Positions 1 to 64,000 of a DNA stretch of 64,000 nt are shown piece after piece. Position 1 is the first letter of the stretch; each line of letters opens with the position of its first letter. Made by a program: the position numbers and the translations under genes. A model generated the notes under the pieces. That model had not been told where the DNA came from and did not search any database. It worked only from the letters and a program-made list of their open reading frames with translations. The stretch lies in the IMG/VR virus record IMGVR_UViG_3300031962_000003, positions 1 through 64,000 of that record; one strand, given 5' to 3'. Source of the DNA: a virus.

Positions 1-708
1 CTGATCTCTGCGACCGGGATGGACTCCGGAGGTGCCCCGGCCGTCACGACGCTTTACTACTGCTACGTCTCAAACTCCCAAGCGAGCTTCGCGGCGTTGG
101 GCATCCTCCTGTCGGCGACCGCGCCTGTGCTTGTGAACGGCGTCTACTATCTCGGGAATTCCGGGAACGCGCTTAACTGGCGATTCGTCGGTTGGGTCTA
201 CACGATCTCGAACGGCGGAACCGTGAACTTCGAGGATTCGATCACGAACCGTCTGTGTGTCAACTACTACAACCGGCGCCCTTCGTCGATCTACCTGACG
301 CCAGCGTATGCGAATGCTTCGGGGTTTACGAATTACAACTTTGCCCCGTCAAACTACGCGAAGATCAATGGTGGTACGGGGGATACGGGGAGTTACATCG
401 CCAACGGCGAAGACAACGTGGACCTCCAGGCGGTCGGCACAATCGCCAGTCAGGTTGGCGTAGATTCTGCAATTGGCATCGGCGACAATACGGCGACCTC
501 CGCCGTCGTTGCTGCTGTTTCAAAGGGGAATAACGACGTGCCGCTGTCGTGTCGATATAACAGCACGCCTTCGGTTGGTTTCAGGAACGTCTATCTACTC
601 ATGTACAACCCTGGGATCGGCAACGATACCGTCTACTCGGCCGGTCCGCGCGGCGGCAGCGCGGTCAGTCCGGCGCTCACCTACTTGACGGCAGTGGTGC
701 AGACATAA
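1..708 (+). CDS. Partial virion surface or fibre-like protein (3' end)
   Basis: The frame is open to the window edge (Leu-Ile-Ser-Ala-Thr-Gly precede the first Met at base 19), so this is the C-terminal part of a longer protein. The 230-odd residues are rich in Asn, Gly, Ser, Thr and Tyr with few charges, as is usual for beta-structured phage fibre or receptor-binding domains. No named domain is recognised. It ends in TAA and is followed by a small export-signal gene. The structural assignment is inference from composition and from its place at the head of a block of presumed virion genes. Confidence 0.7.
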   Translation: MISATGMDSGGAPAVTTLYYCYVSNSQASFAALGILLSATAPVLVNGVYYLGNSGNALNWRFVGWVYTISNGGTVNFEDSITNRLCVNYYNRRPSSIYLTPAYANASGFTNYNFAPSNYAKINGGTGDTGSYIANGEDNVDLQAVGTIASQVGVDSAIGIGDNTATSAVVAAVSKGNNDVPLSCRYNSTPSVGFRNVYLLMYNPGIGNDTVYSAGPRGGSAVSPALTYLTAVVQT

Positions 709-746
709 ACCATTGCGCGAATGGGATAAAACGTGAAGGGCGAAGA

Positions 747-1046
747 ATGAAGCGTAGAATATTCCTGGAGTCGATCTTGGCGATGTTCGCCTTTCCATTC
801 CTACCGAAACGTGATGTTGCACGCGGAGCTTCTGGGGGCCTCTATAAGTCCGTAGCTTCCGCGATGGAAGGGGAGTTACTCCTCGGCTACAACAAGATCG
901 AACTGCTTGAGGACATAACCGAAGACATCGTCCTCAAAGTCGACTATGACCTCTCCATTGAGGGTAAAGGTCACAAAGTCAGAGGACTCCTCCGGAATAC
1001 AGGTAAAGGTTTTCTTCGCGCGAATGACATTGACCTCCGAAAATGA
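747..1046 (+). CDS. Tat-signal-like protein, possible beta-helix fragment
   Basis: 99 residues. The N-terminus KRRIFLES followed by a hydrophobic stretch (about residues 8-19) resembles a twin-arginine export signal. The rest (about 45-99) alternates hydrophobic and polar residues around Gly-Lys-Gly-His turns, like the start of a right-handed beta-helix. The protein stops after about one coil, so it is either a truncated enzyme remnant or a genuinely short protein. A GC hairpin lies just past the stop. Function unknown. Confidence 0.6.
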   Translation: MKRRIFLESILAMFAFPFLPKRDVARGASGGLYKSVASAMEGELLLGYNKIELLEDITEDIVLKVDYDLSIEGKGHKVRGLLRNTGKGFLRANDIDLRK

Positions 1047-1056
1047 TCCCAGCCCG

Positions 1057-1073
1057 CCGCCGTGGCACGGCGG
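1057..1073. other. GC hairpin between genes
   Basis: CCGCCG, loop TGGCA, CGGCGG. It sits directly after the Tat-like gene and before the pentapeptide gene. There is no T-run, so a rho-independent terminator is possible but weak. Confidence 0.35.
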
Positions 1074-1129
1074 ATCGGCGGCGGACCGGGATATGGGTTG
1101 TACGGACTAGAGTATCAGGAGACGACGAC

Positions 1130-1804
1130 GTGAGCAACCCTCCGAGGATCGGACAAGACGGCCAGCCCGCCGTCGACTGGGACGTGAACCCGAAGCACCT
1201 CGCCCGCCTCGAGCGGGAGGCTGCGGAGCGGACGCGTCTCGAAGCTGAACAAGCGGAACCCTGGGGTCGCGCAAAGATCGAGCGCGAGCTGGCGCGACTT
1301 TCGGAGAAGGGCTCTCTCGGCGTGGTGAACGGGCGAGAGGTCAAGAACTCGCTCAACCTGCACGGCGTCGACTTGTCGGGCCAGGATCTCAGCGGGCTCG
1401 ACCTGTCGGGCGCGAACCTGCACGGCGCGAAGCTCGCGGGCGCGAAACTGACCGGCTGCCGTCTCGTCGGGTCGAATCTGCACGGCGCGGACCTCAGTGG
1501 TGCGGCGCTCGACGGCGCGAACGCGGTCGGGGCGAACCTGCACGGGGCCTGCCTCTGCGGGGCGCAGGTCGGAAAGACGCACTTCATGTCGGCGAACCTG
1601 TCGGAGTGCTGCCACGAGGGCGCGGACGGCCTGGACGTCGAGGTGAAGCCGCTGACCGCTGCGGAGAACACTGTAGCCCGCCGCCGGCAGGCCGACGGCG
1701 TCCGTGCGCACATCGACGTCGACGCGGGCGTGGTCCGGTACTTCGGAGACACCCTGAACGGGGCGAACGTGACGGAGATGAGCGCGAAGTGCAAGAGGAA
1801 GTAA
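1130..1804 (+). CDS. Pentapeptide-repeat protein
   Basis: About 224 residues from a GTG start preceded by CAGGAG at a good distance. The frame continues upstream to an ATG at 1043, but that stretch is Arg-rich hairpin sequence. Central residues (about 55-135) hold pentapeptide repeats of the A(D/N)LxG type (HGADLSGAAL, NLHGAKLAGA), which form a right-handed quadrilateral beta-helix. The N-terminus is charged and helical, and the C-terminus has a further NGANVTEM unit. Family members range from DNA-gyrase mimics to structural spacers. Position beside fibre-like genes suggests a virion or host-interaction role, not proven. Confidence 0.8.
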   Translation: MSNPPRIGQDGQPAVDWDVNPKHLARLEREAAERTRLEAEQAEPWGRAKIERELARLSEKGSLGVVNGREVKNSLNLHGVDLSGQDLSGLDLSGANLHGAKLAGAKLTGCRLVGSNLHGADLSGAALDGANAVGANLHGACLCGAQVGKTHFMSANLSECCHEGADGLDVEVKPLTAAENTVARRRQADGVRAHIDVDAGVVRYFGDTLNGANVTEMSAKCKRK

Positions 1805-1828
1805 CGACGACCGGGGCTGGAGGCTCGT

Positions 1829-2047
1829 TTGGACAAGTGTGCATGGGTGGGTGTGGGTTATCCTGTCTTCATCGCGGCAGTGGTCGCGTTGTGGAAGGCG
1901 TACAGAGGAGAGCGGAAGGAGACGCGCCGGGCCGAACTTCTCCTGATCGAGGAGAAGGAGCGGCACGTCCGGGAGCTCGAGGCGTTTAAGAAAATCGTCG
2001 AGGATAGACTCCTAAAGGGAGGTGGCCATGGGCGCAACCCCTTCTAG
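1829..2047 (+). CDS. Small membrane protein with coiled-coil tail
   Basis: 72 residues from a TTG start with GGAGG upstream. A single hydrophobic segment (about residues 8-22) is followed by Arg-Glu-Lys-rich sequence likely to form a coiled coil. The layout is like small phage holin-accessory or spanin-like proteins, but no family is recognised. The 3' end overlaps the next gene. Confidence 0.6.
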   Translation: MDKCAWVGVGYPVFIAAVVALWKAYRGERKETRRAELLLIEEKERHVRELEAFKKIVEDRLLKGGGHGRNPF

Positions 2048-2264
2048 CATCCAGCGGATTGATGAGATGAACACGAAGACGGCACAGGCGAATGGCCTGA
2101 TCGCTGATATCGTTCCGCTGCTCGACGAACTCGGCACGCATAGCCTTCAGGAAGTGAAGGCATACCTCGAGGCGAAGATCCTAACGGAGCGTAAGGGCCT
2201 GGAAAAGCAGACCACAAAGGTGTATAAAAAGAACGTTGCAAGATTGAATCCGACAGGAGAATAA
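2028..2264 (+). CDS. Small helical protein, unknown function
   Basis: 78 residues from the ATG at 2028. GGGAGG five bases upstream decides this over the in-frame GTG at 2022. Entirely helical and charged, with no hydrophobic segment. It overlaps the preceding small membrane protein and ends one base before the lipoprotein gene, so the three look co-translated. Function unknown. Confidence 0.6.
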   Translation: MGATPSSIQRIDEMNTKTAQANGLIADIVPLLDELGTHSLQEVKAYLEAKILTERKGLEKQTTKVYKKNVARLNPTGE

Positions 2265-2265
2265 C

Positions 2266-3036
2266 ATGCGTAAGCTCTGGCTGCTGGCGATAGTACTACT
2301 GGTCGTTCTATCATCCTGGGGCTGCACCACGTACACCAACGGGGACGCCCAGGTGGACAACCAGACGGAAGGTGCGGCGCAGGACATCGTGACGCAGGCG
2401 AAGGCCGCTAAGGACGCTGTCGCCGCCAATCAATCAGATGCAGCCAACAAGGCGCTCGACACCATCCTGTTGGACGCCAACGACGTCTATCTGAACTCAA
2501 AGCAGCAGATCGACGTCCACGGCGGGCCTCAGAACTTCACTAACCTGAAATCCTACAGTGCGACAGAGGCGGCGAATTCACGTCAACAGTCCACGCAGGA
2601 CCACAGCATGACGTGGTACGAGAAGGTCCTGTACGGCGCGCTCGGATTCTTCGCCGGTCTCGGCGGCCTGTGGGCGGCCCTCAGTCGTATCCCCGGCCTC
2701 GCCGCTCTTCTGGGCGGTCCTATAGGCGACCTGATTGGTACCCTGCTGTCTAGTCTCGGGAAGCTGCACGGGAAGGCCCAGGCCGGCACGCTGACGCCTA
2801 CGGACGTTGTTACGGAAGTTGAGGGGATTTCTGATGACCCGACGGTGCGAGCGTGGGAGGGCCGCCTACTGAACAAACTTCACCTGGGTGCCCACTCGAC
2901 ACCCAGCGCGGCGGCTGTATCGGCCAGCGCTCCAGACACGCTGGCACCTGCAGCTCCGGCGACTCCGGCGGCAGTTTCGGCACCTGCGGCAGTTGCGGTG
3001 GCTACGGAGGCCACCACTTCGGTTCCTGGAAAGTAA
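2266..3036 (+). CDS. Putative lipoprotein with central membrane region
   Basis: 256 residues. The N-terminus is Lys/Arg, a hydrophobic core and SSWGC, a lipobox-like cleavage site with Cys about residue 20, suggesting lipid anchoring. Residues 60-110 are polar and helical. Residues about 122-165 are a glycine-rich hydrophobic region that could span a membrane twice. The tail is Ala/Pro-rich. A lysis role (spanin or holin-like) or a virion membrane protein are both possible. No family recognised. Confidence 0.65.
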   Translation: MRKLWLLAIVLLVVLSSWGCTTYTNGDAQVDNQTEGAAQDIVTQAKAAKDAVAANQSDAANKALDTILLDANDVYLNSKQQIDVHGGPQNFTNLKSYSATEAANSRQQSTQDHSMTWYEKVLYGALGFFAGLGGLWAALSRIPGLAALLGGPIGDLIGTLLSSLGKLHGKAQAGTLTPTDVVTEVEGISDDPTVRAWEGRLLNKLHLGAHSTPSAAAVSASAPDTLAPAAPATPAAVSAPAAVAVATEATTSVPGK

Positions 3037-3127
3037 TTGAAGATACGAAGCGCCTCGCACTCGGCCTCATACAGGTCGTGCTTGGAGCGTGACCGGCGTC
3101 TAGACCTGAGGTCGTGAGGATTTCGAC
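3037..3127. other. Short non-coding gap
   Basis: 91 bases between two plus-strand genes. I see no credible reading frame or strong promoter in it. Confidence 0.4.
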
Positions 3128-4774
3128 ATGTTCTATGGACTGGGCCAAAACGACGTCGCGGTCCTGCACTCCTTCCCGCCGGACATCCACCAGTTCCTCG
3201 TCGAGGGGATGAGCGACCCGGAGTCCCGCGACGAGGTCATGAACATCCTCCGGGCACCGAACCCGCACGCGGAGTTCGCCCGGCAGGTCGCCATGACAGC
3301 CGGCGACGCGATCCAGATTGGGATGCAGGACGGCGGGTCTGGCCTGGCCGCGTACGAGGCCGGCATGGGCCGGAGCTTCTTCAAGAAGATCATGCGCTTC
3401 CACCGGAAGATCTTCAGCACGATCAAAAAAGTGAACGCGAAGATCGCACGGCTCGACCCGATCTACAAGGCGACCGCGAAGATCCGGAAGTCCGTCATGA
3501 AGGAGGTCCGGAAGTTCGCCCCGATCATCATCGGAGTCGCCGGCGCGGTGCTCGCGCCGTTCACCGGCGGTCTCTCGCTCGCCGCCGCCGCGGTCCTGTC
3601 GGCGGCGTACGAGCTCCGGAAGAAGAAGATCGAGGCCGCGAAGGCCGTTAAAGCCGGGAAGGCCGAGGCCGGACAGATGCAGGCCGCCGTCAACGCCCAG
3701 GAAGCTCAGGTCGGTCAGCAGGCTGACGACTTCTACGCGAAGAATCAGGAGTACTTCGCGACGGCCGGCCTGACGCCGGACAAGTGGGCGGCGCTCACGG
3801 TCGACCAGAAGGTCAACTACATCAACGAGGGTCAGGCCGGCACGCTCCAGGCGGACCCGTCGATCGTCGCGCTCATGCAGAAGGCCCAGGCCCAGGGCGT
3901 CCTTCCGACCACGCCGAACCACTGGTATGTCATGGGAACGGACTCCTCCGGGAACCAGATCAGTCAGGACTTCCCGGATCAGGCGACCGCGAACGCCTTC
4001 GCCCAGCAGCAGATCGCTGCGGGCGGGAACGTACAGGTGGTCGGCGCGACAAATCCCGCCGCAGCAGTCGCGCCGCCGACCGCCACGCAGGCGCTCGCGG
4101 CGGGGGTTCCACCGCCGACGCCCGCCGCCGCGGCGGCCGCGGTCCCTCCGCCGGTCCTCGGTACGCAGACGCCATCGACCGGCTACTCCGGTGCCCCGTC
4201 GTCCGTGGCCGCTCCTGGCCCGTCCGACACCGGCGGGCCCGGGCCGGACCAGGTGCCCGACACCTCCCAGGAGGCCGCCGCGACGGCCGCCGGTCCAGCG
4301 CCCGCCGACGCGCAGCTCACGCAGATCGGCGGAGAGCTGCCGATGACCGAGGCCGAGGAGACCTCCGCGCCGAATATCGCCGGCTCGTTCGACATCCTGG
4401 TCGAGGGCCAGAAGGTCACCGAGCACCCGATCGACAACCTGAACCACGTCGGCGAGTCGATCGAGGCGGTCGTCCAGCCCGGCGACCGCTTCGAGGTCCT
4501 CTTCAACGGGGCGACGACCGGCCTGAAGATCAAGACCCAGGACGGCTACGCGTCGATCCCGCCGGAGCAGGCGGACCAGGTCCGGGCGATGACGCACGAG
4601 CAGGTCCTCGCCCTGATCAACGGCTCCACACAGAAGGCCGCCGACTCGACCGGCAGGACCGCCCCGGCCCCCATCACGGACGACGGCGGCGCGGCCCCGA
4701 GCGGCGGCGGCATGGTGCTCCCCCTCGCGCTCGTCCTCGGCGTCGGCTACGGGCTCTCGAAGATGCGGAGGTAG
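3128..4774 (+). CDS. Large Ala/Pro-rich membrane-associated virion-type protein
   Basis: 548 residues. Residues about 95-130 form a strongly basic amphipathic stretch (FFKKIMRFHRKIFSTIKK), followed by a hydrophobic pair of segments (about 135-165). A helical, Gln-rich region and a long Pro/Ala linker come next. A globular piece near residues 415-490 is followed by a C-terminal transmembrane helix ending in KMRR. It begins the overlapping run of membrane-type genes (3 bases to the next). No family is recognised. The arrangement suggests a virion protein that binds or spans a lipid layer; this is inference. Confidence 0.7.
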   Translation: MFYGLGQNDVAVLHSFPPDIHQFLVEGMSDPESRDEVMNILRAPNPHAEFARQVAMTAGDAIQIGMQDGGSGLAAYEAGMGRSFFKKIMRFHRKIFSTIKKVNAKIARLDPIYKATAKIRKSVMKEVRKFAPIIIGVAGAVLAPFTGGLSLAAAAVLSAAYELRKKKIEAAKAVKAGKAEAGQMQAAVNAQEAQVGQQADDFYAKNQEYFATAGLTPDKWAALTVDQKVNYINEGQAGTLQADPSIVALMQKAQAQGVLPTTPNHWYVMGTDSSGNQISQDFPDQATANAFAQQQIAAGGNVQVVGATNPAAAVAPPTATQALAAGVPPPTPAAAAAAVPPPVLGTQTPSTGYSGAPSSVAAPGPSDTGGPGPDQVPDTSQEAAATAAGPAPADAQLTQIGGELPMTEAEETSAPNIAGSFDILVEGQKVTEHPIDNLNHVGESIEAVVQPGDRFEVLFNGATTGLKIKTQDGYASIPPEQADQVRAMTHEQVLALINGSTQKAADSTGRTAPAPITDDGGAAPSGGGMVLPLALVLGVGYGLSKMRR

Positions 4775-4777
4775 CGG

Positions 4778-5437
4778 ATGCTCCGGGATCCGGTCGCCTA
4801 CGCGCACGCGATCGCCTCCGCCTTCGCGGCGGACCTGGCGGAGTCTCCGACCCTCACCGACGTCATCGCCGAGCGCCGGGTCACCCAGGACGGCTTCCGG
4901 TCGATCATCCTCAAGGACCTCCAGCGGTCGATTACAGGGGAGTCCGGACCGAACCTCTTCCCGCACATGCGGGCGTTCGTCAAGAGCCTGATCGACGCGA
5001 ACGTGGCCGCGAAGAACGCCGGTGTTTCCGGCCTCGGCGCGGCCGCTCCCGAAGGAGCGTTCGGGATGTCGGCGTCGATGACCGGCGGGATCACTTCGCT
5101 CGTCGGAGCGGTCACCGGGGTCGTCTCGGCGGTCTGGGGCGCGAAGATCCAGGCCGGCGCAATAAAGAACCTCGGGAAGGTCCAGCTCCAGGAGGCCCAG
5201 CTCGCCGAGCGCTCCCAGGAGATCGCGCTCCAGCGGGCCCAGATCGAGAATGCGACCGCGGTCGGGATCCCCGGCGGGGCTCCGGGCACGGGTCCTTCGG
5301 GTGGGGTGATCGCGCTCGGCCCGGTCGCGATCCCGGCGGCGGTCGAGATCGGCGGGACGTCCGTTCCGACCGCGACACTCGCGCTCGCGGCCCTTGCGGT
5401 GATGGGCGGCGGCTGGTACGCTTTCCACGGGAGATGA
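4778..5437 (+). CDS. Gly/Ala-rich membrane protein
   Basis: 219 residues. The first 75 residues are a soluble helical domain. Residues about 92-125 are a glycine-rich hydrophobic segment, followed by a Gln/Glu helix (about 130-160), and the C-terminus holds a second hydrophobic stretch (about 195-213) ending HGR. It starts three bases after the 548-residue protein and has the same C-terminal membrane anchor plan. Function unknown; a structural membrane protein is inferred. Confidence 0.65.
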   Translation: MLRDPVAYAHAIASAFAADLAESPTLTDVIAERRVTQDGFRSIILKDLQRSITGESGPNLFPHMRAFVKSLIDANVAAKNAGVSGLGAAAPEGAFGMSASMTGGITSLVGAVTGVVSAVWGAKIQAGAIKNLGKVQLQEAQLAERSQEIALQRAQIENATAVGIPGGAPGTGPSGGVIALGPVAIPAAVEIGGTSVPTATLALAALAVMGGGWYAFHGR

Positions 5438-5440
5438 CCG

Positions 5441-5998
5441 ATGCGACACCACGCGATCGTCTACAGGGACACGTTCCGGACGCTCGTCGATCGTGGTGTC
5501 CCCATGGGACGCGCCCGGCACATACTCAACCGGGCCTTCGTCCGGGTCCGCCGGCGTCACGCCGGCATGGGCGACGAGACGACCGGGGACACCTCGGCGG
5601 ACCCGGCCGGACAGTCCTGGCTGGACCGGACGACGGCGATCATCGCCGAGTACAAGGACCCGACGTACAGCAAGGCCGATCTTCACCTCGAGGCGCAGAA
5701 CGCCATGCAGGGGATCAGCGCCCTACTCTCGAACCGCTTCAGCCAGCTGAGCTCGACGATGGTCCAGTCGCTCTACTCGGCGGACGATATCCTGAACAAG
5801 ATCCAGGTCGGCACGCTCTCGGCGACCTTCGAGTCGCCCTGGTCCTCCGGCGCGACGGAGTTCGTGCAGACGCTGAAGCAGGAGGTCGTTGCCGGCGGGA
5901 AGGCCCTCGCGAACCCGCTCAGCGTCGTACCCTGGTGGGCCTGGCCGCTCGGAGGTCTCGTCGGTCTGGCCGCGGCGAAGTCCCTTCTGAAATTCTAG
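5441..5998 (+). CDS. Membrane-anchored protein with shared N-terminal GxP module
   Basis: 185 residues. The N-terminus carries the module RGVPMGRARHILNRAFVR, which aligns with the N-termini of three other proteins in this operon (7879, 8615 and 9456 starts). The centre is helical and polar. The C-terminus has PWWAWPLGGLVGLAAA, a transmembrane helix, then KSLLKF. An Asn-Pro pair (LANPLS) sits just before it. The shared module suggests a common docking surface in the particle. Function unknown. Confidence 0.65.
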   Translation: MRHHAIVYRDTFRTLVDRGVPMGRARHILNRAFVRVRRRHAGMGDETTGDTSADPAGQSWLDRTTAIIAEYKDPTYSKADLHLEAQNAMQGISALLSNRFSQLSSTMVQSLYSADDILNKIQVGTLSATFESPWSSGATEFVQTLKQEVVAGGKALANPLSVVPWWAWPLGGLVGLAAAKSLLKF

Positions 5999-6012
5999 AG
6001 GAGAGAGAGTCG

Positions 6013-7302
6013 ATGGAGTCGATCGCAGACCACCTCCGGGATGTCCCGGAGATCGCCGTCCGGCTGTACCTCGGCGCGAAGGGCATCAAGGACCAGCAGT
6101 CCGGCTGGGACATCGAGTTCGAGGGCCGCGTGATCCCGATCTCGTCGGAGGTCATGATCCAGGCGACCAAGGTCGCTCGGGTCCTGCAGATCCGGAACCG
6201 GCCGTCCGGCTCCGCCTCCGACATCCTCGAGCTCCGGCACGACGCCGAGGATATCTTCATCGAGGATATCATGGGCGAGCGGAAGGTCCCACGGATCCTG
6301 TTCGTTCCCGCCGGCGACATGGCCTCGGCGTACTACCGGGCGATGCTCCCGGCCGACACGATGATGGAGCGTGGCCTGGCGGTCTCGCACTTCACGTCCC
6401 GCCTGGACATCTACAAGGCGACCCGCTACCAGATTCTCTGGATCCAGCTGGTCACGGCACCGATCCTGCTCGATATCGTCCGGCAGGCGAAGTCCTCCGG
6501 CGTCCGGATTGTCTACGATATCGACGATCGATTCGACGCGCTTCCGGTGGCGAACCCTTCCTCCTGGGTCTACAACAAGGAGAAGATCGCGGAGGTCTGG
6601 TCGATGATCGAGCTGGCGGATCTCGTCACGACCAGCACTCAGGACCTGGCGGACCACGTCCGCGGCCGCGCGAAGGTCGTGAAGGTCCTCCCAAATCTCG
6701 TCTCGGCATCGATCCTGCCGAAGCGGAACGAGCCGACCGGAGACGTCTTCCGGATCCTCTGGGCCGGCAGCCCAACGCACGCCCGGGACCTCGCGGTCGC
6801 CTCGCCGGCGATTGCTCGGGTCCTCGCCCGGCACGCCGGGAAGGTCCGCTTCACGCTCTTCGGGGAGTCTCTCCCGAAGGACCTCTCCGAGGTCTTCCAG
6901 TACATCGACCAGATGCGCTTCGTCGACTTCCCGGAGTACAGCGAGACGCTCGCCCGGGTCGGCGCGGACGTCGCGATCGCGCCGCTCGAGGACACGCCGT
7001 TCAACGCCTCGAAGTCCGCCGTGAAGTTCCTCGAGTACTCGGCCTGCGGGTACCCGTCGCTTCTCTCTTCTGTCGGAGAGTATAAAGAACTCCCACCGGA
7101 GTCCGGACGTGTCTTTGTTCCGGACGACTTCTGGGAGCAGGCCCTCGAGGAGGCCCTGAACATGCCTCCCGACGACCTCCAGAGGAGAGGGAAGCTGTCC
7201 CGGAAGTGGACGATCGAAAACCGCTGCCTGGTCCGGACGAACGCCCGCCAGTGGGCGGAGACCGCCCGGGACCTGCTCGCCGAGTCCGTCCCGAGCGCCT
7301 GA
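6013..7302 (+). CDS. Glycosyltransferase, GT-B fold
   Basis: 429 residues from an ATG preceded by GAGGAGAGAG. The C-terminal half matches the nucleotide-sugar-binding domain of GT1/GT4 enzymes: RILWAGSPTHARDL, then FGES, then the acidic-patch region with PLEDTPFNASKSAVKFLEY and CGYPSLLSS. The N-terminal half contains LFVPAGDMASAYYRAMLP and YDIDDRF, typical of acceptor-side domains in bacterial GT4-like proteins. It probably transfers a sugar from a nucleotide donor to a protein or glycan in the cytoplasm. It sits inside the structural operon, so virion glycosylation is a reasonable inference. Confidence 0.85.
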   Translation: MESIADHLRDVPEIAVRLYLGAKGIKDQQSGWDIEFEGRVIPISSEVMIQATKVARVLQIRNRPSGSASDILELRHDAEDIFIEDIMGERKVPRILFVPAGDMASAYYRAMLPADTMMERGLAVSHFTSRLDIYKATRYQILWIQLVTAPILLDIVRQAKSSGVRIVYDIDDRFDALPVANPSSWVYNKEKIAEVWSMIELADLVTTSTQDLADHVRGRAKVVKVLPNLVSASILPKRNEPTGDVFRILWAGSPTHARDLAVASPAIARVLARHAGKVRFTLFGESLPKDLSEVFQYIDQMRFVDFPEYSETLARVGADVAIAPLEDTPFNASKSAVKFLEYSACGYPSLLSSVGEYKELPPESGRVFVPDDFWEQALEEALNMPPDDLQRRGKLSRKWTIENRCLVRTNARQWAETARDLLAESVPSA

Positions 7303-7312
7303 GGAGGGTTCT

Positions 7313-7603
7313 ATGTCGAGACTGTACGTCGACTCCCTGGGGGAACACCTCTACGTCGACTCCCTCGGGCAGACGGTCCACCCGAAGGTCGAGACCGAGA
7401 TGCGCCGGCTCGTCGAGAGCGTCACCAAGCGGATGAACGAGCTCGTCTCGGAGGCCGCCCGGCACGCCGAGCGAGTCTTCGCGTCCGGGCAGATGGACCG
7501 GGAGCAGGCGGTCCGGGCCGCGATGCTCGCGATCTTCGAGATCGCCATGCGGGACGCCGAGATGGCCGGAGCGATCCGGTACCTGCAGGCGATGAGAAAG
7601 TAG
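7313..7603 (+). CDS. Small helical protein with LYVDSLG repeat
   Basis: 96 residues. The N-terminus carries a tandem repeat: LYVDSLGEH then LYVDSLGQT (residues 4-20). The remainder is an amphipathic helix-rich domain. It has no membrane segment, unlike its neighbours. Spacing and ribosome site (GAGGAGG) are normal for the operon. Function unknown; a minor structural or chaperone role would fit its surroundings. Confidence 0.55.
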   Translation: MSRLYVDSLGEHLYVDSLGQTVHPKVETEMRRLVESVTKRMNELVSEAARHAERVFASGQMDREQAVRAAMLAIFEIAMRDAEMAGAIRYLQAMRK

Positions 7604-7611
7604 GGGACCTC

Positions 7612-7878
7612 GTGCCGAAGATCAAGCCGGAGGACGTCGCCAGGCAGGCGAAGTGGGACATCGGCGCGATCACGGACTTCTGCGCCGATACCCTCGAGGA
7701 GGCGAACGACCACAACGCCGCCGGCGCGCTCCGGGCCCTGAACGCGGGGGACTACGAGCTCGCCCGGGACTTCATCCAGCTCGAGGAGGACCACGTCGAG
7801 GCCGGTGAGTTGACCCCGGAGCTCCAGGAGCAGCGCACGGAACTCATGAAACGTCTGAAGAAAGCCGAGACGCCGTAG
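7612..7878 (+). CDS. Small acidic helical protein
   Basis: 88 residues from a GTG start. Acidic and helical, with no hydrophobic span and no recognised motif. It abuts the next gene directly (stop codon then ATG with no gap), so the two are surely co-translated. Function unknown. Confidence 0.55.
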   Translation: MPKIKPEDVARQAKWDIGAITDFCADTLEEANDHNAAGALRALNAGDYELARDFIQLEEDHVEAGELTPELQEQRTELMKRLKKAETP

Positions 7879-8133
7879 ATGGACGCGAGACTGGACCTCG
7901 GGATCCGCGTCGCCGCGGAGTACGCCGTCCACCTGACGCGGGACGACGGCCTCCCGCCGGCGCGGGCGATCGCGCTCGCGGCCCGGGCGGTCGTCCGGGC
8001 GTCCCGGACCCTCCCGCCGGCCGAGGCCGGCGTCGGCTTCTTCAGCGACCCCCTTGGGATCCCCGCGACGCTTATGGGCGTCGGCAGCATCCTCTCCGGG
8101 GTGGGGTGGGTGCATAAGGTCCTCTCGGCGTGA
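7879..8133 (+). CDS. Small membrane protein with GxP module
   Basis: 84 residues. Residues about 23-40 hold DGLPPARAIALAARAVVR, the same module as in the proteins starting at 5441, 8615 and 9456. The C-terminal third (about 53-78) is glycine-rich and hydrophobic, probably one membrane helix. The ATG directly follows the upstream stop. Likely a minor virion membrane protein (inference). Confidence 0.6.
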   Translation: MDARLDLGIRVAAEYAVHLTRDDGLPPARAIALAARAVVRASRTLPPAEAGVGFFSDPLGIPATLMGVGSILSGVGWVHKVLSA

Positions 8134-8147
8134 GGAAGTAAATAGTT

Positions 8148-8618
8148 ATGCCGCTCATAAAACACAGAGAGAGCGGACTTCGAACGACCCCGGAGTACAT
8201 CTCCTGGAAGTCGATGCTCTGTCGCTGCCGGAGTCTCGACGAGGAGAAGAGGAAAGTCTACCGGTCCCGTGGGATCACGGTCTGCGCCCGGTGGAGGAAG
8301 TCGTACCCGGCGTTCCTGGCTGACATGGGCCGCCGGCCGTCCCCGAGGCACACCCTCGACCGGATCAAGAACGACCGCGGGTACTCCCCCGGGAACGTCC
8401 GCTGGGCGACCCCGAAGGAGCAGTCGAACAACCGACGGGACTGTCTCCTGACGATCCACAGGCAGACACGGAGCTACGCAGGGTGGTCCGATCTTTCCGG
8501 AGTTCCGTCCCACCGAATCCGGCAGCGGATCGCCGCCGGCTGGAGTCCGAGACGAGCGGTCTGGACATCACTTTTCCGTAGCGGTCCGAGGAAGACTGGC
8601 ACTCCGAGGTCTACATGA
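8148..8618 (+). CDS. HNH-type homing endonuclease (free-standing)
   Basis: 156 residues. It contains RGITVCARW, FLADMGRRPS, LDRIKNDRGYSPGNVRWAT and KEQSNNRR, the signature blocks of a phage HNH family whose other copy here starts at 55084. The C-terminal part (RSYAGWSDLSGVPSHRIRQR) resembles the helical DNA-binding repeat found at the same place in that copy. It nicks or cuts DNA at a specific site, promoting its own spread. It is inserted between two GxP-module genes and overlaps the next by four bases, so it looks like an insertion in a structural operon. Confidence 0.85.
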   Translation: MPLIKHRESGLRTTPEYISWKSMLCRCRSLDEEKRKVYRSRGITVCARWRKSYPAFLADMGRRPSPRHTLDRIKNDRGYSPGNVRWATPKEQSNNRRDCLLTIHRQTRSYAGWSDLSGVPSHRIRQRIAAGWSPRRAVWTSLFRSGPRKTGTPRST

Positions 8619-8995
8619 CCTTGACGACCTCCCAGTACCGGGCTGCGCTCTCCACGCACCGCCGGATGGTCGAGGCCGGCTTCCCGCACTGGCGGGCGGC
8701 CCAGGCGATCCGGAGGGCTCTCGGTCGGATCCTGTCGGACTCCGGTCTCGGGAAGTTCAACCTGCACCAGTTCACCGGACCGCGGCCGCAGCTCGCCGGC
8801 GAGGCCTGCGTGACGCTCGATCCGCTCGTGATCGGAGAGCCGGCGCTCTACGAGCGCCTGAACCAGTACCGGAGCCAGGGTTGGTCGGTCATGCAAGTCG
8901 AGCCGTACAAGGACCACGTCCTCTGGTACGCCTGCCCGCCGGGCCGCCTGCCGCTCGAGAACGAACCGCTCGTCTTCGGGGCCGAGGAGGGATAG
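8615..8995 (+). CDS. GxP-module protein, unknown function
   Basis: 126 residues. The N-terminus has VEAGFPHWRAAQAIRRALGR, the module shared with the 5441, 7879 and 9456 genes. The C-terminal half is a compact mixed domain with aromatic residues (YRSQGWSVMQVEPYKDHVLW) and no membrane helix. Its start overlaps the HNH gene stop, suggesting the endonuclease entered just upstream. Function unknown. Confidence 0.65.
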   Translation: MTLTTSQYRAALSTHRRMVEAGFPHWRAAQAIRRALGRILSDSGLGKFNLHQFTGPRPQLAGEACVTLDPLVIGEPALYERLNQYRSQGWSVMQVEPYKDHVLWYACPPGRLPLENEPLVFGAEEG

Positions 8996-8998
8996 CGC

Positions 8999-9439
8999 GT
9001 GGACCACATCGAGAAGATCGTCACGGACTTCGTCTGCGAGCTCGTCGCCTCCAACCGCTCGGGACACGAGAAGAAGATGATCTGGCTCCACCTGACGAAG
9101 CCGTGGATCCCGAACTTCAAGGCCCCGGCGATCCGGCCCCTGAACAGCAACCTCAAGGAGTACCTGGGCCCGGTCATCGTCGACGACACCGACGGGCACA
9201 CCTGGTACTTCCCGTCCATGAAGTGGTGGGACTCCCACGCGAAACGTTCCCACCCGCCCGATGGCTCCGGGATGGACCTCGACGTCCACGTCAACTTCCT
9301 GACCGTCCATGGCGAGAGCTCCGAGTTCGCCTACGCGACGGTCTACCAGAACGCCCAGCTCTGGGTCCTCCAGCCGAGGGACTTCGAGAAGGAGCAGAAG
9401 TGGTGGCGACAGTACTTCCACCTGTACCCGGACGAGTGA
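8999..9439 (+). CDS. Conserved-looking soluble protein, unknown function
   Basis: 146 residues from a GTG start three bases past the previous stop. It is rich in Trp, His and Asp (IVDDTDGHTWYFPSMKWWDS, DLDVHVNFLTVHGESS), suggesting a compact beta fold, possibly metal-binding, but no catalytic motif can be named. No signal or membrane segment. Confidence 0.6.
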   Translation: MDHIEKIVTDFVCELVASNRSGHEKKMIWLHLTKPWIPNFKAPAIRPLNSNLKEYLGPVIVDDTDGHTWYFPSMKWWDSHAKRSHPPDGSGMDLDVHVNFLTVHGESSEFAYATVYQNAQLWVLQPRDFEKEQKWWRQYFHLYPDE

Positions 9440-9455
9440 TATAATTCGTGACACG

Positions 9456-9887
9456 ATGAACGTTTTCACCGACCAGGAGAAAGAGGCGATCCGGCGCGCC
9501 GTCGATGGGCTCGTCCGGCAGGGCTACACGCCGCCGGCGGCTCGGAACGCCGTCTGCCGGGCCGCTTGCCGACTGAAGGGGTCGGCCGACGCCGGCGTCG
9601 GTGCGCCGGCGGATGCGCCGGCTCCGGCCGCTCCGCTCTCCACCGAGGAGCAGGCCCTGAAGGACATCGCCGCGGCCGCGGCGAACCCGATCGTCGCCGA
9701 GGTCCGCGGTGCGATCAGCCCATGGCTCTGGGTGACCTCGGTCGTCGGCTTCGTGACCGGCCTGCTCAACACGCGCCGGATCGGGAAGATGTACAAGGAC
9801 TGGCGCGGCCGCTCCGAGGCCGGCCGTCGGCGGATGAAGGTCTCATTCGCGAAGAACCCGTCCCGCCGGCGACGGAGGCCCGCGTGA
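9456..9887 (+). CDS. GxP-module membrane protein with NPSRRRRR tail
   Basis: 143 residues from the ATG at 9456. The N-terminal module is VRQGYTPPAARNAVCRAACR. A Pro/Ala linker follows, then a hydrophobic segment (about 92-110, WLWVTSVVGFVTGLL) and a very basic C-terminus ending AKNPSRRRRRPA. The Asn-Pro plus Arg run recurs in the Arg-rich proteins at 58-61 kb. The basic tail could contact packaged DNA from a membrane. A TATAAT hexamer lies 11 bases upstream but lacks a good -35 partner. Confidence 0.65.
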   Translation: MNVFTDQEKEAIRRAVDGLVRQGYTPPAARNAVCRAACRLKGSADAGVGAPADAPAPAAPLSTEEQALKDIAAAAANPIVAEVRGAISPWLWVTSVVGFVTGLLNTRRIGKMYKDWRGRSEAGRRRMKVSFAKNPSRRRRRPA

Positions 9888-10186
9888 CCCTCATCAAGGT
9901 CATCGCGATCGTCACGGTCATCCTCCTCGTCGCGATCCTCATCCCGGTCCTCGTCGGGAAGTGGTTCTTCTGGATGCACCTCCGGCAGGCGGCGAAGATC
10001 CACCGTCCCTGCTTCCGGTGCGCGGCCCCGGCGACGACGGACTACATGGGCCTCCACTACTGCCGGATCTGCCGGGACGTCGTGAACGCGATGAGCGCCG
10101 CGGTCCGGCACGACCCTCCCTTCGGTTTCCCCGGAGCAGAAGGATACCTGGAGTTCCCCGAACCGGAGCACAAGAAGGAGCGATAG
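9884..10186 (+). CDS. Membrane-anchored zinc-ribbon protein
   Basis: 100 residues from a GTG overlapping the previous stop. An N-terminal transmembrane helix (about residues 5-27) is followed by CFRC and CRIC pairs 19 residues apart (about 44-66), a likely zinc ribbon. The C-terminus is Pro/Glu/Lys-rich. Function unknown. The combination of membrane anchor and zinc ribbon is unusual in a structural operon. Confidence 0.6.
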   Translation: MTLIKVIAIVTVILLVAILIPVLVGKWFFWMHLRQAAKIHRPCFRCAAPATTDYMGLHYCRICRDVVNAMSAAVRHDPPFGFPGAEGYLEFPEPEHKKER

Positions 10187-10188
10187 CC

Positions 10189-10470
10189 ATGGCCGACGCG
10201 CCGAAGAACGAAGCGCCGTACACGATCGTCCGGCACCGGACGAGCGAGGGGACGATCTACCGCGGGATCCGGATCGTCCGGTACTGGAGGAACAAGGAGA
10301 CCCGCTCCGTCGTCGAGGTTCGCCGGGTCCTCCGTGTCGTCCCGGAGAACGTCATCCGGATCGTCTTCTACGACCCGATCACCCCGGAGATCCCGGAGCA
10401 CTCCGACGGCCTGAAGAACTTCCAGAGAGATCATGAACCCATTGGGAACATGAACGTCAAGGCGGTCTAA
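10189..10470 (+). CDS. Small basic beta-rich protein
   Basis: 93 residues, with alternating Arg/Val/Ile strands (RHRTSEGTIYRGIRIVRYW) suggesting a small beta-barrel, no membrane segment. Its stop overlaps the next start (TAATG). No family recognised; a nucleic-acid-binding fold is possible but unproven. Confidence 0.55.
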   Translation: MADAPKNEAPYTIVRHRTSEGTIYRGIRIVRYWRNKETRSVVEVRRVLRVVPENVIRIVFYDPITPEIPEHSDGLKNFQRDHEPIGNMNVKAV

Positions 10471-10985
10471 TGGACCAGCTCAACAAGCCGGTCGTCCAGC
10501 TCGCCGACCAGTACCGGATCCCGACCCGCGAGGAGCACCGCCGGCGCGTCCGTCGGATCTGGGTGACCTGCATGGCGACCTCGGCCGTGTTCGTCGTCGG
10601 ACTGGTCGTCCTGGCGAACGCCTGGCACGCCTGGAACTTCGGGGCGCTCTTCCAGATCGCGATCGCCGGCGCGTTCTTCGGGATCACGGTTCCGCTCTTC
10701 CTCGAGCAGCGGGCGAACGCGACCGTCGCGATCGAGATGAACCGGCAGACCGTCGACGCGATCTCGGACCTCGACACGAACCTGAAGCCGATCGTCTCGG
10801 ACCTGAAGCACATCGGCGAGCAGGGCCGGCCGGTCGCCGACGCCATGAAGAAGGCGATCGTCGACGAGAAGATCCTCCAGAAGATCGAGGGGCACATGGA
10901 GGCGATCCGGAAGCGCCTGGCCGTCGAGCCGGTCTCGACGGCGCGCCGGCCGACGGATCCCGCTCCGGCGGGAGCCGGGAGGTAG
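10470..10985 (+). CDS. Two-span membrane protein with coiled coil
   Basis: 171 residues. A basic N-terminus (about 1-30) leads to two hydrophobic helices (about 33-52 and 58-78), then a long coiled-coil-like region (about 85-150) and a Pro/Ala tail. The topology, with both ends on one side, is common in holin-like and membrane-scaffold proteins. No family recognised. Confidence 0.6.
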   Translation: MDQLNKPVVQLADQYRIPTREEHRRRVRRIWVTCMATSAVFVVGLVVLANAWHAWNFGALFQIAIAGAFFGITVPLFLEQRANATVAIEMNRQTVDAISDLDTNLKPIVSDLKHIGEQGRPVADAMKKAIVDEKILQKIEGHMEAIRKRLAVEPVSTARRPTDPAPAGAGR

Positions 10986-10987
10986 CC

Positions 10988-11428
10988 GTGGACCGGGTCC
11001 GCGGAGCGTTCCGCCAGGTCCTGGCCCGGGCCGTCACGCAACTCCCATGGCTAAAACCCGTCGAGATCCGGCACTGCCGGGAGTGCGACCGGAACCAGCT
11101 GCGCGAGTGGCGGCTCTTCGCCCACTCCGGCCACGAGCGTCTCCGGGTCTGCTTCGCCGCGGCCGCGGACCGGGAGCTGACCGCGGCCGAGCTCTGCGGG
11201 ATGTCTGCCCACGAGCTCGGGCACGTCGTCGCCGAGGAGCTCGGCTTCCCGGAGCACAAGAAGGCCACGCCGGCGGACGGCCGGACGCCGTTCAAGGTCC
11301 AGGCCGAGGCCGACTGGATCGCCAGACAAGTCCTGTGCCTGCCAGTCCGGTACAACGACCGGACGATCCAGGAGCTCGTTGACCCGAAGTTCGTTCAGCG
11401 GGTCTCCCGGAAGGTCGGCGAGCCGTGA
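10988..11428 (+). CDS. Putative zinc metallopeptidase, ImmA/IrrE-like
   Basis: 146 residues from a GTG start. It contains SAHELGHVVAEELG (HExxH zinc site, about residues 75-88), and about 35 residues later EADWIARQVLCLP, which matches the third-ligand helix plus Pro of ImmA/IrrE (M78-like) peptidases. A CxxC pair (CRECD) lies near residue 31. Known relatives cleave phage or stress repressors. Here the gene is inside a presumed structural operon, so processing of virion precursors or of a host repressor are both open. Confidence 0.65.
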   Translation: MDRVRGAFRQVLARAVTQLPWLKPVEIRHCRECDRNQLREWRLFAHSGHERLRVCFAAAADRELTAAELCGMSAHELGHVVAEELGFPEHKKATPADGRTPFKVQAEADWIARQVLCLPVRYNDRTIQELVDPKFVQRVSRKVGEP

Positions 11429-12069
11429 GAGTCGAAGGCCTGCCGATCTACGGCTTCATGCACGTCGCCCGGATGAACAACTGGGAGGAGATTGTCGCCG
11501 ACCAGTTCCAGAAGATCTCGCAGACCGGCCTCGGCCAGGCGACCGCGCGGATCACGCTCGGGGTCGTCGGCACCGGCGCGCCGGTCCAGATCCCCGGCGA
11601 GCTCCAGGACAAGACCTCCGTCGGGTTCGAGGGCGACAACCTCGCGCTCCACGAGTACCCGACCCTCGCCATGCTCGAGAACGTCTGCGGGCGGGAGGAT
11701 TGCCTCGCCTGGTACATCCACACTAAAGGGGCCTCGAGGAACCGCCCAGGCGAGCGGGAGTCCGCCCGGAACTGGCGGCACTACATGGAGTGGTTCGTCC
11801 TGGAGAACTGGGAGGCCTGCATCCGAGCGCTCAAGGACGCGAACTGCGTCGGCTCCATGTGGAACGGCTGGACCTTCCTCGGGAACTTCTGGTGGACCAG
11901 GGCCGACTACGTCCGGCAGCTCACATACAAGGTCCGGGACTCGCACTGGGGGAACCGCGGCGAGGCGGAGACCTGGCTATTCCGGTCTCAGCGACGGCTC
12001 GTCCGGGACCTAGGCGACGGGACGACGGCCGTCCGACTCCGGCCGAACTATCCGCCCGTCAACGTCTGA
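11425..12069 (+). CDS. Putative glycosyltransferase-like protein
   Basis: 214 residues from a GTG overlapping the previous stop. Blocks CLAWYIHTKGAS, VGSMWNGW and LGNFWWTRADYVRQL are typical of a bacterial family near LPS and capsule glycosyltransferases (YxHTKG and GNFWW motifs). I recall the family pattern but cannot name a substrate. It is the last gene of the left plus-strand block and converges on the minus-strand block, with its last 11 bases overlapping a small opposite-strand gene. Likely modifies glycans or virion proteins. Confidence 0.65.
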   Translation: MRVEGLPIYGFMHVARMNNWEEIVADQFQKISQTGLGQATARITLGVVGTGAPVQIPGELQDKTSVGFEGDNLALHEYPTLAMLENVCGREDCLAWYIHTKGASRNRPGERESARNWRHYMEWFVLENWEACIRALKDANCVGSMWNGWTFLGNFWWTRADYVRQLTYKVRDSHWGNRGEAETWLFRSQRRLVRDLGDGTTAVRLRPNYPPVNV

Positions 12070-12205
12070 CGATCCTACGGTAGATCTCCGGGACCAGCCA
12101 GGACGCGCCGGCGATCGTCAGGAAGTCCTCCGCGCTTGCCCTGGCGATCCACAGGCAGAGGATGATGGCGATGAGCGCCGCGACGGACGCGAGCCACTGG
12201 CGCAT
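12059..12205 (-). CDS. 48-residue membrane protein
   Basis: Too short for most gene finders. ATG at 12205 directly follows the TAG of the winged-helix gene. Residues about 5-22 form one hydrophobic helix (ASVAALIAIILCLWIA), followed by a short polar part and a basic end (YRRIVRR). It is the last gene of the minus-strand block. Function unknown; reading frame and placement support it being real. Confidence 0.5.
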   Translation of the reverse strand: MRQWLASVAALIAIILCLWIARASAEDFLTIAGASWLVPEIYRRIVRR

Positions 12206-12538
12206 CTAGTCCCCCTCCCCGTCGTCCGGCGGATTCGCGACGGCGGTCACCTCGTCCTGGGCCCTGTTGATCTCGATCCAGCGGACCCGACGATCGCCGC
12301 CGGCCGTCAGCTCGTAGAGGTACGTCCTGCCGGCGAGCTCACGTCGGACAAGCCCATTCTGTCGGGCTCTCGAGAGGATCGTCCAGATGGTCCCCTCGTG
12401 GACGCTCTCCGACCTGGGCCCCATCGCCTCCAGAACCCCTGCCACCGACAGCGGCCCTTTCTTGAGCGTCAGCAGGACGCCCCGGGACAGCCCGGTCAGT
12501 TTCCGGTACGACGACTTCGACTTCCGTACGCGTGCCAT
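12206..12538 (-). CDS. Winged-helix DNA-binding protein
   Basis: 110 residues. A basic N-terminus is followed by LSRGVLLTLKKGPLSVAGVLEAM and SVHEGTIWTILSRARQNGLV, a winged helix-turn-helix of the PadR/BlaI kind (about residues 17-75), ending in a strand region GRTYLYELTAGG. Likely a transcription regulator acting as a dimer. Its start region is overlapped by the upstream HNH gene read in another frame. Target unknown. Confidence 0.7.
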   Translation of the reverse strand: MARVRKSKSSYRKLTGLSRGVLLTLKKGPLSVAGVLEAMGPRSESVHEGTIWTILSRARQNGLVRRELAGRTYLYELTAGGDRRVRWIEINRAQDEVTAVANPPDDGEGD

Positions 12539-12872
12539 GGTTCGCTCCTCTCTGGTGACTGGCCCGCCCCTTGGCGAGCATATCCTTGACGTTCTCCAGC
12601 TGCGTCCCCGGCTGAATGTGCTCGAGGACGTTCACGCAGCGGCGGTTGTCGCACCCGTGCAGGAGGACCTTCCCGCGCGGGACCGGACCGAACAGGATCC
12701 GATACGCGACGATGTGGGCCCGCTGGACCCGGCCGTCGAGCCAGAAAGCCCAAAATCCGCCATCCCATGGTTCCGCCTTCCAGGTCCGGACAGACGCCGT
12801 CCAGATCCAGCAGCCAGTCGCCTGGTCGATCTGAACCTTGGACCAGAAGCGTCTTAAGTCACTCTTCCGCAC
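12339..12872 (-). CDS. HNH endonuclease overlapping the winged-helix gene
   Basis: 177 residues if read to its stop, from a GTG preceded by GAGGGT. The core is FWSKVQIDQATGCWIWTAS, AHIVAYRILFGPVPRGKVLL, HGCDNRRCVNVLEHI and GTQLENVKDMLAKGR, a standard phage HNH domain (zinc-less ββα-metal type). The expected C-terminal repeat after ANHG is missing. Instead about 200 bases continue out of frame through the start of the winged-helix gene. The functional protein may be only the first 110 residues. It looks like an insertion that damaged or borrowed its 3' end. Confidence 0.7.
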   Translation of the reverse strand: MRKSDLRRFWSKVQIDQATGCWIWTASVRTWKAEPWDGGFWAFWLDGRVQRAHIVAYRILFGPVPRGKVLLHGCDNRRCVNVLEHIQPGTQLENVKDMLAKGRASHQRGANHGTRTEVEVVVPETDRAVPGRPADAQERAAVGGRGSGGDGAQVGERPRGDHLDDPLESPTEWACPT

Positions 12873-12923
12873 GTTTACCCTCTGTTCGCCTCGTGGACGG
12901 TCCACCAGGGCCGCCCGCGAGGA

Positions 12924-12949
12924 GGGCCGGAGCGAAGTTGCTCCGGCCC
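12924..12949. other. Perfect 10-bp hairpin
   Basis: GGGCCGGAGC, loop GAAGTT, GCTCCGGCCC. It lies between the LacI-type HTH gene and the HNH gene on the minus strand. There is no T-run. Candidate terminator or leader structure. Confidence 0.45.
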
Positions 12950-12992
12950 GGATAGAGAGGGAATACACTCCGGAGAGCCTCCCTCCTTTGTG

Positions 12993-13307
12993 TTAGAGCT
13001 TGAAGTCAGGTTCCCCGTACAACATCTTCTTGATCCGAACGATCTCAGACGGCGGTAATCCACGCAAGACTGCTAAGGAGATGTTCGTCTGGCTCGACGG
13101 GAAGAGCTCCTCAAGCGTCCTCCGCATCGTCCCTTTACTCGCGCTGCTCTGCTTGTAGCCGAGTTCCTTTGCTTTCGCGAAGACGCGTTTTATTGTGTTA
13201 TGACTGAACGTCCCCCTTCGAGACTTATTCAGTATCTTGTTCGCAGAACTTACATCTAACCCGCAAGCCTTAGCGATCTCCACTTGAGTAACTCTTCCGT
13301 TTCTCAT
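12993..13307 (-). CDS. LacI-type helix-turn-helix protein
   Basis: 104 residues. The N-terminus VTQVEIAKACGLDVSSANKILN followed by RVFAKAKELGY is the helix-turn-helix and hinge pattern of LacI-family DNA-binding domains, here without a sugar-binding domain. The C-terminus (PPSEIVRIKKML) is helical. Bases are noticeably less GC-rich than in neighbours. Probably a small phage regulator; the target may be one of the palindromic sites in this window, which is speculation. Confidence 0.65.
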   Translation of the reverse strand: MRNGRVTQVEIAKACGLDVSSANKILNKSRRGTFSHNTIKRVFAKAKELGYKQSSASKGTMRRTLEELFPSSQTNISLAVLRGLPPSEIVRIKKMLYGEPDFKL

Positions 13308-13320
13308 TTCGACCTCCTTC

Positions 13321-13632
13321 TTATTTCCTACGAATCGGACCCGACGCCGGCGCGGTCTGCTGCTTGAGACGCCGGCGGACAGACCGCTTCAGTTCCGCAC
13401 GGGCCTTGATCTCATCCGCGTGCTCCACCTTGTACCGGTCGAGGTACTCCTTCCGGTCCGCCGGCATCTCCGGGCCCTTCACGCCAATGAGACGACGGGC
13501 GAGCCGCTTCGCCGACTCGTCCTGGCCCTGCCGGCGGAGCTCGCTCACGCGGGCCCACTCCTTCGACCTGCAGGCGTGCTCCTCGAGCTCCTTCACGTTC
13601 GCCACCTTCGACTTACAGGATCCACACACCAT
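13321..13632 (-). CDS. Basic protein with N-terminal zinc finger
   Basis: 103 residues from ATG preceded by AAGGAGG. The N-terminus MVCGSCKSKVANVKELEEHAC looks like a C2HC finger. The rest is Lys/Arg-rich and helical (KARAELKRSVRRRLKQQ). Likely nucleic-acid-binding; specific role unknown. Confidence 0.65.
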   Translation of the reverse strand: MVCGSCKSKVANVKELEEHACRSKEWARVSELRRQGQDESAKRLARRLIGVKGPEMPADRKEYLDRYKVEHADEIKARAELKRSVRRRLKQQTAPASGPIRRK

Positions 13633-13720
13633 ATCTCGTCCTCCTTCTGTTGGACGGCCGACGCGCGGCCGCCCGACGGAAGGCCCAGGCTCCCTGTGAG
13701 GGCCCGGGCCCGGAGTGGGG

Positions 13721-14173
13721 CTACAGTGGTCTGGGAATATGGTCGACGAGCGGCGCGGACGGGCCGACGGCCGGCGAGTGCCGCTCCCGCCAGAGCTCGT
13801 TCGAGGCCTCCATCTGAAGGGATTTGACCTTGTCGGCGAGCTTCTGGGAGTCGAGCCAGGCCTTGTACCCTGGCATGTGCTTCCGGCTCGTGATCGGCGC
13901 GGAAAGCTGCCGGATCCGGTTGCACCACTCGTCGACGTAGTACGGGGCCAGGTGCTCGCGCTCATGGATGATCACCACGCCGCCGTGCGCTTCCTTGAGG
14001 GCGCAGACGCCGATCCGACGTGAGTTGACCTCCTCGCTCTGGATCCAGGTGACCTTGCCGCGGACGAGCTCGCGCAGGGCGATCTCGTGGACGTTCAAGG
14101 ACTTCCGCGCGACCTCCTCGTTGATCTCCGCGTCCGTCCAGGTCGGGAAGCGGTGCTTACGGGGCTTACCCAT
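13721..14173 (-). CDS. Unknown conserved-style phage protein
   Basis: 150 residues. Basic N-terminus (MGKPRKHRFPTWTDAEINEE), a middle part with VVIIHEREHLAPYYVDEWCN, then a helical C-terminus. HEREH resembles but does not match a metal motif. The start overlaps the neighbouring gene by eight bases. Function unknown. Confidence 0.55.
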   Translation of the reverse strand: MGKPRKHRFPTWTDAEINEEVARKSLNVHEIALRELVRGKVTWIQSEEVNSRRIGVCALKEAHGGVVIIHEREHLAPYYVDEWCNRIRQLSAPITSRKHMPGYKAWLDSQKLADKVKSLQMEASNELWRERHSPAVGPSAPLVDHIPRPL

Positions 14174-14405
14174 TGGAACCCTCCTTCTGATTGTTGATCT
14201 CGACCAGCAAGGTCTCGTAGATCTGCCGGAGCTCCGGAAGGACCTCCAGCGCCTCCTCAGCGGCGTCCGTCCTGGGCCCGTCGTCGTAGATCTTCTCGGC
14301 GGCCCGCAGCGCCCGGGAAGCCTTGCAGAACTTCACGTAGAGCTCCTCCGGGGCGATGTACTGCAGATCGGATCTGAGCTTCCGGACGATGTCGTGCGGG
14401 GTCAT
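14166..14405 (-). CDS. Small helical protein
   Basis: 79 residues, all helical (RALRAAEKIYDD, EEALEVLPELRQIYETLL), no motif. It overlaps both neighbours by 4-8 bases, so the set from 15125 down to 13721 is one translationally coupled operon. Function unknown. Confidence 0.55.
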   Translation of the reverse strand: MTPHDIVRKLRSDLQYIAPEELYVKFCKASRALRAAEKIYDDGPRTDAAEEALEVLPELRQIYETLLVEINNQKEGSNG

Positions 14406-14587
14406 AGCCGCATCTCCTTCTCGACCTCAAGGAGCGCGTTTGTGTACGCCTGGTCGAGTCCAAGGACCTTGAGCGCCATGATCGCCATCTGGTACTTCGC
14501 GCCGAACTGCGTCGCGAGGTACTGGATTGCGCGCCGGAGCTTCCGCTTCCGGAATTCGTGTTCGACCGACTCCGGTAATTTCCTCAC
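14402..14587 (-). CDS. Small basic helical protein
   Basis: 61 residues from GTG with GGAGG upstream. Helical, basic in the first half (EFRKRKLRRAIQYLATQFG). Overlaps both neighbours by four bases. Function unknown. Confidence 0.55.
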   Translation of the reverse strand: MRKLPESVEHEFRKRKLRRAIQYLATQFGAKYQMAIMALKVLGLDQAYTNALLEVEKEMRL

Positions 14588-14796
14588 AGCTGCGCCTCCT
14601 TCAAGCTCTCGTCGAGCCTGGCCCACTCCGTGTCGATGTCCGGGGTGATCGGAATGTCGAAGTGGTGGATGTCCCAGCAGCGCCGGCAGACCCCGTGCGA
14701 GGTTTTCCCGGCCTGCTCCGGAGAGCACGGACGGTAGCCCATCAGCTTCCGGCAGCGCTGGCAGGCGACCTTCAAGACCTGGCGCGCGGCGCTCAC
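14584..14796 (-). CDS. Small zinc-ribbon protein
   Basis: 70 residues from a GTG inside the upstream stop. CQRC (about residue 12) and CRRC (about residue 37) make a likely zinc ribbon, followed by IHHFDIPITPDIDTEW and a helix. One of many CxxC proteins in this block. Function unknown. Confidence 0.6.
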   Translation of the reverse strand: MSAARQVLKVACQRCRKLMGYRPCSPEQAGKTSHGVCRRCWDIHHFDIPITPDIDTEWARLDESLKEAQL

Positions 14797-15125
14797 AGCG
14801 CCCTCACCCGCGGGGTCAGCTGCAGGCCGCAGTCCGTGCAGGCCTCGCTGAGCGGCGTGGAGACCTTCGTGTCGGCGTCGTACCTCGTCGAGGTCGCGAC
14901 GCGGTGCTCGTGCGGGCAGACCGCCTGCAGCTTGAGCTTCGCTTTCCTCGCGTGGGCCCGCGCCAGGGCGCGCACCGCGCGGAGACGCCCCTCGACCACG
15001 AGGACCTGCTTCATGGCCACCTCGAAGTCGAGGTACTCGCCGGACCTCTCGGCGGCCCCGAGACGCTGCTTGAGAACAGGGATCTGCCGCTCCAGGTCGA
15101 TGAACTTGTCCCACATGTTCGCCAC
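14793..15125 (-). CDS. Coiled-coil protein with C-terminal zinc ribbon
   Basis: 110 residues from GTG preceded by AGGAGG. A long coiled-coil region (DKFIDLERQIPVLKQRLGAA to about residue 65) leads to CPHEH and CTDCG, a probable zinc site. Start of the downstream coupled operon. Function unknown; a DNA-binding or adaptor role would fit. Confidence 0.6.
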   Translation of the reverse strand: MANMWDKFIDLERQIPVLKQRLGAAERSGEYLDFEVAMKQVLVVEGRLRAVRALARAHARKAKLKLQAVCPHEHRVATSTRYDADTKVSTPLSEACTDCGLQLTPRVRAL

Positions 15126-15238
15126 TGTAATCCTCCTTCCTAGTTCCGAAAACGGTAGTTTCTCCTTCGTGAATCTCCACAAAGCGTCTCCGGGATCCGC
15201 GCGGCGGCCATGGCGGCCGCCGGCGGGTCCTAGGGGCG

Positions 15239-15990
15239 CTAGTTGCTGGACAGCGCGATCCCGCAGGCCGTGTCCATGAGCCCGTGAAGCGCCTGGGTCG
15301 CGACAGGGCGCTGGAAGAGCGAGCTGCCTTTCAGCGTCTCGGTGAAGGCGTTGAAGAGCCTCCAGACGTTCCGGCTCTTGGCGAACTCCGGGTGGCTGGG
15401 CGCGCGCCACTCCGCGAGGACCCGGGGGATCTGGGTGACCGGGACGATCCGCTGATCGAACGCCTGGACGACCAGGTCGTGCGCCTGCGCGGCCGTGAGC
15501 TCCTGGCCCTTGTACGTCGAGATCCGACGGTCCTGGCTCCGGCGGGCGTCGCCGAGCTGCCCGATCGCGCTGCTGATCAGGGTCGGCAGGTCCCGGTCGA
15601 CGTGCCGGGTGTGCTTCCGATCGATCCGGATGTCGCTGGAGAAGGACAGGTTCGAGCAGACGTGGACGCCGGCCCCGACCGCCAGGCCCGCCACGATCGA
15701 CTTGTCGTGGCTGTTCCGGAGCCCGATCACCAGGGAGTAGTCCTCGTCGACCCGGCGCAGGTCCATCACCTGCAGGAGGCCGAAGTACCGCTCGCCCTCA
15801 CGGGACAGGCAGTGAGCCTCGTTCACGACCTCCAGGCCGGCGCGCCGCAGGGTCGCGTCCACCTGGGAGAGCAGCCGCCCGTGCGCGATCGGGTACCAGC
15901 GGCCGTCGGCCGCCGGCGTCTTGACCGCGTCGACGAGCTCGCGCGTGACCTTGGGATCTCCGCCACCGATGTACAGGTCCAGCTTCTGCA
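15239..15990 (-). CDS. DUF932 family protein
   Basis: 250 residues from ATG with AAGGAGAT upstream. GLRNSHDKSIVAGLAVGAG followed by VHVCSNLSF and a later helical half (VWRLFNAFTETLKG) are the recognisable core of DUF932 proteins, found in phages and plasmids, often early expressed and next to replication genes. Biochemical role is unknown. A strong sigma-70 promoter and a perfect palindrome lie just upstream, so this gene heads an operon and is probably expressed early. Confidence 0.85.
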
Positions 15991-16030
15991 TAGCAATCTC
16001 CTTCCGTGAGGCACTCGCCTCATCTACCAG

Positions 16031-16060
16031 AGTATATAACCACGGTACTGTGGGTGTCAA
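16031..16060 (-). promoter_or_regulatory. Sigma-70 promoter for the DUF932 operon
   Basis: On the minus strand TTGACA (16055-16060), 18 bases, TATACT (16031-16036), about 40 bases upstream of the DUF932 ATG. With spacing 16 the overlapping TATATA is an alternative -10. Confidence 0.75.
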
Positions 16061-16076
16061 GTAGAAAACGGAATTC

Positions 16077-16100
16077 TGCACAGAATGGGGATTCTGTGCC
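16077..16100. promoter_or_regulatory. Palindromic site just upstream of the DUF932 promoter
   Basis: GCACAGAAT, GGGG, ATTCTGTGC: a perfect 9-bp inverted repeat within a 24-base frame, 17 bases upstream of the -35. It matches the repeated 24-base palindrome family seen at gene starts elsewhere in the window, so it is probably an operator for the same protein. Confidence 0.65.
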
Positions 16101-16118
16101 ACTGGGAGATGGGTATTT

Positions 16119-16565
16119 CTACCTGGAGGGGTGCTTTGGTGGCGCTCCGAAGTAGCCCTTGTAGGCCTTGGCGTATGCCCTGGCGGCTTCCTCTTCCGTC
16201 TCGAAGATCCCGAGCGTTAGGCGAGCTGTCCACCTTTCACCGAGACGTCCAACGCCTCGATACCTCGAGGCCGCATTCCGGTGCTTCCGTCCATTCCTGG
16301 TATTGACCGAGCGACTGGTTGGCGTGATGTTCTTCCTCTGGTTGTTCAGGCCATCCCCGTCCTCGTGGTCGACCATCCCGACTCCAGTGGTGAGTCCGAG
16401 AATGAACCGGTGGAGACGGGTCCACCGTCCGTTGACTCGACCTTTCACGTAGATCAGGCCGTTTGGCCTTGGATCCGGGAACCAGCTATACTTCGAGACG
16501 CGCTCGAAGTCCTCGTCGTCGACGAGCGCCGACAGGCCTTCCTTTCCGACCGGCACACGTTTCAT
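16119..16565 (-). CDS. HNH homing endonuclease with AP2 domain
   Basis: 148 residues. RLHRFILGL, VDHEDGDGLNNQRKNI and SVNTRNGRKHRN form the HNH_3 nuclease core. SRYRGVGRLGERWTARLTLG and EEEAARAYAKA are an AP2-type DNA-binding domain. This HNH-AP2 plan is common in phage homing enzymes and is repeated at 21150-21623. Inserted between a terminator and the DUF932 promoter. Confidence 0.9.
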   Translation of the reverse strand: MKRVPVGKEGLSALVDDEDFERVSKYSWFPDPRPNGLIYVKGRVNGRWTRLHRFILGLTTGVGMVDHEDGDGLNNQRKNITPTSRSVNTRNGRKHRNAASRYRGVGRLGERWTARLTLGIFETEEEAARAYAKAYKGYFGAPPKHPSR

Positions 16566-16686
16566 ACGTCCTCTAAAACCTCACTAGAGGCCTCTTTCCT
16601 CTCCAAGACCCGTGGTCCGGAGGCCTTTGGCGGGCCCCCAGAACGATCAGACGCTCCAGGTCCGACCTCCAGGACCTCCGCCCGTT

Positions 16687-16726
16687 AAAAGGCCGCGGGG
16701 CCGGCATCCCTGGCGGCCCCGCGGCC
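16687..16726 (-). terminator. Strong intrinsic terminator, minus strand
   Basis: A perfect 12-bp stem GGCCGCGGGGCC / GGCCCCGCGGCC (16691-16702 and 16715-16726), loop 12 bases, followed on the minus strand by TTTT. It lies 20 bases past the stop of the 331-residue gene and ends that operon. Confidence 0.8.
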
Positions 16727-16746
16727 CCACACGGAGGATCATGAGC

Positions 16747-17742
16747 CTAGAGAGGGTAGAACTGGCCGTCGAGTGGGTTCCGACGCATGACAGCCTGAGG
16801 AGCGTCGACGTTGCCGAAGAGGCCTCCAGGGACGGCCGGCTGCAGGTACTGGACCGCCCCTGGCTGGCGATCCCACCAGGGCTCTTGCCAGACCTGCCCG
16901 TCAGGTCCTACGTTATCGTCGCCGTCGTCGAAGTCCTGATCGCCGAACCACACGGGATCAGGCTGCTGCTCTTCAGCCCGGTCGAGCTCAACCTGGACCT
17001 CTTCAGCGATCCGCTCCCGAAGATCCTGGGCGATCCCGTCGCCGGCGGGCTGGATGTAGTCCGCCAGGCCGCCCTGGGCGTTTCCGTGGCCGTAGTACGC
17101 CATATGCGAGCGCCGGCGGCGGTGGGACGACTGGAAGCTATCCAGGGCTTCCCGGTAGTTGAGCGTCGATCGAGCGATCGCGAGCTCGACCACGCCGGCC
17201 TCGACCGTTTCGAGGCTTTGGATCTCTCGTTCCAGCTCGATTGGATCCGGAGCGTCGAACCGTACCGTTGGGTGGAGGTGACGGTGGTCTTTCGGTATGA
17301 ACTGGTAGGTGTACGGGTTCGTGACATTCTCCGTCGACCGAGGCCTCTTGCCCGGGCCGTGGTACCACGGCCCGTGGGGCGACCGGTTCCCGATCCGCCG
17401 GAACTCCGCCTCCTCGCCCTCGAGCATCGCCTTCAGGACGACGACGTTGTCGGTCCCGGGGACGCCGAAGTGCGGGCCGATCGAGATGCACCAGCTGGCG
17501 ACCTCGACGCCGTCCTCGAGTTCTCCGACGCGGCCGCGCCGACGGATCAGGAAGATCGTCCCGGTCAGGTTCCCGCGCGCCGGCATGTCGCCGGTGTGAC
17601 AGTAGATGGCGAATCGGTACGGGTCACAGACCGACTCGAGGAGCTCCATGGCGCGACGTTCCGGCACGTCGACCTGGCCGACAGCAAGCGCAGTCCAGTA
17701 GCTGTACTGGGCGCGATCGCCCCAGCCGTTGCCACGGCGCAC
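16747..17742 (-). CDS. 331-residue protein of unknown function
   Basis: From GTG three bases past the upstream stop. It has a folded N-terminal half (about 1-150, with FAIYCHTGDMPARGN and a beta-rich stretch), a helical middle, and a Gln/Pro/Asp-rich C-terminal third ending RRNPLDGQFYPL. DYIQPAGDG and VQYLQPAVPGG resemble the YLQPAG repeats in the Arg-rich protein at 60213, and the terminal Asn-Pro echoes the motif seen in other presumed virion proteins. A particle component is possible; otherwise unknown. Confidence 0.6.
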   Translation of the reverse strand: MRRGNGWGDRAQYSYWTALAVGQVDVPERRAMELLESVCDPYRFAIYCHTGDMPARGNLTGTIFLIRRRGRVGELEDGVEVASWCISIGPHFGVPGTDNVVVLKAMLEGEEAEFRRIGNRSPHGPWYHGPGKRPRSTENVTNPYTYQFIPKDHRHLHPTVRFDAPDPIELEREIQSLETVEAGVVELAIARSTLNYREALDSFQSSHRRRRSHMAYYGHGNAQGGLADYIQPAGDGIAQDLRERIAEEVQVELDRAEEQQPDPVWFGDQDFDDGDDNVGPDGQVWQEPWWDRQPGAVQYLQPAVPGGLFGNVDAPQAVMRRNPLDGQFYPL

Positions 17743-17745
17743 GGT

Positions 17746-18207
17746 TTAGCCGCCGCCGACCTTCGAGGAAGTCGTGACGGACTTCTTCTCGTCGGCCTTG
17801 AACTCGCCGGGCTCCCGGAGGATCTTCCAGGTCCCGTCTTTCTGGGCCTCGAAGACCATCTTGCCGTCCTTGATTTCGCCGTTGATCATCTCCTCGCACA
17901 GGAGCTTGACCTTCTTCGGCTCGCCCTCGAGCAGGACCTCGCCCTTCTTCCCCTGGAAGATGCCGGGCAGCTTCGTGACCGCGTCCGCGGCCTTCCCGTC
18001 GGCGTCGACGTTGAAGGCCTTGAAGCCGAAGAGCTGCGAGGTCTGGATCAAGCTCTTGATCAGGCCGCGCTCGACGACGCCGGTCTCCGCCCACTTGACG
18101 CGGACCGAGTCCTTCGTGAAGGACAGCTCGGTGTGGCCGTTGTGGCCCGTGACGTTCAGCTGGACGTCGACGGCCGGCTCGGCCGCGTGATTCTGGATCG
18201 TTTCCAT
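17746..18207 (-). CDS. Unknown soluble protein
   Basis: 153 residues. Beta-rich N-terminus (VDVQLNVTGHNGHTELSF), helical centre (GLIKSLIQTSQLFGF), C-terminal strands and a Lys/Gly tail. No motif recognised. Start supported by GAAAGGAAA upstream. First of a pair with the 331-residue gene. Confidence 0.55.
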   Translation of the reverse strand: METIQNHAAEPAVDVQLNVTGHNGHTELSFTKDSVRVKWAETGVVERGLIKSLIQTSQLFGFKAFNVDADGKAADAVTKLPGIFQGKKGEVLLEGEPKKVKLLCEEMINGEIKDGKMVFEAQKDGTWKILREPGEFKADEKKSVTTSSKVGGG

Positions 18208-18231
18208 GGCAGTTTCCTTTCTCTGAGTACT

Positions 18232-18609
18232 CTACCCGCCCAGTATATCATCGTTTTGAGGGGCCGGAACAGCTCCAGGAACCTCGACAGGATCAGCGAC
18301 GACCCCACCATCCCCTAACCCTCCGGGCGCAGGGGGGAGCATGTACGGCGCTGGGCCGGCGGCGTACGGATTCGGGCGAGGTCTCGGCGCGGCCGTCTTC
18401 GGGTAGACCGTGTCGACCGAGACCAGGTCGAGGATGGACTTCATTCGCATCCGGATCCGGACCCGGTCGTTCAGGTCCTTCTGGGTGATGAACTGCTGCA
18501 TCAGCTCCTTCATGATCTCGGGAGTGCCGTCGACCATCTCCTGGACCTTGCTGCCGATGAGCGCCTGGGCCGCCGGCGCGGTCGCCGCTGATGCCTTTTC
18601 TTCCGTCAC
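18232..18609 (-). CDS. Helical protein with Pro-rich tail
   Basis: 125 residues from GTG overlapping the upstream stop. Residues 1-70 are helical (VQEMVDGTPEIMKELMQQF), the rest is Pro/Ala/Gly-rich and probably disordered. The partner of the 89-residue gene just upstream. Function unknown. Confidence 0.5.
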   Translation of the reverse strand: MTEEKASAATAPAAQALIGSKVQEMVDGTPEIMKELMQQFITQKDLNDRVRIRMRMKSILDLVSVDTVYPKTAAPRPRPNPYAAGPAPYMLPPAPGGLGDGGVVADPVEVPGAVPAPQNDDILGG

Positions 18610-18875
18610 GGTAATCTCCCCCTGGTAAGCTGTCCGATCATATCCGTCACCACGGTCATTATCTTCGAGTCCTTCGTCAGCGTGATCTGGTCGTCGAAGT
18701 ACCGATTGAAGAGGTCCCGGGCGATGTCGACCCGGCGCTCGGGGTCCGCCTCCATGAACTCGCCCTTCTGACCTTCCGAGAGGATCTCGTCGGCGACCTT
18801 GAGGCAACGCTTGTAGATCCCGGCGTAGCCGTCCAGGATCTTCGCGACTTTGTCCTCTGTCGTCTTCTCAGCCAC
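18606..18875 (-). CDS. Small helical protein
   Basis: 89 residues, fully helical (KILDGYAGIYKRCLKVADEI), no motif. It overlaps the next gene by four bases. Function unknown. Confidence 0.55.
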   Translation of the reverse strand: MAEKTTEDKVAKILDGYAGIYKRCLKVADEILSEGQKGEFMEADPERRVDIARDLFNRYFDDQITLTKDSKIMTVVTDMIGQLTRGRLP

Positions 18876-18883
18876 GATTCCTC

Positions 18884-19315
18884 CTAGTCTTCTCTGATAC
18901 TGGCCCAGCGCTCGAGGGAGTCTCGGAGCTCCATCGGGAGATCCGGGTTCGTTATCTTCATGGCCTGTTCGAGCGACATCCCCTGAGTCACGACCAGGAG
19001 CGCCGCGGTCACCGCCATCGATCGATTCTGGCCGGCCGCGCAGTGGACTAGGACACGGTCAACGGCCCGGTAGAAGCCGATCGCCGCCTCGAAGCAGGCG
19101 GGCCCCGTCGGGATCGACTCCTCGATCGGGAGCATGAGCCTCGGGATCGTCGGATCGTACGGGACGGCGATCTCCCAGGCCGTGTTGATGACGCCGCCGA
19201 TCAGATGCTTCTTCCAGCGACCGTCCATGCCGCAGAGGAACCTGGCGGCGGCCTGGTCGCCCTGCAGGATCTTCCCTTGTGCGTACCTCTTCACCTTGAC
19301 GGGTGGCTCGGCCAT
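18884..19315 (-). CDS. Dual-specificity / tyrosine phosphatase-like protein
   Basis: 143 residues from ATG at 19315. VLVHCAAGQNRSMAVTAALL carries the HCxxGxxRS active-site loop with catalytic Cys (about residue 97) and Arg. The upstream ENTAWEIAVPYD-like region (NTAWEIAVPYDPTIPRL) gives the general-acid loop position with Asp. Dual-specificity phosphatases remove phosphate from Ser/Thr/Tyr or from nucleotides or lipids. Such a gene is uncommon in phages; it may reverse host kinase signalling. Strong motif match, substrate unknown. Confidence 0.85.
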   Translation of the reverse strand: MAEPPVKVKRYAQGKILQGDQAAARFLCGMDGRWKKHLIGGVINTAWEIAVPYDPTIPRLMLPIEESIPTGPACFEAAIGFYRAVDRVLVHCAAGQNRSMAVTAALLVVTQGMSLEQAMKITNPDLPMELRDSLERWASIRED

Positions 19316-19316
19316 G

Positions 19317-19616
19317 CTAGCCCTCACTTTCCACCCCCGGTCGCTTCTCCCAACAGTCGCACAAAGTCAGAAGTGTTTCAAGCTCTTTGACCTGGAAGAT
19401 CAGGCCTTCGCCGGAACAGCGCTCGCACTTCGGATCCGCCTGGCGCTTCCACCGGTCCCGCATCTCCTGCGTGATCACGATCGTGCAGCGGAAGTTCTCC
19501 GTCGACGAGATTCGCCGGGCTCTACGAGCCGGCACGAACGAGCTCCAGGGGGCCGGCTTCAGGCTGCCCTGGAAGTTCGGGAGCGGGAGCGGGAGCTGTC
19601 CGTCGTTCGGCGTCAC
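19317..19616 (-). CDS. Small zinc-binding protein
   Basis: 99 residues from a GTG overlapping the upstream stop. The Pro-rich N-terminus leads to ITQEMRDRWKRQADPKCERC and CDCW, a CxxCxGxG/CxC arrangement near the end (about 70-92) that resembles half a DnaJ-type zinc site. Function unknown. Confidence 0.55.
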   Translation of the reverse strand: MTPNDGQLPLPLPNFQGSLKPAPWSSFVPARRARRISSTENFRCTIVITQEMRDRWKRQADPKCERCSGEGLIFQVKELETLLTLCDCWEKRPGVESEG

Positions 19617-20191
19617 CCCGTAATCCTCGGCTTGATGATCTGCTCGGACCGCTTCCCGGACGCGAAGATCACGACCACGTACGACCAGTTGAACATGCCG
19701 ACCGCCGGGTCGATCTCCGCCCGGAGCATCCGGATCGCCTGCGCCAGGTCCGGCAGGCAGGTCGGACAGCGGTAGAACGGGTGGTCCTTGTCGCCGACCA
19801 TGAGCGTCCGCGTCGACGGCTGCTGGCCGAGCGCCTTCAGCTGCTCCCGCCAGACCTGGAGACCCTTCGGGTCGTTCTTGAGAGAGTCCGGTGGCTTCTG
19901 GAGGAGCTCCGGACACTCGAACTCGAGCTGGACGATCGGCTCCTCGAGCTGGCCCTTGCACTTCGGGCACTGGCCGACGCGGATGTCCTTGAGCATCTTC
20001 CCGGGGATGGTCTTCACCGTCCGCATCTCGTTCAGGTAGACCTCCTGGACGTCGTCCCGGTCGGCGACCTCCCGGGCGAAGTCGTTCGCCTTGTCCTGGT
20101 TGTCGTACCGGGTCATCAGTCCGTCCTTGTCGGTCGGCTGCTCGACGATCCCGTCAGCCCGGAGCATCCACACTTCGTACGAGGTCTGCAT
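19613..20191 (-). CDS. Protein with two-part zinc ribbon
   Basis: 192 residues from ATG with AAGGAG upstream. The N-terminus (TSYEVWMLRADGIVEQPTDK, KANDFAREVADRDDVQEVYL) is an alpha-beta domain like that of the neighbouring 109-residue gene (YEVWAQKAALN). CPKC and CPTC flank a roughly 67-residue helical insertion. The two proteins look like diverged paralogues of one small domain. Function unknown. Confidence 0.6.
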   Translation of the reverse strand: MQTSYEVWMLRADGIVEQPTDKDGLMTRYDNQDKANDFAREVADRDDVQEVYLNEMRTVKTIPGKMLKDIRVGQCPKCKGQLEEPIVQLEFECPELLQKPPDSLKNDPKGLQVWREQLKALGQQPSTRTLMVGDKDHPFYRCPTCLPDLAQAIRMLRAEIDPAVGMFNWSYVVVIFASGKRSEQIIKPRITG

Positions 20192-20216
20192 GGCTATCGT
20201 CTCCTTCTTCTGGTCT

Positions 20217-20546
20217 CTAAATCTCGGTCGGTGAACGCCACTCACGCTTCGGCTTCGGCTCCTTCGAAGCAGGTTCGTCACCATCGAGTTCCTCGCGCGT
20301 GACACGAGTCTTCCCGACGGCGTTCAGGCGTAGATACGGGATCCTTTTGACGACGACGACCTCCCAGTTGTCAGGCTGGTCGGCAGCGACGTTGGCGGCC
20401 GCCAGCGCATCGTTCGGGTTCTCGAAGACGCCGCCGTTGTCCTTCGCCGGGTCGATGATCCGGACCCAGTCGCGCTGCTTCGTCTCGGCGTTCAGCGCGG
20501 CCTTCTGGGCCCAGACCTCGTAGGTGTCCTGCTCGCCCTTCGCCAC
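20217..20546 (-). CDS. Small alpha-beta protein, paralogue of the next gene
   Basis: 109 residues. TYEVWAQKAALN, NPNDALAAANVAADQPDNWE and VVVVKRIPYL follow the same strand-helix-strand order as the N-terminal domain of the 192-residue protein downstream. The C-terminus is a Lys/Pro-rich tail. Function unknown. Confidence 0.55.
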   Translation of the reverse strand: MAKGEQDTYEVWAQKAALNAETKQRDWVRIIDPAKDNGGVFENPNDALAAANVAADQPDNWEVVVVKRIPYLRLNAVGKTRVTREELDGDEPASKEPKPKREWRSPTEI

Positions 20547-20557
20547 GGCATCCTCCT

Positions 20558-20908
20558 CTACTTCTCGGACGACCGACGACGAACAGTCGGACCCGTCGGG
20601 CCGCCGGGGGCCGGCGGAGCCTCAACGACGCTGCCGACGGGGTGCGGGTCGTCCTCGAGGAAGTCATCCTCGACGGCGATCGCCACGGGGTTCACCGAGA
20701 ACTCTTCGAGGGAGATCCAGACGAGCGGCCGGCGGTCCTCCGCGGTCGACTCGGCGGAGGCGAACAGGACCTCGTCGCCATCCTTCCGGACCGCGAGGAT
20801 CGCGCCCTCCTCGTAGACGACATCGATGATCGGCTTCCCGTCCTCGATCTTCGAGTTCTTTTTGGCACGGAAACCGATCGGACCGGCCGGCAACCAGAGC
20901 ACGTCCAT
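20558..20908 (-). CDS. Unknown small protein
   Basis: 116 residues. Beta-rich N-terminal two thirds (IIDVVYEEGAILAVRKDGDE), Pro/Gly-rich tail ending RRRSSEK. No motif. It is first after a long structured non-coding segment. Confidence 0.5.
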   Translation of the reverse strand: MDVLWLPAGPIGFRAKKNSKIEDGKPIIDVVYEEGAILAVRKDGDEVLFASAESTAEDRRPLVWISLEEFSVNPVAIAVEDDFLEDDPHPVGSVVEAPPAPGGPTGPTVRRRSSEK

Positions 20909-21149
20909 GCGATTCTCCCTTGCTTTACGAAGTTTCCAGGACTAGACTACCCACATGAGGTAAGCTCACGCGGGGAGACGGAGGAAGGCGCAGGGATCTG
21001 CGCCCTCTTCTGTTTCCCCCTCTCTCCAGGGCTAGGCCGCCTTTGAAAGGGAATGAGCTGCCCGCCTGTTGCGGACGGTAAAAACCTCGAAGCGGTGGCC
21101 TGGCTCCAATTGGGGAGCTGTAAGCAGCTCTCCAGTTGGAGCCAAAATC
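20909..21149. other. Non-coding region with long hairpin
   Basis: 241 bases between the HNH-AP2 gene and the 116-residue gene. I see no credible reading frame. It contains the long stem-loop at 21101-21144 and may hold the leader of the operon that starts at 20908. Confidence 0.4.
21101..21144. other. Long two-part stem-loop in non-coding DNA
   Basis: TGGCTCCAA pairs with TTGGAGCCA, and GGGGAGCTG pairs with CAGCTCTCC (one G-U) around loop TAAG. About 18 base pairs interrupted by a 2-base bulge each side. No adjacent T-run. A structured leader or terminator is possible. Confidence 0.5.
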
Positions 21150-21623
21150 TCAGGGGAAGTTCAGGCACGAAAACCCTCCTTGTACTTTCATTGCCACCTT
21201 GTCATAGGCGCGCGCGGCCTTAACTTCTGAGTCAAAGACACCGAGAGACCGTGTCTTCCCGTCGATCTTTATGTTCGCACGCCAACCGCTTCTGTCAGCC
21301 GCGTAGTACACACCCTTGAATCGTTTCCCTGTGGAAGGCCTACGGTTCCTTCTGTTTTGCGTCCCCGTGCAGATCCTCAGGTTACGACGCCTGTTGTCGA
21401 GCCCGTCATGGTTCCTATGGTCAACTTCCTTCCCCTTTGGAGATCCAGCGATGAGTCGATGCATGAAGATTGTCCCACGCGCCCCGGACTCGAACCTAAC
21501 GTTTGCCTGCGCATACCAGGTCCCGTTTTTACTCCTCTTCGCGAACCACTTGAACGGGCAGACGATGTAGTAATCGACCTTGTTGATGGTTGCGTACTTT
21601 CCAAGATTCAGGCTAATTCTCAC
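21150..21623 (-). CDS. HNH homing endonuclease with AP2 domain
   Basis: 157 residues from a GTG overlapping the upstream stop. IFMHRLIAGSPKGKEVDHRN, DNRRRNLRICTGTQNRRN give the HNH core, and KRFKGVYYAADRSGWRANIK with VKAARAYDKVA gives the AP2 domain. Same plan as the 16119-16565 gene but clearly diverged. The sequence is AT-richer than flanking genes, a sign of recent arrival. Confidence 0.9.
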   Translation of the reverse strand: MRISLNLGKYATINKVDYYIVCPFKWFAKRSKNGTWYAQANVRFESGARGTIFMHRLIAGSPKGKEVDHRNHDGLDNRRRNLRICTGTQNRRNRRPSTGKRFKGVYYAADRSGWRANIKIDGKTRSLGVFDSEVKAARAYDKVAMKVQGGFSCLNFP

Positions 21624-21814
21624 AGCCCCGTCACCCGCTTCCAGATCTCGACAAGCTTCTTCTCCTGGTCCACGGACAGTGCAAGGTCGAAGGCAAGCAA
21701 CCCGTTCATGTCGTTCAGGAATTTGTCTTCCCACTCCGTGATCTCGGCGCGATCCTCGGTGACCTCCCGGTAGATCACCTCGATCATGTTCGCCAGGTCC
21801 TTCGCGTCACTCAC
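21620..21814 (-). CDS. Small acidic helical protein
   Basis: 64 residues (MIEVIYREVTEDRAEITEWE), fully helical. Overlaps its neighbours at both ends. Function unknown. Confidence 0.5.
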   Translation of the reverse strand: MSDAKDLANMIEVIYREVTEDRAEITEWEDKFLNDMNGLLAFDLALSVDQEKKLVEIWKRVTGL

Positions 21815-22016
21815 GAAGTCCGCCCCCGAGCATCTTGATCAGCTTGAATGCGATCCCGGAGATCTTGCTCTGCTCCTTGCCCTCGCCGTAGTCGACGGCC
21901 CGCTGGACGACCCGGAGCAGGTCCTCCCTCATCCCGCCGGCGACGCTCTTGACGCCCGGCGGCTGGTGCTTCTCGACGAACTCGTCGACGGCCTTCACTA
22001 GCTCAGCGATCGTCAT
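21807..22016 (-). CDS. Small helical protein
   Basis: 69 residues (VDEFVEKHQPPGVKSVAGGM then REDLLRVVQRAVDYGEG). No motif. Overlaps the next gene by eight bases. Function unknown. Confidence 0.5.
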   Translation of the reverse strand: MTIAELVKAVDEFVEKHQPPGVKSVAGGMREDLLRVVQRAVDYGEGKEQSKISGIAFKLIKMLGGGLRE

Positions 22017-22084
22017 GAGAGTGTCCGATCTGTTGGAGGTGTGAACGGAAGTCCACCTGAAGTGAGCCCGGTGCTGAGCGTCAT
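22013..22084 (-). CDS. Possible 23-residue leader peptide
   Basis: A very short frame with a good ribosome site (GAGGGGTCG) whose stop overlaps the ATG of the 69-residue gene. Sequence is Thr/Pro/Ser-rich. It may be a leader that couples translation; equally it may be chance. Confidence 0.25.
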   Translation of the reverse strand: MTLSTGLTSGGLPFTPPTDRTLS

Positions 22085-22143
22085 CGACCCCTCTGATCTC
22101 CAGATATCCTAGCAGCCGTTCAGCGGAATTGCATCAGGAAAAT

Positions 22144-22167
22144 GGCACAGAACACAGCTTCTGTGCC
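22144..22167. promoter_or_regulatory. Perfect copy of the 24-base palindrome
   Basis: GGCACAGAA, six bases, TTCTGTGCC: nine perfect pairs. It sits between the 271-residue gene and the coupled gene set at 22084. Other copies match with one or two mismatches; see findings. Confidence 0.75.
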
Positions 22168-22170
22168 GTT

Positions 22171-22197
22171 TATCTTCCACCAAGAAGATTACCTAGG
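22171..22197 (-). repeat. Stem-loop repeat B, copy 1
   Basis: On the minus strand CCTAGGTAATCTTC, TTGGTG, GAAGATAA. Five related copies between 22.1 and 23.9 kb lie between small genes. Confidence 0.6.
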
Positions 22198-22201
22198 GAG
22201 A

Positions 22202-23017
22202 CTACAACGCCGCGTAGAGGGTGTCCTGCATCAGGACTTTCACCGTCACTGGCCCGTGCAGCTCGGATACGGCACATTCGACGCCGCACCGGAAACTCTC
22301 GGTGGAGTCGATCCGACGAGGCTTGCCGTCGACCTTCATGTCGTGCGTCCAAGCGGGCCAGACGGAGCTCTCGGAGAATGCTGCGATCTGGCGACGGACC
22401 TCCTCCTCCATGTTCTCGACCTCGTGAGGGAGGACGAAAAGCAGCTTGAATCCGGAGGCGGCGAGCTTGAGCCACGCGGTCTGCTGTCCGAACACCCAGG
22501 TCAGACACAACCCGCGGAGAACCTTCTGAACGTCGTCCGCGTGAGACCACTTTTCGAAGCGCAGCTCGAGAGACGAAAGATCGTACTCCAGAGGAACCCC
22601 AAGATAGCCATCCAGGTTCATGTTCGTGTGGCGACGCATCTTCTGGGCACCGTTCGGAAACGCCTTGTGGTCGGTGAAGAGCGAGATCTCCCGCTCTGCC
22701 GTGATCCCCTCTTCCGGGACGATCAGAGTGTCATAGAGCGGCTGTTTGAGGGCGCGGTGGACGACGTCTCCGCGAGCAGGCGTGAGCACGAAGTCCGACG
22801 AGCCCTTCGGAGACGGATCCGTGAGGTACGAGGGGCGGTCAAGGTTCTCGAGCGATCCGAACGGCGCGTGTTGCCGCTCCCCGAGCGCCTTTGCGACTGC
22901 CTTCGGGATTTCATCGGACAGGATGGCTCGGACGTCGGCCGCCATCTTCTCGCGGTTCTCGATGAGACCGCGAAGGTCGTTCACCAGGGCTGCACGGTCT
23001 TCAGGTGACATGCTCAT
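22202..23017 (-). CDS. 271-residue protein of unknown function
   Basis: Start supported by GGAGG four bases before ATGAGCATG. The N-terminal 50 residues are helical. The rest is beta-rich (LKQPLYDTLIVPEEGITAER, TNMNLDGYLGVPLEYDLSSL, IDSTESFRCGVEC), with a style like the candidate capsid protein pair at 61.5-64 kb (short loops, Pro at strand ends, Ser-Thr-Glu before a strand). Homology is not established. A structural protein in an early-looking region would be unusual. Function unknown. Confidence 0.6.
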   Translation of the reverse strand: MSMSPEDRAALVNDLRGLIENREKMAADVRAILSDEIPKAVAKALGERQHAPFGSLENLDRPSYLTDPSPKGSSDFVLTPARGDVVHRALKQPLYDTLIVPEEGITAEREISLFTDHKAFPNGAQKMRRHTNMNLDGYLGVPLEYDLSSLELRFEKWSHADDVQKVLRGLCLTWVFGQQTAWLKLAASGFKLLFVLPHEVENMEEEVRRQIAAFSESSVWPAWTHDMKVDGKPRRIDSTESFRCGVECAVSELHGPVTVKVLMQDTLYAAL

Positions 23018-23033
23018 AAATCCTCCATTTATT

Positions 23034-23056
23034 ATCTTCTGCCGAGAAGATTACCT
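23034..23056 (-). repeat. Stem-loop repeat B, copy 2
   Basis: ATCTTCT, GCCG, AGAAGAT on the plus strand: seven perfect pairs, adjoining the TAA of the 42-residue zinc protein. Confidence 0.6.
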
Positions 23057-23179
23057 AAGCACGACAATGGCTACGTCTCCGCAGTCTCGGCACTTTATTT
23101 TCACGGTTCCTTTTGAGCCTTGCGGCAACGTTATCTTTGCTGCGTTCTTGCAGGACTTACAGCGCGCTTTTATGACCAT
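23051..23179 (-). CDS. 42-residue zinc-ribbon protein
   Basis: Too short for most gene finders. Two CxxC pairs (CKSC about residue 7, CRDC about residue 32) separated by about 21 residues with a GSKG turn: a minimal zinc ribbon. Flanked by repeat B on both sides. Function unknown. Confidence 0.55.
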   Translation of the reverse strand: MVIKARCKSCKNAAKITLPQGSKGTVKIKCRDCGDVAIVVLR

Positions 23180-23181
23180 GC

Positions 23182-23205
23182 TTTCTGCCAAGAAGATTAC
23201 CTAGG
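23182..23205 (-). repeat. Stem-loop repeat B, copy 3
   Basis: CCTAGGTAATCTTCTTGGCAG on the minus strand is near-identical to copy 1. Its TAG is the stop codon of the next upstream gene. Confidence 0.6.
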
Positions 23206-23431
23206 GGAGGTCAGGAACCAGCAAATCACGGTTCACGACAAAGCAGGATGGGCATATCACGACCACCTGTCCAAGCGCCATCAGATCCGATATCAGAAGA
23301 GGCTGGCAATCTGCGCAAAAGAACACGTTTCGTTGGCGGCATTTTGAGCAGGTGAAGTTAGGGTCTCCAAACTCCCCGCAGCCGGACATCCGGCATTCTG
23401 GCTTCCCATCCTTGAACTTCTCTCTGACCAT
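23201..23431 (-). CDS. Small multi-Cys zinc protein
   Basis: 76 residues with CRMSGC, CSKC, CADC and CPSC, eight Cys, so probably two zinc sites like a rubredoxin or LIM-like mini fold. AT-rich for this genome. Start preceded by GAAGAAGGTAA. Function unknown. Confidence 0.55.
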   Translation of the reverse strand: MVREKFKDGKPECRMSGCGEFGDPNFTCSKCRQRNVFFCADCQPLLISDLMALGQVVVICPSCFVVNRDLLVPDLP

Positions 23432-23450
23432 TTACCTTCTTCCACTATGG
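23431..23450 (-). repeat. Stem-loop repeat B, copy 4 (partial)
   Basis: Minus-strand CATAGTGGAAGAAGGTAAA shares TAGTGGAAGAAG with copy 5 and provides the ribosome site for the 76-residue gene. Confidence 0.5.
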
Positions 23451-23843
23451 TGGTGTTCTACCACCAAATACTTCGCCATCGAATGTTTCACGCAGCGCCT
23501 TTTTTGTACGCCCTGGCTTCTCGTACTGATAGAACACTGTGCATGCAACTCCAAGCAACTGTCCAGATTCAATACCAATCACGAACGGTCTTTCACAATT
23601 CCCATTCGGACAGTCAAATATCCCTCGAAGGTTAAAGCCTTCGGTATGCCATTCTTTTGCTTTAGCGTACAAGCCAAGCAGGTCTTCTTTTGAAATCGTT
23701 ACAACCATCCGACAGTCCGGACATTGACAAATGAACGAATCTATCGTCGAGTGCTGTTTTGGTTTATGGCCACAAATACGAATTGTCGGAATCCCCGTGT
23801 GAGGTCTCTCGCACTTGTGGATACTGATTTTTTGTACTTCCAT
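23445..23843 (-). CDS. Zinc-binding protein of unknown function
   Basis: 132 residues with CQCPDC (about residue 40) and a second Cys pair near CPNGNC (about residue 78) before FVIGIESGQLLGVAC. AT-rich. A two-site zinc protein by pattern. Function unknown. Confidence 0.55.
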   Translation of the reverse strand: MEVQKISIHKCERPHTGIPTIRICGHKPKQHSTIDSFICQCPDCRMVVTISKEDLLGLYAKAKEWHTEGFNLRGIFDCPNGNCERPFVIGIESGQLLGVACTVFYQYEKPGRTKKALRETFDGEVFGGRTPP

Positions 23844-23853
23844 TTAGCCTCTA

Positions 23854-23883
23854 TTAATCTTCTTCCACTACGATTATACCTAG
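23854..23883 (-). repeat. Stem-loop repeat B, copy 5 (partial)
   Basis: Minus-strand TAGGTATAATCGTAGTGGAAG begins with the stop of the membrane gene at 23880 and ends near the start of the 132-residue gene. Confidence 0.5.
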
Positions 23884-24140
23884 AACGGCTCCCGCCGGCC
23901 CCGCCACTCGACCGCTTCCTCGCGGGCCCGCTTCCAGCACTCGAGCGCCATGTCGGCCCAGCCGGCGAGCTTGTCGTCGCCTTCGACGGCCCCGCGGATC
24001 TTCTCGACGAAGAGCTTCGCCTGGACGCGGGACTGCTCCCGGTCGTACCAGATCCAGCGGAAGACGAACATGAAGACGGCGAGCGCGACAATGAGGGCTG
24101 CCACGGCGAGCGACAGTGCGACGACGGCGACGATCAGCAT
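23880..24140 (-). CDS. Small N-terminally anchored membrane protein
   Basis: 86 residues. A hydrophobic helix (about 2-27, VVALSLAVAALIVALAVFMF) then a helical cytoplasmic-type tail (SRVQAKLFVEKIRGAVEG). A simple membrane-tethered helix; spanin-like or holin-like roles are possible. Function unknown. Confidence 0.6.
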   Translation of the reverse strand: MLIVAVVALSLAVAALIVALAVFMFVFRWIWYDREQSRVQAKLFVEKIRGAVEGDDKLAGWADMALECWKRAREEAVEWRGRREPF

Positions 24141-24159
24141 TGAATGGGTACCTCCAAGA

Positions 24160-24831
24160 TCAATATACCTTCAGGCCGGCGTGCTCCCGCACGTAGAATC
24201 CGTAATCCTGCCTCTTCCCGTCGATGTAGGCCAGCTTCACTCCGGCCTGGCCGACGCAATAGTTGAAGTAGACCTGGTCGCGCTTCGAGCCGGCGGAGAT
24301 CTTGGACCACCAGAGCTCGTTGAAGCTCCGGATCACGTCGCTGTGCCTCCGGAGCAGGATCCCGGTCTCCCCGAGCCCGGCGGCGCGCGGGTGGCCGGCC
24401 CCGAGCAGGATCTTCAGCTCCTTCCCCATGACCGCCGGATCCTCCTTCCCGCAGGCGACGGCGGCGCGCGCGCCCTCGTAGACGCAGTCGATCGTCTGGT
24501 GCCGGAAGACCGCGACGTCGCTGTCCGACAGGTACCGCTCGACGAGCTCGCGGAGGTCGACGTCGATCGCGTCGACCGAGCCGTCGAGCCAGACGACGAG
24601 CCGGTAGTCCTTGACCGGCCCGATGTGCGACATGACCTTGTGGAGCCGGGCTGTCCTGGTAGTGTCTTGCGCCTGGAAAAAAGATGGAATGGTGATCACC
24701 TTCGTCCGTCGAGGTGCTCTCCCAAGTGGGAAGTCAGTCAACAGGAACAGGTCGACGTCGTCCCCAAAGTCCGGCTCGACGTACGGGTCGTAGCGCCCGA
24801 AAATCCCCGTGTAGACGGCGATCTTTTCCAT
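24160..24831 (-). CDS. DUF616-like glycosyltransferase (GT-A fold)
   Basis: 223 residues. KIAVYTGIFGRYDPYVEPDF, LFLLTDFPLG, ARLHKVMSHIGPVKDYRLVV and WLDGSVDAIDVDL are the order of motifs in DUF616/TOD1-type enzymes, with WLDGS in the metal-binding position and HQTIDCVYEGARAA later. It probably transfers a sugar from a nucleotide donor. Paired with a methyltransferase four bases away, so the two likely modify one glycan. Confidence 0.8.
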   Translation of the reverse strand: MEKIAVYTGIFGRYDPYVEPDFGDDVDLFLLTDFPLGRAPRRTKVITIPSFFQAQDTTRTARLHKVMSHIGPVKDYRLVVWLDGSVDAIDVDLRELVERYLSDSDVAVFRHQTIDCVYEGARAAVACGKEDPAVMGKELKILLGAGHPRAAGLGETGILLRRHSDVIRSFNELWWSKISAGSKRDQVYFNYCVGQAGVKLAYIDGKRQDYGFYVREHAGLKVY

Positions 24832-24835
24832 CCCT

Positions 24836-25387
24836 CTACCCTGGCCCGGCCGGCTCTACGTGCGAGAGGTCCTCGATGGAGAGCAGCTTACCCACCGCTC
24901 GCCGCTGAGCCTTCAGAAACACGCCCGGATGGCTGTACACGTCCGGCTCGAGCGCCAGGATGTCCATGTCGGCGAAGATCGCCCGGAAGTGGTCGCCCGT
25001 GAAGCGCCAGTGGTCCTCCGGGAAGGCATGGTACGGGAACCCCGGGGACCTGGTCGTCACGACCAGGAGGCCACCTGACTTCGTGACCGACTTCATCTGG
25101 AAGACTGCGGTCCTCCAGTCTTTGACGTGCTCAAGCATCTCCGTCGAGATGACCACGTCGAAGCGCCTGGTCCCGAACCTCACATCTAGGTTGTCGACGT
25201 TCACGACGCGGTCGACGCCCGGGCCCGGCTGGGAGTCGACGCCGATGTACGAGGCGGGGCACATCGGCTCGACAATCGACCTGGGCGTCCCATTCACGTC
25301 GTAGCTGCCGACCTCGAGCACGGACTTCCCGGAGATCTCCTCCGGTGTCAGGGTACGTCCCAGGAAGTCAAGAACGGACTGGTGCAT
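24836..25387 (-). CDS. Class I SAM-dependent methyltransferase
   Basis: 183 residues. VLEVGSYDVNG is motif I, YIGVDSQPGPGVDRVVNVDN holds the acidic motif II, and FDVVISTEMLEHVKDW with GGLLVVTTRSPGFPYHAF fits the Methyltransf_11 pattern. Acts on a small molecule or glycan by pattern. Adjacent glycosyltransferase suggests sugar methylation. Confidence 0.85.
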   Translation of the reverse strand: MHQSVLDFLGRTLTPEEISGKSVLEVGSYDVNGTPRSIVEPMCPASYIGVDSQPGPGVDRVVNVDNLDVRFGTRRFDVVISTEMLEHVKDWRTAVFQMKSVTKSGGLLVVTTRSPGFPYHAFPEDHWRFTGDHFRAIFADMDILALEPDVYSHPGVFLKAQRRAVGKLLSIEDLSHVEPAGPG

Positions 25388-25391
25388 ACGC

Positions 25392-25694
25392 TTACAGCTC
25401 TTCGATCCGAACTGGCTCGCAGTAGAGCACCTGGGAGCCGTCCGTCTCCGCGGCCACGAAGATCTGCCCGGACGACGCGACGTTGATACTGGCGAACTCC
25501 CCTGGATTCAGGACCATCCGAGAGTTTCGGTCCTTCGTACCTTTCTTGCTCGATCCGATGTAGATCGGGCCAGTGTTGCTCTTTAGTGCGGTCACGAGAA
25601 GGCACTTCCCAGCCGGAAGAACGACGACCGGATCCACTAGCTGAGTGGCTTTACGTTTCTTCAGCCTCTTCGAGCCGCCAGTCACTCTACTCAT
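25392..25694 (-). CDS. Small beta-rich protein
   Basis: 100 residues. Basic N-terminus (SKRLKKRK), then alternating strands (VVVLPAGKCLLVTALKSNTG, GPIYIGSSKKGTK, MVLNPGEFASINVASSGQIF). The beta-barrel-like layout resembles small phage decoration or fibre-cap proteins, which often have GPIYIG-like runs. Function inferred only. Confidence 0.55.
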   Translation of the reverse strand: MSRVTGGSKRLKKRKATQLVDPVVVLPAGKCLLVTALKSNTGPIYIGSSKKGTKDRNSRMVLNPGEFASINVASSGQIFVAAETDGSQVLYCEPVRIEEL

Positions 25695-25718
25695 CGTCTC
25701 TCCAGTGGCACTCTAGTC

Positions 25719-25994
25719 TCATTCTATGCCTATTTGAATCGCTTTTTTAGTTTTTCTTGCCCTCTTCATCCTGTACAGGCTGGCGAACTTCCGGATCTCC
25801 TCGATCTCGATCCCCTTCAAGCAGTTGACCAGGTCGACCACCCGACGCGCGTCTCTCATGGACTGGCTGGTGTCGAAGCCGCCGAAGGCCGCGATCGTCC
25901 TTCCGCCACTCGTCCCGACGTAGGTGCAGTTCACGCTCTGCCTCGTTACGCGCCAGCGGCCAGGCGTGTGCTTCATGCCGTCCGGTTTAGCCAT
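25719..25994 (-). CDS. Small basic protein
   Basis: 91 residues. An alpha-beta N-terminus (MKHTPGRWRVTRQSVNCTYV) and a helical basic C-terminus. HTPGRW followed by AFGGFDTS and ANDARRVVDLVN-like pattern is reminiscent of small phage proteins of unknown role. Its start is preceded by the A/GTG-associated repeat AGAAAAGGTGAAGA. Confidence 0.55.
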   Translation of the reverse strand: MAKPDGMKHTPGRWRVTRQSVNCTYVGTSGGRTIAAFGGFDTSQSMRDARRVVDLVNCLKGIEIEEIRKFASLYRMKRARKTKKAIQIGIE

Positions 25995-26014
25995 TCTTCA
26001 CCTTTTCTGTACAA
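25995..26014 (-). repeat. Start-associated repeat, half-palindrome form
   Basis: Minus strand TTGTACAGAAAAGGTGAAGA immediately before ATG. It supplies the ribosome site and matches the copies at 26202 and 26744. Confidence 0.65.
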
Positions 26015-26201
26015 CTACACGCTTTGCCGACTTAACTAAAAAGTCGTGATGCTTCTTGCAGTCATCGCATCGATGGTATGAAAATCTACCGATTTTATAA
26101 CTCCACCTTGAGGCTACTCCACACTGCTCAATAGAAATTCCACGAAGAACGACCTGGCCGCACGGACGACCACGTTTCTTAAGGTGCTTCCAGGTTTTCA
26201 C
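25998..26201 (-). CDS. Small Cys/His protein
   Basis: 67 residues from GTG. CGQVVLRGISIEQC and HRCDDCKKHH make a likely zinc site in a Lys/Arg-rich protein. Function unknown. Confidence 0.5.
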   Translation of the reverse strand: MKTWKHLKKRGRPCGQVVLRGISIEQCGVASRWSYKIGRFSYHRCDDCKKHHDFLVKSAKRVVVQKR

Positions 26202-26222
26202 TCTTCACCTTTTCTGTGCCAA
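26202..26222 (-). repeat. Start-associated repeat, half-palindrome form
   Basis: Minus strand TTGGCACAGAAAAGGTGAAG then AGTG. The half-site GGCACAGAA is fused to the ribosome site and start codon. Confidence 0.65.
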
Positions 26223-26351
26223 CCTACGACCGGGCTTTAGCCTCAAGCACTGACAGCAGTAGAGTCTCGTCTCCTTGTGGATAAATCCTTCTTTGCTCTT
26301 CCCCGTGACGATCCACTTTGCTTTGCAGTAGCAGTGTTTCTTGCAGAGCAC
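26205..26351 (-). CDS. 48-residue zinc-binding protein
   Basis: Short frame from GTG preceded by GAGGTAAAGA. CKKHCYCK near the N-terminus and CCQCLRLKPGRR near the C-terminus give enough Cys/His for one zinc site. Its stop lies within the repeat that starts the next gene. Function unknown. Confidence 0.5.
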   Translation of the reverse strand: MLCKKHCYCKAKWIVTGKSKEGFIHKETRLYCCQCLRLKPGRRLAQKR

Positions 26352-26362
26352 TCTTTACCTCA
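26352..26362 (-). repeat. Start-associated repeat, ribosome-site part only
   Basis: Minus strand GTGAGGTAAAGA before GTG matches the 3' half of the 26744 copy but lacks the GGCACAGAA half-site. Confidence 0.45.
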
Positions 26363-26743
26363 CTCTACTCTTGTCCAAAGCTCTAGTTTGTATAGCGGGA
26401 TCGGTAGCTTCCGCGCTGGGGCATACGGAGTTCCCCACGTTTCGTCGATGGTCTCGTCAGCCCATTCAACGAACCCTTCCTCCGGAACAACGACGAGGAT
26501 CTCGTCGCCGATCTGAGGAGGCGGAGGCTTCTGCCCCTGGACCCATGGCTTCTCGGTGTTCGTCACGGTCGTCCGGATGATCTCCATCGTCGCCAACGTC
26601 GCGTGATCTCCGCGCACGAGCGACCAGAACCCTCCACCGTGAGAGCAGAACTGGCGGATCTCGATCATCGACGACCAGACGAACGGCTCCTTCCGGTACT
26701 TCCCGGCCGCGCGAGGATCTCGGAAGGCCACGTAGTGCTGCAC
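26360..26743 (-). CDS. Unknown soluble protein
   Basis: 127 residues from GTG. A C-terminal beta-rich part (IGDEILVVVPEEGFVEWADE) and an N-terminal alpha-beta part (EPFVWSSMIEIRQFCSHGGG). No motif. Preceded by the start-associated repeat. Function unknown. Confidence 0.55.
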   Translation of the reverse strand: MQHYVAFRDPRAAGKYRKEPFVWSSMIEIRQFCSHGGGFWSLVRGDHATLATMEIIRTTVTNTEKPWVQGQKPPPPQIGDEILVVVPEEGFVEWADETIDETWGTPYAPARKLPIPLYKLELWTRVE

Positions 26744-26767
26744 TCTTTACCTCTTCTGTGCCAACTA
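26744..26767 (-). repeat. Start-associated repeat, half-palindrome form
   Basis: Minus strand TAGTTGGCACAGAAGAGGTA then AAGAGTG: it begins with the stop of the upstream gene and ends at the next start. Confidence 0.65.
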
Positions 26768-26971
26768 GGCGAACTGCTGCTCAACGACCTCTTGCCCATG
26801 CTTCTTGCCGTGGGCTCGGTACGCATCCCTGACGGCGTAGAAATGCTCGCGGCAATACTGCTTATCCTCGTTGCCGATCATATCTGGCCGATAAACGACC
26901 AGCCGGACAACCGGCATCTTGTCGCACGTCTCTTCGGCACATTTGATCGGGTACTCTTCTAGGCGAATCAT
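26765..26971 (-). CDS. Small zinc-binding protein
   Basis: 68 residues from the ATG with AGGAGAA upstream. CAEETC (about residue 11) and YCREHF (about 40) give C-x4-C and CxxH, a likely zinc site. Function unknown. Confidence 0.55.
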   Translation of the reverse strand: MIRLEEYPIKCAEETCDKMPVVRLVVYRPDMIGNEDKQYCREHFYAVRDAYRAHGKKHGQEVVEQQFA

Positions 26972-26982
26972 TTTCTTCTCCT

Positions 26983-27378
26983 TTACCAAATCTCAAACCC
27001 GCCGCACTTCTTTAGGAAGTCGACGAACTTCAGGAGGTGCGGCAACTTAATCGAATAGATCGCTGGCGTCTTCACGTCCATCCCCTGTTGGGAGAGTTGC
27101 TGCATCAGGCCAACTTCTGGTCCTGGAGAACACTCGAGGACCATTACCTGCTCACCCTTCGGCCAGTCATTCTCGACAAACTCCTGTAGAGCCATCGCGA
27201 GCCGGTCGCACTCGTCCTGGGTCTTGAGGCCGTTGCCGTCGTTGTATTCCCAGCCGTCGATCGTCAGGCCGAGGGAGAAGAGCCGATTGACGTGCTCACA
27301 AAGAGAGTGGATCGGCCGCCAAGACCAGACCGATGCATCGAAGTTGCCGCCTTTGGTCCCGGTTAGAGACATGCCCAT
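26983..27378 (-). CDS. Unknown soluble protein
   Basis: 131 residues from the ATG at 27378, chosen because AAGGGAG lies six bases upstream. HSLCEHVNRLFSLGLTIDG and ECDRLAMALQEFVENDWPKG are helical, followed by a strand region and a helical end. HEHVNRLFS-like and LAMALQEFV patterns recall small phage proteins of unknown role. Preceded by the full palindrome. Confidence 0.55.
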   Translation of the reverse strand: MGMSLTGTKGGNFDASVWSWRPIHSLCEHVNRLFSLGLTIDGWEYNDGNGLKTQDECDRLAMALQEFVENDWPKGEQVMVLECSPGPEVGLMQQLSQQGMDVKTPAIYSIKLPHLLKFVDFLKKCGGFEIW

Positions 27379-27390
27379 ATAAGCTCCCTT

Positions 27391-27414
27391 GGCACTCAAT
27401 CTGCCTTCTGTGCC
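27391..27414. promoter_or_regulatory. 24-base palindrome copy
   Basis: GGCACTCAA ... TTCTGTGCC: five outer pairs plus inner A-T pairs. It begins at the stop codon of the upstream gene and ends just before the ribosome site of the 131-residue gene. Confidence 0.7.
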
Positions 27415-27710
27415 TACGCTTTCTTGGTGTACACCGGCCGTTCCCTAAGCGCCTCCGCCGCCTTCCAAGCGGAGAGGGCGCGAGCCTCAATCTTGTCTGT
27501 CGTCGGCATCCACTTGAGCCGACACTTGCTGTTGAGGATCAGATTCGCCATCGCCTTCGCGTAGTCGACGAGATCCTGGTCATTCTGGCAAACGATCCCG
27601 AGACCGCAATCCCCGCGACGTGCCATGAAGACCGGGATCATGATCGCCGCGTACAGCTCGACCTTATCCTCCGGAGACATCCGGATCTCTTCCTTCTTCG
27701 GCTTCTTCAT
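27414..27710 (-). CDS. Small helical protein
   Basis: 98 residues, helical (SPEDKVELYAAIMIPVFMAR, ADAVAKAMANLIL-like), with one Cys pair too far apart to call. No motif. Function unknown. Confidence 0.5.
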   Translation of the reverse strand: MKKPKKEEIRMSPEDKVELYAAIMIPVFMARRGDCGLGIVCQNDQDLVDYAKAMANLILNSKCRLKWMPTTDKIEARALSAWKAAEALRERPVYTKKA

Positions 27711-27721
27711 AGTTCTCCCTT

Positions 27722-27745
27722 GGCACTCAATTCGGCTTCTGTGTC
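27722..27745. promoter_or_regulatory. 24-base palindrome copy
   Basis: GGCACTCAA ... TTCTGTGTC, one arm mismatch. It lies between the stop of the 84-residue gene and the ribosome site (AAGGGAG) of the 98-residue gene. Confidence 0.65.
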
Positions 27746-27998
27746 AATTGCTGGGAACCGTTTTATCTTCGACCGTGAACGGGATCGCTTCCTTCTGAAG
27801 CTCCCTCTTCATGTCCACAAAGCAGTTTGGGTGAATGAGATCGACGTCTCTGTCGATCTGGATCTTGTGCGCCATGTCTCCAGGGACGACGCGACCGCCC
27901 TTCGGGCAGAGTGAAAACGCGCAGCCCCAGTGACCGAGGAGGTTGTACGGTGGCGCCTTGCCGTCGAACTTGAAGGTTTCGAGAATCGTTATCTTCAC
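27744..27998 (-). CDS. Small soluble protein
   Basis: 84 residues from GTG with GGGAGG upstream. ITILETFKFDGKAPPYNLLG is followed by CAFSLCPKGG, a single CxxxxC pair. Function unknown. Confidence 0.5.
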   Translation of the reverse strand: MKITILETFKFDGKAPPYNLLGHWGCAFSLCPKGGRVVPGDMAHKIQIDRDVDLIHPNCFVDMKRELQKEAIPFTVEDKTVPSN

Positions 27999-28010
27999 TC
28001 TGCCCTCCCT

Positions 28011-28034
28011 GGCACTCAATAGGTCTACTGTGCC
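28011..28034. promoter_or_regulatory. 24-base palindrome copy
   Basis: GGCACTCAA ... CTACTGTGCC-type arms (minus strand GGCACAGTAG ... TTGAGTGCC), ending beside the GGGAGG ribosome site of the 84-residue gene. Confidence 0.65.
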
Positions 28035-28216
28035 GCCCGCTCGCGGCGCTTCTCGATCATATCGAGGCACAGCGGACAGCTCGGATGCGTGATGAAGTGG
28101 ACCGCGAGCGCGACTTCCTTCGCAAACGGGTCCATGTTCAACTCGCATCCGAGGTGCTCTCCTAGGATCTTCGCAATCACCAGATACTCCTCGTGCGTCT
28201 TCTTCATGGCACTCAT
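28025..28216 (-). CDS. Small helical protein with CxxC
   Basis: 63 residues from ATGAGTGCCATG; either Met could start. HFITHPSCPLCLDMIEKRRE near the end holds a CxxC. The palindrome overlaps the start codon. Function unknown. Confidence 0.5.
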   Translation of the reverse strand: MSAMKKTHEEYLVIAKILGEHLGCELNMDPFAKEVALAVHFITHPSCPLCLDMIEKRRERAAQ

Positions 28217-28231
28217 CTCGGTTTCTATGCC
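28208..28231. promoter_or_regulatory. 24-base palindrome copy (degenerate)
   Basis: Minus strand GGCATAGAA ... ATGAGTGCC then ATG. Two arm mismatches; position directly against the start codon matches the 37697 copy. Confidence 0.55.
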
Positions 28232-28737
28232 AGCCGAGTCCCCATCTTCCGGTGGATCCGCTCCAGCACAGCCTCGTTCAGATTGAAGGATCCGTTCGGA
28301 TCCGAGAGCGCCAGGCGGACCGCGCAGATCACGAGATCGGCGACGTACTTCTCGACCGACTCCTTCTGGAAGGCTTCCGACGAGCCGTGGTGGTCCGCCT
28401 CCTCGACCATGTTCTGGAGCATTACGGCGGCCTTCAGGACGTGCTTTAGGGCGTGGTCGAAGTCCTTGTACTTCGACGGGGAGTTCTTGAACTGTTCGCT
28501 GTAGAGCTCGTCCGTCCAGAGTTTTGGGAGCTCTTTCTGAAGGATCCGGAGGAGGTTCCCGCGCTCCTTCGCTCCCATTTCGATATGCCACGCCACGTCC
28601 GAGACGCGATCGAATCCTTTCTCCGGGGTCGGGTACTTCATCCCAGCCATCTCGATCAGGAGCTCGTCGAAGAGTTCCTTACGGCCGGCAACCTTCCCGT
28701 TCTCGAACGCGCGTTCTGTGTCGTTCACCGACAGCAT
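28225..28737 (-). CDS. Helical protein of unknown function
   Basis: 170 residues, helical throughout. SEQFKNSPSKYKDFDHALKH and HVLKAAVMLQNMVEEADHH, with AVRLALSDPNGSFNLNEAVL at the end, recall the DUF-type proteins coupled to phage nucleotide metabolism, but no family can be named. Function unknown. Confidence 0.55.
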   Translation of the reverse strand: MLSVNDTERAFENGKVAGRKELFDELLIEMAGMKYPTPEKGFDRVSDVAWHIEMGAKERGNLLRILQKELPKLWTDELYSEQFKNSPSKYKDFDHALKHVLKAAVMLQNMVEEADHHGSSEAFQKESVEKYVADLVICAVRLALSDPNGSFNLNEAVLERIHRKMGTRLA

Positions 28738-28747
28738 AGCTCTCTCC

Positions 28748-29092
28748 TTAATCCGCGATCCGCTCCAACATGACGACAGCCCGGTACTTCCCTTCCGTAA
28801 GAGACTCGTGCCCGAGGAATCCTCGGAGTTGGAAGTCTCCCTCAGGAACTCTCAGAGCGAACCAGGCCTGCCGGAGCTGGTGGATCTGAAACTCCGTCAC
28901 CATGATGTGCGAGAACCGCTCGAAGGCCTTTTCCGGGATGTCGTGCGCCATCTTGACGATCGCGCCGACGTCCCGGCTAACGCGGGCGACCTCCCGCTTC
29001 GCCTCGTCGGCCTGGTTCGAGATGCTGCACTGGAGATCTTTCATCCGCGCCTCGCCGTTCGCTACCAGGCGCTCGATCGCTTCCTTGAACAT
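28748..29092 (-). CDS. Helical protein of unknown function
   Basis: 114 residues. Coiled-coil-like N-terminal half (QADEAKREVARVSRDVGAI) and a mixed C-terminal half. No motif. Function unknown. Confidence 0.5.
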   Translation of the reverse strand: MFKEAIERLVANGEARMKDLQCSISNQADEAKREVARVSRDVGAIVKMAHDIPEKAFERFSHIMVTEFQIHQLRQAWFALRVPEGDFQLRGFLGHESLTEGKYRAVVMLERIAD

Positions 29093-29121
29093 GCTCTCCT
29101 CCTTCTGGTACTAGATCCTGC

Positions 29122-29517
29122 TTAAAATCTCTCTGGAAGATTCCTATGGGCGATCGGCTTCGGACGGGACTCCTCCTCCGGCTCGCCGGTCGGCGGCGCG
29201 GCCATGGATCCGTCCGGCGGCGGCGCGTGCAGGGCGATCTGCTGTCTGAGCCTGGATCCCGGCCGACGCCTCTCGAAGGCCGCCCAGACGATCTCGTCGG
29301 CCGCGTTCACGATGTCGTCGGGCGGGTACGAGAAGATCCCGGTCGACGGGTTCGCTAGGACCCCCTGGATCACCGAGCAGGTCAGCTGATCGAGGAATGG
29401 GTCCTGCAGCTCTTTGTTCCGGACGAGGAGTGCCTCGAGCTTTTCGTCCCGCTCCTTGGTGGTGACGCGCTGCTCGGACTTCGGGATCTTCGACAGCTCT
29501 CGCTTCTGGTCCATCAC
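29122..29517 (-). CDS. Unknown soluble protein with Pro-rich tail
   Basis: 131 residues from GTG-ATG at the overlapping stop of the upstream gene. Helical N-terminal half, then an Ala/Pro tail. No motif. Function unknown. Confidence 0.5.
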   Translation of the reverse strand: MMDQKRELSKIPKSEQRVTTKERDEKLEALLVRNKELQDPFLDQLTCSVIQGVLANPSTGIFSYPPDDIVNAADEIVWAAFERRRPGSRLRQQIALHAPPPDGSMAAPPTGEPEEESRPKPIAHRNLPERF

Positions 29518-29711
29518 CGCACCTTCCTTCTACTGTGCTTCCGGATCTCCCGAACGAACTCCTCGAGACGCTCCGGCGTCACCCGAATCATCGTGTAGGC
29601 CGTCGGGGAGTTAGCGGCGGACGGACCTACGATCTCGTACTCCGCCGAGTCGGACTTCCGGAAGATCGTGAAGCCGCCGACCTCCGCGACTCTCTCGTCG
29701 AGGGACGCCAT
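29514..29711 (-). CDS. Small alpha-beta protein
   Basis: 65 residues from ATG with AGGAGGGGGT upstream. VGGFTIFRKSDSAEYEIVG then TPERLEEFVREIRKHSR: a strand pair and a helix. Its start is overlapped by a zinc-ribbon gene in another frame. Function unknown. Confidence 0.5.
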   Translation of the reverse strand: MASLDERVAEVGGFTIFRKSDSAEYEIVGPSAANSPTAYTMIRVTPERLEEFVREIRKHSRRKVR

Positions 29712-29911
29712 ACCCCCTCCTTCGCAATTCTGTTCATCAGGACTTGACTCTTTCCAAATGTCATCCGAAGCGTGCAGACACGGGTCTGAGCCACGACGTT
29801 CCAGCGCTGGACGTCCTCGTGGTGGTGGATCTCGACGACCGTCATCTTCCGCCTGGTCCCCCACTCGCGGGTGATCATCAGGACGGTCTTCTTACAGGCC
29901 GGGCACTTCAT
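29627..29911 (-). CDS. Zinc-ribbon protein, C-terminus runs into the next gene
   Basis: 94 residues from ATG overlapping the stop of the 34-residue gene. MKCPACKKTVLMITREWGT with a later HHHED gives a small zinc site. The last 28 residues are Ser/Arg-rich and read out of frame through the start of the 65-residue gene, so the functional protein may be shorter or a frameshift is present. Confidence 0.45.
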   Translation of the reverse strand: MKCPACKKTVLMITREWGTRRKMTVVEIHHHEDVQRWNVVAQTRVCTLRMTFGKSQVLMNRIAKEGVWRPSTRESRRSAASRSSGSPTRRSTRS

Positions 29912-30012
29912 CTGCCCTTCTTCCTTGCGACGGCACAGAGAATCCCCCAGACGAAGACCGCGACCGCCAGAGCGAGCGCTCCGTGCAGGTACCACGGAAT
30001 CTCTTCCCTCAC
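29908..30012 (-). CDS. 34-residue membrane protein
   Basis: Short frame from GTG with AGGTGA upstream. EIPWYLHGALALAVAVFVWG forms one transmembrane helix, ending in RKKGR. Its stop overlaps the next start by four bases. Possible holin-like or regulatory membrane peptide; function unknown. Confidence 0.45.
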   Translation of the reverse strand: MREEIPWYLHGALALAVAVFVWGILCAVARKKGR

Positions 30013-30020
30013 AGGTCACC

Positions 30021-30269
30021 TCAGGCCACAGGCTCGGCGAGGGGCCGATTCGCCACCGTCGCCGGACCGCACTTGAAGCCAGGGTCGAGCTTCGCGAGCT
30101 CGCCGGCGAGCTGCTTCCGGATCTGGACGAGGGACTTGTCCGCCTCCTCGAGCGCGATCTGGGCTCGCATCTTCGTCGACGTGAGCCGTTCGACCTCGAG
30201 CTGCTTCTCGGCGAGCGTCGCGGTGATCGCCGCGATCCGCTTGACGACTTCTTCCTTGTTGTCAGCCAC
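30021..30269 (-). CDS. Small coiled-coil protein
   Basis: 82 residues from GTG with GGAGGAT upstream. Residues 5-55 are a clear coiled coil (VVKRIAAITATLAEKQLEVE then LTSTKMRAQIALEEADKSL). Function unknown. Confidence 0.55.
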   Translation of the reverse strand: MADNKEEVVKRIAAITATLAEKQLEVERLTSTKMRAQIALEEADKSLVQIRKQLAGELAKLDPGFKCGPATVANRPLAEPVA

Positions 30270-30289
30270 GCTATCCTCCTTCTGGTTTC

Positions 30290-30790
30290 CTAAGCCGAGG
30301 CTCTCAGTACGACCTGCCAGTCCACCCGGGCCACGAGCCACGGGCAGTCCGGCCACTCCGAGACGTGCCCGTAGCCGGCGTCCTGGACCGCCGAGATCAC
30401 GTCCCGGGTCCGCCACCAGGACCGGTGCGCGATCCCCGGGGCGGCGTCCGGGTACACCGTGTAGTGCGAGACGATCTGCTGGAGCAGCTTGAAATCGACT
30501 GACGGGTGGTTGCAGCGGTCCAGGACCGGCACGACCAGGACGAGCGCCGCCGCCGGGGCCTGCTGGCGGACGAGCCGGATGAACCGATGCGCGTCCTCCG
30601 GCGTCTGGTGCTCGAGGAAGTGCCCGGCGAAGACGAGCTCCGCGCCGGCGTAGTCCAGCTTGAAGGCGTCCCCGTAGAGAACGGGCCTGCCCGCGTGGCT
30701 CGCCGCGGGGGACGTGACGTTGATGTCGTAGTTCTCGAAGGGCGACTGGATGGGGTACTGCCCGCACCCGACGTTAATGTGCCTTCCCAC
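30290..30790 (-). CDS. Class I SAM-dependent methyltransferase
   Basis: 166 residues. HINVGCGQYP is motif I, YDINVT the acidic site, and ELVFAGHFLEHQTPEDAHRF with ALVLVVPVLDRCNHPS gives motifs IV and post-IV. Predicted predicate catalytic site HFLEH matches GNAT-unrelated MTases of the UbiE style. Substrate unknown; sits beside GroES. Confidence 0.75.
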   Translation of the reverse strand: MGRHINVGCGQYPIQSPFENYDINVTSPAASHAGRPVLYGDAFKLDYAGAELVFAGHFLEHQTPEDAHRFIRLVRQQAPAAALVLVVPVLDRCNHPSVDFKLLQQIVSHYTVYPDAAPGIAHRSWWRTRDVISAVQDAGYGHVSEWPDCPWLVARVDWQVVLRASA

Positions 30791-30793
30791 GAC

Positions 30794-31102
30794 TCAGCCC
30801 TTGACGATCCGGCAGTAGATCTCGCGCTCCTGCATGACGAGGTAGGTGTCACCCTCGATCGTCACCTCGGTGCCGGCGTTGTGCTTGAACGCGACGCGGT
30901 CGGAGGTCTTGACGGTCATCGGGTGCCGCCGCGTCCCGTCCGCGCTTCCGGCGACGAACAGGCCGGGCCCGACCGCCACGACGTCGCCCTCGTCGGCGAT
31001 CGAGACGCTGTCCGGGAGCAGGATCCCGCCCTCGGTCTTCCGGGAGCCGGATCGCTTAACGATCACGTAGTCATGTAGGGGTGCCGGGACGAGCTTCGCC
31101 AT
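30794..31102 (-). CDS. groES: GroES-like co-chaperonin
   Basis: 102 residues from ATG with AAGGAGGAAG upstream. APLHDYVIVKRSGSRKTEGG, ILLPDS, GDVVAVGPG and VKTSDRVAFKHNAGTEVTI follow the GroES order, with the mobile loop at about residues 20-30 and the roof hairpin near 55-65. Phages use their own GroES (as T4 gp31) with host GroEL to fold capsid proteins. The family length is 95-110, so this is complete. Its start overlaps the 3' end of the next gene by 32 bases. Confidence 0.95.
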   Translation of the reverse strand: MAKLVPAPLHDYVIVKRSGSRKTEGGILLPDSVSIADEGDVVAVGPGLFVAGSADGTRRHPMTVKTSDRVAFKHNAGTEVTIEGDTYLVMQEREIYCRIVKG

Positions 31103-31448
31103 CGTTCTTCCTCCTTCTGGTGACCTTCGGTCTCCTACGACGTACCGCCTCGGCCCGGAGACGCCGGGCCTCGGCACGAGCTTTCTTCTTCGTGAACGGG
31201 CCGCCGGCGACGAGCCAGCGGTGCGTCTTGGCGTCCATCATCAGGATCCCCCAGCCGTTCTCCTTGCACTTGTGCCCCTCGTGCGGGCACATAAACGGAA
31301 AGAGGACGACGATCTCGCCGCGGATGATCTTCCGGCCGGCCTTCAGCTTCCGGAAGCAGGCCAGGTCGATCTCGCCGATCCCGCCATTTTCCGGCAGGCC
31401 GCGCTCGCAGGCGATGCAAAACGACTCGGCGAACTTCTCTTCGGTCAC
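31071..31448 (-). CDS. Zinc-binding protein of unknown function
   Basis: 125 residues from a GTG overlapping the recombinase stop. CIACERG, then CPHEGHKC and WGILMMDAKTHRWLVAGGPF make a zinc site plus a small beta domain, followed by a Lys/Arg-rich tail. Function unknown; coupling with the recombinase suggests a DNA role. Confidence 0.6.
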   Translation of the reverse strand: MTEEKFAESFCIACERGLPENGGIGEIDLACFRKLKAGRKIIRGEIVVLFPFMCPHEGHKCKENGWGILMMDAKTHRWLVAGGPFTKKKARAEARRLRAEAVRRRRPKVTRRRKNDGEARPGTPT

Positions 31449-32218
31449 CGCAGCTTCTCCATCAGCTTCGAGACCTTCTCCTCGCTCGTGTGGACGTAGA
31501 TCTTCGCGAGCTCCAGGCTCGACCAGCGGAGCTGGGTCCGGACGTAGTTCCAGTCGAAGCCGGCCTCGATCAGTCGACTGGCCCGCGTGTGCCGGAGGAT
31601 GTGGATCAGGCTGGCGCGGTCCGGCTTGACGGCGTCGAGGATCTCCTCGAAGACCCGCTGCATGGTCCGGCGGGCGACTGGGAACAGGAGCTCGTCGGGC
31701 TGGAACTTCTCGACCCACTTCCGGAGCAGGCGGACGAACTCGCTCTTGTTGTCGAGGTCGACCGGCAGCTGCGGGTGGCCCTGCTTCTTCTCGGTCGGGA
31801 TCCGGACGATCGACATGGACCCGTCCTTCCACTCGAGGTACGTCTTCCGGATCGAGAGGGTCTCCCCGAGCCGGCAGCCGGTCTCGAGCGTGAACCAGAG
31901 TGCCATCCGCATGTGCTCGTCCTCGAGGGCGCGGATCTCCTTCAGAGTCGTCCGGTACTCCTCGTCACCGAGGAACTTCCGGCTGTCGATCGCCGTGTTC
32001 GTCGCGGCCGACATTCCCTTGCTGTACTTCGACCGGCAGCAGCCCTCCGTGCAGGTGATCACCTTCCGGCGGCCGTCGAAGAGGACCTTGATCTTCCGCG
32101 GACACTTGTGGCTCGGCGGCGTGCAGACCTTCGCCCGGCCGCCCATGTTGTACCGGGCCAGGTAGGCCCGGCCGCAGACGAAGCAGGTCGCCTTGACGCT
32201 GTAGTCGGTCTTACTCAC
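31445..32218 (-). CDS. Tyrosine recombinase with zinc-ribbon N-terminus
   Basis: 257 residues from GTG overlapping the upstream stop. The C-terminal 140 residues have ETGCRLGETLSIR (Arg I), a Lys strand region, HILRHTRASRLIEAG (HxxR) and SLELAKIYVHTSEEK with the nucleophile Tyr. The N-terminus is unusual: instead of the SAM-like core-binding domain it has CFVC, a CTPPSHKC site and further Cys (about residues 12-65). Probably integrates, resolves or inverts DNA. No attachment site could be identified. Confidence 0.85.
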   Translation of the reverse strand: MSKTDYSVKATCFVCGRAYLARYNMGGRAKVCTPPSHKCPRKIKVLFDGRRKVITCTEGCCRSKYSKGMSAATNTAIDSRKFLGDEEYRTTLKEIRALEDEHMRMALWFTLETGCRLGETLSIRKTYLEWKDGSMSIVRIPTEKKQGHPQLPVDLDNKSEFVRLLRKWVEKFQPDELLFPVARRTMQRVFEEILDAVKPDRASLIHILRHTRASRLIEAGFDWNYVRTQLRWSSLELAKIYVHTSEEKVSKLMEKLR

Positions 32219-32442
32219 GTCGTCAGCGTCCCCATACGGGCCTCGCCGATGCGCATCGCCAGGAGCTCGTAGAGCTCCTCGGCGCAGTGGATGTGCATCT
32301 GCATCCGGACGTCCTTCTTCGCGAGGACGAGATTGACCGTCGCGGTCACCTCGAGCGCGATCGATCCCTTCTCGACGTCCTTCGGGCAGACCAGGCACTC
32401 GCTCCCGTCCCCGAGGACGACCTTGAGCTTGTCGTTGATCAT
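32215..32442 (-). CDS. Small Cys/His protein
   Basis: 75 residues from ATG preceded by AAAGAGAC. LGDGSECLVCPKDVEKGSIA holds a CxxC, and QMHIHCAEELYELLAMR a HxHC. A compact metal site is likely. Overlaps both neighbours. Function unknown. Confidence 0.55.
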   Translation of the reverse strand: MINDKLKVVLGDGSECLVCPKDVEKGSIALEVTATVNLVLAKKDVRMQMHIHCAEELYELLAMRIGEARMGTLTT

Positions 32443-32537
32443 TGTCTCTTTCCTCTCCACCACCATCCGACGGCGACTCCGAGCCAGAACATGATCGTAC
32501 CGGTAAACGTTCCAACGAACTCGACCTCTGTTATCAT
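32439..32537 (-). CDS. 32-residue membrane protein
   Basis: Short frame with one helix (TGTIMFWLGVAVGWWW) and a basic end (RGKRQ). The start codon is three bases from the palindrome and a likely promoter lies 28 bases upstream. Start and stop overlaps with the next gene (ATGA) support it. Function unknown. Confidence 0.5.
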   Translation of the reverse strand: MITEVEFVGTFTGTIMFWLGVAVGWWWRGKRQ

Positions 32538-32540
32538 CTA

Positions 32541-32564
32541 GGCACTCAAGTTCTGTTCTGTGCC
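32541..32564. promoter_or_regulatory. 24-base palindrome copy at a transcription start
   Basis: GGCACTCAA ... TTCTGTGCC. On the minus strand it begins directly after a likely -10 (TAGATT, 32565-32570) and ends three bases before the ATG of the 32-residue gene, so it overlaps the expected transcription start. This is classic operator placement. Confidence 0.7.
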
Positions 32565-32593
32565 AATCTACTCCACGCCATCTTCCAGGTCAA
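32565..32593 (-). promoter_or_regulatory. Likely sigma-70 promoter
   Basis: Minus strand TTGACC (32588-32593), 17 bases, TAGATT (32565-32570). The palindrome follows at once. Confidence 0.55.
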
Positions 32594-32638
32594 TCGGTTT
32601 ACGGTCGTGTATACTCCAGTCGAAGACACGCCCCAACG

Positions 32639-32680
32639 GGGCCGAGGCCTGGTCGGGCTGTTCCGATTGGACCTCGGCCC
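32639..32680. terminator. Hairpin past the cupin-like gene
   Basis: GGGCCGAGG / CCTCGGCCC, nine pairs with a 24-base loop, just downstream (minus strand) of the 158-residue gene. A second short stem GCCCC-AAC-GGGGC is adjacent. No T-run, so termination is probable but not certain. Confidence 0.5.
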
Positions 32681-32684
32681 TACT

Positions 32685-33161
32685 CTAGAAGCTCACCCAG
32701 TTTCCGGCTCCGTACTTCCGGTCGAAGAACTTCTCGTACGGCTCCCACTCGCACTCGATAGATCTGGTAGGGTTCACGCGCCGATAAAAACCCCAGTGGC
32801 GCTTCTTTCCGGTCACGAGGACAAGCGTCCAGGCTGGGCGCTCGAGGACCAGCCGATGCGCGTCTTCGGCCTTGTGTCGAACTATATTTCCAGCTCGTAT
32901 ACGTCTTGGCCAATCCTGAACACCTAGGTGATCTGGGACGGAGTTTATCTCGTGGTACCCCTCCCATAGGATCAACGAGACGAAGTTCCAGGGATGATCG
33001 TGAAGCTCAATATCCTCGTCGCTCCGGAGGATGTGGTGCAGGAAGATCTTAAACCAAGGACACCGAAACAGCTTGTAGCGGACCATGTAAACGTCGTTCT
33101 CGTCAGACGAGATCACAACGTGCGGAAGGATTCTCCTTAGGATTCGGTCGATCCAGTTCAT
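32685..33161 (-). CDS. Cupin-like protein, HDHPW family
   Basis: 158 residues from ATG. WFKIFLHHILRSDEDIELHD then HPWNFVSLILWEGYHE, HRLVLERPAWTLVLVTGKKR and HWGF follow the same order in the protein at 36199-36642 (HDHPWSFLSVVLWGSYVE, RPVWTLVFTGPKRKTWGF). The HxHPW plus later His is a cupin-type metal site. Phage cupins of this family lack an assigned substrate. Paralogy within one phage suggests two related modifying or sensing roles. Confidence 0.7.
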   Translation of the reverse strand: MNWIDRILRRILPHVVISSDENDVYMVRYKLFRCPWFKIFLHHILRSDEDIELHDHPWNFVSLILWEGYHEINSVPDHLGVQDWPRRIRAGNIVRHKAEDAHRLVLERPAWTLVLVTGKKRHWGFYRRVNPTRSIECEWEPYEKFFDRKYGAGNWVSF

Positions 33162-33163
33162 AG

Positions 33164-33436
33164 CTAAAACGGAATGTCCTCGTCCTCCGTACCCTTCAAA
33201 TTGTCGTAGACGACCCTGACCGTTCGACGAAGCCCCCAGATGTACTTCTTTCCCCACACCTTTTTCAGTCGCTCCATCGACTCCTCCGGAACCTCGCAGT
33301 GATCGAAGCACTGGGCTTCCTTGTTGTGCGAGCCGGCCGACACACCGATCGCCTCGAGTTCCTTCTGCTCGTCGAGACGGCCGCCGATCCAGCCGATGTA
33401 GATGACTCTAGTCTTTGCCACGGTCTGACGGGTCAA
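33164..33436 (-). CDS. Unknown small protein
   Basis: 90 residues from a TTG at 33436 with AAGGA nearby; a GTG at 33421 is an alternative. VIYIGWIGGRLDEQKELEAI and later VWGKKYIWGLRRTVRVVYDN. Either start overlaps the DUF3310 gene. Function unknown. Confidence 0.45.
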   Translation of the reverse strand: MTRQTVAKTRVIYIGWIGGRLDEQKELEAIGVSAGSHNKEAQCFDHCEVPEESMERLKKVWGKKYIWGLRRTVRVVYDNLKGTEDEDIPF

Positions 33437-33776
33437 GTTCCTTGATTCTCTCGTTCAGGTAAAAACGAGCCTTTTTTAAGTCTTGGGCGGTCTTCGTCGA
33501 ATCCTTCTTCCCAGCCCGGGCGATGTACTTGACCGTGTTCCAGAGGTACGCGTCCCGGTCGAGGCCCCAGGCCTTCAGGACTTTGATCACCTCGTAGACG
33601 GTGTCGCCGCCGTAGTGGGAAGGATGGTTTACAGCCTCTCGATCCCTATAAGCTCTCTCAAGAACCGGAGCTCCAGTCGCACCGCAACCCTTGTGGGGAG
33701 TAATGTACCCCTCTTTCGTGAGCCTGATACCGTCAGTCCCGCAGATCCCGCACTTGCCGACCTTGTGTAGAGCCAT
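33408..33776 (-). CDS. DUF3310 protein with zinc-ribbon N-terminus
   Basis: 122 residues from ATG with AGGAGAGG upstream. CGICGTDGIRL and later C give an N-terminal metal site. VNHPSHYGGDTVYEVIKVLK, DRDAYLWNTVKYIARAGKKD and LKKARFYLNERIKE are the DUF3310 core. The T7 member (gp1.7) is a nucleotide kinase acting on dTMP and dGMP, so a nucleotide role is likely, in keeping with ThyX next door. Confidence 0.85.
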   Translation of the reverse strand: MALHKVGKCGICGTDGIRLTKEGYITPHKGCGATGAPVLERAYRDREAVNHPSHYGGDTVYEVIKVLKAWGLDRDAYLWNTVKYIARAGKKDSTKTAQDLKKARFYLNERIKELDPSDRGKD

Positions 33777-33787
33777 CGCCCCTCTCC

Positions 33788-34579
33788 TTAGATCTTCGAG
33801 TTCGGAGTTACCCATTCCCCTTTTTCGTTCCGCGTGAAGTCCTGGAAGACGTTCGGCCAGCGGGCCTTCGAGATGTGGGCGACCTCGTCGAAGACGAGTC
33901 GGATCTCCACCTCGGCCGACTCCGCGGTCCGGAGCTCGACGAGGTGCCGAAGCGCCCGGAAGTTCATCGACATCCCGATCGTCGTCGCCAGGCCGATCGG
34001 CGCGAGCCGGCGCATCGCCGAGGTGATTTTCTTCTTGGTCTCGAAGTTCGTCCCGGGCTCGTCGAGGTGGAAGTGATCGGCCATCCTCAGCTGGATCTCC
34101 TCGAGGCTTCTGAAAGTCGTCTCAAAGAGGTCGACCAGGCCGGCCTCGTGCTCGATCTCCTGCGGGAGCCAGAGGCCGAGGTCCGTCAGACGGACGTACC
34201 GGAGCGACTCCTGGCTGAAGGCAGTCCCAACCCGGTGCCGGACGAGCTCGTGCGTGAAGACGCGCGAGACGTCGGCGAAGATCCAGTTCGTCTGGGAGTG
34301 CTCGAGGACCGAGCCGTGCCGGGACTTGATGATGTTCGCGAGGTAAACGTCGTTCCCCTCGCGGACCTTCTGGACGTTGGGATTCAGGCCGGGCTTGAAG
34401 GCCCTGTAGCAGACGCGTCCCATCACTTCGACCAGCGTCTCGGCGTCGGACTGCTTTCCGTCCCGGAGGTTATCCTCCCCCCACTCCGGAGCGCCGACGT
34501 GCTCGAGGTACTGACGAAGACTTGAGTAGTCGAAGTACGTTTCGCCGACCAGGAACACTTTAGGTTGGACACGTCTCAT
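33788..34579 (-). CDS. thyX: Flavin-dependent thymidylate synthase ThyX
   Basis: 263 residues. VLEHSQTNWIFADVSRVFTH, then ELVRHRVGTAFSQESLRYVR, the ThyX motif RHRxxTx5SxR with FAD and dUMP contacts. ETKKKITSAMRRLAPIGLAT and MNFRALRHLVELRTAESAEV complete the active site. It methylates dUMP to dTMP with methylenetetrahydrofolate and FAD, which supplies thymidine for virus DNA. Slightly longer than bacterial ThyX (about 220-250), with an N-terminal extension. Confidence 0.95.
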   Translation of the reverse strand: MRRVQPKVFLVGETYFDYSSLRQYLEHVGAPEWGEDNLRDGKQSDAETLVEVMGRVCYRAFKPGLNPNVQKVREGNDVYLANIIKSRHGSVLEHSQTNWIFADVSRVFTHELVRHRVGTAFSQESLRYVRLTDLGLWLPQEIEHEAGLVDLFETTFRSLEEIQLRMADHFHLDEPGTNFETKKKITSAMRRLAPIGLATTIGMSMNFRALRHLVELRTAESAEVEIRLVFDEVAHISKARWPNVFQDFTRNEKGEWVTPNSKI

Positions 34580-34594
34580 CTTCCGTCTCCTCTC

Positions 34595-34858
34595 TTACCG
34601 TTCCGAAACTCTGATCTCTCCGTTGCTGATTCTGTCCCAGACTGCCTTCAGTTCGATATAGCCATTGGTCCAGGAGATCCCGTTGAGGTCCATGTCGCGC
34701 ACTGCGTGGGCGATCGCATCCCTGATCTCCTTTGTTATCAACACGTCCATCGTCGCGATGTGCCGCTTCAAGCAGGTGTCACACAGCTTCACGCTGCCCC
34801 ACATCCCGAGCGGACCTCCGCAGCGCGGGCAGAGTTCAGGAGAAAACGGTACGCTCAT
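34595..34858 (-). CDS. Small zinc-ribbon protein
   Basis: 87 residues from ATG. CPRCGGPLGMWGSVKLCDTC is a zinc ribbon, followed by a helical C-terminus (HIATMDVLITKEIRDAIAHA). Start overlaps the stop of the membrane gene. Function unknown. Confidence 0.6.
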   Translation of the reverse strand: MSVPFSPELCPRCGGPLGMWGSVKLCDTCLKRHIATMDVLITKEIRDAIAHAVRDMDLNGISWTNGYIELKAVWDRISNGEIRVSER

Positions 34859-35226
34859 CTGACGTCCACCACATAATGGTCCGGGTCCAAAACGATCGTA
34901 ACCGTGACATTCGATGCCTGAGCGATCTTGATCTTTCCGAGAAGTGTTTCGGAGGACACGGTGAATCTGATTAGAACTGGATCCGGAACTACATCCGGCT
35001 GGCAGAGGTCGATCATGACCGTATCGAGATCGCCCTCCCAATTCTTAAAGAGGAGACCGGCCCTATACAGCCGTTTAACGGTTCCGGTCTGTAGAGTGGC
35101 TACCCCTCTCTGCCCAGCCCCGGAACCCCTGATGTGACTTACCGGAAGAACTACGCAGAACAGGACGATGGCCAGCATCGCCGCCATCGCAAGAGCTGTA
35201 GCAAAGACCTCAAACAGCTTACTCAT
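34855..35226 (-). CDS. Membrane-anchored protein
   Basis: 123 residues. N-terminal helix (about 8-29, ATALAMAAMLAIVLFCVVLP), then a short beta-rich extracytoplasmic domain (LIRFTVSSETLLGKIKIAQA). Next to a lipoprotein whose stop overlaps its start by four bases, as is seen in two-component spanin pairs, but lengths do not prove it. Confidence 0.55.
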   Translation of the reverse strand: MSKLFEVFATALAMAAMLAIVLFCVVLPVSHIRGSGAGQRGVATLQTGTVKRLYRAGLLFKNWEGDLDTVMIDLCQPDVVPDPVLIRFTVSSETLLGKIKIAQASNVTVTIVLDPDHYVVDVR

Positions 35227-35459
35227 TGCTTGTGGTTCCAGTGCGGGTAGACCTGGACGATCCTCGGAGTCCTTTTGCTGACGTCGACGGCGTAGAGTGT
35301 GTCTGTCTCGTCGTCGTAGAGTTCAAGCATGGCGATTCTCTCTATGTGCGCCTCTACGTGATCCGGGGCGCTACTGGCGATCTCGAGTCGTGTCAGACCG
35401 TTGATTCGCGATGGGCAGCAGCCGCCAACCAAGAGCAAAATCAGTAGAAGGTATTTCAT
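35223..35459 (-). CDS. Small lipoprotein
   Basis: 78 residues. MKYLLLILLLVGGCCPSR is a signal with lipobox LVGGC. The remainder is a small alpha-beta domain (AMLELYDDETDTLYAVDVSK). Together with the membrane protein that overlaps it, it could form an i-spanin/o-spanin pair for outer-membrane disruption in a Gram-negative host. Inference. Confidence 0.65.
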   Translation of the reverse strand: MKYLLLILLLVGGCCPSRINGLTRLEIASSAPDHVEAHIERIAMLELYDDETDTLYAVDVSKRTPRIVQVYPHWNHKQ

Positions 35460-35641
35460 GCTTTCCTTTCGCTGGATTTGCGAACGTTCTTTGTGAACCG
35501 TATCCGGCTGGCGATCTCGTCGCAGGCCGCGTTCCATCCCTCATTCTGTCGCTGGTAGCCGGTCATGACCTTCATCTCTTCGGCCATCCGGGCAAGCCCT
35601 TCCTTCAACTGATTGCCGGAAAGTCTCTTCAGCTTTGTCAT
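35456..35641 (-). CDS. Small basic helical protein
   Basis: 61 residues. Helical and basic, MAEEMKVMTGYQRQNEGWNA in the middle. Overlaps the lipoprotein gene by four bases. Function unknown. Confidence 0.5.
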   Translation of the reverse strand: MTKLKRLSGNQLKEGLARMAEEMKVMTGYQRQNEGWNAACDEIASRIRFTKNVRKSSERKA

Positions 35642-35643
35642 GG

Positions 35644-36186
35644 TTAAGCCTCGCCTTTCATCGTCTCTTCGTTCAACTTCTTGACGCTGATTTCCCCTCT
35701 GGCGAGCTGGCCCAGAAGGTCGCCGCCGTGGGCGATACCGTCGTCGCGCTGGCTCCTCAGCGCGGCCCGCACCGCCAAGTCAAGGCGGTCGATCGCCTTC
35801 CCGGTCGCTGCCGGGCCTTTGTAGACCAGCGCCTTTTCGTAGAACGTGGTGTAGTAGGTTCGCCCGCGGGTCTCCGCAGGAATCGGAGTGACGTCTTTGG
35901 CGTAGGCGTCCCTATGGGACTTCGACGGGGTCAAGACTCGCCGGGTCAACGCCTGGAACGCCTCGATCAGTTCCTTCCTAATTTCGTCGTCACGAACGAA
36001 AAAGTGGGGCCAGTCCGGGACCAGCCGGAACAGAGCCCCTTCCTTGCTCTCCTCTTTGTGGTCCGCGTCCATCTTGACGGCCCTTCCCAGCGAGAGCAGC
36101 TTCGCGCATTCGTCGCAAAGGCGGTCGGCATAGCGCCAACCCTTCGCTCCGCACCCGTGGCAAGGCTTATAAGTTCCGTGATTCAT
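35644..36186 (-). CDS. Zinc-ribbon protein, 180 residues
   Basis: CHGCGAKGWRYADRLCDECA is the N-terminal ribbon. The rest is a helical domain (EIRKELIEAFQALTRRVLTP, KAIDRLDLAVRAALRSQRD). A DNA-binding or adaptor role is possible. No family recognised. Confidence 0.6.
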   Translation of the reverse strand: MNHGTYKPCHGCGAKGWRYADRLCDECAKLLSLGRAVKMDADHKEESKEGALFRLVPDWPHFFVRDDEIRKELIEAFQALTRRVLTPSKSHRDAYAKDVTPIPAETRGRTYYTTFYEKALVYKGPAATGKAIDRLDLAVRAALRSQRDDGIAHGGDLLGQLARGEISVKKLNEETMKGEA

Positions 36187-36198
36187 GGTATAGCTCTT

Positions 36199-36642
36199 CT
36201 ATGCCCCGTAAAGTTTCTCGTAGTCCGTCCACTTTACGAACCGTGTCCCGCCGTCGACCCAGAATCCCCACGTCTTGCGCTTCGGCCCGGTGAACACCAG
36301 CGTCCAGACCGGGCGACGGCTACACTCCCGGATCGAATGGCGGTCGGTAGAACTCTTCCAGTTCCACCAGTGGACCTTCTTCACCCCGGCTGGGGTGTCC
36401 TCGACGTAGGAGCCCCACAGGACGACGGACAGGAAGCTCCAGGGATGGTCGTGCATGTCCCGCTGGCGGTCTGGCCGGTAGATCCGGTGCAGCATGATCT
36501 GGAACCATGGCGTCACGATGATCCGGAGCCGGTCGAGGTACTCGTCGCCCGGCGTCCCGATGATGAACCGGTCGAAGAGATCCCACCGCTTCGGCGGCTT
36601 GTAGTTCCAGGGCTTTGCTTCTGTCTTCGCCATAGCATTCAA
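36199..36642 (-). CDS. Cupin-like protein, HDHPW family (paralogue)
   Basis: 147 residues. WFQIMLHRIYRPDRQRDMHD, HPWSFLSVVLWGSYVE and RPVWTLVFTGPKRKTWGFWV line up with the protein at 32685-33161 over about 120 residues. The HxHPW site is intact. Same unknown role. Confidence 0.7.
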   Translation of the reverse strand: MNAMAKTEAKPWNYKPPKRWDLFDRFIIGTPGDEYLDRLRIIVTPWFQIMLHRIYRPDRQRDMHDHPWSFLSVVLWGSYVEDTPAGVKKVHWWNWKSSTDRHSIRECSRRPVWTLVFTGPKRKTWGFWVDGGTRFVKWTDYEKLYGA

Positions 36643-36884
36643 TCCTCGTCGTAGAATCCGACGATCTTGCAGAGCTTGGCGACGAACTCTGGGGCCTCAA
36701 TCTGGGGGGCGTCCCGCTGCATTACGGACTCCTCGCCGCCGATCTTGTGCCGCTTTACGAAATCTCGGACCAGCCTAAGAAGCTCGCTGCCCCTCTCGAA
36801 ATCTGCGCGTTCGTCCTCGGCATCCTTCGAGTCGCGGTCGCCGTCATCGAATCCCATTTCTTTACCCTTCCGGATAGCAATCAT
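36639..36884 (-). CDS. Small charged protein
   Basis: 81 residues from ATG at 36884. Asp/Glu-rich N-terminal half, helical C-terminal half (EAPEFVAKLCKIVGFYDED). Overlaps both neighbours. Function unknown. Confidence 0.5.
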   Translation of the reverse strand: MIAIRKGKEMGFDDGDRDSKDAEDERADFERGSELLRLVRDFVKRHKIGGEESVMQRDAPQIEAPEFVAKLCKIVGFYDED

Positions 36885-36885
36885 C

Positions 36886-37287
36886 TCACTTCTTGAAAAT
36901 CGCGCAGGACGGGGAGTGTTGCCCGGCTCCATCCATTGCGGGAACAAAGCAATCGCACTCCGGCTTGGCTTTTGGCTTTTCTACGACCTTGTGATTGCAG
37001 TAGTGATTCCGTACCTTTCCGCAATGGCACGGTTCCCCGCAGTCGCAAACTGACTTTTCAGCGCATTCACAAATTGTTGAGTCCTTGTCGTGCTCGTCGC
37101 ACTTCGGCCCGGCCACGCCACGATCCAAAGCCTTCCATCTGTTAGAGAAAGTCAGGCAGGCACAACAGCCGTCGCACTTCCGGACAGCGGCCTGATACTC
37201 GCCAATCTTCAGCTCCAACTCCCTCACCTTAGCGCGGAGCATGTCGATTCGGGCCCCAGGCGTCATTAGTTCGTCCTGTTCGCTCAT
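36886..37287 (-). CDS. Cysteine-rich metal-binding protein
   Basis: 133 residues with about 16 Cys. A short coiled coil (RIDMLRAKVRELELKIGEYQ) is followed by CDGCCAC, CDEHDKDSTICECAEKSV, CDCGEPCHCGK and later CDC. The density of Cys suggests several zinc or Fe-S sites. Unlike any phage family I know. Function unknown. Confidence 0.6.
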   Translation of the reverse strand: MSEQDELMTPGARIDMLRAKVRELELKIGEYQAAVRKCDGCCACLTFSNRWKALDRGVAGPKCDEHDKDSTICECAEKSVCDCGEPCHCGKVRNHYCNHKVVEKPKAKPECDCFVPAMDGAGQHSPSCAIFKK

Positions 37288-37595
37288 GCGCCATCTTTCT
37301 TTTCCAAGAAGTCCCTGATCGCAGAGGCCCACCGACAGTCTTCATTCTCAATTCGCAGGAGCATTTCCTTGTAGCGGGTCAGGTCTTGGATCTTGAGTTC
37401 CAACTTTTCAGCCTTGTCGATCCATTCAGCGTGGCAGACAGCGCAGGCACTGCCTGCGTGCTCCGGAGGATGATTGCAGGTGAACGGACCGCGGAGCCGA
37501 TCGATCTCCTCGATCAGCTCGTCCATCCAGGTGGACTTCGGGCCGTCGACGGCTGCAGCCATCTGCCGAAGCTCTTCCAGGCGAGCAGGGGTCAT
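37284..37595 (-). CDS. Helical protein with CxxC
   Basis: 103 residues, helical, with CNHPPEHAGSACAVCHAEW in the middle (four Cys/His). Overlaps neighbours by four bases. Function unknown. Confidence 0.55.
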   Translation of the reverse strand: MTPARLEELRQMAAAVDGPKSTWMDELIEEIDRLRGPFTCNHPPEHAGSACAVCHAEWIDKAEKLELKIQDLTRYKEMLLRIENEDCRWASAIRDFLEKKDGA

Positions 37596-37696
37596 AGCCT
37601 CACCTTAGATTTACAGGGGCGAGGGCTCGGAACCCTACGCCCCACGAACACCAGCGGCCCGGGACTTCCCGGCCGGTCGGCATAACTGTCGTCCAT
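37592..37696 (-). CDS. 34-residue protein directly after a palindrome
   Basis: Short frame, Arg/Pro-rich, whose ATG touches the 24-base palindrome (AGTGCC then ATG) and whose stop overlaps the next start by four bases. Low information content but placement is the same as for the 63-residue gene at 28216. Function unknown. Confidence 0.4.
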   Translation of the reverse strand: MDDSYADRPGSPGPLVFVGRRVPSPRPCKSKVRL

Positions 37697-37720
37697 GGCA
37701 CTAAATCACAGATGAGTGCC
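37697..37720. promoter_or_regulatory. 24-base palindrome copy
   Basis: GGCACT ... AGTGCC, six perfect outer pairs, 24 bases. It overlaps the 3' end of the upstream gene and abuts the next ATG. Confidence 0.65.
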
Positions 37721-37984
37721 GTTTTTCTTTGACTTTCGGTCCTCTTCGACGAGCTCGACCATCTTGTCCTTGGCGAACTTGTAGGCCGCGATCCACTCCT
37801 GGACGATCCTGGCCGCCTTCAGATAGGCCTCGGACGGCGTCTTTGTGATCTCCTGACCCGGGACGTAGGTCGCCCAGATCAGATCCCGGAGCCGTTTCGG
37901 CAGCGTGAACCAGTGGGTCCGACAACCCCACATCTTCGGAGGAACTGGCTGTCCGCATTCCGGCCAATGGCAGGTATGAGTCAT
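37706..37984 (-). CDS. Zinc-binding protein (CxPECG type)
   Basis: 92 residues from ATG. THTCHWPECGQPVPPKMWGC then RTHWFTLPKRLRDLIWATYV is a common phage module: CxxxxC plus CxxHW and LP..L. A helical C-terminus follows. Known in many phages without assigned role. Overlaps the regulator gene by four bases. Confidence 0.65.
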   Translation of the reverse strand: MTHTCHWPECGQPVPPKMWGCRTHWFTLPKRLRDLIWATYVPGQEITKTPSEAYLKAARIVQEWIAAYKFAKDKMVELVEEDRKSKKNGTHL

Positions 37985-38262
37985 ACAATCCCACACAACC
38001 GCTTCGCGCGGGCATGATCCATTAGGCGGACGTTTGTCTTTACGCCAATTCCGCGAGATCCTCTCTGACCCCACCGAACCCCGACCAGTAGGATGCCGGC
38101 GTCGTTAATGGCCTTTAAAATTCTCCAGACCTGCCGACGCGACAGCTCGGTGAGCTCCATAAGCTCCTGTATGTCCGCACCGAACCGATGATCGGTTAGG
38201 TAGATCAGAACTTTCAGAGCCCGATCCACCGAGCATCCACGGTACCGATTCTCTCCACTCAT
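37981..38262 (-). CDS. Winged-helix regulator (IclR-like HTH)
   Basis: 93 residues. SVDRALKVLIYLTDHRFGAD then ELMELTELSRRQVWRILKAI is the winged helix of IclR-type or GntR-type DNA-binding domains, followed by a wing strand region. Likely a small transcription regulator. Candidate binder of nearby palindromes (speculation). Confidence 0.65.
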   Translation of the reverse strand: MSGENRYRGCSVDRALKVLIYLTDHRFGADIQELMELTELSRRQVWRILKAINDAGILLVGVRWGQRGSRGIGVKTNVRLMDHARAKRLCGIV

Positions 38263-38263
38263 A

Positions 38264-38542
38264 TCACTTCTTCGCGCGCCTCTGGCGCTCCTTCAGGAGC
38301 GCGTCGGCGTACTCGGCGGCGTGGATAGCCGACCACTTCGGATCGGCGAGCTCCTTCTTGTCGGAGCCGGACATGATGACCGCGGCCAAGGCTTGCTGAG
38401 CAGTGGCGTCCCAGAAGAGCGAATCGTACGCGATCGCGATCTTCTCGACCGCCTTGCCGGCGGCCTCGTGGGCGTGCCGGTGGGCGAGCTCGTCGGGGAT
38501 GCGACGAGCGGGCAGACCGCTATCCTTCGGATCCTTTGGCAT
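38264..38542 (-). CDS. Small helical protein
   Basis: 92 residues, helical throughout (HEAAGKAVEKIAIAYDSLFW). No motif. Function unknown. Confidence 0.5.
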   Translation of the reverse strand: MPKDPKDSGLPARRIPDELAHRHAHEAAGKAVEKIAIAYDSLFWDATAQQALAAVIMSGSDKKELADPKWSAIHAAEYADALLKERQRRAKK

Positions 38543-38560
38543 GTACCCCTCCCTTTGAAC

Positions 38561-39349
38561 TCAGTAGTTCACGGTGAACGTCAGCCGATGGACCTTCCAG
38601 AGGTTCGGGAATGTGAGCGGAATCTTCTGGGAGCCGATGAACGGGGGAGCCTTCCCTTCCGGGAGGGCGTGGCTCTCCGGCATCTGGACCTGGCTCCAGT
38701 CGGCCTTCCAGTTGACCAGCTCCTTGCTGTCGACCTTCAGGATCACGGAGTCGTGCCGGACGAAGCACTCGACCGTCGCCGGCTTGTCCTTCGTCAGGAT
38801 CTGCCGGCCCGTGTCGACGATCTTCCCTCCTTGGATCCCGGCGTGGACGCCGGAGTCCGAGTCGATCCGGACGAGGAAGGGATGCCCGTCCCCGACGAGC
38901 CCCAAGTAGAAGTCCCCGATGCCGTCCTTCCGCTCGACGACCATGGAGACGTCGTACTCGTCGCCGAGCTTGACGGGGATCTCCAGGCGGGTCGGGTTGT
39001 CGCTCTTCAGGTCCATGGTCATGACCGACCCCTGGATCTTCACCTCGATGCCGGCGTTCCCGTAGAGGCCGCGCTTCGGGTCGACCACAGTCAGGCCGTT
39101 GACGGTCCTGGTCTTCCCCTGCAGCTTCGAGAAGGTCGCCCCGGTCAGCGGGGACTCGACCGGGTCGATCACGACCTTATCGATCTCGGCCTTCCGGACC
39201 ACCGTCTTCTTGCCATCCGGAGAGGTGATCTCATAGTTCTGGCCTTGGTCGACCAGAGACCGGAGAGGGATCGCCCGGCCGTCCTTCATCAGGACGTCGT
39301 CCGCCAGGCACGGGACCGAGAGAAGAGCGAGCATCAGCAGGGTCTTCAT
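38561..39349 (-). CDS. Exported host-like protein
   Basis: 262 residues. MKTLLMLALLSVPCLADDVL is a Sec signal peptide (cleavage after about residue 16). DDVLMKDGRAIPLRSLVD then KKTVVRKAEIDKVV resembles the KDGR...LPKADI module of planctomycete periplasmic proteins. The C-terminal 170 residues look like a concanavalin-type fold (YDVSMVVERKDGIGDFYLGL, FVRHDSVILKVDSKELVNWK). Probably taken from a host; acts outside the cytoplasm. Role unknown. Confidence 0.7.
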   Translation of the reverse strand: MKTLLMLALLSVPCLADDVLMKDGRAIPLRSLVDQGQNYEITSPDGKKTVVRKAEIDKVVIDPVESPLTGATFSKLQGKTRTVNGLTVVDPKRGLYGNAGIEVKIQGSVMTMDLKSDNPTRLEIPVKLGDEYDVSMVVERKDGIGDFYLGLVGDGHPFLVRIDSDSGVHAGIQGGKIVDTGRQILTKDKPATVECFVRHDSVILKVDSKELVNWKADWSQVQMPESHALPEGKAPPFIGSQKIPLTFPNLWKVHRLTFTVNY

Positions 39350-39359
39350 ACGGACCTCC

Positions 39360-39491
39360 TCACTTCTTTCCGGAACGACGGGGGCGGTTCCAGTAGGGCG
39401 AGCGACAGAGCGGCTTCCCGCATCGGGCGGCCTCCTTGGTCCTGGAGAGCCAGGAGCCCCTGCAGCGCAGGCAGGTCAGCTCGTACATCAT
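39360..39491 (-). CDS. 43-residue zinc-ribbon protein
   Basis: Start chosen at the Met preceded by GAAGG. CLRCRGSW then CGKPLCRSPYWNRPRR: a CxxC/CxxxxC ribbon ending in basic residues, as seen in small phage zinc proteins with PCxxYWxxPR tails. A sigma-70 promoter is close upstream. Confidence 0.6.
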   Translation of the reverse strand: MMYELTCLRCRGSWLSRTKEAARCGKPLCRSPYWNRPRRSGKK

Positions 39492-39522
39492 CACTTCCTT
39501 CGCTTGGTTCCTCATGTCAAAG

Positions 39523-39551
39523 ATGGTACCTAACTTTGGGTGTTTTGTCAA
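39523..39551 (-). promoter_or_regulatory. Likely sigma-70 promoter
   Basis: Minus strand TTGACA (39546-39551), 17 bases, TACCAT (39523-39528), ahead of the 43-residue zinc gene, inside the 3' end of the first glycosyltransferase gene. Confidence 0.55.
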
Positions 39552-40189
39552 GTTCCCTGCGGAAAGTGCTTCAAATAATTGTAGTAGGCCAGGGTCTCCC
39601 GGAGGAAGACGAAGGAGTCCTTGTTTGCCTGGTACAGGTTGTTGAAAAAATGGAAGTCCTCACCGCCATACTTCGTGAAGTCGTACCGATGAGGGCCGAT
39701 GAGTCGGATATCGACCGCAAACATCGTGTTGTCGACCTTCCCGAACTGCATCAGGTTCGGGAGGGCGACGAGGTTTCCGATCGCGTCCCAGCGCTGCTGG
39801 CCAAAGACGAAGGCGCGGGCGGCAGGATTCGCCGCGCGGGCCACCTCGAGCCTCACGAAGAAGTCCGGGTGGACGATATTGTCGTCGTCGAGGAGGTGGT
39901 AGTAACAGTGAACCCCGTTAGCGGCCAGGACGTCGATCCCCATGTTTTTCTGGGCGATCCCGAAGATGCAGCGGCCGCCCGGGTACATGGTCCTCCAGAT
40001 AGCGAGCGACGGCGGACGTGCCTGGAGCTGGCTGTCGACCTCCGGTGGGAGCTTCCCGGGCTCGTCGATGACCAGGACCCATACGACGTCTGAGCCCTTC
40101 GACTTCTCGAGCGCCTGGATGAGCGACCGGTGGATCGCCGGAAGATTCACGGCCCTCGAGACGGCCGTCACGATCCCAAAAGTGGTCAT
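39548..40189 (-). CDS. GT-A-type glycosyltransferase
   Basis: 213 residues. YYHLLDDDNIVHPDFFVRLE carries the DxD metal site, ITAVSRAVNLPAIHRSLIQA the start of the fold, and YGGEDFHFFNNLYQANKDS a GED acceptor-side motif. Family 2-like. First of a four-gene island, overlapping the next gene by four bases. Confidence 0.75.
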   Translation of the reverse strand: MTTFGIVTAVSRAVNLPAIHRSLIQALEKSKGSDVVWVLVIDEPGKLPPEVDSQLQARPPSLAIWRTMYPGGRCIFGIAQKNMGIDVLAANGVHCYYHLLDDDNIVHPDFFVRLEVARAANPAARAFVFGQQRWDAIGNLVALPNLMQFGKVDNTMFAVDIRLIGPHRYDFTKYGGEDFHFFNNLYQANKDSFVFLRETLAYYNYLKHFPQGT

Positions 40190-40914
40190 TGCCCCATCCT
40201 CCCGTATTTCGGATGCGTTCGGATCGCGGCCCGTTCCGCGTCCGTGAGTTTGTGCCAGACCGGCCAGCGGCCCTCCCGGACCTCCCGCCAGACCGCGAAG
40301 GAGGTGTCGTACTCCAGCTTCTGGTCGAGCTCCTTCCGTTCGAGCGCGGCGGCCGTCGAGGCGGATCCGCGGTGCCAGACCGGGCAGGCGTGGACCCGGA
40401 CGGTCGACAGGTTGTAGGACTCCTGGGCCCGCCGGATGATGTCGCTGTCCTGCATGTAGAAGCGCATCCGCTCGTCGACGCCCTTCAGGAGCTCCCAGGT
40501 GGCCCTGGAGGTCATCGCGATGAAGAACTGGACCTCGGCGGTCGTCAGGCGGGCGTCCGCGGCCCGCTCCCGGGCAAGCTCCTCCATCCGGGACCGGTCC
40601 GGCATCGGCTCGGCCGTCGGCGACGAGCCGAACGGGTCCGGCGTCGCGATCCCGACGCCGTCCTTGAGCGCGCCGGCGAGCCGCTCGTCCCAGCCCGGCG
40701 AGAGGGCGATGTCCGGATTCATGATGACGACGTAGTCGCCTTTCCCGCCGGCGGCCAGGTCGTTCCAGAGCGCCGAGAGCGTCCGCGTGTTCCCGAAGTT
40801 GTCGAAGTAGTGGACGGTCCGCGGCATCGAGGTCATCGACTCGATGTCCTTCCGGAGCCGCGGCAGGAACATCTCGGACCGGTAGCCGACCAGGACGATG
40901 TCAACGCTCTTCAT
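40186..40914 (-). CDS. GT2-family glycosyltransferase
   Basis: 242 residues from ATG. KSVDIVLVGYRSEMFLPRLR, GDYVVIMNPDIALSPGWDER (NPD in place of DxD), and YMQDSDIIRRAQESYNLSTV. GT2 proteins with NPD are often rhamnosyl- or galactofuranosyl-transferases. Substrate unknown. Overlaps the previous gene by four bases. Confidence 0.8.
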   Translation of the reverse strand: MKSVDIVLVGYRSEMFLPRLRKDIESMTSMPRTVHYFDNFGNTRTLSALWNDLAAGGKGDYVVIMNPDIALSPGWDERLAGALKDGVGIATPDPFGSSPTAEPMPDRSRMEELARERAADARLTTAEVQFFIAMTSRATWELLKGVDERMRFYMQDSDIIRRAQESYNLSTVRVHACPVWHRGSASTAAALERKELDQKLEYDTSFAVWREVREGRWPVWHKLTDAERAAIRTHPKYGRMGQ

Positions 40915-40922
40915 GGCAGTCC

Positions 40923-41522
40923 TCAGTACACGTAGGCGATAAAGTGGTCGACCCACACGACGGCTCCGTCCTTCTCGGGGTACTTGTCCAGCGTCGAGCG
41001 GACGAAGTTGAAGTCGCCGGCGTACTGTTCCTCGAACTTTCCGAGCCTCGACGGGACGTTCGGGGTGACCATCATCGGCGACCCGATGTTCCCGAGGACG
41101 ACGTCCTTGGACCGCCAGCAGAGCCCGTAGGTCCGCCTCGGGTCGCAGACCAGCATCTTGAAGATGTGGGGTCGATCGGGGGCCTTGGAGACGGCCTCCC
41201 GGACCGCCGCGAGAGCTCCGGGAGCGTAGGCGTCGTCGTCGTCCATGAACGCCAGGTGCGTTCCGGACGCGACCCCGATCCCGACGTTCCTCTGCGTGTT
41301 GCCGTACACGCCGGTCTTCGGCCCCTGGATGAACTTCGCCTTCGGAAACCAGGTGGCGTAGAAGTCCATGATCCTTCTGGCACCCTCCGACGGGCCGTCG
41401 CTGACAACGATCAGCTCGTCCCTGCCGCCGTCGAACCCGGCGTCCAGGATGCTTCGCAGGGTCCTCGACAGGGTCGGCTTCCCGACCGTCGGGATGATCA
41501 CCGAGAGCTTCACGTCGTTCAT
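40923..41522 (-). CDS. GT2-family glycosyltransferase
   Basis: 199 residues from ATG overlapping the upstream stop. KLSVIIPTVGKPTLSRTLRS, VVSDGPSEGARRIM and HLAFMDDDDAYAPGALAAVR give a classical GT2 N-terminal domain with DDDD metal site. The C-terminal acceptor region is short, so this may act with the fused enzyme next door. Confidence 0.85.
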   Translation of the reverse strand: MNDVKLSVIIPTVGKPTLSRTLRSILDAGFDGGRDELIVVSDGPSEGARRIMDFYATWFPKAKFIQGPKTGVYGNTQRNVGIGVASGTHLAFMDDDDAYAPGALAAVREAVSKAPDRPHIFKMLVCDPRRTYGLCWRSKDVVLGNIGSPMMVTPNVPSRLGKFEEQYAGDFNFVRSTLDKYPEKDGAVVWVDHFIAYVY

Positions 41523-43279
41523 GGCTTTCCCTCCATCAGTGCCTGCATGAGCTCGCCGGCGGCGGCGTCCCAGGTGTACCGGCTGAGGATCCTCGTCCTG
41601 AGCGCAGCCGCCCGAAGCACAGCGCGCGGACTGTTCGTGCGGACCTCCCTGAGCCTCTCGGAGAACTCGTCGATCGCCCGGTCCCCGTAGTGGACGAACT
41701 CCTGGTCCTTGTACCACGGGGAGATCCGCTCTCCTCCGGGAATCTTCCGGAAGCCGTCCGGCTCGAACAGGAAGGAGTTCTCCTGCGTCAGGAACTCCGC
41801 GTACGAGAAGGCCCGCGGCGCGACGACCGGCAGGCCGCAGGCGGACGCCTCGACGAGCGGCAGACCGAAGCCCTCCCCGCGGGAGGCGCAAATGTACCCG
41901 TCGCAGGCCCGGTAGATCCCGGCCATCTGCTCCTCGGAGAACTTCCCCTCGAGGACGTAGATCCGGGACCGGCAGGCCGCCAGGCCGCCGCGGACGAGCT
42001 CGCCGGGGCTCGCGCTGTCCATGTTCGAGTACGAGACGCAGAAGACGAGCGCCGCGTCGGGGTCGCCGGCGAAGGCCTCCTCGAAGGCCCGGACGGCGAC
42101 GTCGATCCCCTTCCGGAAGCTGGGGTTCGAGACGTTCACGAACAGGAACCCTTCCGGGATCTCGGAGTCGCCGGCACGATCGGTCGTGAGGAGCCGCGCC
42201 GGCGGGAGCTTCCCGCGCGGACCGGGTCGGTAGTTGTGCTGGTCGACCCCGAGCGGAACCGTCCGGACCCTCGGCCGGACGCCGGCCTCCTCGAAGACCT
42301 GCTTGTTCCAGGCGGTCGGGACCAGGACCTCGTCGTAGCCGTTCAGGAGCCGGACCAGGTCCTCGTGCAGGCCGCGCGTCTCCATCATCGTGAAGCAGGT
42401 CTTCCGGCCACGGCGGGCCTCCTCGCGCGGACCGAAGAAACGCAGGTACGGAGCCGTCGCGGCGACCCGGACCGCCTTGTGGGCGTCGACCAGGGCCCGC
42501 ACGTACTCGTCGACGAAGACGCCCTCCTTATCGAGCTCGTCCCGCGGGATCGAGATCCGGTACGTGTTGGCGACGCGGTGCAGGAGCTCCCTATTCGCCT
42601 TCCCGTAGCCGGAGTGGTCGAGGAAGTGTCCCGACCATAGCAGCTGCCGGCCGGTCGGCTCGTGCGGCTGCTGGACGGTCTTCCGTTCAGCCAGCTTCAG
42701 CCTCGGGAGCGTGCCGCCGGCGACCCGGAACGGGACCGGGTGCTCGACGATCGGGGTCGCCCGCGGCGCGAGCGGCCGCATGACCTTCTCGACCCAGTGG
42801 TACTCGGCCGGCAGGTACCGGAATCGAATCGGACACTCCGCGAGGAAGTAGAGCAGGTTCTCCCGCTCGGTCCGGGTCGGGTTCTCCTGGTTCTCGAGTC
42901 GCCAGCGGTCGAGGACCTGACGGGAGGCATCGTTGTTCCTCCAAAACATCGTCCCGGTCCAGATGTAGCCGATGCCCATGAAGCGCATGGTCGACGGCAG
43001 GACGGACGCCCCGGAGCTCTGGTAGACGTACGCAGCCAGGTCGAAGTCAGGTGACCGGAAGATGTCGAGCGAGTCCCGGACGAGGCCACCGACGTCGACG
43101 TAGAGGACGTCGAAGCCCTTGTACTGGTCGAGCATCGTCCGGACGAACGTCGCCCGGTCCACGGAACCTCCGGGGACCTCGACGACGTCCGACGGGACGC
43201 CGACCTCCGCGAAGGACCTCCGGAGGTCCTCGGCGTGCTGGCTCAAGCTGGACTCGTAGAACGAGACCCCGACGATCAT
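41519..43279 (-). CDS. Two-domain glycosyltransferase (GT-A-like plus GT4)
   Basis: 586 residues. Residues about 1-190 form a nucleotide-sugar-transferase-like domain (FDVLYVDVGGLVRDSLDIFR with a DxG, then MGIGYIWTGTMFWRNNDASR). Residues about 205-586 are a GT4 GT-B enzyme: HFLDHSGYGKANRELLHRVA, VRTVPLGVD, FVNVSNPSFRKGIDVAVRAF, ASRGEGFGLPLVEASACGLP (E-x7-E donor site). A single chain could add two sugars in order. It heads the island; ends overlap GT2 by four bases. Confidence 0.85.
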   Translation of the reverse strand: MIVGVSFYESSLSQHAEDLRRSFAEVGVPSDVVEVPGGSVDRATFVRTMLDQYKGFDVLYVDVGGLVRDSLDIFRSPDFDLAAYVYQSSGASVLPSTMRFMGIGYIWTGTMFWRNNDASRQVLDRWRLENQENPTRTERENLLYFLAECPIRFRYLPAEYHWVEKVMRPLAPRATPIVEHPVPFRVAGGTLPRLKLAERKTVQQPHEPTGRQLLWSGHFLDHSGYGKANRELLHRVANTYRISIPRDELDKEGVFVDEYVRALVDAHKAVRVAATAPYLRFFGPREEARRGRKTCFTMMETRGLHEDLVRLLNGYDEVLVPTAWNKQVFEEAGVRPRVRTVPLGVDQHNYRPGPRGKLPPARLLTTDRAGDSEIPEGFLFVNVSNPSFRKGIDVAVRAFEEAFAGDPDAALVFCVSYSNMDSASPGELVRGGLAACRSRIYVLEGKFSEEQMAGIYRACDGYICASRGEGFGLPLVEASACGLPVVAPRAFSYAEFLTQENSFLFEPDGFRKIPGGERISPWYKDQEFVHYGDRAIDEFSERLREVRTNSPRAVLRAAALRTRILSRYTWDAAAGELMQALMEGKP

Positions 43280-43860
43280 CTGTTTCTCCTCTTCTGTTTT
43301 TTACTGCCATTCGTCGGCGTCTTTAGAGCCGCCTTTCCGTTTCTCCTCACGGACTCGATCGGCAGCTCGACCATCTCCAGACCAATAGCTGCCGGTTTCT
43401 TATCCTTCTCCAGGAACTGTCGGGCCCCCTCGCAGTGCGCCTCGTGCCGGCCGGAGCAGTTCGGACCGTTGTAGCCGAAGTCCTGGTGGACGTAACCGTG
43501 GCAGGCCGGGCACATCGAGATCGCCGGCTTCTGGCACTCGACACAGAGGGACGGAGGCTTGGACGGTACACACGAGTCCCCGTACATTCTCCGGGCCTCG
43601 TCGAGCGGAACCGGAATGCCGTGGCTCACCTTGAAGCTGACCGAGCGTGCGAGCTCCACGGATTTACCGGGAAGGGATAGAGGGGGTGCAGGGGGAGGAA
43701 GTGGCTCGAGATGGGTCGAGGAGATCGTCACCGACGGGTGGGCCGGTTCCTTCAGCATCCGATCGATACAGGACTTGTGGGCCAGGTTCATCTTCTCGTC
43801 GGAGAGCAGGGGCTCGCCGACGGCGATGTCGAGGCTGCAGATCGCGCAGGTGAATGACAT
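43276..43860 (-). CDS. Multi-zinc protein
   Basis: 194 residues. CAICSLDIAVGEPLLSDEK then HKSC is a first zinc site; CVECQKPAISMCPACHGYVH and CSGRHEAHCEG give a RING/B-box-like cluster at about 105-145. The C-terminus is Lys/Arg-rich. It overlaps the glycosyltransferase gene by four bases. Function unknown. Confidence 0.6.
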   Translation of the reverse strand: MSFTCAICSLDIAVGEPLLSDEKMNLAHKSCIDRMLKEPAHPSVTISSTHLEPLPPPAPPLSLPGKSVELARSVSFKVSHGIPVPLDEARRMYGDSCVPSKPPSLCVECQKPAISMCPACHGYVHQDFGYNGPNCSGRHEAHCEGARQFLEKDKKPAAIGLEMVELPIESVRRNGKAALKTPTNGSKKQKRRNR

Positions 43861-43867
43861 AGCTACC

Positions 43868-44110
43868 TCACAGAAATCGATCGAAGCCTTCGAGTTTCAG
43901 GTGGATTACCTTCCCCTTGACCGGGAAGTCCGACTGCCCATTGAAGTCGAACGGCCAGCCGGTCAGCTTGCCGTTCTGGACGAGATCCTCCAGGATCCAC
44001 TTGCAGTTCGGAACGCAGCCGGGTCCGTCCGGTGTCTGCGGAATCTTCGTGAGAAGTACAGCTTTCAGTCCAGCGAGATCCCGGACCTGGAGCTCCTTGA
44101 GCGCGGCCAT
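43868..44110 (-). CDS. Small soluble protein
   Basis: 80 residues. RDLAGLKAVLLTKIPQTPDG then DFNGQSDFPVKGKVIHLKLE. No motif. Function unknown. Confidence 0.5.
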   Translation of the reverse strand: MAALKELQVRDLAGLKAVLLTKIPQTPDGPGCVPNCKWILEDLVQNGKLTGWPFDFNGQSDFPVKGKVIHLKLEGFDRFL

Positions 44111-44113
44111 CCT

Positions 44114-44311
44114 CTACCTCACCACCCTGTACGTGCCGTGGAATCCACAGACCCGACAGGAGGTCTCGGATGACATCTCAACGAGTACTCCGATCTGCGG
44201 GTAAACTATGCGCTGTTGCTCGGTCGAGACGACTCGCGTCGCCTTGAAGACCGACCCGCAAGCTTCGCAGTAGACGAGCCGGGACTCCCAGAGTTCCGTG
44301 TAATCAGTCAA
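44114..44311 (-). CDS. Small zinc-ribbon protein
   Basis: 65 residues from TTG with GGAG upstream. CEACGSVFKATRVVS then CRVCGFHGTYRVVR: a full zinc ribbon. Overlaps the 43-residue gene. Function unknown. Confidence 0.5.
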   Translation of the reverse strand: MTDYTELWESRLVYCEACGSVFKATRVVSTEQQRIVYPQIGVLVEMSSETSCRVCGFHGTYRVVR

Positions 44312-44435
44312 TCTTAGCTCCGCAGCGCTTGCAGAACTTTCCACCAACCGAGACGAGCGTGACTTCGACATGTCTCCTCCTCCACCAGCAGACGATTCGA
44401 CCGATGATCAGACGGATCCGAACGGCGGCGCTCAT
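44304..44435 (-). CDS. 43-residue protein, membrane-like with CxxC
   Basis: RIRLIIGRIVCWWRRRHVEV is a short amphipathic or membrane-touching stretch, and FCKRCGAKID ends the protein. ATGA overlap with the upstream gene supports translation. Function unknown. Confidence 0.45.
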   Translation of the reverse strand: MSAAVRIRLIIGRIVCWWRRRHVEVTLVSVGGKFCKRCGAKID

Positions 44436-44887
44436 TTTCCCCAGACTTCCTGGATCCGGATGACAGACTCGATCGCCGCATCCTGGTCCGGTCCTTCCGG
44501 GATCGCGACCAGGTCGACGATCGTCTGACCGCAGGTCCCGGAGCGGCCGATCCGGAGCGGGGCCCGGAACTTCGGGTTCGCGATCAGGATCGTCAGGCCG
44601 GACGCCTCGAACATCGCCGCGTCCATACACTCGAGAGCCAGGAGCCCCTCATTTCCGGAGAGCTCGAACGGGTACTTACCTCCGTGAAGCTCCCGGACGA
44701 GCGACAGCCAGAGCGCCTTCTTCTCGCAGAAAACGTTCCGAGGTTCGCACGGGCAGACACCGGACCACTCCGAGCGACAGCGGATTCCCTCCCGCCAGAG
44801 TCGGCCTAGGACCGCTGCGCCCTTCAGGAGCCGCTGCGGGATCACAGCTCGCTGCTTCGCGGCGATCGTCTCTTGGATCGTGGTCAT
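44432..44887 (-). CDS. Unknown soluble protein near the origin
   Basis: 151 residues. RLWREGIRCRSEWSGVCPCE and VFCEKKALWLSLVRELHGGK, later MDAAMFEASGLTILIANPKF. Several Cys but no clean ribbon. The first gene after the candidate origin on this strand. Function unknown. Confidence 0.5.
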   Translation of the reverse strand: MTTIQETIAAKQRAVIPQRLLKGAAVLGRLWREGIRCRSEWSGVCPCEPRNVFCEKKALWLSLVRELHGGKYPFELSGNEGLLALECMDAAMFEASGLTILIANPKFRAPLRIGRSGTCGQTIVDLVAIPEGPDQDAAIESVIRIQEVWGK

Positions 44888-44914
44888 TTTACCCTCAAAA
44901 TCATATCTAACATT

Positions 44915-44929
44915 GGCACTCTACTGTGG
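44915..44929. promoter_or_regulatory. Half-copy of the 24-base palindrome
   Basis: GGCACTCTACTGTGG, one good arm only, between the candidate origin and the 151-residue gene. Confidence 0.4.
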
Positions 44930-44936
44930 TTTTTCA

Positions 44937-45089
44937 AGTGACAAATCAGTGACAAAAGTGACAGTTCAGGCCTATTCTAGTCCGCATTCCGACCACATAG
45001 AAATATCCTCTACACATAATATTTTTATCAACCTCAAAAACGAGGAGAGAATAGAGTCGTTCTGTCACTTTTGTCACTGATTTGTCACT
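44937..45089. other. Candidate replication origin: 28-bp perfect inverted repeat with AGTGACA iterons
   Basis: Left arm 44937-44964 and right arm 45062-45089 are exact reverse complements. Each contains three AGTGACA units spaced 11 and 9 bases. The 97-base centre is AT-rich (runs such as AATATTTTTATC) and has an inner inverted pair CTATTCT/AGAATAG. It lies 18 bases past the primase-helicase stop. Iterons around an AT-rich unwinding region next to the replicase gene is the standard layout of a phage or plasmid origin. Confidence 0.7.
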
Positions 45090-45106
45090 AGACATGCAAA
45101 ATTCTC

Positions 45107-47533
45107 TCAAAAATCAATGTTTTTCTGTTTCGGCTCTCCTGGGCCTGAACGATGCTCAGGTTTCGCAAACTGCACGACTTCGTCGGAAGCTCCAGTCGGC
45201 GGACCTCCATTTGACCACATTAGGCCACCCCAACCGCGCGCTGGCCCGCGTCGGACCTCTCTAACATTTGCCCCTCGAATCGTGCGGTTGAACTCTCGCG
45301 TCGACATCGGTTTTCGACCTGACTCTTCGGACCAAACCTTGTACCTCTCGTAGACGAGCGGGCCCGGAAGCCAGCCGTTCGGGTCGTCGATCCGGCAGCA
45401 GTCCCGGAGGAAATCATAGGCCGAGTTACAGTCCCGACGATACTCCTCGAGCGCGTCGTGCGAGGATCCCGGGATCGTGAACTTCCGGCGTTCGAGAAGC
45501 CGGCGCAGGCCAGCAACCGCGTGGACCAGTAGTGCCGGCAGGAGTCCAGGCTCTGCCGCGAGCGTCGCTGAATAGTCTTTCACCTCATCGCTCGTATCAC
45601 GGATCCGGCGATTGAACTCGACGAATAGGAACCGATCGAAGTATGCCGACGAGCGGTCCGTGGCTCGTGGCATCTGGTTCGTTGCGAAGATCATCCGGCA
45701 AAACGGCCGGAACGAGAACGGAGCCTTCCCCTTCTCCTCTGCCTTGATTGGGTTTCCGTCGACGATCTGCTTGAAGATCCCGGTGTTCTCGAGCGCCTTC
45801 GCCTCGAGCTCGTCGTAGAAGTTCGCTAGCTTCCCGATCAGACCGGATGCAGCGAAACGTTCTTCGGTCAGATTGTGGAGCGAGTAGTACGAAATGTTCT
45901 TGTCACCGATCAGGTACTCGAGGAGCTCAAGGAAGGTCGACTTTCCGTTCCCACCCTCACCGACCAGGACGAGGCACTTCGTCATCGACGTGTCCGGGAT
46001 CATCATGTAGCCGGCAAACTCGCCGACGAGTGAGATCGCGTCCTCCGGAAGGACGGTCCGGAAGAAAGCCTCAAGTTTCTCGGACTTCGCGTCTGGGTTC
46101 CAGGAGATCGGAATCTGGATCGTTGAGAGGTATTTCGGATCGTGCGGAAGAAGTTCGCCGGTCCGCCAGTCGAGCATCCCGTTCTGGACATTGACAAGGT
46201 CCTTTGCTCGGCGGTCCATTTCGTCGTACGGCTTCTTCGAGAACTCCGTGATGAGCTCGACGACTTCGGTCAGGTGCTTGTCCCTTAGAATCTTCCCTAG
46301 CGCCTTCACGACCTCCCGTCGGGCGAAATCAAAGCCACCTGGACGAAAGGCTCCGCCACGGTAGACGTAGAGCTTGACGCCCTTCCCGTCGTCCCCGATA
46401 GGTGTCGCGACGAACTTATTCTCAGACATGATGTGCGCGGCAAGCACAGCTGGGATGAGCTTCCCGTTCTCGTCGAACCATGGGGGACCATCGTCGTCTC
46501 CACGATGCTCGGGTTCCTTCTTACGCTCTTTACGCTCTTCTTTCTCCTCGGCACGCTTAATCTCCTCCTTCGCCCAGATATCCTCGACGATCTTCTCGAT
46601 CTCGTCATCCGGAAGCGGCGGCCGGTTCTTTTTGTTCCAGTCGGTGATCGCGTAGAGAGCGAGTTTCTTTGTCTTGAGCTTCGCGCAGTAGTGCCCAGCG
46701 AGCGCTACCGCGGACAGGTGTCGTCCGCCGTATGGGCCTCCGGACTCGTCGACGCCGCCCTTAATCTCCTCGATCTTCGGGTCGCGCGACGATGATGAAG
46801 AGATTTTTGATCGCTCCTTTTCCTCCTGTTCGAGCTCGAGATCCTCCTTGCTCTTCTTGAGGTCCGCGACTGCGAACTCCTGGAAACGTCCGATCGGGAA
46901 GCGCTCCCAGGTCGCCTCGGCGACCGTGCAGTGCTTTGGGTCTTTCGGCTCTTTCAGGTTCAGAAAGCCAGGGAGCCGTAGGATTCGGCGTGGGTCGTGG
47001 ATCGTGTCGGAGTCCGCGAAGTAACCCTGGATCCCGGCGCAGACTGGACGGGCTAGCTCATTTGGGTACGGCTTGTCGAAGAGCCAGTAGGCGTGTAGGC
47101 CACGTCCTGATTCGATAATGACGGACGGCCCAAGTCCTCTGGCCCGGAGATCTTCGACGGTCTCATAGAACTTTTTCCGGATCCCCTCCTCGTTCCCATG
47201 GAAATCGACGTCGACCCAGGCGGCGACGTAATGAGAAACATCCGGATTTTTCCCGTGCTTTCGTGGCCTGCGGAAGCGTGGGTTGACACCGTGGTGGATA
47301 TTCTCGACCTGGGTTCGATTCAGGTGGTCGAGCTGCTTGGCGATCGTCGGCCAGTCGGAGAGGACCTGGCCGACCGTGTAGAAGAGTGCCCGCATCCGCT
47401 GGTCGTCGTGCTTCTCCAGTGTCGGACGGTACTGGAGTAAGTTAAACTCGACGATCCAGTCGGCCGGGGCGATCTCCCAGAGCGCCCGTACGAACTGTGC
47501 CGAAGCGACCGGCTCCGGCAGCGTGTCAGCCAT
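45107..47533 (-). CDS. Primase-helicase (AEP primase plus D5/SF3 helicase)
   Basis: 808 residues. N-terminal archaeo-eukaryotic primase: AAWVDVDFHG (DxD), IIESGRGLHAYWLFDK, and DPRRILRLPGFLNLKEPK. A PriCT-like helical region follows (about 270-345). Then a D5_N-type linker and an SF3 helicase with LVLVGEGGNGKSTFLELLEY (Walker A), LANFYDELEAKALENTGIF (Walker B region), and FATNQMPRATDRSSAYFDRF (motif C plus Arg finger). It primes and unwinds at the fork; complete by family length. The candidate origin follows immediately. Confidence 0.95.
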   Translation of the reverse strand: MADTLPEPVASAQFVRALWEIAPADWIVEFNLLQYRPTLEKHDDQRMRALFYTVGQVLSDWPTIAKQLDHLNRTQVENIHHGVNPRFRRPRKHGKNPDVSHYVAAWVDVDFHGNEEGIRKKFYETVEDLRARGLGPSVIIESGRGLHAYWLFDKPYPNELARPVCAGIQGYFADSDTIHDPRRILRLPGFLNLKEPKDPKHCTVAEATWERFPIGRFQEFAVADLKKSKEDLELEQEEKERSKISSSSSRDPKIEEIKGGVDESGGPYGGRHLSAVALAGHYCAKLKTKKLALYAITDWNKKNRPPLPDDEIEKIVEDIWAKEEIKRAEEKEERKERKKEPEHRGDDDGPPWFDENGKLIPAVLAAHIMSENKFVATPIGDDGKGVKLYVYRGGAFRPGGFDFARREVVKALGKILRDKHLTEVVELITEFSKKPYDEMDRRAKDLVNVQNGMLDWRTGELLPHDPKYLSTIQIPISWNPDAKSEKLEAFFRTVLPEDAISLVGEFAGYMMIPDTSMTKCLVLVGEGGNGKSTFLELLEYLIGDKNISYYSLHNLTEERFAASGLIGKLANFYDELEAKALENTGIFKQIVDGNPIKAEEKGKAPFSFRPFCRMIFATNQMPRATDRSSAYFDRFLFVEFNRRIRDTSDEVKDYSATLAAEPGLLPALLVHAVAGLRRLLERRKFTIPGSSHDALEEYRRDCNSAYDFLRDCCRIDDPNGWLPGPLVYERYKVWSEESGRKPMSTREFNRTIRGANVREVRRGPARGWGGLMWSNGGPPTGASDEVVQFAKPEHRSGPGEPKQKNIDF

Positions 47534-47585
47534 TGAACCCTCTCTACCAGTGCGTTCCCACCCGTCTTAGTCGGTTCACCCCGTC

Positions 47586-47630
47586 GCTGCGGACGCGGGG
47601 AGATATGGGAGGAGGACCCGCGTCCGCAGC
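47586..47630. other. 14-bp hairpin upstream of the primase-helicase gene
   Basis: GCTGCGGACGCGGG (47586-47599) pairs perfectly with CCCGCGTCCGCAGC (47617-47630); 17-base loop. It lies between the ssDNA-binding-like gene and the primase gene. No T-run; an attenuator or partial terminator is likely. Confidence 0.55.
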
Positions 47631-47670
47631 ATGGAGAGAAGGGGGAGGGGATGCTCCCCCTGGGTACGCG

Positions 47671-48342
47671 CTAGAAGTCGGAGTTCGCACCTCCCGGCTT
47701 CGCGGCCGACTGCGTGGCCTGCTTCGCCGGGCCGGCGGCGGTCTTCGCCGGGCCCGACGGTTTCGCGGCCGCGGTGGACTTCGCCGGCCCGCCTTTCGGG
47801 TCCGCGCCCTTCGCCGGGCTTGATGTCGCCGCGCCGTGCGGGTTCGGACCGGGTTCTGCGGGCGGGGCCCATGGATTGATGTGCTCGATCCTGGAACGAA
47901 CGATGCCGTCGCGCTTGTCGTCCTGGACAACGCCCTCGAAAGTCCGGCCGGCCCAGGTGATCGAAGTCGCCTCGATCAGACTTCCGATGTCTCGGCCGAG
48001 GATGGTCGAAAGGTCTCTCTTCACATACGGAAGAGTTTTCTTTGTGATCCACCAGACACGGTCGAGAATCGCTCCTTTTGTGATGTGTGGTTCTCCGGTC
48101 TTCGCGTTTAGGACGGATTCAGGCTCCAGAATCTCACAGAAGAGCTTGAAGCCTTTCGTGCCGGTATTCGCGACGATGACTTCATTGTCCACGAGGACAC
48201 CGTCCTCCTTCAGATCCACGGACGTCAGGACGAACTTGTACGTCTCCTCGGGTACACGACCTGGCGTTGCCCCCGGTTCCGCCTTCTCCGTGTTCTTGAA
48301 GTCGTCCTCGAATTCACCGAACGGGTTGTCGGGATGCGTCAT
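47671..48342 (-). CDS. Putative ssDNA-binding protein partner (DUF669-like)
   Basis: 223 residues. An N-terminal domain (about 1-150: VPEETYKFVLTSVDLKEDGV, KLFCEILEPE, WWITKKTLPYVKRDLSTILG, RTFEGVVQDDKRDGIVRSRI) like the DUF669 proteins that accompany Sak4-type ATPases, and an Ala/Lys/Pro-rich tail ending in GGANSDF, an acidic tip as in SSB proteins. Probably coats ssDNA and loads the Sak4 partner next door. Confidence 0.65.
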   Translation of the reverse strand: MTHPDNPFGEFEDDFKNTEKAEPGATPGRVPEETYKFVLTSVDLKEDGVLVDNEVIVANTGTKGFKLFCEILEPESVLNAKTGEPHITKGAILDRVWWITKKTLPYVKRDLSTILGRDIGSLIEATSITWAGRTFEGVVQDDKRDGIVRSRIEHINPWAPPAEPGPNPHGAATSSPAKGADPKGGPAKSTAAAKPSGPAKTAAGPAKQATQSAAKPGGANSDF

Positions 48343-48420
48343 GATCGATCTCCTTCACTCTTTACAAACAAACCATACAAAAATGAACGTTCCGGTACAA
48401 CTCCCTCACCCCAGAGCCAG

Positions 48421-49662
48421 TTACTCTCGTTCCCACTTCAGGACGTTCGCGCGTACCTCCTCCTCCGTCGTACCCCCCGGGGTCGCGATGTAAACGGTTC
48501 CCTGGCCGTCGCGATCCATGAAGGCCAGCCCGGACAGGACCTTTCCGAACTCCGCGTACAGGAAGTCGACCTGCGGCTTCCGGAGCTCCTTGGTCGACTC
48601 GACGTCGTACATGCTCCGGATCAGGGACTTCCCCTCGGCGGCGCTCACGTACGGATGGGCGTGCCCGTTCTCCCGACAGTTCTGCCGCCGGCACTTCTTG
48701 CTCGGGTCCGGCCAGCGGATCTCGCCCCAGCGGGTCATTAGGACCTTCCGGTCCTCCTGCGTCGCCTCCGGCTGAGAGTCGTCCGGCTTGACGAGACCGA
48801 AGAACTGGCCTAGCTCCTCGACGTTCTCCTCCGGCGACGCAGGGTTCGGCAGCGGTCCGGCCGGAGGATCCTCCGGGGCTCCCGGCGTGACCGCGAGCGC
48901 CGCGTCGGCGGCCTGGACCTCGGCCTCTGCGTCGGTCTGCGGCACGGCCGCGCCCTGGGAGACCTCCGCGCTGATCGGCTCGAACATCGCCGCGTACATG
49001 CGCTTCCCGGTGATGTCGTGGACGGAGTACTTCGGCAGCTTCTCGTGCCGCGTCCCGTCGATCCGAACGAAGTGCTGCGAGAGCTGCTTCTTCTTGTTGT
49101 CCTCGGTGTACATGTACAGGATGAAGTCGAACAGGTAGGCGGTCTGCCGGTCCGTGTCCATGAGCATGTTCCCGGTCCGCTTCCGGACGTCCTGACCCTG
49201 GTCGTTCTTCGTCTCCTCGAACTCGTCCTTCTCGCGCGTGACCAGGACGACGTTCAGGTCGAGCCGGAGCAGCAGGTTCAGGAAGGCCTTCCAGCGCCGC
49301 TTGATGATCCCCCAGTCGCCCTGGTTGAGCGGCGCGTTCGAGCCGGACTTGTTCTGACGCCAGGCCGAGACCTCGGCGATCAGGTCGTCGTAGATGGTCG
49401 AGATGTCGTCGATGACCAGGCTCTCGATGCCGCTCTTCGCGGCGTTCCGCTGGAGCCACTCGATCGGAGCCTGTATCTCCTTCCAGGTCGTCGCGTGGAA
49501 GACGTCGAAGTCATACTTCTGGTCGTACAGGTCCGTCCCCCGGTGCGTGTCGATCACGGCCGGCTTCGGGAAGCTGAGCGCCGCCCGAGTCTTCCCGGTC
49601 TTCCACTTTCCGAACAGGGCGACCTTGAAGTGCCGGCGGACCCGCTGGGCTTTTTGGAACAT
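48421..49662 (-). CDS. Sak4-like RecA-fold ATPase
   Basis: 413 residues. KVALFGKWKTGKTRAALSFP is Walker A, IESLVIDDISTIYDDLIAEV Walker B, and DLNVVLVTREKDEF the sensor strand: the AAA_24/Sak4 order. A Pro-rich linker joins a C-terminal domain with a Cys/His cluster (CRRQNCRENGHAHPY) that is atypical. Sak4 proteins mediate single-strand annealing and recombination. It sits with the ssDNA-binding-like gene. Confidence 0.85.
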   Translation of the reverse strand: MFQKAQRVRRHFKVALFGKWKTGKTRAALSFPKPAVIDTHRGTDLYDQKYDFDVFHATTWKEIQAPIEWLQRNAAKSGIESLVIDDISTIYDDLIAEVSAWRQNKSGSNAPLNQGDWGIIKRRWKAFLNLLLRLDLNVVLVTREKDEFEETKNDQGQDVRKRTGNMLMDTDRQTAYLFDFILYMYTEDNKKKQLSQHFVRIDGTRHEKLPKYSVHDITGKRMYAAMFEPISAEVSQGAAVPQTDAEAEVQAADAALAVTPGAPEDPPAGPLPNPASPEENVEELGQFFGLVKPDDSQPEATQEDRKVLMTRWGEIRWPDPSKKCRRQNCRENGHAHPYVSAAEGKSLIRSMYDVESTKELRKPQVDFLYAEFGKVLSGLAFMDRDGQGTVYIATPGGTTEEEVRANVLKWERE

Positions 49663-49837
49663 CTGTTTCTCCTTCTTTCTTCTCCATTTCCTCGGTGAAC
49701 CGTCTCTTACACTTTTTGCACATCTCCTTCGAGACGTTGATCTTCGCGACGTGCTCGCCGGGCGGAAGCGTCCGGTCGGAGTCCAGGCCGGTGCAGCGCC
49801 CGCACCAGCCGCAGACGTGGACGACCGGGAAGCTCAC
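49511..49837 (-). CDS. Small zinc protein overlapping the Sak4 start
   Basis: 108 residues. The first 62 contain VHVCGWCGRCTGLDSD and CKKCKRRF, a zinc ribbon, before the frame runs 150 bases out of phase through the start of the Sak4 gene. The tail is Pro/Arg-rich and may be non-functional. Either a true long overlap or a gene whose 3' end was lost. Confidence 0.45.
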   Translation of the reverse strand: MSFPVVHVCGWCGRCTGLDSDRTLPPGEHVAKINVSKEMCKKCKRRFTEEMEKKEGETDVPKSPAGPPALQGRPVRKVEDREDSGGAQLPEAGRDRHAPGDGPVRPEV

Positions 49838-50523
49838 CGCCGCACCTGCTCTCTCGAATCAAATATCGATTTTATGGCTGGGCCTAAAACAGTAACCATT
49901 TCTTCGTAAGTGAATTCGTCGCGTTTTACGTAGTTGCACGTCGGGCAGCATGGAGCGACGTTTCCTATCGAGTATCCTTTTGAGTTATCTTTTCGATCTA
50001 AACCAACTCCATTTTCAGACCTTGGGCCACCACAATATTCACACGGAAGTTTTCTTAATTCCTTCCACTCGCTTATGGTGATTGACCACTCCCTTTTAGA
50101 GCGTCTAGCGATTGAAACGGCGGTTGCGTATCCGTAGGAACCTCTATGTGATGGGTGACGGTCCTCTGTTTGGTATTTATCGGAACATGGTTTAGAGCAG
50201 AATACGAGCCCCCTTTTTAGGTTTTTTCTTCTGTTGTGTGTCAGCCTGAATTGATTTCCGCAGTTAGCGCAGTTCCTAAGGAGCTTATCTCCTTTCCAGT
50301 TCCAGTGTTTTTTTCCTCTAACTCGAATTGAAACTTTACTTCCAAATCCTTCTGGCATCCTCCATCCACCAACTCCACTTCTATTTTTCGATGTGTTTTC
50401 TTTATTCAGCCAGTACCAAAAGGTTGATAGAGATAGGCTTAGTTGAGAGCATATTTCTCGGATCTTGAGTTTTCCGTCTTTGTATAGACGTATTGCCTCA
50501 GATCTTTTTTTTGTATTAGTCAT
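49834..50523 (-). CDS. HNH endonuclease with HTH and zinc-finger domains
   Basis: 229 residues from ATG at 50523. KRSEAIRLYKDGKLKIREIC is a resolvase-like HTH, CANCGNQFRLTHNRRKNLKR with CSKPC a zinc finger, and CEYCGGPRSENGVGLDRKDN then CPTCN a zinc-type HNH. About 42 percent GC by eye, far below its neighbours. Free-standing homing endonuclease inserted between the Sak4 and helicase genes. Confidence 0.85.
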   Translation of the reverse strand: MTNTKKRSEAIRLYKDGKLKIREICSQLSLSLSTFWYWLNKENTSKNRSGVGGWRMPEGFGSKVSIRVRGKKHWNWKGDKLLRNCANCGNQFRLTHNRRKNLKRGLVFCSKPCSDKYQTEDRHPSHRGSYGYATAVSIARRSKREWSITISEWKELRKLPCEYCGGPRSENGVGLDRKDNSKGYSIGNVAPCCPTCNYVKRDEFTYEEMVTVLGPAIKSIFDSREQVRR

Positions 50524-52687
50524 GCCGAATTTCCTTTGGAACTCCAGGGCGTAGAGCCTCCTTAAACCAATCTGGGAGCATATTTCCATTTTTCCATAGG
50601 AAAGCTTCAAATCCAGAATCCAAAATGTATGTGATTGCCCAGTCTGTTTTTGACCGAATTGAACGTCCGTAGCTTTGAACAATTTTCAGTCCGGTTAACC
50701 AGCTAAACCATTGGGCGTCCCTTTTCATCCGTTCGGCGATGATCCGGTCCTTCATGTTCGGCCAGGGGACCTTGGCGATAATCTGGAAGCGGGAGAGGTC
50801 GCCCTTCAGGTCCAGACCCTCGTGCATCGCCGGCGCGACGATCACGGAGTCGGACCGGCGCGCGTGCTCAGCGAGCATGTCGTCCTTCGAGTCGAAGTGC
50901 TCCTGGAAGAGGAACCGGTCGGTCTGAATCTCCTGGAAGAGCAGCTTGGACAGCGAGAACGAATGGCAGTGGATGATCCCGCGCTGGCCGGCGTGGCGGT
51001 CGATGATCTCCTGGACCCGAGTGAGGAACTTCGGCTGGGTTGGATCCCGTGGATTCTGCTCCTCGGTGAAGTACTTGTAGCCCATGTTCCCGGCGTAGGA
51101 TTTGTAGATCGGACGGTTCTCGACCGGGAAGTCGCAGGGGGTCACCACGAGCTCGACCTCGTCGCGGGTGATGCCGAGGTTCCGGGACCACACGTCGATG
51201 TCCAGGATGGTCGCGGACATGAAGATGACCCGGTCGGCGTGCTTGAAGAGCAGGTCCTTCGCGAAGTCCTTCGCGTAGAGAGGCCGGGCCACGATCTTCT
51301 TCCGCTCGTCGTCGGTCCGCTTATCGTTGTACTTGACGACCTCCAGAACCCACTCGGTCTTGTCCAGGAACGCCAGGAAATTGGCGAGCTTCCCGTCGAG
51401 CTCCTTGAGCGCGTCGGTCTCGGCCTGCGTCAGGTCCTCCGGGACGTCGTCGGAGGCCTGATCAACATCTTTCAGGCGCTTGGCGATCTTCGCCAGGATG
51501 TCCGTGTCGCGCATCCACACGACGAAGGCCTCCTTCGTGAAGATCTCGCGGTCGATCCGGACGTCGATGATCGAGAGCGTCCACTCCGTGAGCTCCATCG
51601 AGACGTAGTTCACGAGCTGCGTCTCGACGTTGTGGGCCTCGTCGATGATCATGAGAGCGCGGTGCGCGAACCGGCCGATCCGCTGCTGGAAGAGGAACGA
51701 CGAGAAGTTGAACAGCGAGATCGCGGAGTCGTGGCACTTCTGGAGCTGCTCCCAGTACGGGCAGCGGTGGCAGGTGGACGGCAGCGCGAGGGCCACGGCC
51801 GCCTGGACCGGCGTCGCGTCGAACGTGGCGGCGATCGACTCGGCGTCGTCGGAGAGGCACTCGACCAGGATCCCCTTGTTCTTCCGCCGGCACTCGCCGT
51901 CCGCGGCGTGCTGGCCGTCCGAGGCCTCGGGGTGCGTGCAGGCGTAGTTCGCCCGGCCCTTGAGCGGCTCGATGTCCGGCGCGGGGTACTCGGCCGTGTA
52001 CTGGTCCTGCAGGATCTTCTGCGAGGTGAGCATGAAGGTCTTCTGTCCGATCGACCGGAGCGCGTTCGCGACGGTCTTGCAGGCGTCGGTCTTGCCCGCT
52101 CCGGTCGGCATCTCGCCGACCACGAATCTCTTGCCGGCGGCGAACGCAGCTGCGGCCTTCTCGAGGAAGGTGATCTGCTGTGGCCGGGGCGTCTTGCCGG
52201 GCGTGAAGTTCGCGATCAGCTGCTCGGCCGTGAAGGGCCAGGGGGAGAGCGCCTGCGGCGCGGCCTCCACCCTGGCGCTTCGACTCCCTTCGGTCGCACG
52301 TTGGGCTTCGCGGTTTGTCCCCGGTGCTCCCTTCACGGCCTTGCTCTGGAGAGGTTCGGTTTGCTCTGGTCTGGGCTCGAAGTCGATGACGCTGAGCTCG
52401 TACTCCGGCTGCGCCGACGCCGGCTTCTCGTAGTTGGTCGGCCCGCCCTGGACCGACAGGTTCGAGTAGTTGAATCCGAGGCCGGCGAGCTGCTTGGTGT
52501 ACTTCTCGAGCAGCCGGTGCAGCGTATCGGCCTGCTTCCGGCTGATGAACTCCTGGTTCTCGAAGATCCGGCGGACGAACGGGGCGTCGACGCCGTTGTA
52601 GCCGTGGTCGTCGCGGCTCACCGCGCCGTCGCAGACCTCGAGCAGCGCCCGAGCGGCCTCGACGACAGTCCTTCTGGCCGTACCCAT
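50516..52687 (-). CDS. DinG/XPD-like helicase
   Basis: 723 residues from the ATG with AGGAGGG upstream. GEMPTGAGKTDACK (motif I), LMIIDEAHNVETQL (DEAH), several Cys around CRRKNKGILVEC and CHRCPYWEQLQKC (Fe-S cluster, about 300-355), GIIHCHSFSLSKLLFQEI (motif IV), and QSYGRSIRSKTDWAITYILD (motif VI). A 5'-3' SF2 helicase. The last 200 bases turn AT-rich where the HNH gene begins, suggesting co-conversion. Confidence 0.9.
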   Translation of the reverse strand: MGTARRTVVEAARALLEVCDGAVSRDDHGYNGVDAPFVRRIFENQEFISRKQADTLHRLLEKYTKQLAGLGFNYSNLSVQGGPTNYEKPASAQPEYELSVIDFEPRPEQTEPLQSKAVKGAPGTNREAQRATEGSRSARVEAAPQALSPWPFTAEQLIANFTPGKTPRPQQITFLEKAAAAFAAGKRFVVGEMPTGAGKTDACKTVANALRSIGQKTFMLTSQKILQDQYTAEYPAPDIEPLKGRANYACTHPEASDGQHAADGECRRKNKGILVECLSDDAESIAATFDATPVQAAVALALPSTCHRCPYWEQLQKCHDSAISLFNFSSFLFQQRIGRFAHRALMIIDEAHNVETQLVNYVSMELTEWTLSIIDVRIDREIFTKEAFVVWMRDTDILAKIAKRLKDVDQASDDVPEDLTQAETDALKELDGKLANFLAFLDKTEWVLEVVKYNDKRTDDERKKIVARPLYAKDFAKDLLFKHADRVIFMSATILDIDVWSRNLGITRDEVELVVTPCDFPVENRPIYKSYAGNMGYKYFTEEQNPRDPTQPKFLTRVQEIIDRHAGQRGIIHCHSFSLSKLLFQEIQTDRFLFQEHFDSKDDMLAEHARRSDSVIVAPAMHEGLDLKGDLSRFQIIAKVPWPNMKDRIIAERMKRDAQWFSWLTGLKIVQSYGRSIRSKTDWAITYILDSGFEAFLWKNGNMLPDWFKEALRPGVPKEIRHD

Positions 52688-52956
52688 GGGCCCTCCTACA
52701 CTTCTCTCCGAACGACCCGGCCGACGGGGGTTCCTCCCACCCCGCCGGTCAGGCGAACCGCTCTGAGTCTGGCACCGCTTCACCCGCTGCCCGCAGGCGA
52801 TTGTGCTGATCGACCACAAGGCGTGGACTGACGGTGCCAGACACAGAGGGATTCGGGAACTTCGACAGGTCGATCAGCACGTAGGGAGTATAGCGCTCTC
52901 TGTCTAATTGTCAAGCATCCCTTGCTTTTTTCCTAATATATAATAACCTACAGGGG
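52688..52956. other. Divergent intergenic region between minus and plus blocks
   Basis: 269 bases. It holds the minus-strand promoter at 52887-52914 and a plus-strand TATAAT at 52939-52944 without a clear -35. A frame continues upstream of the helicase start to 52819, but it lacks the ribosome site. This is the main transcription divide. Confidence 0.6.
52887..52914 (-). promoter_or_regulatory. Sigma-70 promoter for the replication operon
   Basis: Minus strand TTGACA (52909-52914), 16 bases, TATACT (52887-52892). Drives the helicase operon. Confidence 0.75.
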
Positions 52957-53196
52957 ATGGCTAAGCCGAAGGACCTCGACAAGGAGTTCACCTGCCCGCT
53001 CTCGGACGTCCGGACGATCGACATGGCGACCGGCCAGGCGATCCGGTTCGAGCGGCACAAGGCGCTCGGGCGGATCTGCAACGGCGGCCAGTCGATCCAC
53101 CTCCGGTGCGGCCTCCACCAGTTCACGGGCTTCATCAACGACTTGAAGATAATCGAGGGAATCCTGCATGAGTCGCAATCCGCGCCGTCCAGCTGA
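52957..53196 (+). CDS. Small soluble protein
   Basis: 79 residues with a CAGGGG ribosome site. DKEFTCPLSDVRTIDMATGQ and RFERHKALGRICNGGQSIHL. Two Cys, no clean ribbon. First gene of the right plus block; overlaps the 637-residue gene by 29 bases. Function unknown. Confidence 0.55.
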   Translation: MAKPKDLDKEFTCPLSDVRTIDMATGQAIRFERHKALGRICNGGQSIHLRCGLHQFTGFINDLKIIEGILHESQSAPSS

Positions 53197-55081
53197 CACC
53201 GCAGGCGATCCGTCGGATCCGAAGGATCCGGCCGTATCCACGGCCACGGAGACTCCCGGAAACGGCAAGACTGGGGACGTCCAGGCGGACGTCCGCCTGC
53301 GCGGCTCCGTCAAGGACGTCGCGGAGCGTCTCTCCGGCGGCCGCCAGGCCGAGCCACGGGAGCCGGAGGCGGACCGCGAGCAGAGCGAGGAGATCGCCCG
53401 GATCACGAAGCTGCTCGCTGACCCGAAGAACATGCTCACGGTCCAGCGGATCTACCCGACCCGCTGGGCCGGCCAGAAGGTCGACCACAAGGTCCCGGGC
53501 CGCTGGCAGTGCCCGCAGATCCTCGACCGTCTCTGCGAGGAGGTCTTCGACCGTTTCGGCGCGAAGACCTTCAAGGTCACGATCCATCCGAACGTTCCCA
53601 ACGGCGAACTGAAGATGATCGACGCCTTCACGATCGAGAACGACCAGGAGGACGAGCCGCTCTGGGAGGGACAGCGGATCGGCGCGCCGACCGCCGCCGG
53701 GACGCCGACCTACGACCCGCGGACCGGACTCGTGACCGGCACGACCGACCCGACCATGAAGCTCGACGACTCGCCGCTCGCGATCGCGAAGGCGGCGATC
53801 AAGCGGAAGGTCGAGATGGCGAAGGACAAGGCCGAGCTCCTCGAGGCCCAGCAGGCCCTCGCCCAGCTCGAGGAGATGGACGCCGCCACGAAGAAGAAGG
53901 CTGAGCAGCCGGCGTCTGAGGAGGTCCTGGAGCTCCGCCGGCAGCTGGCCGAGCGGGACCGGACCGAACGCGAGAAGTCGAAGGAGGACCGCTGGGAGAG
54001 CCGGATGGAGAAGCTCGAGAACCTGGTCCTCAAGCTCGTCGACAAGCCGGCGACCCCGCCGGCGCAGGACAACTCGCTCCTGACGGCGCTGATCACCTCC
54101 GCCGACAACAAGTTCAACGCGCTTATGACGGCGCTCGTGCCGGCCCTGACCGGCGGGAACCGAAAGGGCACCGACGAAGACGCTATGCTCGACAAGTTGT
54201 CGAAGTACAAGAGCCTCTTCGGGGAAAACAGCTCGAAGTCTGCAAAGCTCGAAGACATGATGTTCGAGCTGATGATGGACCGTATTTCTAGCGGCGACAG
54301 TCGCCGAGGCGGCGGCGAGATGTCCGACGAGGACACGATCCGCTTCGCCATCAAGGAGATGGTCCCGCTCGCGAAGACCTGGATCGAGAAGAAGTTCGAG
54401 ACCGACGGGACGACGAAGGGGATGACTCCTCAGGAGGCTGCGAAGGCCGTCCAGGAGGAAGCGATCAAGATGACGAAGGCGACCATCGAGAACTGGACGA
54501 AGCAAGGCTGGCTCTTCAAGCCGGGCGCGCCCGGGGCCGCCCCGGCCCTGCCGGGACCGGCGAAGCAGCCGGCTCTGCCCCCGCCGGCCACGAAGCCCGC
54601 CGCCCCGGCCGCCCGGGTCGCGACGGCCGACGGCGTCGTCAACGCGCCGACGGCACAGCAGCAGCCGCCGGCCCCCGTCCAGCCACAGCCCGCTTCGCCG
54701 TCCGCGAAGACCCAGGCACAGGAGGAGAGCATGGACGTCCCGCCCGGACCGACCGCCCGCGGCTACGACCGCCGCAAGGCCGTCGACTTCATCGTCAAGG
54801 TCGCGATCGAGGACATCGAGCGCGGCTGCCCGCCGGACACGTTCATCGTCGGCGACATCCTCGACCGCCTCGACGACGAGATCCTCGACCAGTTCCTGAA
54901 GGTCACGAACGGCCAGGAGCTCGAGGCCCTGCTCGCGCCGCACGCGACCCCTGAGCTCCTAGAGAAGATGAAGGTCATCGGGAACACTCCGGAGGCGAAG
55001 CAGTGGCTGACCAGAGTCCTTGTAACCGCGCAAGATACTTTCCGTCAGGAGTTAGAAGAGGAAAAATCAAAAGGAACTTAG
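53168..55081 (+). CDS. Large scaffold-like protein
   Basis: 637 residues. Disordered N-terminus, a compact domain (about 85-155: TVQRIYPTRWAGQKVDHKV, FDRFGAKTFKVTIHPNVP), long coiled coils (about 210-290), a helical domain (about 330-455), a Pro/Ala linker (455-545), and a C-terminal domain with DYIVK-like helices (AVDFIVKVAIEDIERGCPPD). No Walker motifs. The last 60 bases are AT-rich, like the HNH gene that follows, suggesting its tail was altered on insertion. A scaffold or DNA-organising role is possible. Confidence 0.6.
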   Translation: MSRNPRRPADTAGDPSDPKDPAVSTATETPGNGKTGDVQADVRLRGSVKDVAERLSGGRQAEPREPEADREQSEEIARITKLLADPKNMLTVQRIYPTRWAGQKVDHKVPGRWQCPQILDRLCEEVFDRFGAKTFKVTIHPNVPNGELKMIDAFTIENDQEDEPLWEGQRIGAPTAAGTPTYDPRTGLVTGTTDPTMKLDDSPLAIAKAAIKRKVEMAKDKAELLEAQQALAQLEEMDAATKKKAEQPASEEVLELRRQLAERDRTEREKSKEDRWESRMEKLENLVLKLVDKPATPPAQDNSLLTALITSADNKFNALMTALVPALTGGNRKGTDEDAMLDKLSKYKSLFGENSSKSAKLEDMMFELMMDRISSGDSRRGGGEMSDEDTIRFAIKEMVPLAKTWIEKKFETDGTTKGMTPQEAAKAVQEEAIKMTKATIENWTKQGWLFKPGAPGAAPALPGPAKQPALPPPATKPAAPAARVATADGVVNAPTAQQQPPAPVQPQPASPSAKTQAQEESMDVPPGPTARGYDRRKAVDFIVKVAIEDIERGCPPDTFIVGDILDRLDDEILDQFLKVTNGQELEALLAPHATPELLEKMKVIGNTPEAKQWLTRVLVTAQDTFRQELEEEKSKGT

Positions 55082-55083
55082 AA

Positions 55084-55728
55084 GTGATCGACCTCTCCGG
55101 AAAAGTGTTTGGACATTGGACTGTCGAAACCTTTTCTCACGTCTCTAACAAATCAAGGCGCTGGATCTGCGTGTGTTCCTGCGGAAAAATGAAGTTCGTC
55201 ATAGAATCGAATCTAGTTCTCGGAAGAACAAAGTCGTGCGGTTGTTTCCGTGATAAAGCCTCCTCTATCAGAAATCGTAGACACGGAGACTCGTGCGGAG
55301 GAAAAGTCACACCGGAATACCAGACGTGGCAGCACATGCTCACTCGTTGCAGGAGAAAGACGTCCCCCGACTACAAAAACTACGGAGGTCGTGGGATCAC
55401 AGTGTGTGACCGGTGGATGTCTTTTGAAAACTTTCTTTCGGACATGGGTCGTAGGCCTCCAGGAAAAACTCTCGAGAGACAAAATAATGAACTAGGTTAC
55501 GGCCCGGACAACTGTGTATGGGCGACCCGTGCCGAGCAGAGTAGGAATAAACGAAGCAGCAGAATTCTAGAGTTCCGTGGGGACAGAAAGACGATCACCG
55601 AGTGGTCGAGAACTCTCGGGGTACACCAAGGAACTCTCTCTGCCAGACTTAATCGTTACGGATGGTCCGTTGAACGCGCTCTATCAGAGCCTATAAACGG
55701 GACATCCAAACCATCACTCGCTCAGTAA
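55084..55728 (+). CDS. HNH-type homing endonuclease
   Basis: 214 residues from GTG. An N-terminal zinc part (ICVCSCGKMKF, KSCGCFRD), then TPEYQTWQHMLTRCRRKTSP, NYGGRGITVCDRWMSFENFL, DMGRRPPGKTLERQNNELGY and NCVWATRAEQSRNKR: the same family as the 8148 gene. AT-rich compared with flanking genes. Free-standing and inserted after the scaffold-like gene. Confidence 0.9.
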   Translation: MIDLSGKVFGHWTVETFSHVSNKSRRWICVCSCGKMKFVIESNLVLGRTKSCGCFRDKASSIRNRRHGDSCGGKVTPEYQTWQHMLTRCRRKTSPDYKNYGGRGITVCDRWMSFENFLSDMGRRPPGKTLERQNNELGYGPDNCVWATRAEQSRNKRSSRILEFRGDRKTITEWSRTLGVHQGTLSARLNRYGWSVERALSEPINGTSKPSLAQ

Positions 55729-55733
55729 CACCT

Positions 55734-56027
55734 ATGAGTGTCGAAGGACAGGAGCAACCTCCTCCGGAGAAGTTTCTCGCGTTCATGCATGTCTTCGAGC
55801 AGTACCTCGGACAGACCGCACGGTTCGCCGAGATCAGCGAGAAACTCTTCGTCGCGATCACGCACCCGAAGGACGGTCTGATCGCGACGCTCGACGACGT
55901 TACCGAGTCGATGGATCACGCCGCCGCGGAGTGGCGGGCGCTCCGGGAGGATCTCCGGACGGCGGCCCGCCAGCGCGGGCTCGAGTACATCTTCGACACG
56001 CTCAAGCCGATGACTCGGCGACGCTGA
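55734..56027 (+). CDS. Small helical protein
   Basis: 97 residues, helical (FLAFMHVFEQYLGQTARFAE, TLDDVTESMDHAAAEWRALR). No motif. Function unknown. Confidence 0.55.
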   Translation: MSVEGQEQPPPEKFLAFMHVFEQYLGQTARFAEISEKLFVAITHPKDGLIATLDDVTESMDHAAAEWRALREDLRTAARQRGLEYIFDTLKPMTRRR

Positions 56028-56048
56028 AAACTATTTCACCGAAAGCGC

Positions 56049-56077
56049 TTGACAGTGTTCGGGCAAGGGCATACGAT
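56049..56077 (+). promoter_or_regulatory. Sigma-70 promoter for the capsid module
   Basis: TTGACA (56049-56054), 17 bases, TACGAT (56072-56077), about 80 bases before the Com-like gene. The closest plus-strand consensus promoter upstream of the capsid genes. Confidence 0.7.
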
Positions 56078-56121
56078 TCATTCTGTAACGAGCTGTCACG
56101 CTCATAGACCTCGGGCCGCCG

Positions 56122-56138
56122 CGCCCACGCCGTCCTCG
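56122..56138 (+). repeat. Leader repeat, copy 1
   Basis: CGCCCACGCCGTCCTCG, 19 bases before the Com-like gene start. One mismatch to the copy at 56368-56384. Confidence 0.55.
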
Positions 56139-56156
56139 AACAGGACTGAAACGGTC

Positions 56157-56348
56157 ATGTCGGAAACGAAGAGGTCAGACGACCGAGGCGTGGCAGAACA
56201 AGAGGCACGGTGTCCGAAGTGTGGTTACTTCATCTGCGAACGGATCTTCGGACATGGCGAATCCGGCCTCAAATTCATCTGCAAGCGCTGCAAGGCGCGC
56301 CTCCTCGTCAAGATCTCTGAGTCCTCCCTGACGGTAGGGCAGATCTAG
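56157..56348 (+). CDS. Com-like zinc-ribbon protein
   Basis: 63 residues from ATG. CPKCGYFICERIFGHGES then FICKRCKARLLVKISESS has the spacing of Mu Com, a small zinc protein that binds mRNA to allow translation of a downstream gene. Here it is followed after 50 bases by the transglutaminase-like gene, so a similar translational role is possible. Confidence 0.7.
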   Translation: MSETKRSDDRGVAEQEARCPKCGYFICERIFGHGESGLKFICKRCKARLLVKISESSLTVGQI

Positions 56349-56367
56349 CGGGCCCGCACGGCCCCGA

Positions 56368-56384
56368 CGCCCACGCGGTCCTCG
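56368..56384 (+). repeat. Leader repeat, copy 2
   Basis: CGCCCACGCGGTCCTCG, 16 bases before the GTG of the transglutaminase-like gene, matching the copy before the Com-like gene. Confidence 0.55.
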
Positions 56385-56399
56385 CATCGAGGGTCTGCC

Positions 56400-58034
56400 G
56401 TGGCAGAAACGACGACGGTCGAGCCGCTCTCCCGCGGAGTCGACGGCACCGCGAGCACCATCGCCCACATGCACAAGCTTGTCGCGCTCGGCAAGCTCGA
56501 CCCGACGATCCAGAAGATGGCGACCTGGATCCGCCTCTCGGTTCCTCAGGACTACCGGGGCTCGACGAAGCAGACGCTCGCCGCCGTCTTCGACTTCGTC
56601 CGGAAGCACGGGATCTTCCAGCGCGACCCATTTCAGATCGAGAAGATCGAGCACCCGATCGAGGCAATGCGGCCGGTCATACAGGCCCGCCTGGCCGGAA
56701 AATACAAGGGCCCCGGCCTCTTCATCGGCGACTGCGACACGCTGGCCGGCGTCTTCCTCGCTTCGCTCGCCGGCGTGCTCGGATTTCACTACGCTTTCGA
56801 GACCGCGAAGACCGACGCCCAGCGGCCCGACGAGTTCTCGCACGTCTGGGACGCCTTCTGGGTCGACGGCGAGTGGTGGCCGCTCGACCCGTCGACGCCG
56901 GGGACCGTCCCGGGCTGGCGGCCGCCGGTCGCGCCGGAGAACTTCCGCCGCTGGCAGGAGGAGCCGATCGAGTCGACGCTCAAGGGGATCGTCCCCGGCC
57001 TCGGAGACGGCCACGAGAATCCTCCGGTCCACGGCGCGTACCAGCGCCCGGACGACCGCGACTACGTTCCGTACGAGTACTACGGCTACGGGATCACGAA
57101 GGGCTGGGAGGGCGACCAGGTCATTCCGCCGATCGACGGCGGGAGCTACGAGAACCTGGTCCCGAACGGCCCGCAGGAGAACGCCCCGGACGTCGAGGCG
57201 AACTCGAAGCTCCTGAACAAGGCGCTCCCGGAGAGCCCGACCCGTCGTTTCGGCGACTACGCGGACATCGTCTACCCGAGGCCGAACTACCAGGACAAGA
57301 AGCCGTACATCTACACGAAGGAACTCCACTATCCGCCCGGTTCCATGTGGAACCAGGACCGGACCCAGATCCTGTACTCGCCGCTCCGGGACTACTACAG
57401 CATCAAGTACCCGACGGAGCCGGCACCTCGAGAGGAGCATGTCGCCATGGCACAGCCGCTGACGATCCTGCGTGGCAACGCGATCATGATGGAGCCGACG
57501 CCGGTCGCGGCCGGGGCCGGAGACGACACCGCCGACCTGTCGACGGCGGTCTTCAACCTCGACACGACCCCGAGCTCGCAGCCGGCGGTCTCCGACGAGG
57601 AGGCCGTCACCAACGCGCAGATCGCCGCGAGCGCGAAGCCCGGCGCGCCGCCGGCCTCGCCGCTCGTGGTCGCGGCGGCGGCCCAACAGAAGCCGGCCGC
57701 AGCAAGCACGGCGGGCGCGAACGTCTGGGACGCGATCACGAGCGTCGTGAAGGGTGTCGCCCCGGCGTTCGCAGCCGGTGGGATTCTCTCGAAGTTCGGG
57801 GGCGCGTACAACTCCGCGCTCGGGAAGCTCGGGATCAAGCCGCCGTCCGCACCCACCCCCTGGTACCTCTCTCCCGGGATGCTGCTCGGCGCTGCGATCG
57901 TCGTCAGCGGCGGAATCTACATGATGACTCGGAAAGGCACCTCCGGTGCTCGGCGTGGGACGACCCGCCGGTACCGCCGGAACGTCGGCGGTCGGATACA
58001 GGTCCGCCGGAGGAACGTCGCCTACGCGGCCTAG
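56400..58034 (+). CDS. Transglutaminase-fold membrane protein
   Basis: 544 residues from GTG. GDCDTLAGVFLASLAGVLGF (Cys), DEFSHVWDAFWVDGEWWPLD (His) and LDPS (Asp) give the transglutaminase/cysteine-peptidase triad at about residues 103-160. A long Pro/Tyr-rich region (about 190-345) follows, then an Ala/Pro linker, two hydrophobic segments (about 435-460, 490-512) and a basic tail (RRYRRN, RRRNVAYAA). Likely cross-links or processes virion proteins, membrane-held. Family match is good, role inferred. Confidence 0.75.
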   Translation: MAETTTVEPLSRGVDGTASTIAHMHKLVALGKLDPTIQKMATWIRLSVPQDYRGSTKQTLAAVFDFVRKHGIFQRDPFQIEKIEHPIEAMRPVIQARLAGKYKGPGLFIGDCDTLAGVFLASLAGVLGFHYAFETAKTDAQRPDEFSHVWDAFWVDGEWWPLDPSTPGTVPGWRPPVAPENFRRWQEEPIESTLKGIVPGLGDGHENPPVHGAYQRPDDRDYVPYEYYGYGITKGWEGDQVIPPIDGGSYENLVPNGPQENAPDVEANSKLLNKALPESPTRRFGDYADIVYPRPNYQDKKPYIYTKELHYPPGSMWNQDRTQILYSPLRDYYSIKYPTEPAPREEHVAMAQPLTILRGNAIMMEPTPVAAGAGDDTADLSTAVFNLDTTPSSQPAVSDEEAVTNAQIAASAKPGAPPASPLVVAAAAQQKPAAASTAGANVWDAITSVVKGVAPAFAAGGILSKFGGAYNSALGKLGIKPPSAPTPWYLSPGMLLGAAIVVSGGIYMMTRKGTSGARRGTTRRYRRNVGGRIQVRRRNVAYAA

Positions 58035-58040
58035 AGGAAA

Positions 58041-58382
58041 ATGATCATCAGGCGAAGAGGTCTCGGCGACGACACGACGGGCTCGAACCCGATCGGGGAT
58101 GTCTTCTCGTCCCTAATCTCGCCGGTCTCGAGCTCCGTGGCGACGGCGATGACCCCGCAGCTGAAGTCCATGGTCACGGCGGCGACGCCGGCCCTCAAGG
58201 ACATGTTCATCACGGACGTCCTCCCGAAGTTCTCGGTCGCCTTTGTGCTCGCGATGGTCGCAGGCGCGGTCTCCGCCGCGGCAGTCGGTTCGTGGTTCGC
58301 GACGCGCGGTGAAGGTCGCCGGCGCGTCTACGCGAACCAGCCGTTCGTCGGAGTCCGCCGTCGTTCCCGGAGGGCCGCATGA
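58041..58382 (+). CDS. Small membrane protein with basic tail
   Basis: 113 residues. Basic start (RRRG), an amphipathic middle, a membrane helix (about 65-86, VAFVLAMVAGAVSAAAVGSW), and RRRVYANQPFVGVRRRSRRA at the end. The ANQP plus Arg runs resemble the Asn-Pro tails next door. A minor virion membrane protein by analogy. Confidence 0.65.
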   Translation: MIIRRRGLGDDTTGSNPIGDVFSSLISPVSSSVATAMTPQLKSMVTAATPALKDMFITDVLPKFSVAFVLAMVAGAVSAAAVGSWFATRGEGRRRVYANQPFVGVRRRSRRAA

Positions 58383-60205
58383 GGCTACGTAAGGGATCCC
58401 CCGAGGCGCGGGCCCACATGGCCAGGCTTCGCTCGATGGTCGGTCAGAAGGCCGGCTCGTCGAGGACGTCGACGAATCCGCCCCGGACGCGTGCCGGCGC
58501 GGAGCGAGCTCTCGACAAGCAGATCGAGGCGTCCTACTACCGGCACGCGCAGGGCGTCCAGGTCTCCGTCATGGACATCCCGAAGATCTTTCGGGACATC
58601 AAGCTCGAACTCGCCGGCGGCGTCGACATCGACACCGCCACGCGGACCGTGGTCAGCCACTACCGGAAGGGCGGCGAGCCGGTCCAGAGTCCGCCGTCCT
58701 TCATCGTCATCGAGTCCAACACCGGCTCCGTCGTCTACACGAAGAAGGCGACGGGCATGGGGAACGAGGCGATCGCCGCCTGCGTCGCGAAGGCGCGGCA
58801 GCTCGCCGCGCGGACCGGGAATTCGTACATCGTCTTCCTCGACATCCGCGGGTACAAGGTCGGTCATCAGCTGCACGTCGGGATGATCCGCACGCTTGGG
58901 ATCACCGAGGAGATTCACCCGACACGCTGCAACCCAGGCGTCTGCAGCAACCCGCGTCACCGGCACGGCCGCCGGAACCCGCTGACCGTCGCCGAGAGTC
59001 GCGAGATCGCAGAACAGGCCACCCGTGACGCGAAGATGGGTGTGCTGGCTAAGAAGCCGGGCATCCGAGGCTTCCACCTCGGCCGGTCGGACGGCATGGT
59101 TGACGTCGTGAGGAAGTACGGCCCGGATTTCGTCCGGCCGAACCCGCTTCTCCAGACCGTCATGCTCGCGGCGAATCCCGGGACGAGTCGGGCCGCGCGT
59201 GTCTTCATGTCCACGAAGATCAAGAAGCTCGTCGGTGAGGGCTACCCGCAGAAACAGGCTGTCGCGATCGCGTACAGCATGGCCCGGAAGCGCGGCATGA
59301 AGGTGAACCCGCTCACGCGCGCCGAGGCCGCTGACACGCTGCGCTCAGCGCGTCGGGACCTCAAGGACATGAAGAGCGAGGCGACGCACCACGGCCGGAG
59401 TTTCCTGGCCGGCCGGGCAGTCGGCAAGGCCTGGGCCGCGAAGATCCACGGACCGGACCGCGAGGAGCACCCGGGCGCAGAGACCGTCTTCCGGAGAGGT
59501 TACCGGGCCGGTCTCTCGCTCAAGAACCCGCCGCTCGCGTCGGTCTGGGACCGGCTCACGCACGGCCAGCGCCAGGAGCTCCTCGAGATCGCCGGCGTCG
59601 TCCGGGACTCCGCCGAGACGCTCTGCTTCTACTCCTGGAACTCGCTCCGGCCGAACGTGAAGGGGCTCCTCGAGCGCGGCTGGGAGGACTCGTCGCGCCG
59701 GCGGACCGGCGGGACGACCCGGATCCGCCAGGTCCCGGTCGTTGTCAACGTCTCGTCGACCCGCGCCTCGCGCCGCGGGCTAGTCCTCGCGAACAACCCG
59801 CCGACCAGGATCCCCTGGCGGAAGGGCCAGAAGATTCCGGTCGAGCAGGCCCGCGCCTGGGTTCGGTCGACAAGGAACCGGGAGCTGATCCGGGAGTTCG
59901 AGGCTGGCCTGAAGCTCCAGACCGAGGCGAACAAGCATCCGGAGTACGTCGAGTGGATGGTCCTGCCGATGGGCTCGAAGAACCGGATCGACTCCGTCAC
60001 GTCGCTCGTCCAGTACGGGACGACCGACGAGACGATCTACAAGCCGCCGCGCGGCTCGAAGAAGGGGGACGTCCTGTACCGGCACAAATGGGGAGAGGGT
60101 AGCGGCCGACGTCGCGCCGTCCCGCTCCTCGCGACCGCGACCGGACGCGCGCTGATCATGCCCCTCGGGACCGGGCAGAAGGCACGGGACTGGCTGAGAG
60201 GTTAG
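58379..60205 (+). CDS. Multi-domain protein with repeated Asn-Pro motifs
   Basis: 608 residues. Asn-Pro motifs occur at each domain border: TNPPRTR, CNPGVCSNPRH, RRNPLTVAE, VRPNPLLQ, AANPGTS, KVNPLTRAE, LKNPPLA, ANNPPTR. LVGEGYPQKQAVAIAYSMAR is a DUF6496-like helix. RRDLKDMKSEATHHGRSFLA and later domains are separate folds. It looks like several small proteins joined in one chain, possibly cut at the Asn-Pro sites. Confidence 0.6.
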   Translation: MRLRKGSPEARAHMARLRSMVGQKAGSSRTSTNPPRTRAGAERALDKQIEASYYRHAQGVQVSVMDIPKIFRDIKLELAGGVDIDTATRTVVSHYRKGGEPVQSPPSFIVIESNTGSVVYTKKATGMGNEAIAACVAKARQLAARTGNSYIVFLDIRGYKVGHQLHVGMIRTLGITEEIHPTRCNPGVCSNPRHRHGRRNPLTVAESREIAEQATRDAKMGVLAKKPGIRGFHLGRSDGMVDVVRKYGPDFVRPNPLLQTVMLAANPGTSRAARVFMSTKIKKLVGEGYPQKQAVAIAYSMARKRGMKVNPLTRAEAADTLRSARRDLKDMKSEATHHGRSFLAGRAVGKAWAAKIHGPDREEHPGAETVFRRGYRAGLSLKNPPLASVWDRLTHGQRQELLEIAGVVRDSAETLCFYSWNSLRPNVKGLLERGWEDSSRRRTGGTTRIRQVPVVVNVSSTRASRRGLVLANNPPTRIPWRKGQKIPVEQARAWVRSTRNRELIREFEAGLKLQTEANKHPEYVEWMVLPMGSKNRIDSVTSLVQYGTTDETIYKPPRGSKKGDVLYRHKWGEGSGRRRAVPLLATATGRALIMPLGTGQKARDWLRG

Positions 60206-60212
60206 GTGACAC

Positions 60213-61370
60213 ATGATCGGAGCGCTCGTATTCGCAAACCCTGGGAATCCGCCGCGGCGTGTAACCGCGGCTCGGCATAGACCGCCCGCGAGGGCGAGGA
60301 GGACACACATGGCTCGCATGAAGGTGCGGCGGCGCAGACGGGCCGCCAACCCCCGCGGCTTCATCAAGTACCGCGGGCGGCTCATCGCGTCGGCTCCCTA
60401 CTTCAGTTCGGGACGCGTCGTCCCGAAGCGCCGGAAGCGTTCCGGCTCGCGTCGTCGTCGTACCAGCTCCCGTCGCCGTCGGGTGATGGCGAATCCGCTG
60501 TTCCGCTCCCGTCGGAGCGGTCGGTACAAGAGCCGGGCTCCCGGCCGCCGGCTGCACCACTACCGGCGCGGCCAGGGCTGGCACCTGGCGAACAACCCGC
60601 CGCGCCGGCGTAGTCGCCGGTACTCGGCGAATCCCCGTCACTACTCCCGCCGTCGGTACAGGTCGAATCCCGGCCGGCGTCGGGTCAGCCTTCTGTCGAA
60701 CCCGATGGGGGCGATCGAATCGCTCGTCCGTGAGGCGTTCTCCGGCGACACGATCGAGACGGCTTTCCACACGGGCCTGGGCTTCGGTGGAGCTCTCGCC
60801 GGCATGAAGGCGCTCACCGCGTGCTTCCCCGCGCTGAACACCCAGTGGGCCAGGACCCCGGCGGTCCTCGGGGCCGGCCTGGCCGGCAGCCTGCTGCTCG
60901 GGATGCTCGGCGGAAAGTCCATGGGCGTCCGGGCGGTCACCGGCACGGTCCTCGCCACGCTGTGGCAGGGCGTGTCCGAGGTCGTCAAGGGCACCGCGGC
61001 GGCTCAGTGGATCCCGACGCTCGGCGAGGGCCCGGAGGCCGAGGCCTTCCGGAAGGCGATCGAGCGCGAGGTCCTCAAGGAGCTCCAGGGCGGCGGCGGA
61101 CCCCAGTCGACCGAGGAGGGGATGTCCTACTACCTCCAGCCGGCCGGCGTGTCCGAGGCGTACCTGAAGCCCGCGGGCAGCGCGGCGTACCTGCAGCCCG
61201 CCGGTTCGTCGGCGTACCTGACGATGAACGAGTCCGAGGCGGCTCAGCGTGGCATGGGCCACGGCGGGATGTCCGCCTACCTGACCTCGAGTGAGGCCAC
61301 GGCCGCTCGCGCCGGCATGGGCGACGCGGATGCGGAGTTCGGAGGCCGGGACCTCCCGGAGCGCTTCTAA
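60213..61370 (+). CDS. Arg-rich membrane protein with Asn-Pro motifs
   Basis: 385 residues. Residues 1-165 are extremely Arg-rich with FANPGNPPRR, AANPRGF, MANPLF, LANNPPRRR, SANPRH and RSNPGRRR. LLSNPMGAIESLVREAFSGD starts a folded part with a Gly-rich hydrophobic stretch (about 195-245). The C-terminus has YLQPAG, YLKPAG and YLQPAG repeats. Arg-rich tails on a membrane protein could bind packaged DNA beneath a lipid layer. Confidence 0.65.
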   Translation: MIGALVFANPGNPPRRVTAARHRPPARARRTHMARMKVRRRRRAANPRGFIKYRGRLIASAPYFSSGRVVPKRRKRSGSRRRRTSSRRRRVMANPLFRSRRSGRYKSRAPGRRLHHYRRGQGWHLANNPPRRRSRRYSANPRHYSRRRYRSNPGRRRVSLLSNPMGAIESLVREAFSGDTIETAFHTGLGFGGALAGMKALTACFPALNTQWARTPAVLGAGLAGSLLLGMLGGKSMGVRAVTGTVLATLWQGVSEVVKGTAAAQWIPTLGEGPEAEAFRKAIEREVLKELQGGGGPQSTEEGMSYYLQPAGVSEAYLKPAGSAAYLQPAGSSAYLTMNESEAAQRGMGHGGMSAYLTSSEATAARAGMGDADAEFGGRDLPERF

Positions 61371-61570
61371 ACGAAGGCTATCGACTCCTTCTGGTCGGAG
61401 GTCTGGGTCTTCCAGGGCCCAGACCTCCCTGACCGGGGTTCCCGAGTGGAGCGCCGATCAGGGAACAGGGTCTTGTGGTTGCCGTCCCTGTCCCGCGGAC
61501 GTATGGCGAGAGCCTCGCGGTATGTCACCGCCGTCCGGAAAACGGCACGAGTTCTCGAAAGGAACTGACC
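61371..61570. other. Leader of the split capsid gene
   Basis: 200 bases with the 11-bp hairpin at 61397-61428, several shorter inverted repeats and no credible frame. AAAGGAACTGACC before the ATG at 61571 is a good ribosome site. Confidence 0.5.
61397..61428. terminator. 11-bp hairpin, possible terminator
   Basis: GGAGGTCTGGG / CCCAGACCTCC with a 10-base loop, 27 bases past the Arg-rich gene. No T-run follows, so partial. Confidence 0.5.
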
Positions 61571-62873
61571 ATGGCGAACGGAAACGGGGCCCCCGCCGGG
61601 GGCATCCAGGTCGTTCATCCCTAGACGTTTTGTATTGGGGATGTAAAATCCTCTCTGATGGACTTGGAAGCTGAGAGGCCGACAAGGGCGAATCCTGTGA
61701 TGAAGGAAACCGAGAAGGCGTACCTGGCAGGGATAATCGACGGTGAGGGCACCGTGTCGATCGTCCGACTCTTCAACCACGGAGACAAGGTGTACTACGT
61801 TGCCTCCGTGGAAGTGTCCAACACGAACCTGAAGCTGCTCAACTGGATCAGCGAGCGTGTTGGGGGGTCGAAAGTGCCGGACCGCCGGAAGCTGGTGAAC
61901 GGCCAGAAGATCGTCTACCGCCTCGGCCTTCGTGATCGCCTCGCTGAGAATGTCCTCCGCGAAGTCTCTTCGTACCTCGTTCTGAAGGACCGCCAGGCGG
62001 AGCTCGTCATGGAGCTCCGTTCGAGGATCCGGAAGAATGGAGACAGAAGTCGACTCACGGACAGCGAGCGAGCGTACCGCGCGCACCTGTACGAAGAGTG
62101 CGCGAAGCTGAATGTGCGCGGTACCGGGAACGCTGAACGACTGAGCGAGAGGAGCCCGGAAACGGGCGTGCGACAGTCTGAACTCACGGGAACGAGAACC
62201 GTGAGAGAGGGATCCGAAGCGGTCCCTCCGCCTATCGAGAGATAGGTCCGTAAAGTAACAGCCTGACTACAAGATCACGAAGGGCTTGCCGGCGGCCGTC
62301 GTGAGGTCGTACAAGGAGCCGAGGTATGACTCCGAAGTCATCCTCGCTTCGGGTCCGGGCACGGAGTTCGTGCTCTTCGCGAAGCCCGTCGGCCAGACGC
62401 TGAACGACGGAAACCGGAAGACCCTGCTGCACACGAATATGACGCAGGCGTCCCAGCTGGGCACGCCCCAGTCGTTCGACGTGTACGCGCACAACGCGCG
62501 CCTGCTGACGCAGAACGCCGGGACGATCGTGACGCCGCCGACCAAGCAGGTCTCGGTCGGCAACTTCAACCTGGTGTATGCCGCCGGCATCTCCCAGGTG
62601 ATCTTCGGCCAGGATTCGTTCTTCCTGACCGTCCCGATCGAGGACATCCCCTCCGGCATCGACACGGAAGGCGTGTCGGTCACGGACTTCCCGCACATCG
62701 GCCTGGGACAGTCGGAGAACATGTACCGCTTCGACATCGGCGGTCGTGCGCTCCACATCAACTCGACGGAAACCTTCAACGTGAAGATTTCCTTCCCGGC
62801 CGGCCTGGCGGGGATCACCGGGAACCTGCTGTTCAAGTGGTACATCCGGGGAATTCTTTATAAAGGAGTTTAA
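61571..62873 (+). CDS. Split candidate capsid protein (two exons)
   Basis: Join 61571-61622 with 62266-62873. The exon sum is 660 bases, an exact frame of 219 residues plus stop. Exon 1 begins MANGNGAPAGG; without splicing it ends after 17 codons. Exon 2 gives a beta-rich protein (AVVRSYKEPRYDSEVILASG, VSVGNFNLVYAAGISQVIFG, FFLTVPIEDIPSGIDTE, FNVKISFPAGLAGITGNLLF) with the look of a small jelly-roll. Group I introns favour conserved essential genes, which supports a capsid role. It is followed by a second structural gene. Confidence 0.7.
61623..62265 (+). ncRNA. Group I intron in the candidate capsid gene
   Basis: 643 bases. P1 pairs exon CATCCCT with GGGGATG (61637-61643), placing the last exon U opposite G, the group I rule. 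UUGUA just before that guide can pair with exon 2 UACAA (P10). P7 is GACTG (62139-62143) with CAGTC (62174-62178); P8 is GCCCG-GAAA-CGGGC (62154-62167); P9 is CTCACGG/CCGTGAG (62183-62205). The intron ends in G (62265). It contains a LAGLIDADG gene. Confidence 0.85.
61658..62245 (+). CDS. LAGLIDADG homing endonuclease within the intron
   Basis: 195 residues; the in-frame ATG at 61700 is an alternative start (181 residues). AYLAGIIDGEGTVSIVRLFN is the LAGLIDADG helix with the acidic metal ligand. VEVSNTNLKLLNWISERVGG and KLVNGQKIVYRLGLRDRLAE complete a single-motif enzyme, which acts as a dimer. The last 35-40 codons run through the conserved intron core, so that end is constrained by RNA structure. 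It spreads the intron by cutting intronless capsid genes. Confidence 0.9.
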   Translation: MDLEAERPTRANPVMKETEKAYLAGIIDGEGTVSIVRLFNHGDKVYYVASVEVSNTNLKLLNWISERVGGSKVPDRRKLVNGQKIVYRLGLRDRLAENVLREVSSYLVLKDRQAELVMELRSRIRKNGDRSRLTDSERAYRAHLYEECAKLNVRGTGNAERLSERSPETGVRQSELTGTRTVREGSEAVPPPIER

Positions 62874-62877
62874 GGTA

Positions 62878-62910
62878 CTGGAAATCAAGTACTTACGTAT
62901 TTGATTTCAG
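62878..62910. other. Imperfect hairpin after the split gene
   Basis: CTGGAAATCAA pairs with TTGATTTCAG with one bulge, a few bases past the stop. Confidence 0.45.
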
Positions 62911-62930
62911 TGCGGTAGAACGGAACTCCG

Positions 62931-62953
62931 GACGCTCCCGTACGGGGAGCGTC
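62931..62953. terminator. 9-bp hairpin between the two candidate capsid genes
   Basis: GACGCTCCC / GGGAGCGTC with loop GTACG. Strong stem, no T-run. It may set the ratio of the two capsid transcripts or act as a processing site. Confidence 0.5.
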
Positions 62954-63047
62954 CCCTGATGCGTTCGACCGACGACAGCGCGACCGGCTCGCCGTAATTT
63001 CGCGGCGCGCCTTTCCCTGCTGGAGTAGCTCGGAAAGGAGACCTGAG

Positions 63048-64000
63048 ATGTCCTGGGCACAGATCGAGACCTTCAAGCGCGACCCGAAGACCGGCTCCGT
63101 CTACATCAACCCGGCGAAGGACTACATCCAGCCCTTCGAGCTGACGATCGACAAGTCGAGCTCGGTGCCGGCGAACCTCGTCTCGCTCCCGGCCGGCGCG
63201 AACGTCGGGCCCTTCCCGATGTCGGCCCGGTACGACGGCCCGATCGAGATCTTCTACGTGAAGGTCCGGGTGACCGACGCCAACGGCGCCGACGTCCAGG
63301 ACTACGACATCGACTGGCTCCTCGAGCACCCCGGGAAGCGGAAGATCTTCATGCCGCAGGGGAAGCTGGTGCCGCTCATCGCCTGCGCCGGCGACGGAGG
63401 CCGCCCGTACATCCTGGCGGAGACGATTTTCCTGCCGGCGGTCCAGTCGCTGAACGTCACCTTCATCAACAACGACCTCGCTAATACCCGGATCGTCGAG
63501 CTCGTGCTCGGCGGCATGAAGATGTACCCGAATGCTGCCCCGAAGCCGGTCCGGAACGAGATCCAGGACTACATCGACCGCCGCGAGCGGACCTACACGT
63601 ACTTCATGACGACCGACGCGGTCCCGATCCTCGCGGCCGCCGGCGGCGCCGGCTCGACCGACGTCGACGCCTTCGCGACGGTCCCGGACGACACGGACCT
63701 CGAGATCATCAAGCTGACCGCGAGGTCGACCGGCCCGTTCCGGACGATCGTCAAGGATGGCACGAACGACCGCGGCCTGACCGGGAACAAGATCCACTCG
63801 TCGCTCATGTTCGGCGGGCACGACCCGACCGCCATGGGCGGCGGCCTCGGCGGCTCCGGCGGGATTTTCCCGTACCGCTGGCCGACCTCCTGGCTCGTCC
63901 GGCGCTCGACGCAGGTCCAGTTCAAGCTGGACAACCTGACGGCCGCGCCCAACACGGTGAAGATGGTGCTCGGAGGGAGAAAGGTCTCCTATGCCTCCTA
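63048..64000 (+). CDS. Second candidate capsid or major structural protein (partial)
   Basis: At least 317 residues from ATG with AAAGGAGACCTGAG upstream; open at the window end (last bases TA). Beta-rich: FELTIDKSSSVPANLVSLPA, YDGPIEIFYVKVRVTDANGA, FLPAVQSLNVTFINND, KLTARSTGPFRTIVKDG, FKLDNLTAAPNTVKMVLGG. The N-terminal half looks like one beta-sandwich and the part after residue about 165 like a second. Paired with the smaller beta protein, the two could be small and large capsid proteins. No HK97-fold signature seen. Confidence 0.65.
   Translation, partial: MSWAQIETFKRDPKTGSVYINPAKDYIQPFELTIDKSSSVPANLVSLPAGANVGPFPMSARYDGPIEIFYVKVRVTDANGADVQDYDIDWLLEHPGKRKIFMPQGKLVPLIACAGDGGRPYILAETIFLPAVQSLNVTFINNDLANTRIVELVLGGMKMYPNAAPKPVRNEIQDYIDRRERTYTYFMTTDAVPILAAAGGAGSTDVDAFATVPDDTDLEIIKLTARSTGPFRTIVKDGTNDRGLTGNKIHSSLMFGGHDPTAMGGGLGGSGGIFPYRWPTSWLVRRSTQVQFKLDNLTAAPNTVKMVLGGRKVSYAS

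Follow-up and report, generated by a model that had tools for sequence, protein, structure and literature searches.

The interrupted gene and its relatives

The window, that is the whole stretch of viral DNA analysed here, comprises 64,000 nt (positions 1 to 64,000) of the 68,222-base IMG/VR virus record IMGVR_UViG_3300031962_000003, and the features of the locus described below all lie on its plus strand. An ATG at 61571 starts a frame of 17 codons that is closed by a TAG at 61623, and removal of the 643 nt at 61623-62265 leaves exactly 660 nt encoding 219 aa with a single terminal stop. Exon 1 (61571-61622) is 17 codons plus one base and exon 2 is 62266-62873; their join, CAT CCC T with AC TAC AAG, would yield VVHP/YYKI in the protein. 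The intervening segment begins after U61622, and two features of group I introns, a terminal G (G62265) and exact removal restoring the gene, are found. In the first-pass annotation of this DNA the 17-codon exon, early stop, 643-nt segment and 660-nt frame had already been pointed out, and every coordinate given there is correct.

Seven viral contigs (L005, L006, L007, L009, L010, L059 and L060) match the joined frame and are without the insertion, VVQP/YYKI being continuous across the junction in 7/7 and exon 2 has 65-69% identity to six relatives. Since the seven read through the junction, the intronless alleles bear out to the base both boundaries that P1 and the terminal G predict. Comparison of the spliced protein with such relatives had been proposed earlier as a check; all of them encode the joined N-terminus and none the unspliced one. 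Once exon 2 had been aligned with the first homologue found, that alignment drew out further relatives, and two more came by way of the neighbouring gene. Single-sequence searches of viral contigs with the exon 2 and 63048 proteins gave no matches because such searches reach close relatives only; those with alignments succeeded. The two candidate capsid genes and the 637-aa protein gave no tblastn match in phage records, and no exon 2 relatives were found in bacterial genomes.

One relative, L003 (IMGVR_UViG_3300050821_005575; L008, L016 and L065 are the same contig), is occupied at the identical site of the same gene. Its insertion, 659 nt long, has a homologous LAGLIDADG enzyme (61% identical) and a nearly identical core, with 62131-62193 the same in both introns while dS of the flanking genes is near 1. 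The P1 sequences, CAACCCU/GGGGUUG in L003 and CAUCCCU/GGGGAUG in the window, differ by a compensatory change. The L003 contig also has a second LAGLIDADG ORF, a two-motif one at 5286-6131 in the gap between two conserved genes, that is absent from the window. With seven relatives encoding the spliced protein and a structure that covaries over 24 introns, as considered below, the intron locus is not a product of chance.

Structure of the intron RNA and its covariation

P1 pairs 61616-61622 with 61637-61643, placing a U-G at the 5' splice site, and P10 can form between 61630-61634 and 62268-62272. Both had been drawn in the first-pass annotation, as had P7 (GACTG/CAGTC, 62139-62143 with 62174-62178), P8 (62154-62158 with 62163-62167) and P9 (62183-62189 with 62199-62205), and all were recovered along with the terminal G. 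To these are now added P3, in which UCCUCUC at 61649-61655 pairs with 62147-62153, P4 (61663-61666 with 61683-61686), P5 (61670-61672 with 61677-61679, drawn by eye) and P6, whose 5' strand is 61687-61690 and whose 3' strand is CGCU at 62131-62134; a separate P2 is absent. P9.1 (about 62207-62228) and P9.2 (62231-62236 with 62241-62246) are, with P7, P8 and P9, all present in the minimum-energy structure of 62130-62265, which has a z of -4.24 and was equalled in stability by 0/200 shuffles. The 5' segment of the intron folded alone is no more stable than its shuffles.

A search of phage contigs with the core motif of the window intron gave 24 members, 23 of them distinct, which were aligned with the L6 insert removed. 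Pairing in P3, P4, P6, P7, P8 and P9 is kept in 99.0% of 629 cells, where shuffling gives 73.2% and sliding 30-46%. The alignment leans towards structure because its skeleton was hand-built, the 5' strand of P3 being picked for pairing and P4 placed by eye. Double-changed cells number 158 as against 47.9 in the shuffled control and are present in P3, P4, P6, P8 and P9; P7, invariant by design of the search, for that reason gives no covariation signal. The 3' strand of P6 is fixed 2 nt before ACGACUG in every member except L050, and a P1 with terminal U-G is found in 23/24 members; for 22 of these no more than 3% of shuffles reach an equal score.

A covariance model, R1, was made from 12 phage-contig members with the window and L003 left out. 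It matches the window at 62131-62261 with 109.8 bits (E 3.4e-29), has one copy in the whole 68,222-base record and has no match in five intronless loci. It also finds the introns of BAKA (E 1.7e-6) and LittleE (2.6e-4), which are to be regarded as distant from that of the window because their scores, 32.1 and 24.7 bits, are weak. No phage was matched by blastn with the 3' end of the intron. In genome contigs the intron core was seen in just two, at 1003-1054 of L057 (a Coleofasciculaceae MAG) and 1610-1663 of L058 (an Enterococcus draft), both possibly prophages.

Why Rfam is silent

The covariance search with Rfam that the first-pass annotation had called for is, taken literally, negative, with no match to the intron locus at the gathering cutoff nor at E up to 10; the core is found with our own model R1. 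The 50-bit threshold of RF00028 (Intron_gpI) is not reached by the window intron, and at gathering none of its tested relatives was recovered, one compact relative drawing a blank even at E up to 10. With the Rfam model LittleE scores 30.7 bits and BAKA 28.6, and splicing of both has been shown during infection (PMC3706429). An absent Infernal or Rfam match, which had been held to count against an intron, is therefore not a valid refutation, for Rfam misses relatives and puts two introns spliced in vivo below its cutoff. RF00028 and the window intron have the P1, P3-P9 architecture in common, and the P7 of the latter is like that of canonical introns; the window intron, which the model misses, differs in being without a separate P2 and without P7.1/P7.2. 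A 2025 study of Bastillevirinae introns (PMC11878797) describes the Rfam model as incomplete and cautions that phage variants may escape database models. The Rfam result here is a false negative that shows where the model is limited; a score above its cutoff does not define group I introns. On contig L017 there are two group I introns, 3150-3383 and 4657-4695, both on the minus strand; one is found by Rfam, and the other, of the present lineage, is missed by it.

The LAGLIDADG enzyme in L6

Loop L6 houses an ORF for a homing endonuclease (HEG), most probably 61700-62245 (181 aa), whose 3' part overlaps the ribozyme core. The longest frame opens at 61658, and the ATG at 61700 is the likeliest start because the upstream ATG at 61658 reads ATA in L003. 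The translation has a single LAGLIDADG-type motif, LAGIIDGEG. Its match to phrog_5046 (E 3e-24) is to a family labelled HNH, homologues in Streptomyces phages are labelled LAGLIDADG, and the match to Pfam LAGLIDADG_3 is weak (0.081). Between the window and L003 dN is 0.35 and dS 1.52 (dN/dS about 0.23), with the frame intact in both copies; the HEG would appear to be under purifying selection, consistent with a maintained protein. Endonuclease matches were also seen elsewhere in the window. An open frame at 54955-55725 on the plus strand, directly after the 637-aa gene, has a strong HNH endonuclease match (phrog_374, 1e-62) and is likely a free-standing homing enzyme; another, at 12339-12968 on the minus strand, matches the endonuclease family HNH_3 (1.1e-7).

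What gene is interrupted?

The first-pass reading, a group I intron with a LAGLIDADG enzyme in a candidate capsid gene, holds for its first part on the evidence of the empty sites, the covarying core, R1 and the intact HEG in L6; for the capsid part no family match or confident fold was obtained. The interrupted gene has no PHROG, Pfam or PDB match, the AlphaFold models of both candidate capsid genes are unusable (pLDDT 29 and 33), and no similarity to VP16 or VP17 of P23-77 was found, which leaves a two-jelly-roll capsid unsupported. These same results favour the intron being real and its host gene specifying some other late or virion protein, an alternative to be taken seriously even if we put it at somewhat under even odds. 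Against it are the strong conservation of the gene in every relative (viruses of roughly 67-73 kb), always beside a conserved 317-aa gene, and the company kept by other introns of the lineage, for the exon that follows them matches phrog_1357 (major head protein) in 3/8 contigs and phrog_156 (portal) in 2/8. Because lineage introns interrupt portal and major head protein genes, a head gene is a plausible host here too, and the 219-aa protein is a candidate capsid protein.

A 544-aa protein with a weak match (0.016) to a transglutaminase core is encoded at 56400-58034, close to the beginning of the putative virion cluster. In the 68,222-base record phrog_2, the large terminase family, has no match; Walker-A proteins are confined to the helicase, D5-like primase and Sak4-like genes, and no tRNA was found.

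Proposed splicing and its alternatives

We consider it about 95% probable, judging from sequence, that in a conserved gene of a putative virion cluster codon 18 is split by a mobile group I intron carrying its own LAGLIDADG HEG. The RNA would fold into P1, P3-P6 and P7-P9, with guanosine binding in P7; cleavage after U61622 would be followed by joining of U61622 to A62266, restoring the 219-aa frame. Translation of an unspliced transcript would go no further than the intron's first codon. Presumably the enzyme encoded in L6 cuts intronless alleles near the junction, with repair spreading the intron. Splicing, cutting and homing by the window intron are what we infer from its letters and those of its relatives.

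Could the gene instead be simply broken, whether by insertion of an HEG alone or by an intron that has decayed, and express a shortened protein from an internal TTG? Such a frame does open within exon 2, at TTG 62286. Every core helix is intact, however, 62131-62193 has stayed unchanged between the window and L003 despite the dS of the flanking genes, and all relatives encode the joined N-terminus, all of which makes a broken gene very improbable. Translational bypassing as in T4 gene 60, where the ribosome would skip the segment in unspliced RNA, could point to a non-coding-looking segment dividing a gene, with an early stop beside the junction, but the segment, at 643 nt, greatly exceeds the known bypassed gaps of about 50 nt and contains an HEG and the whole of a group I core, under a covariance model common to spliced introns, so that this prospect is scarcely credible. 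The intact core, the joined relatives and the model shared with spliced introns lead us to reject both in favour of a group I intron that most probably splices.

A lineage among phage introns

Phage group I introns with HEGs are familiar, capsid genes included (LittleE, and Tuc2009 as cited in PMC3706429), and Jug phages have many (PMC12363816). In Cluster J mycobacteriophages the LittleE intron is in the major capsid gene and that of BAKA in a minor tail gene (PMC3706429). These introns are in virion genes, as that of the window probably is; like it they follow an exon 1 that ends in U, themselves end in G, have the same order of helices and a similar 3' end (GUAACA), and are found by R1. They differ in their enzymes, that of LittleE being HNH and on the opposite strand rather than LAGLIDADG and BAKA having none. 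The window intron, in a gene of a putative virion cluster, adds to a kind already known, group I introns with homing enzymes in phage structural genes.

In members of the lineage P1 runs almost straight into P3, P2 and P7.1/7.2 are absent, the core has the form ACGACUGAGC...AGG...RACAGUCUG, and the 3' end is GUAACAR. Taken as a whole, this lineage may not have been described before; other model sets exist (cited in PMC12363816). We see an even chance that it is a distinct and widespread phage lineage to which Rfam is blind, that it prefers head genes (portal and major head protein elsewhere, a candidate capsid gene in the window), and that many of the phage head genes so split are misannotated.

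A phage may contain a group I intron even where an Rfam search is negative, and a covariance model with about two dozen members can now be used to seek more of them. For an uncharacterised group of viruses one conserved gene has its reading frame corrected, and the main interest of the window intron is the Rfam-blind lineage to which it belongs.
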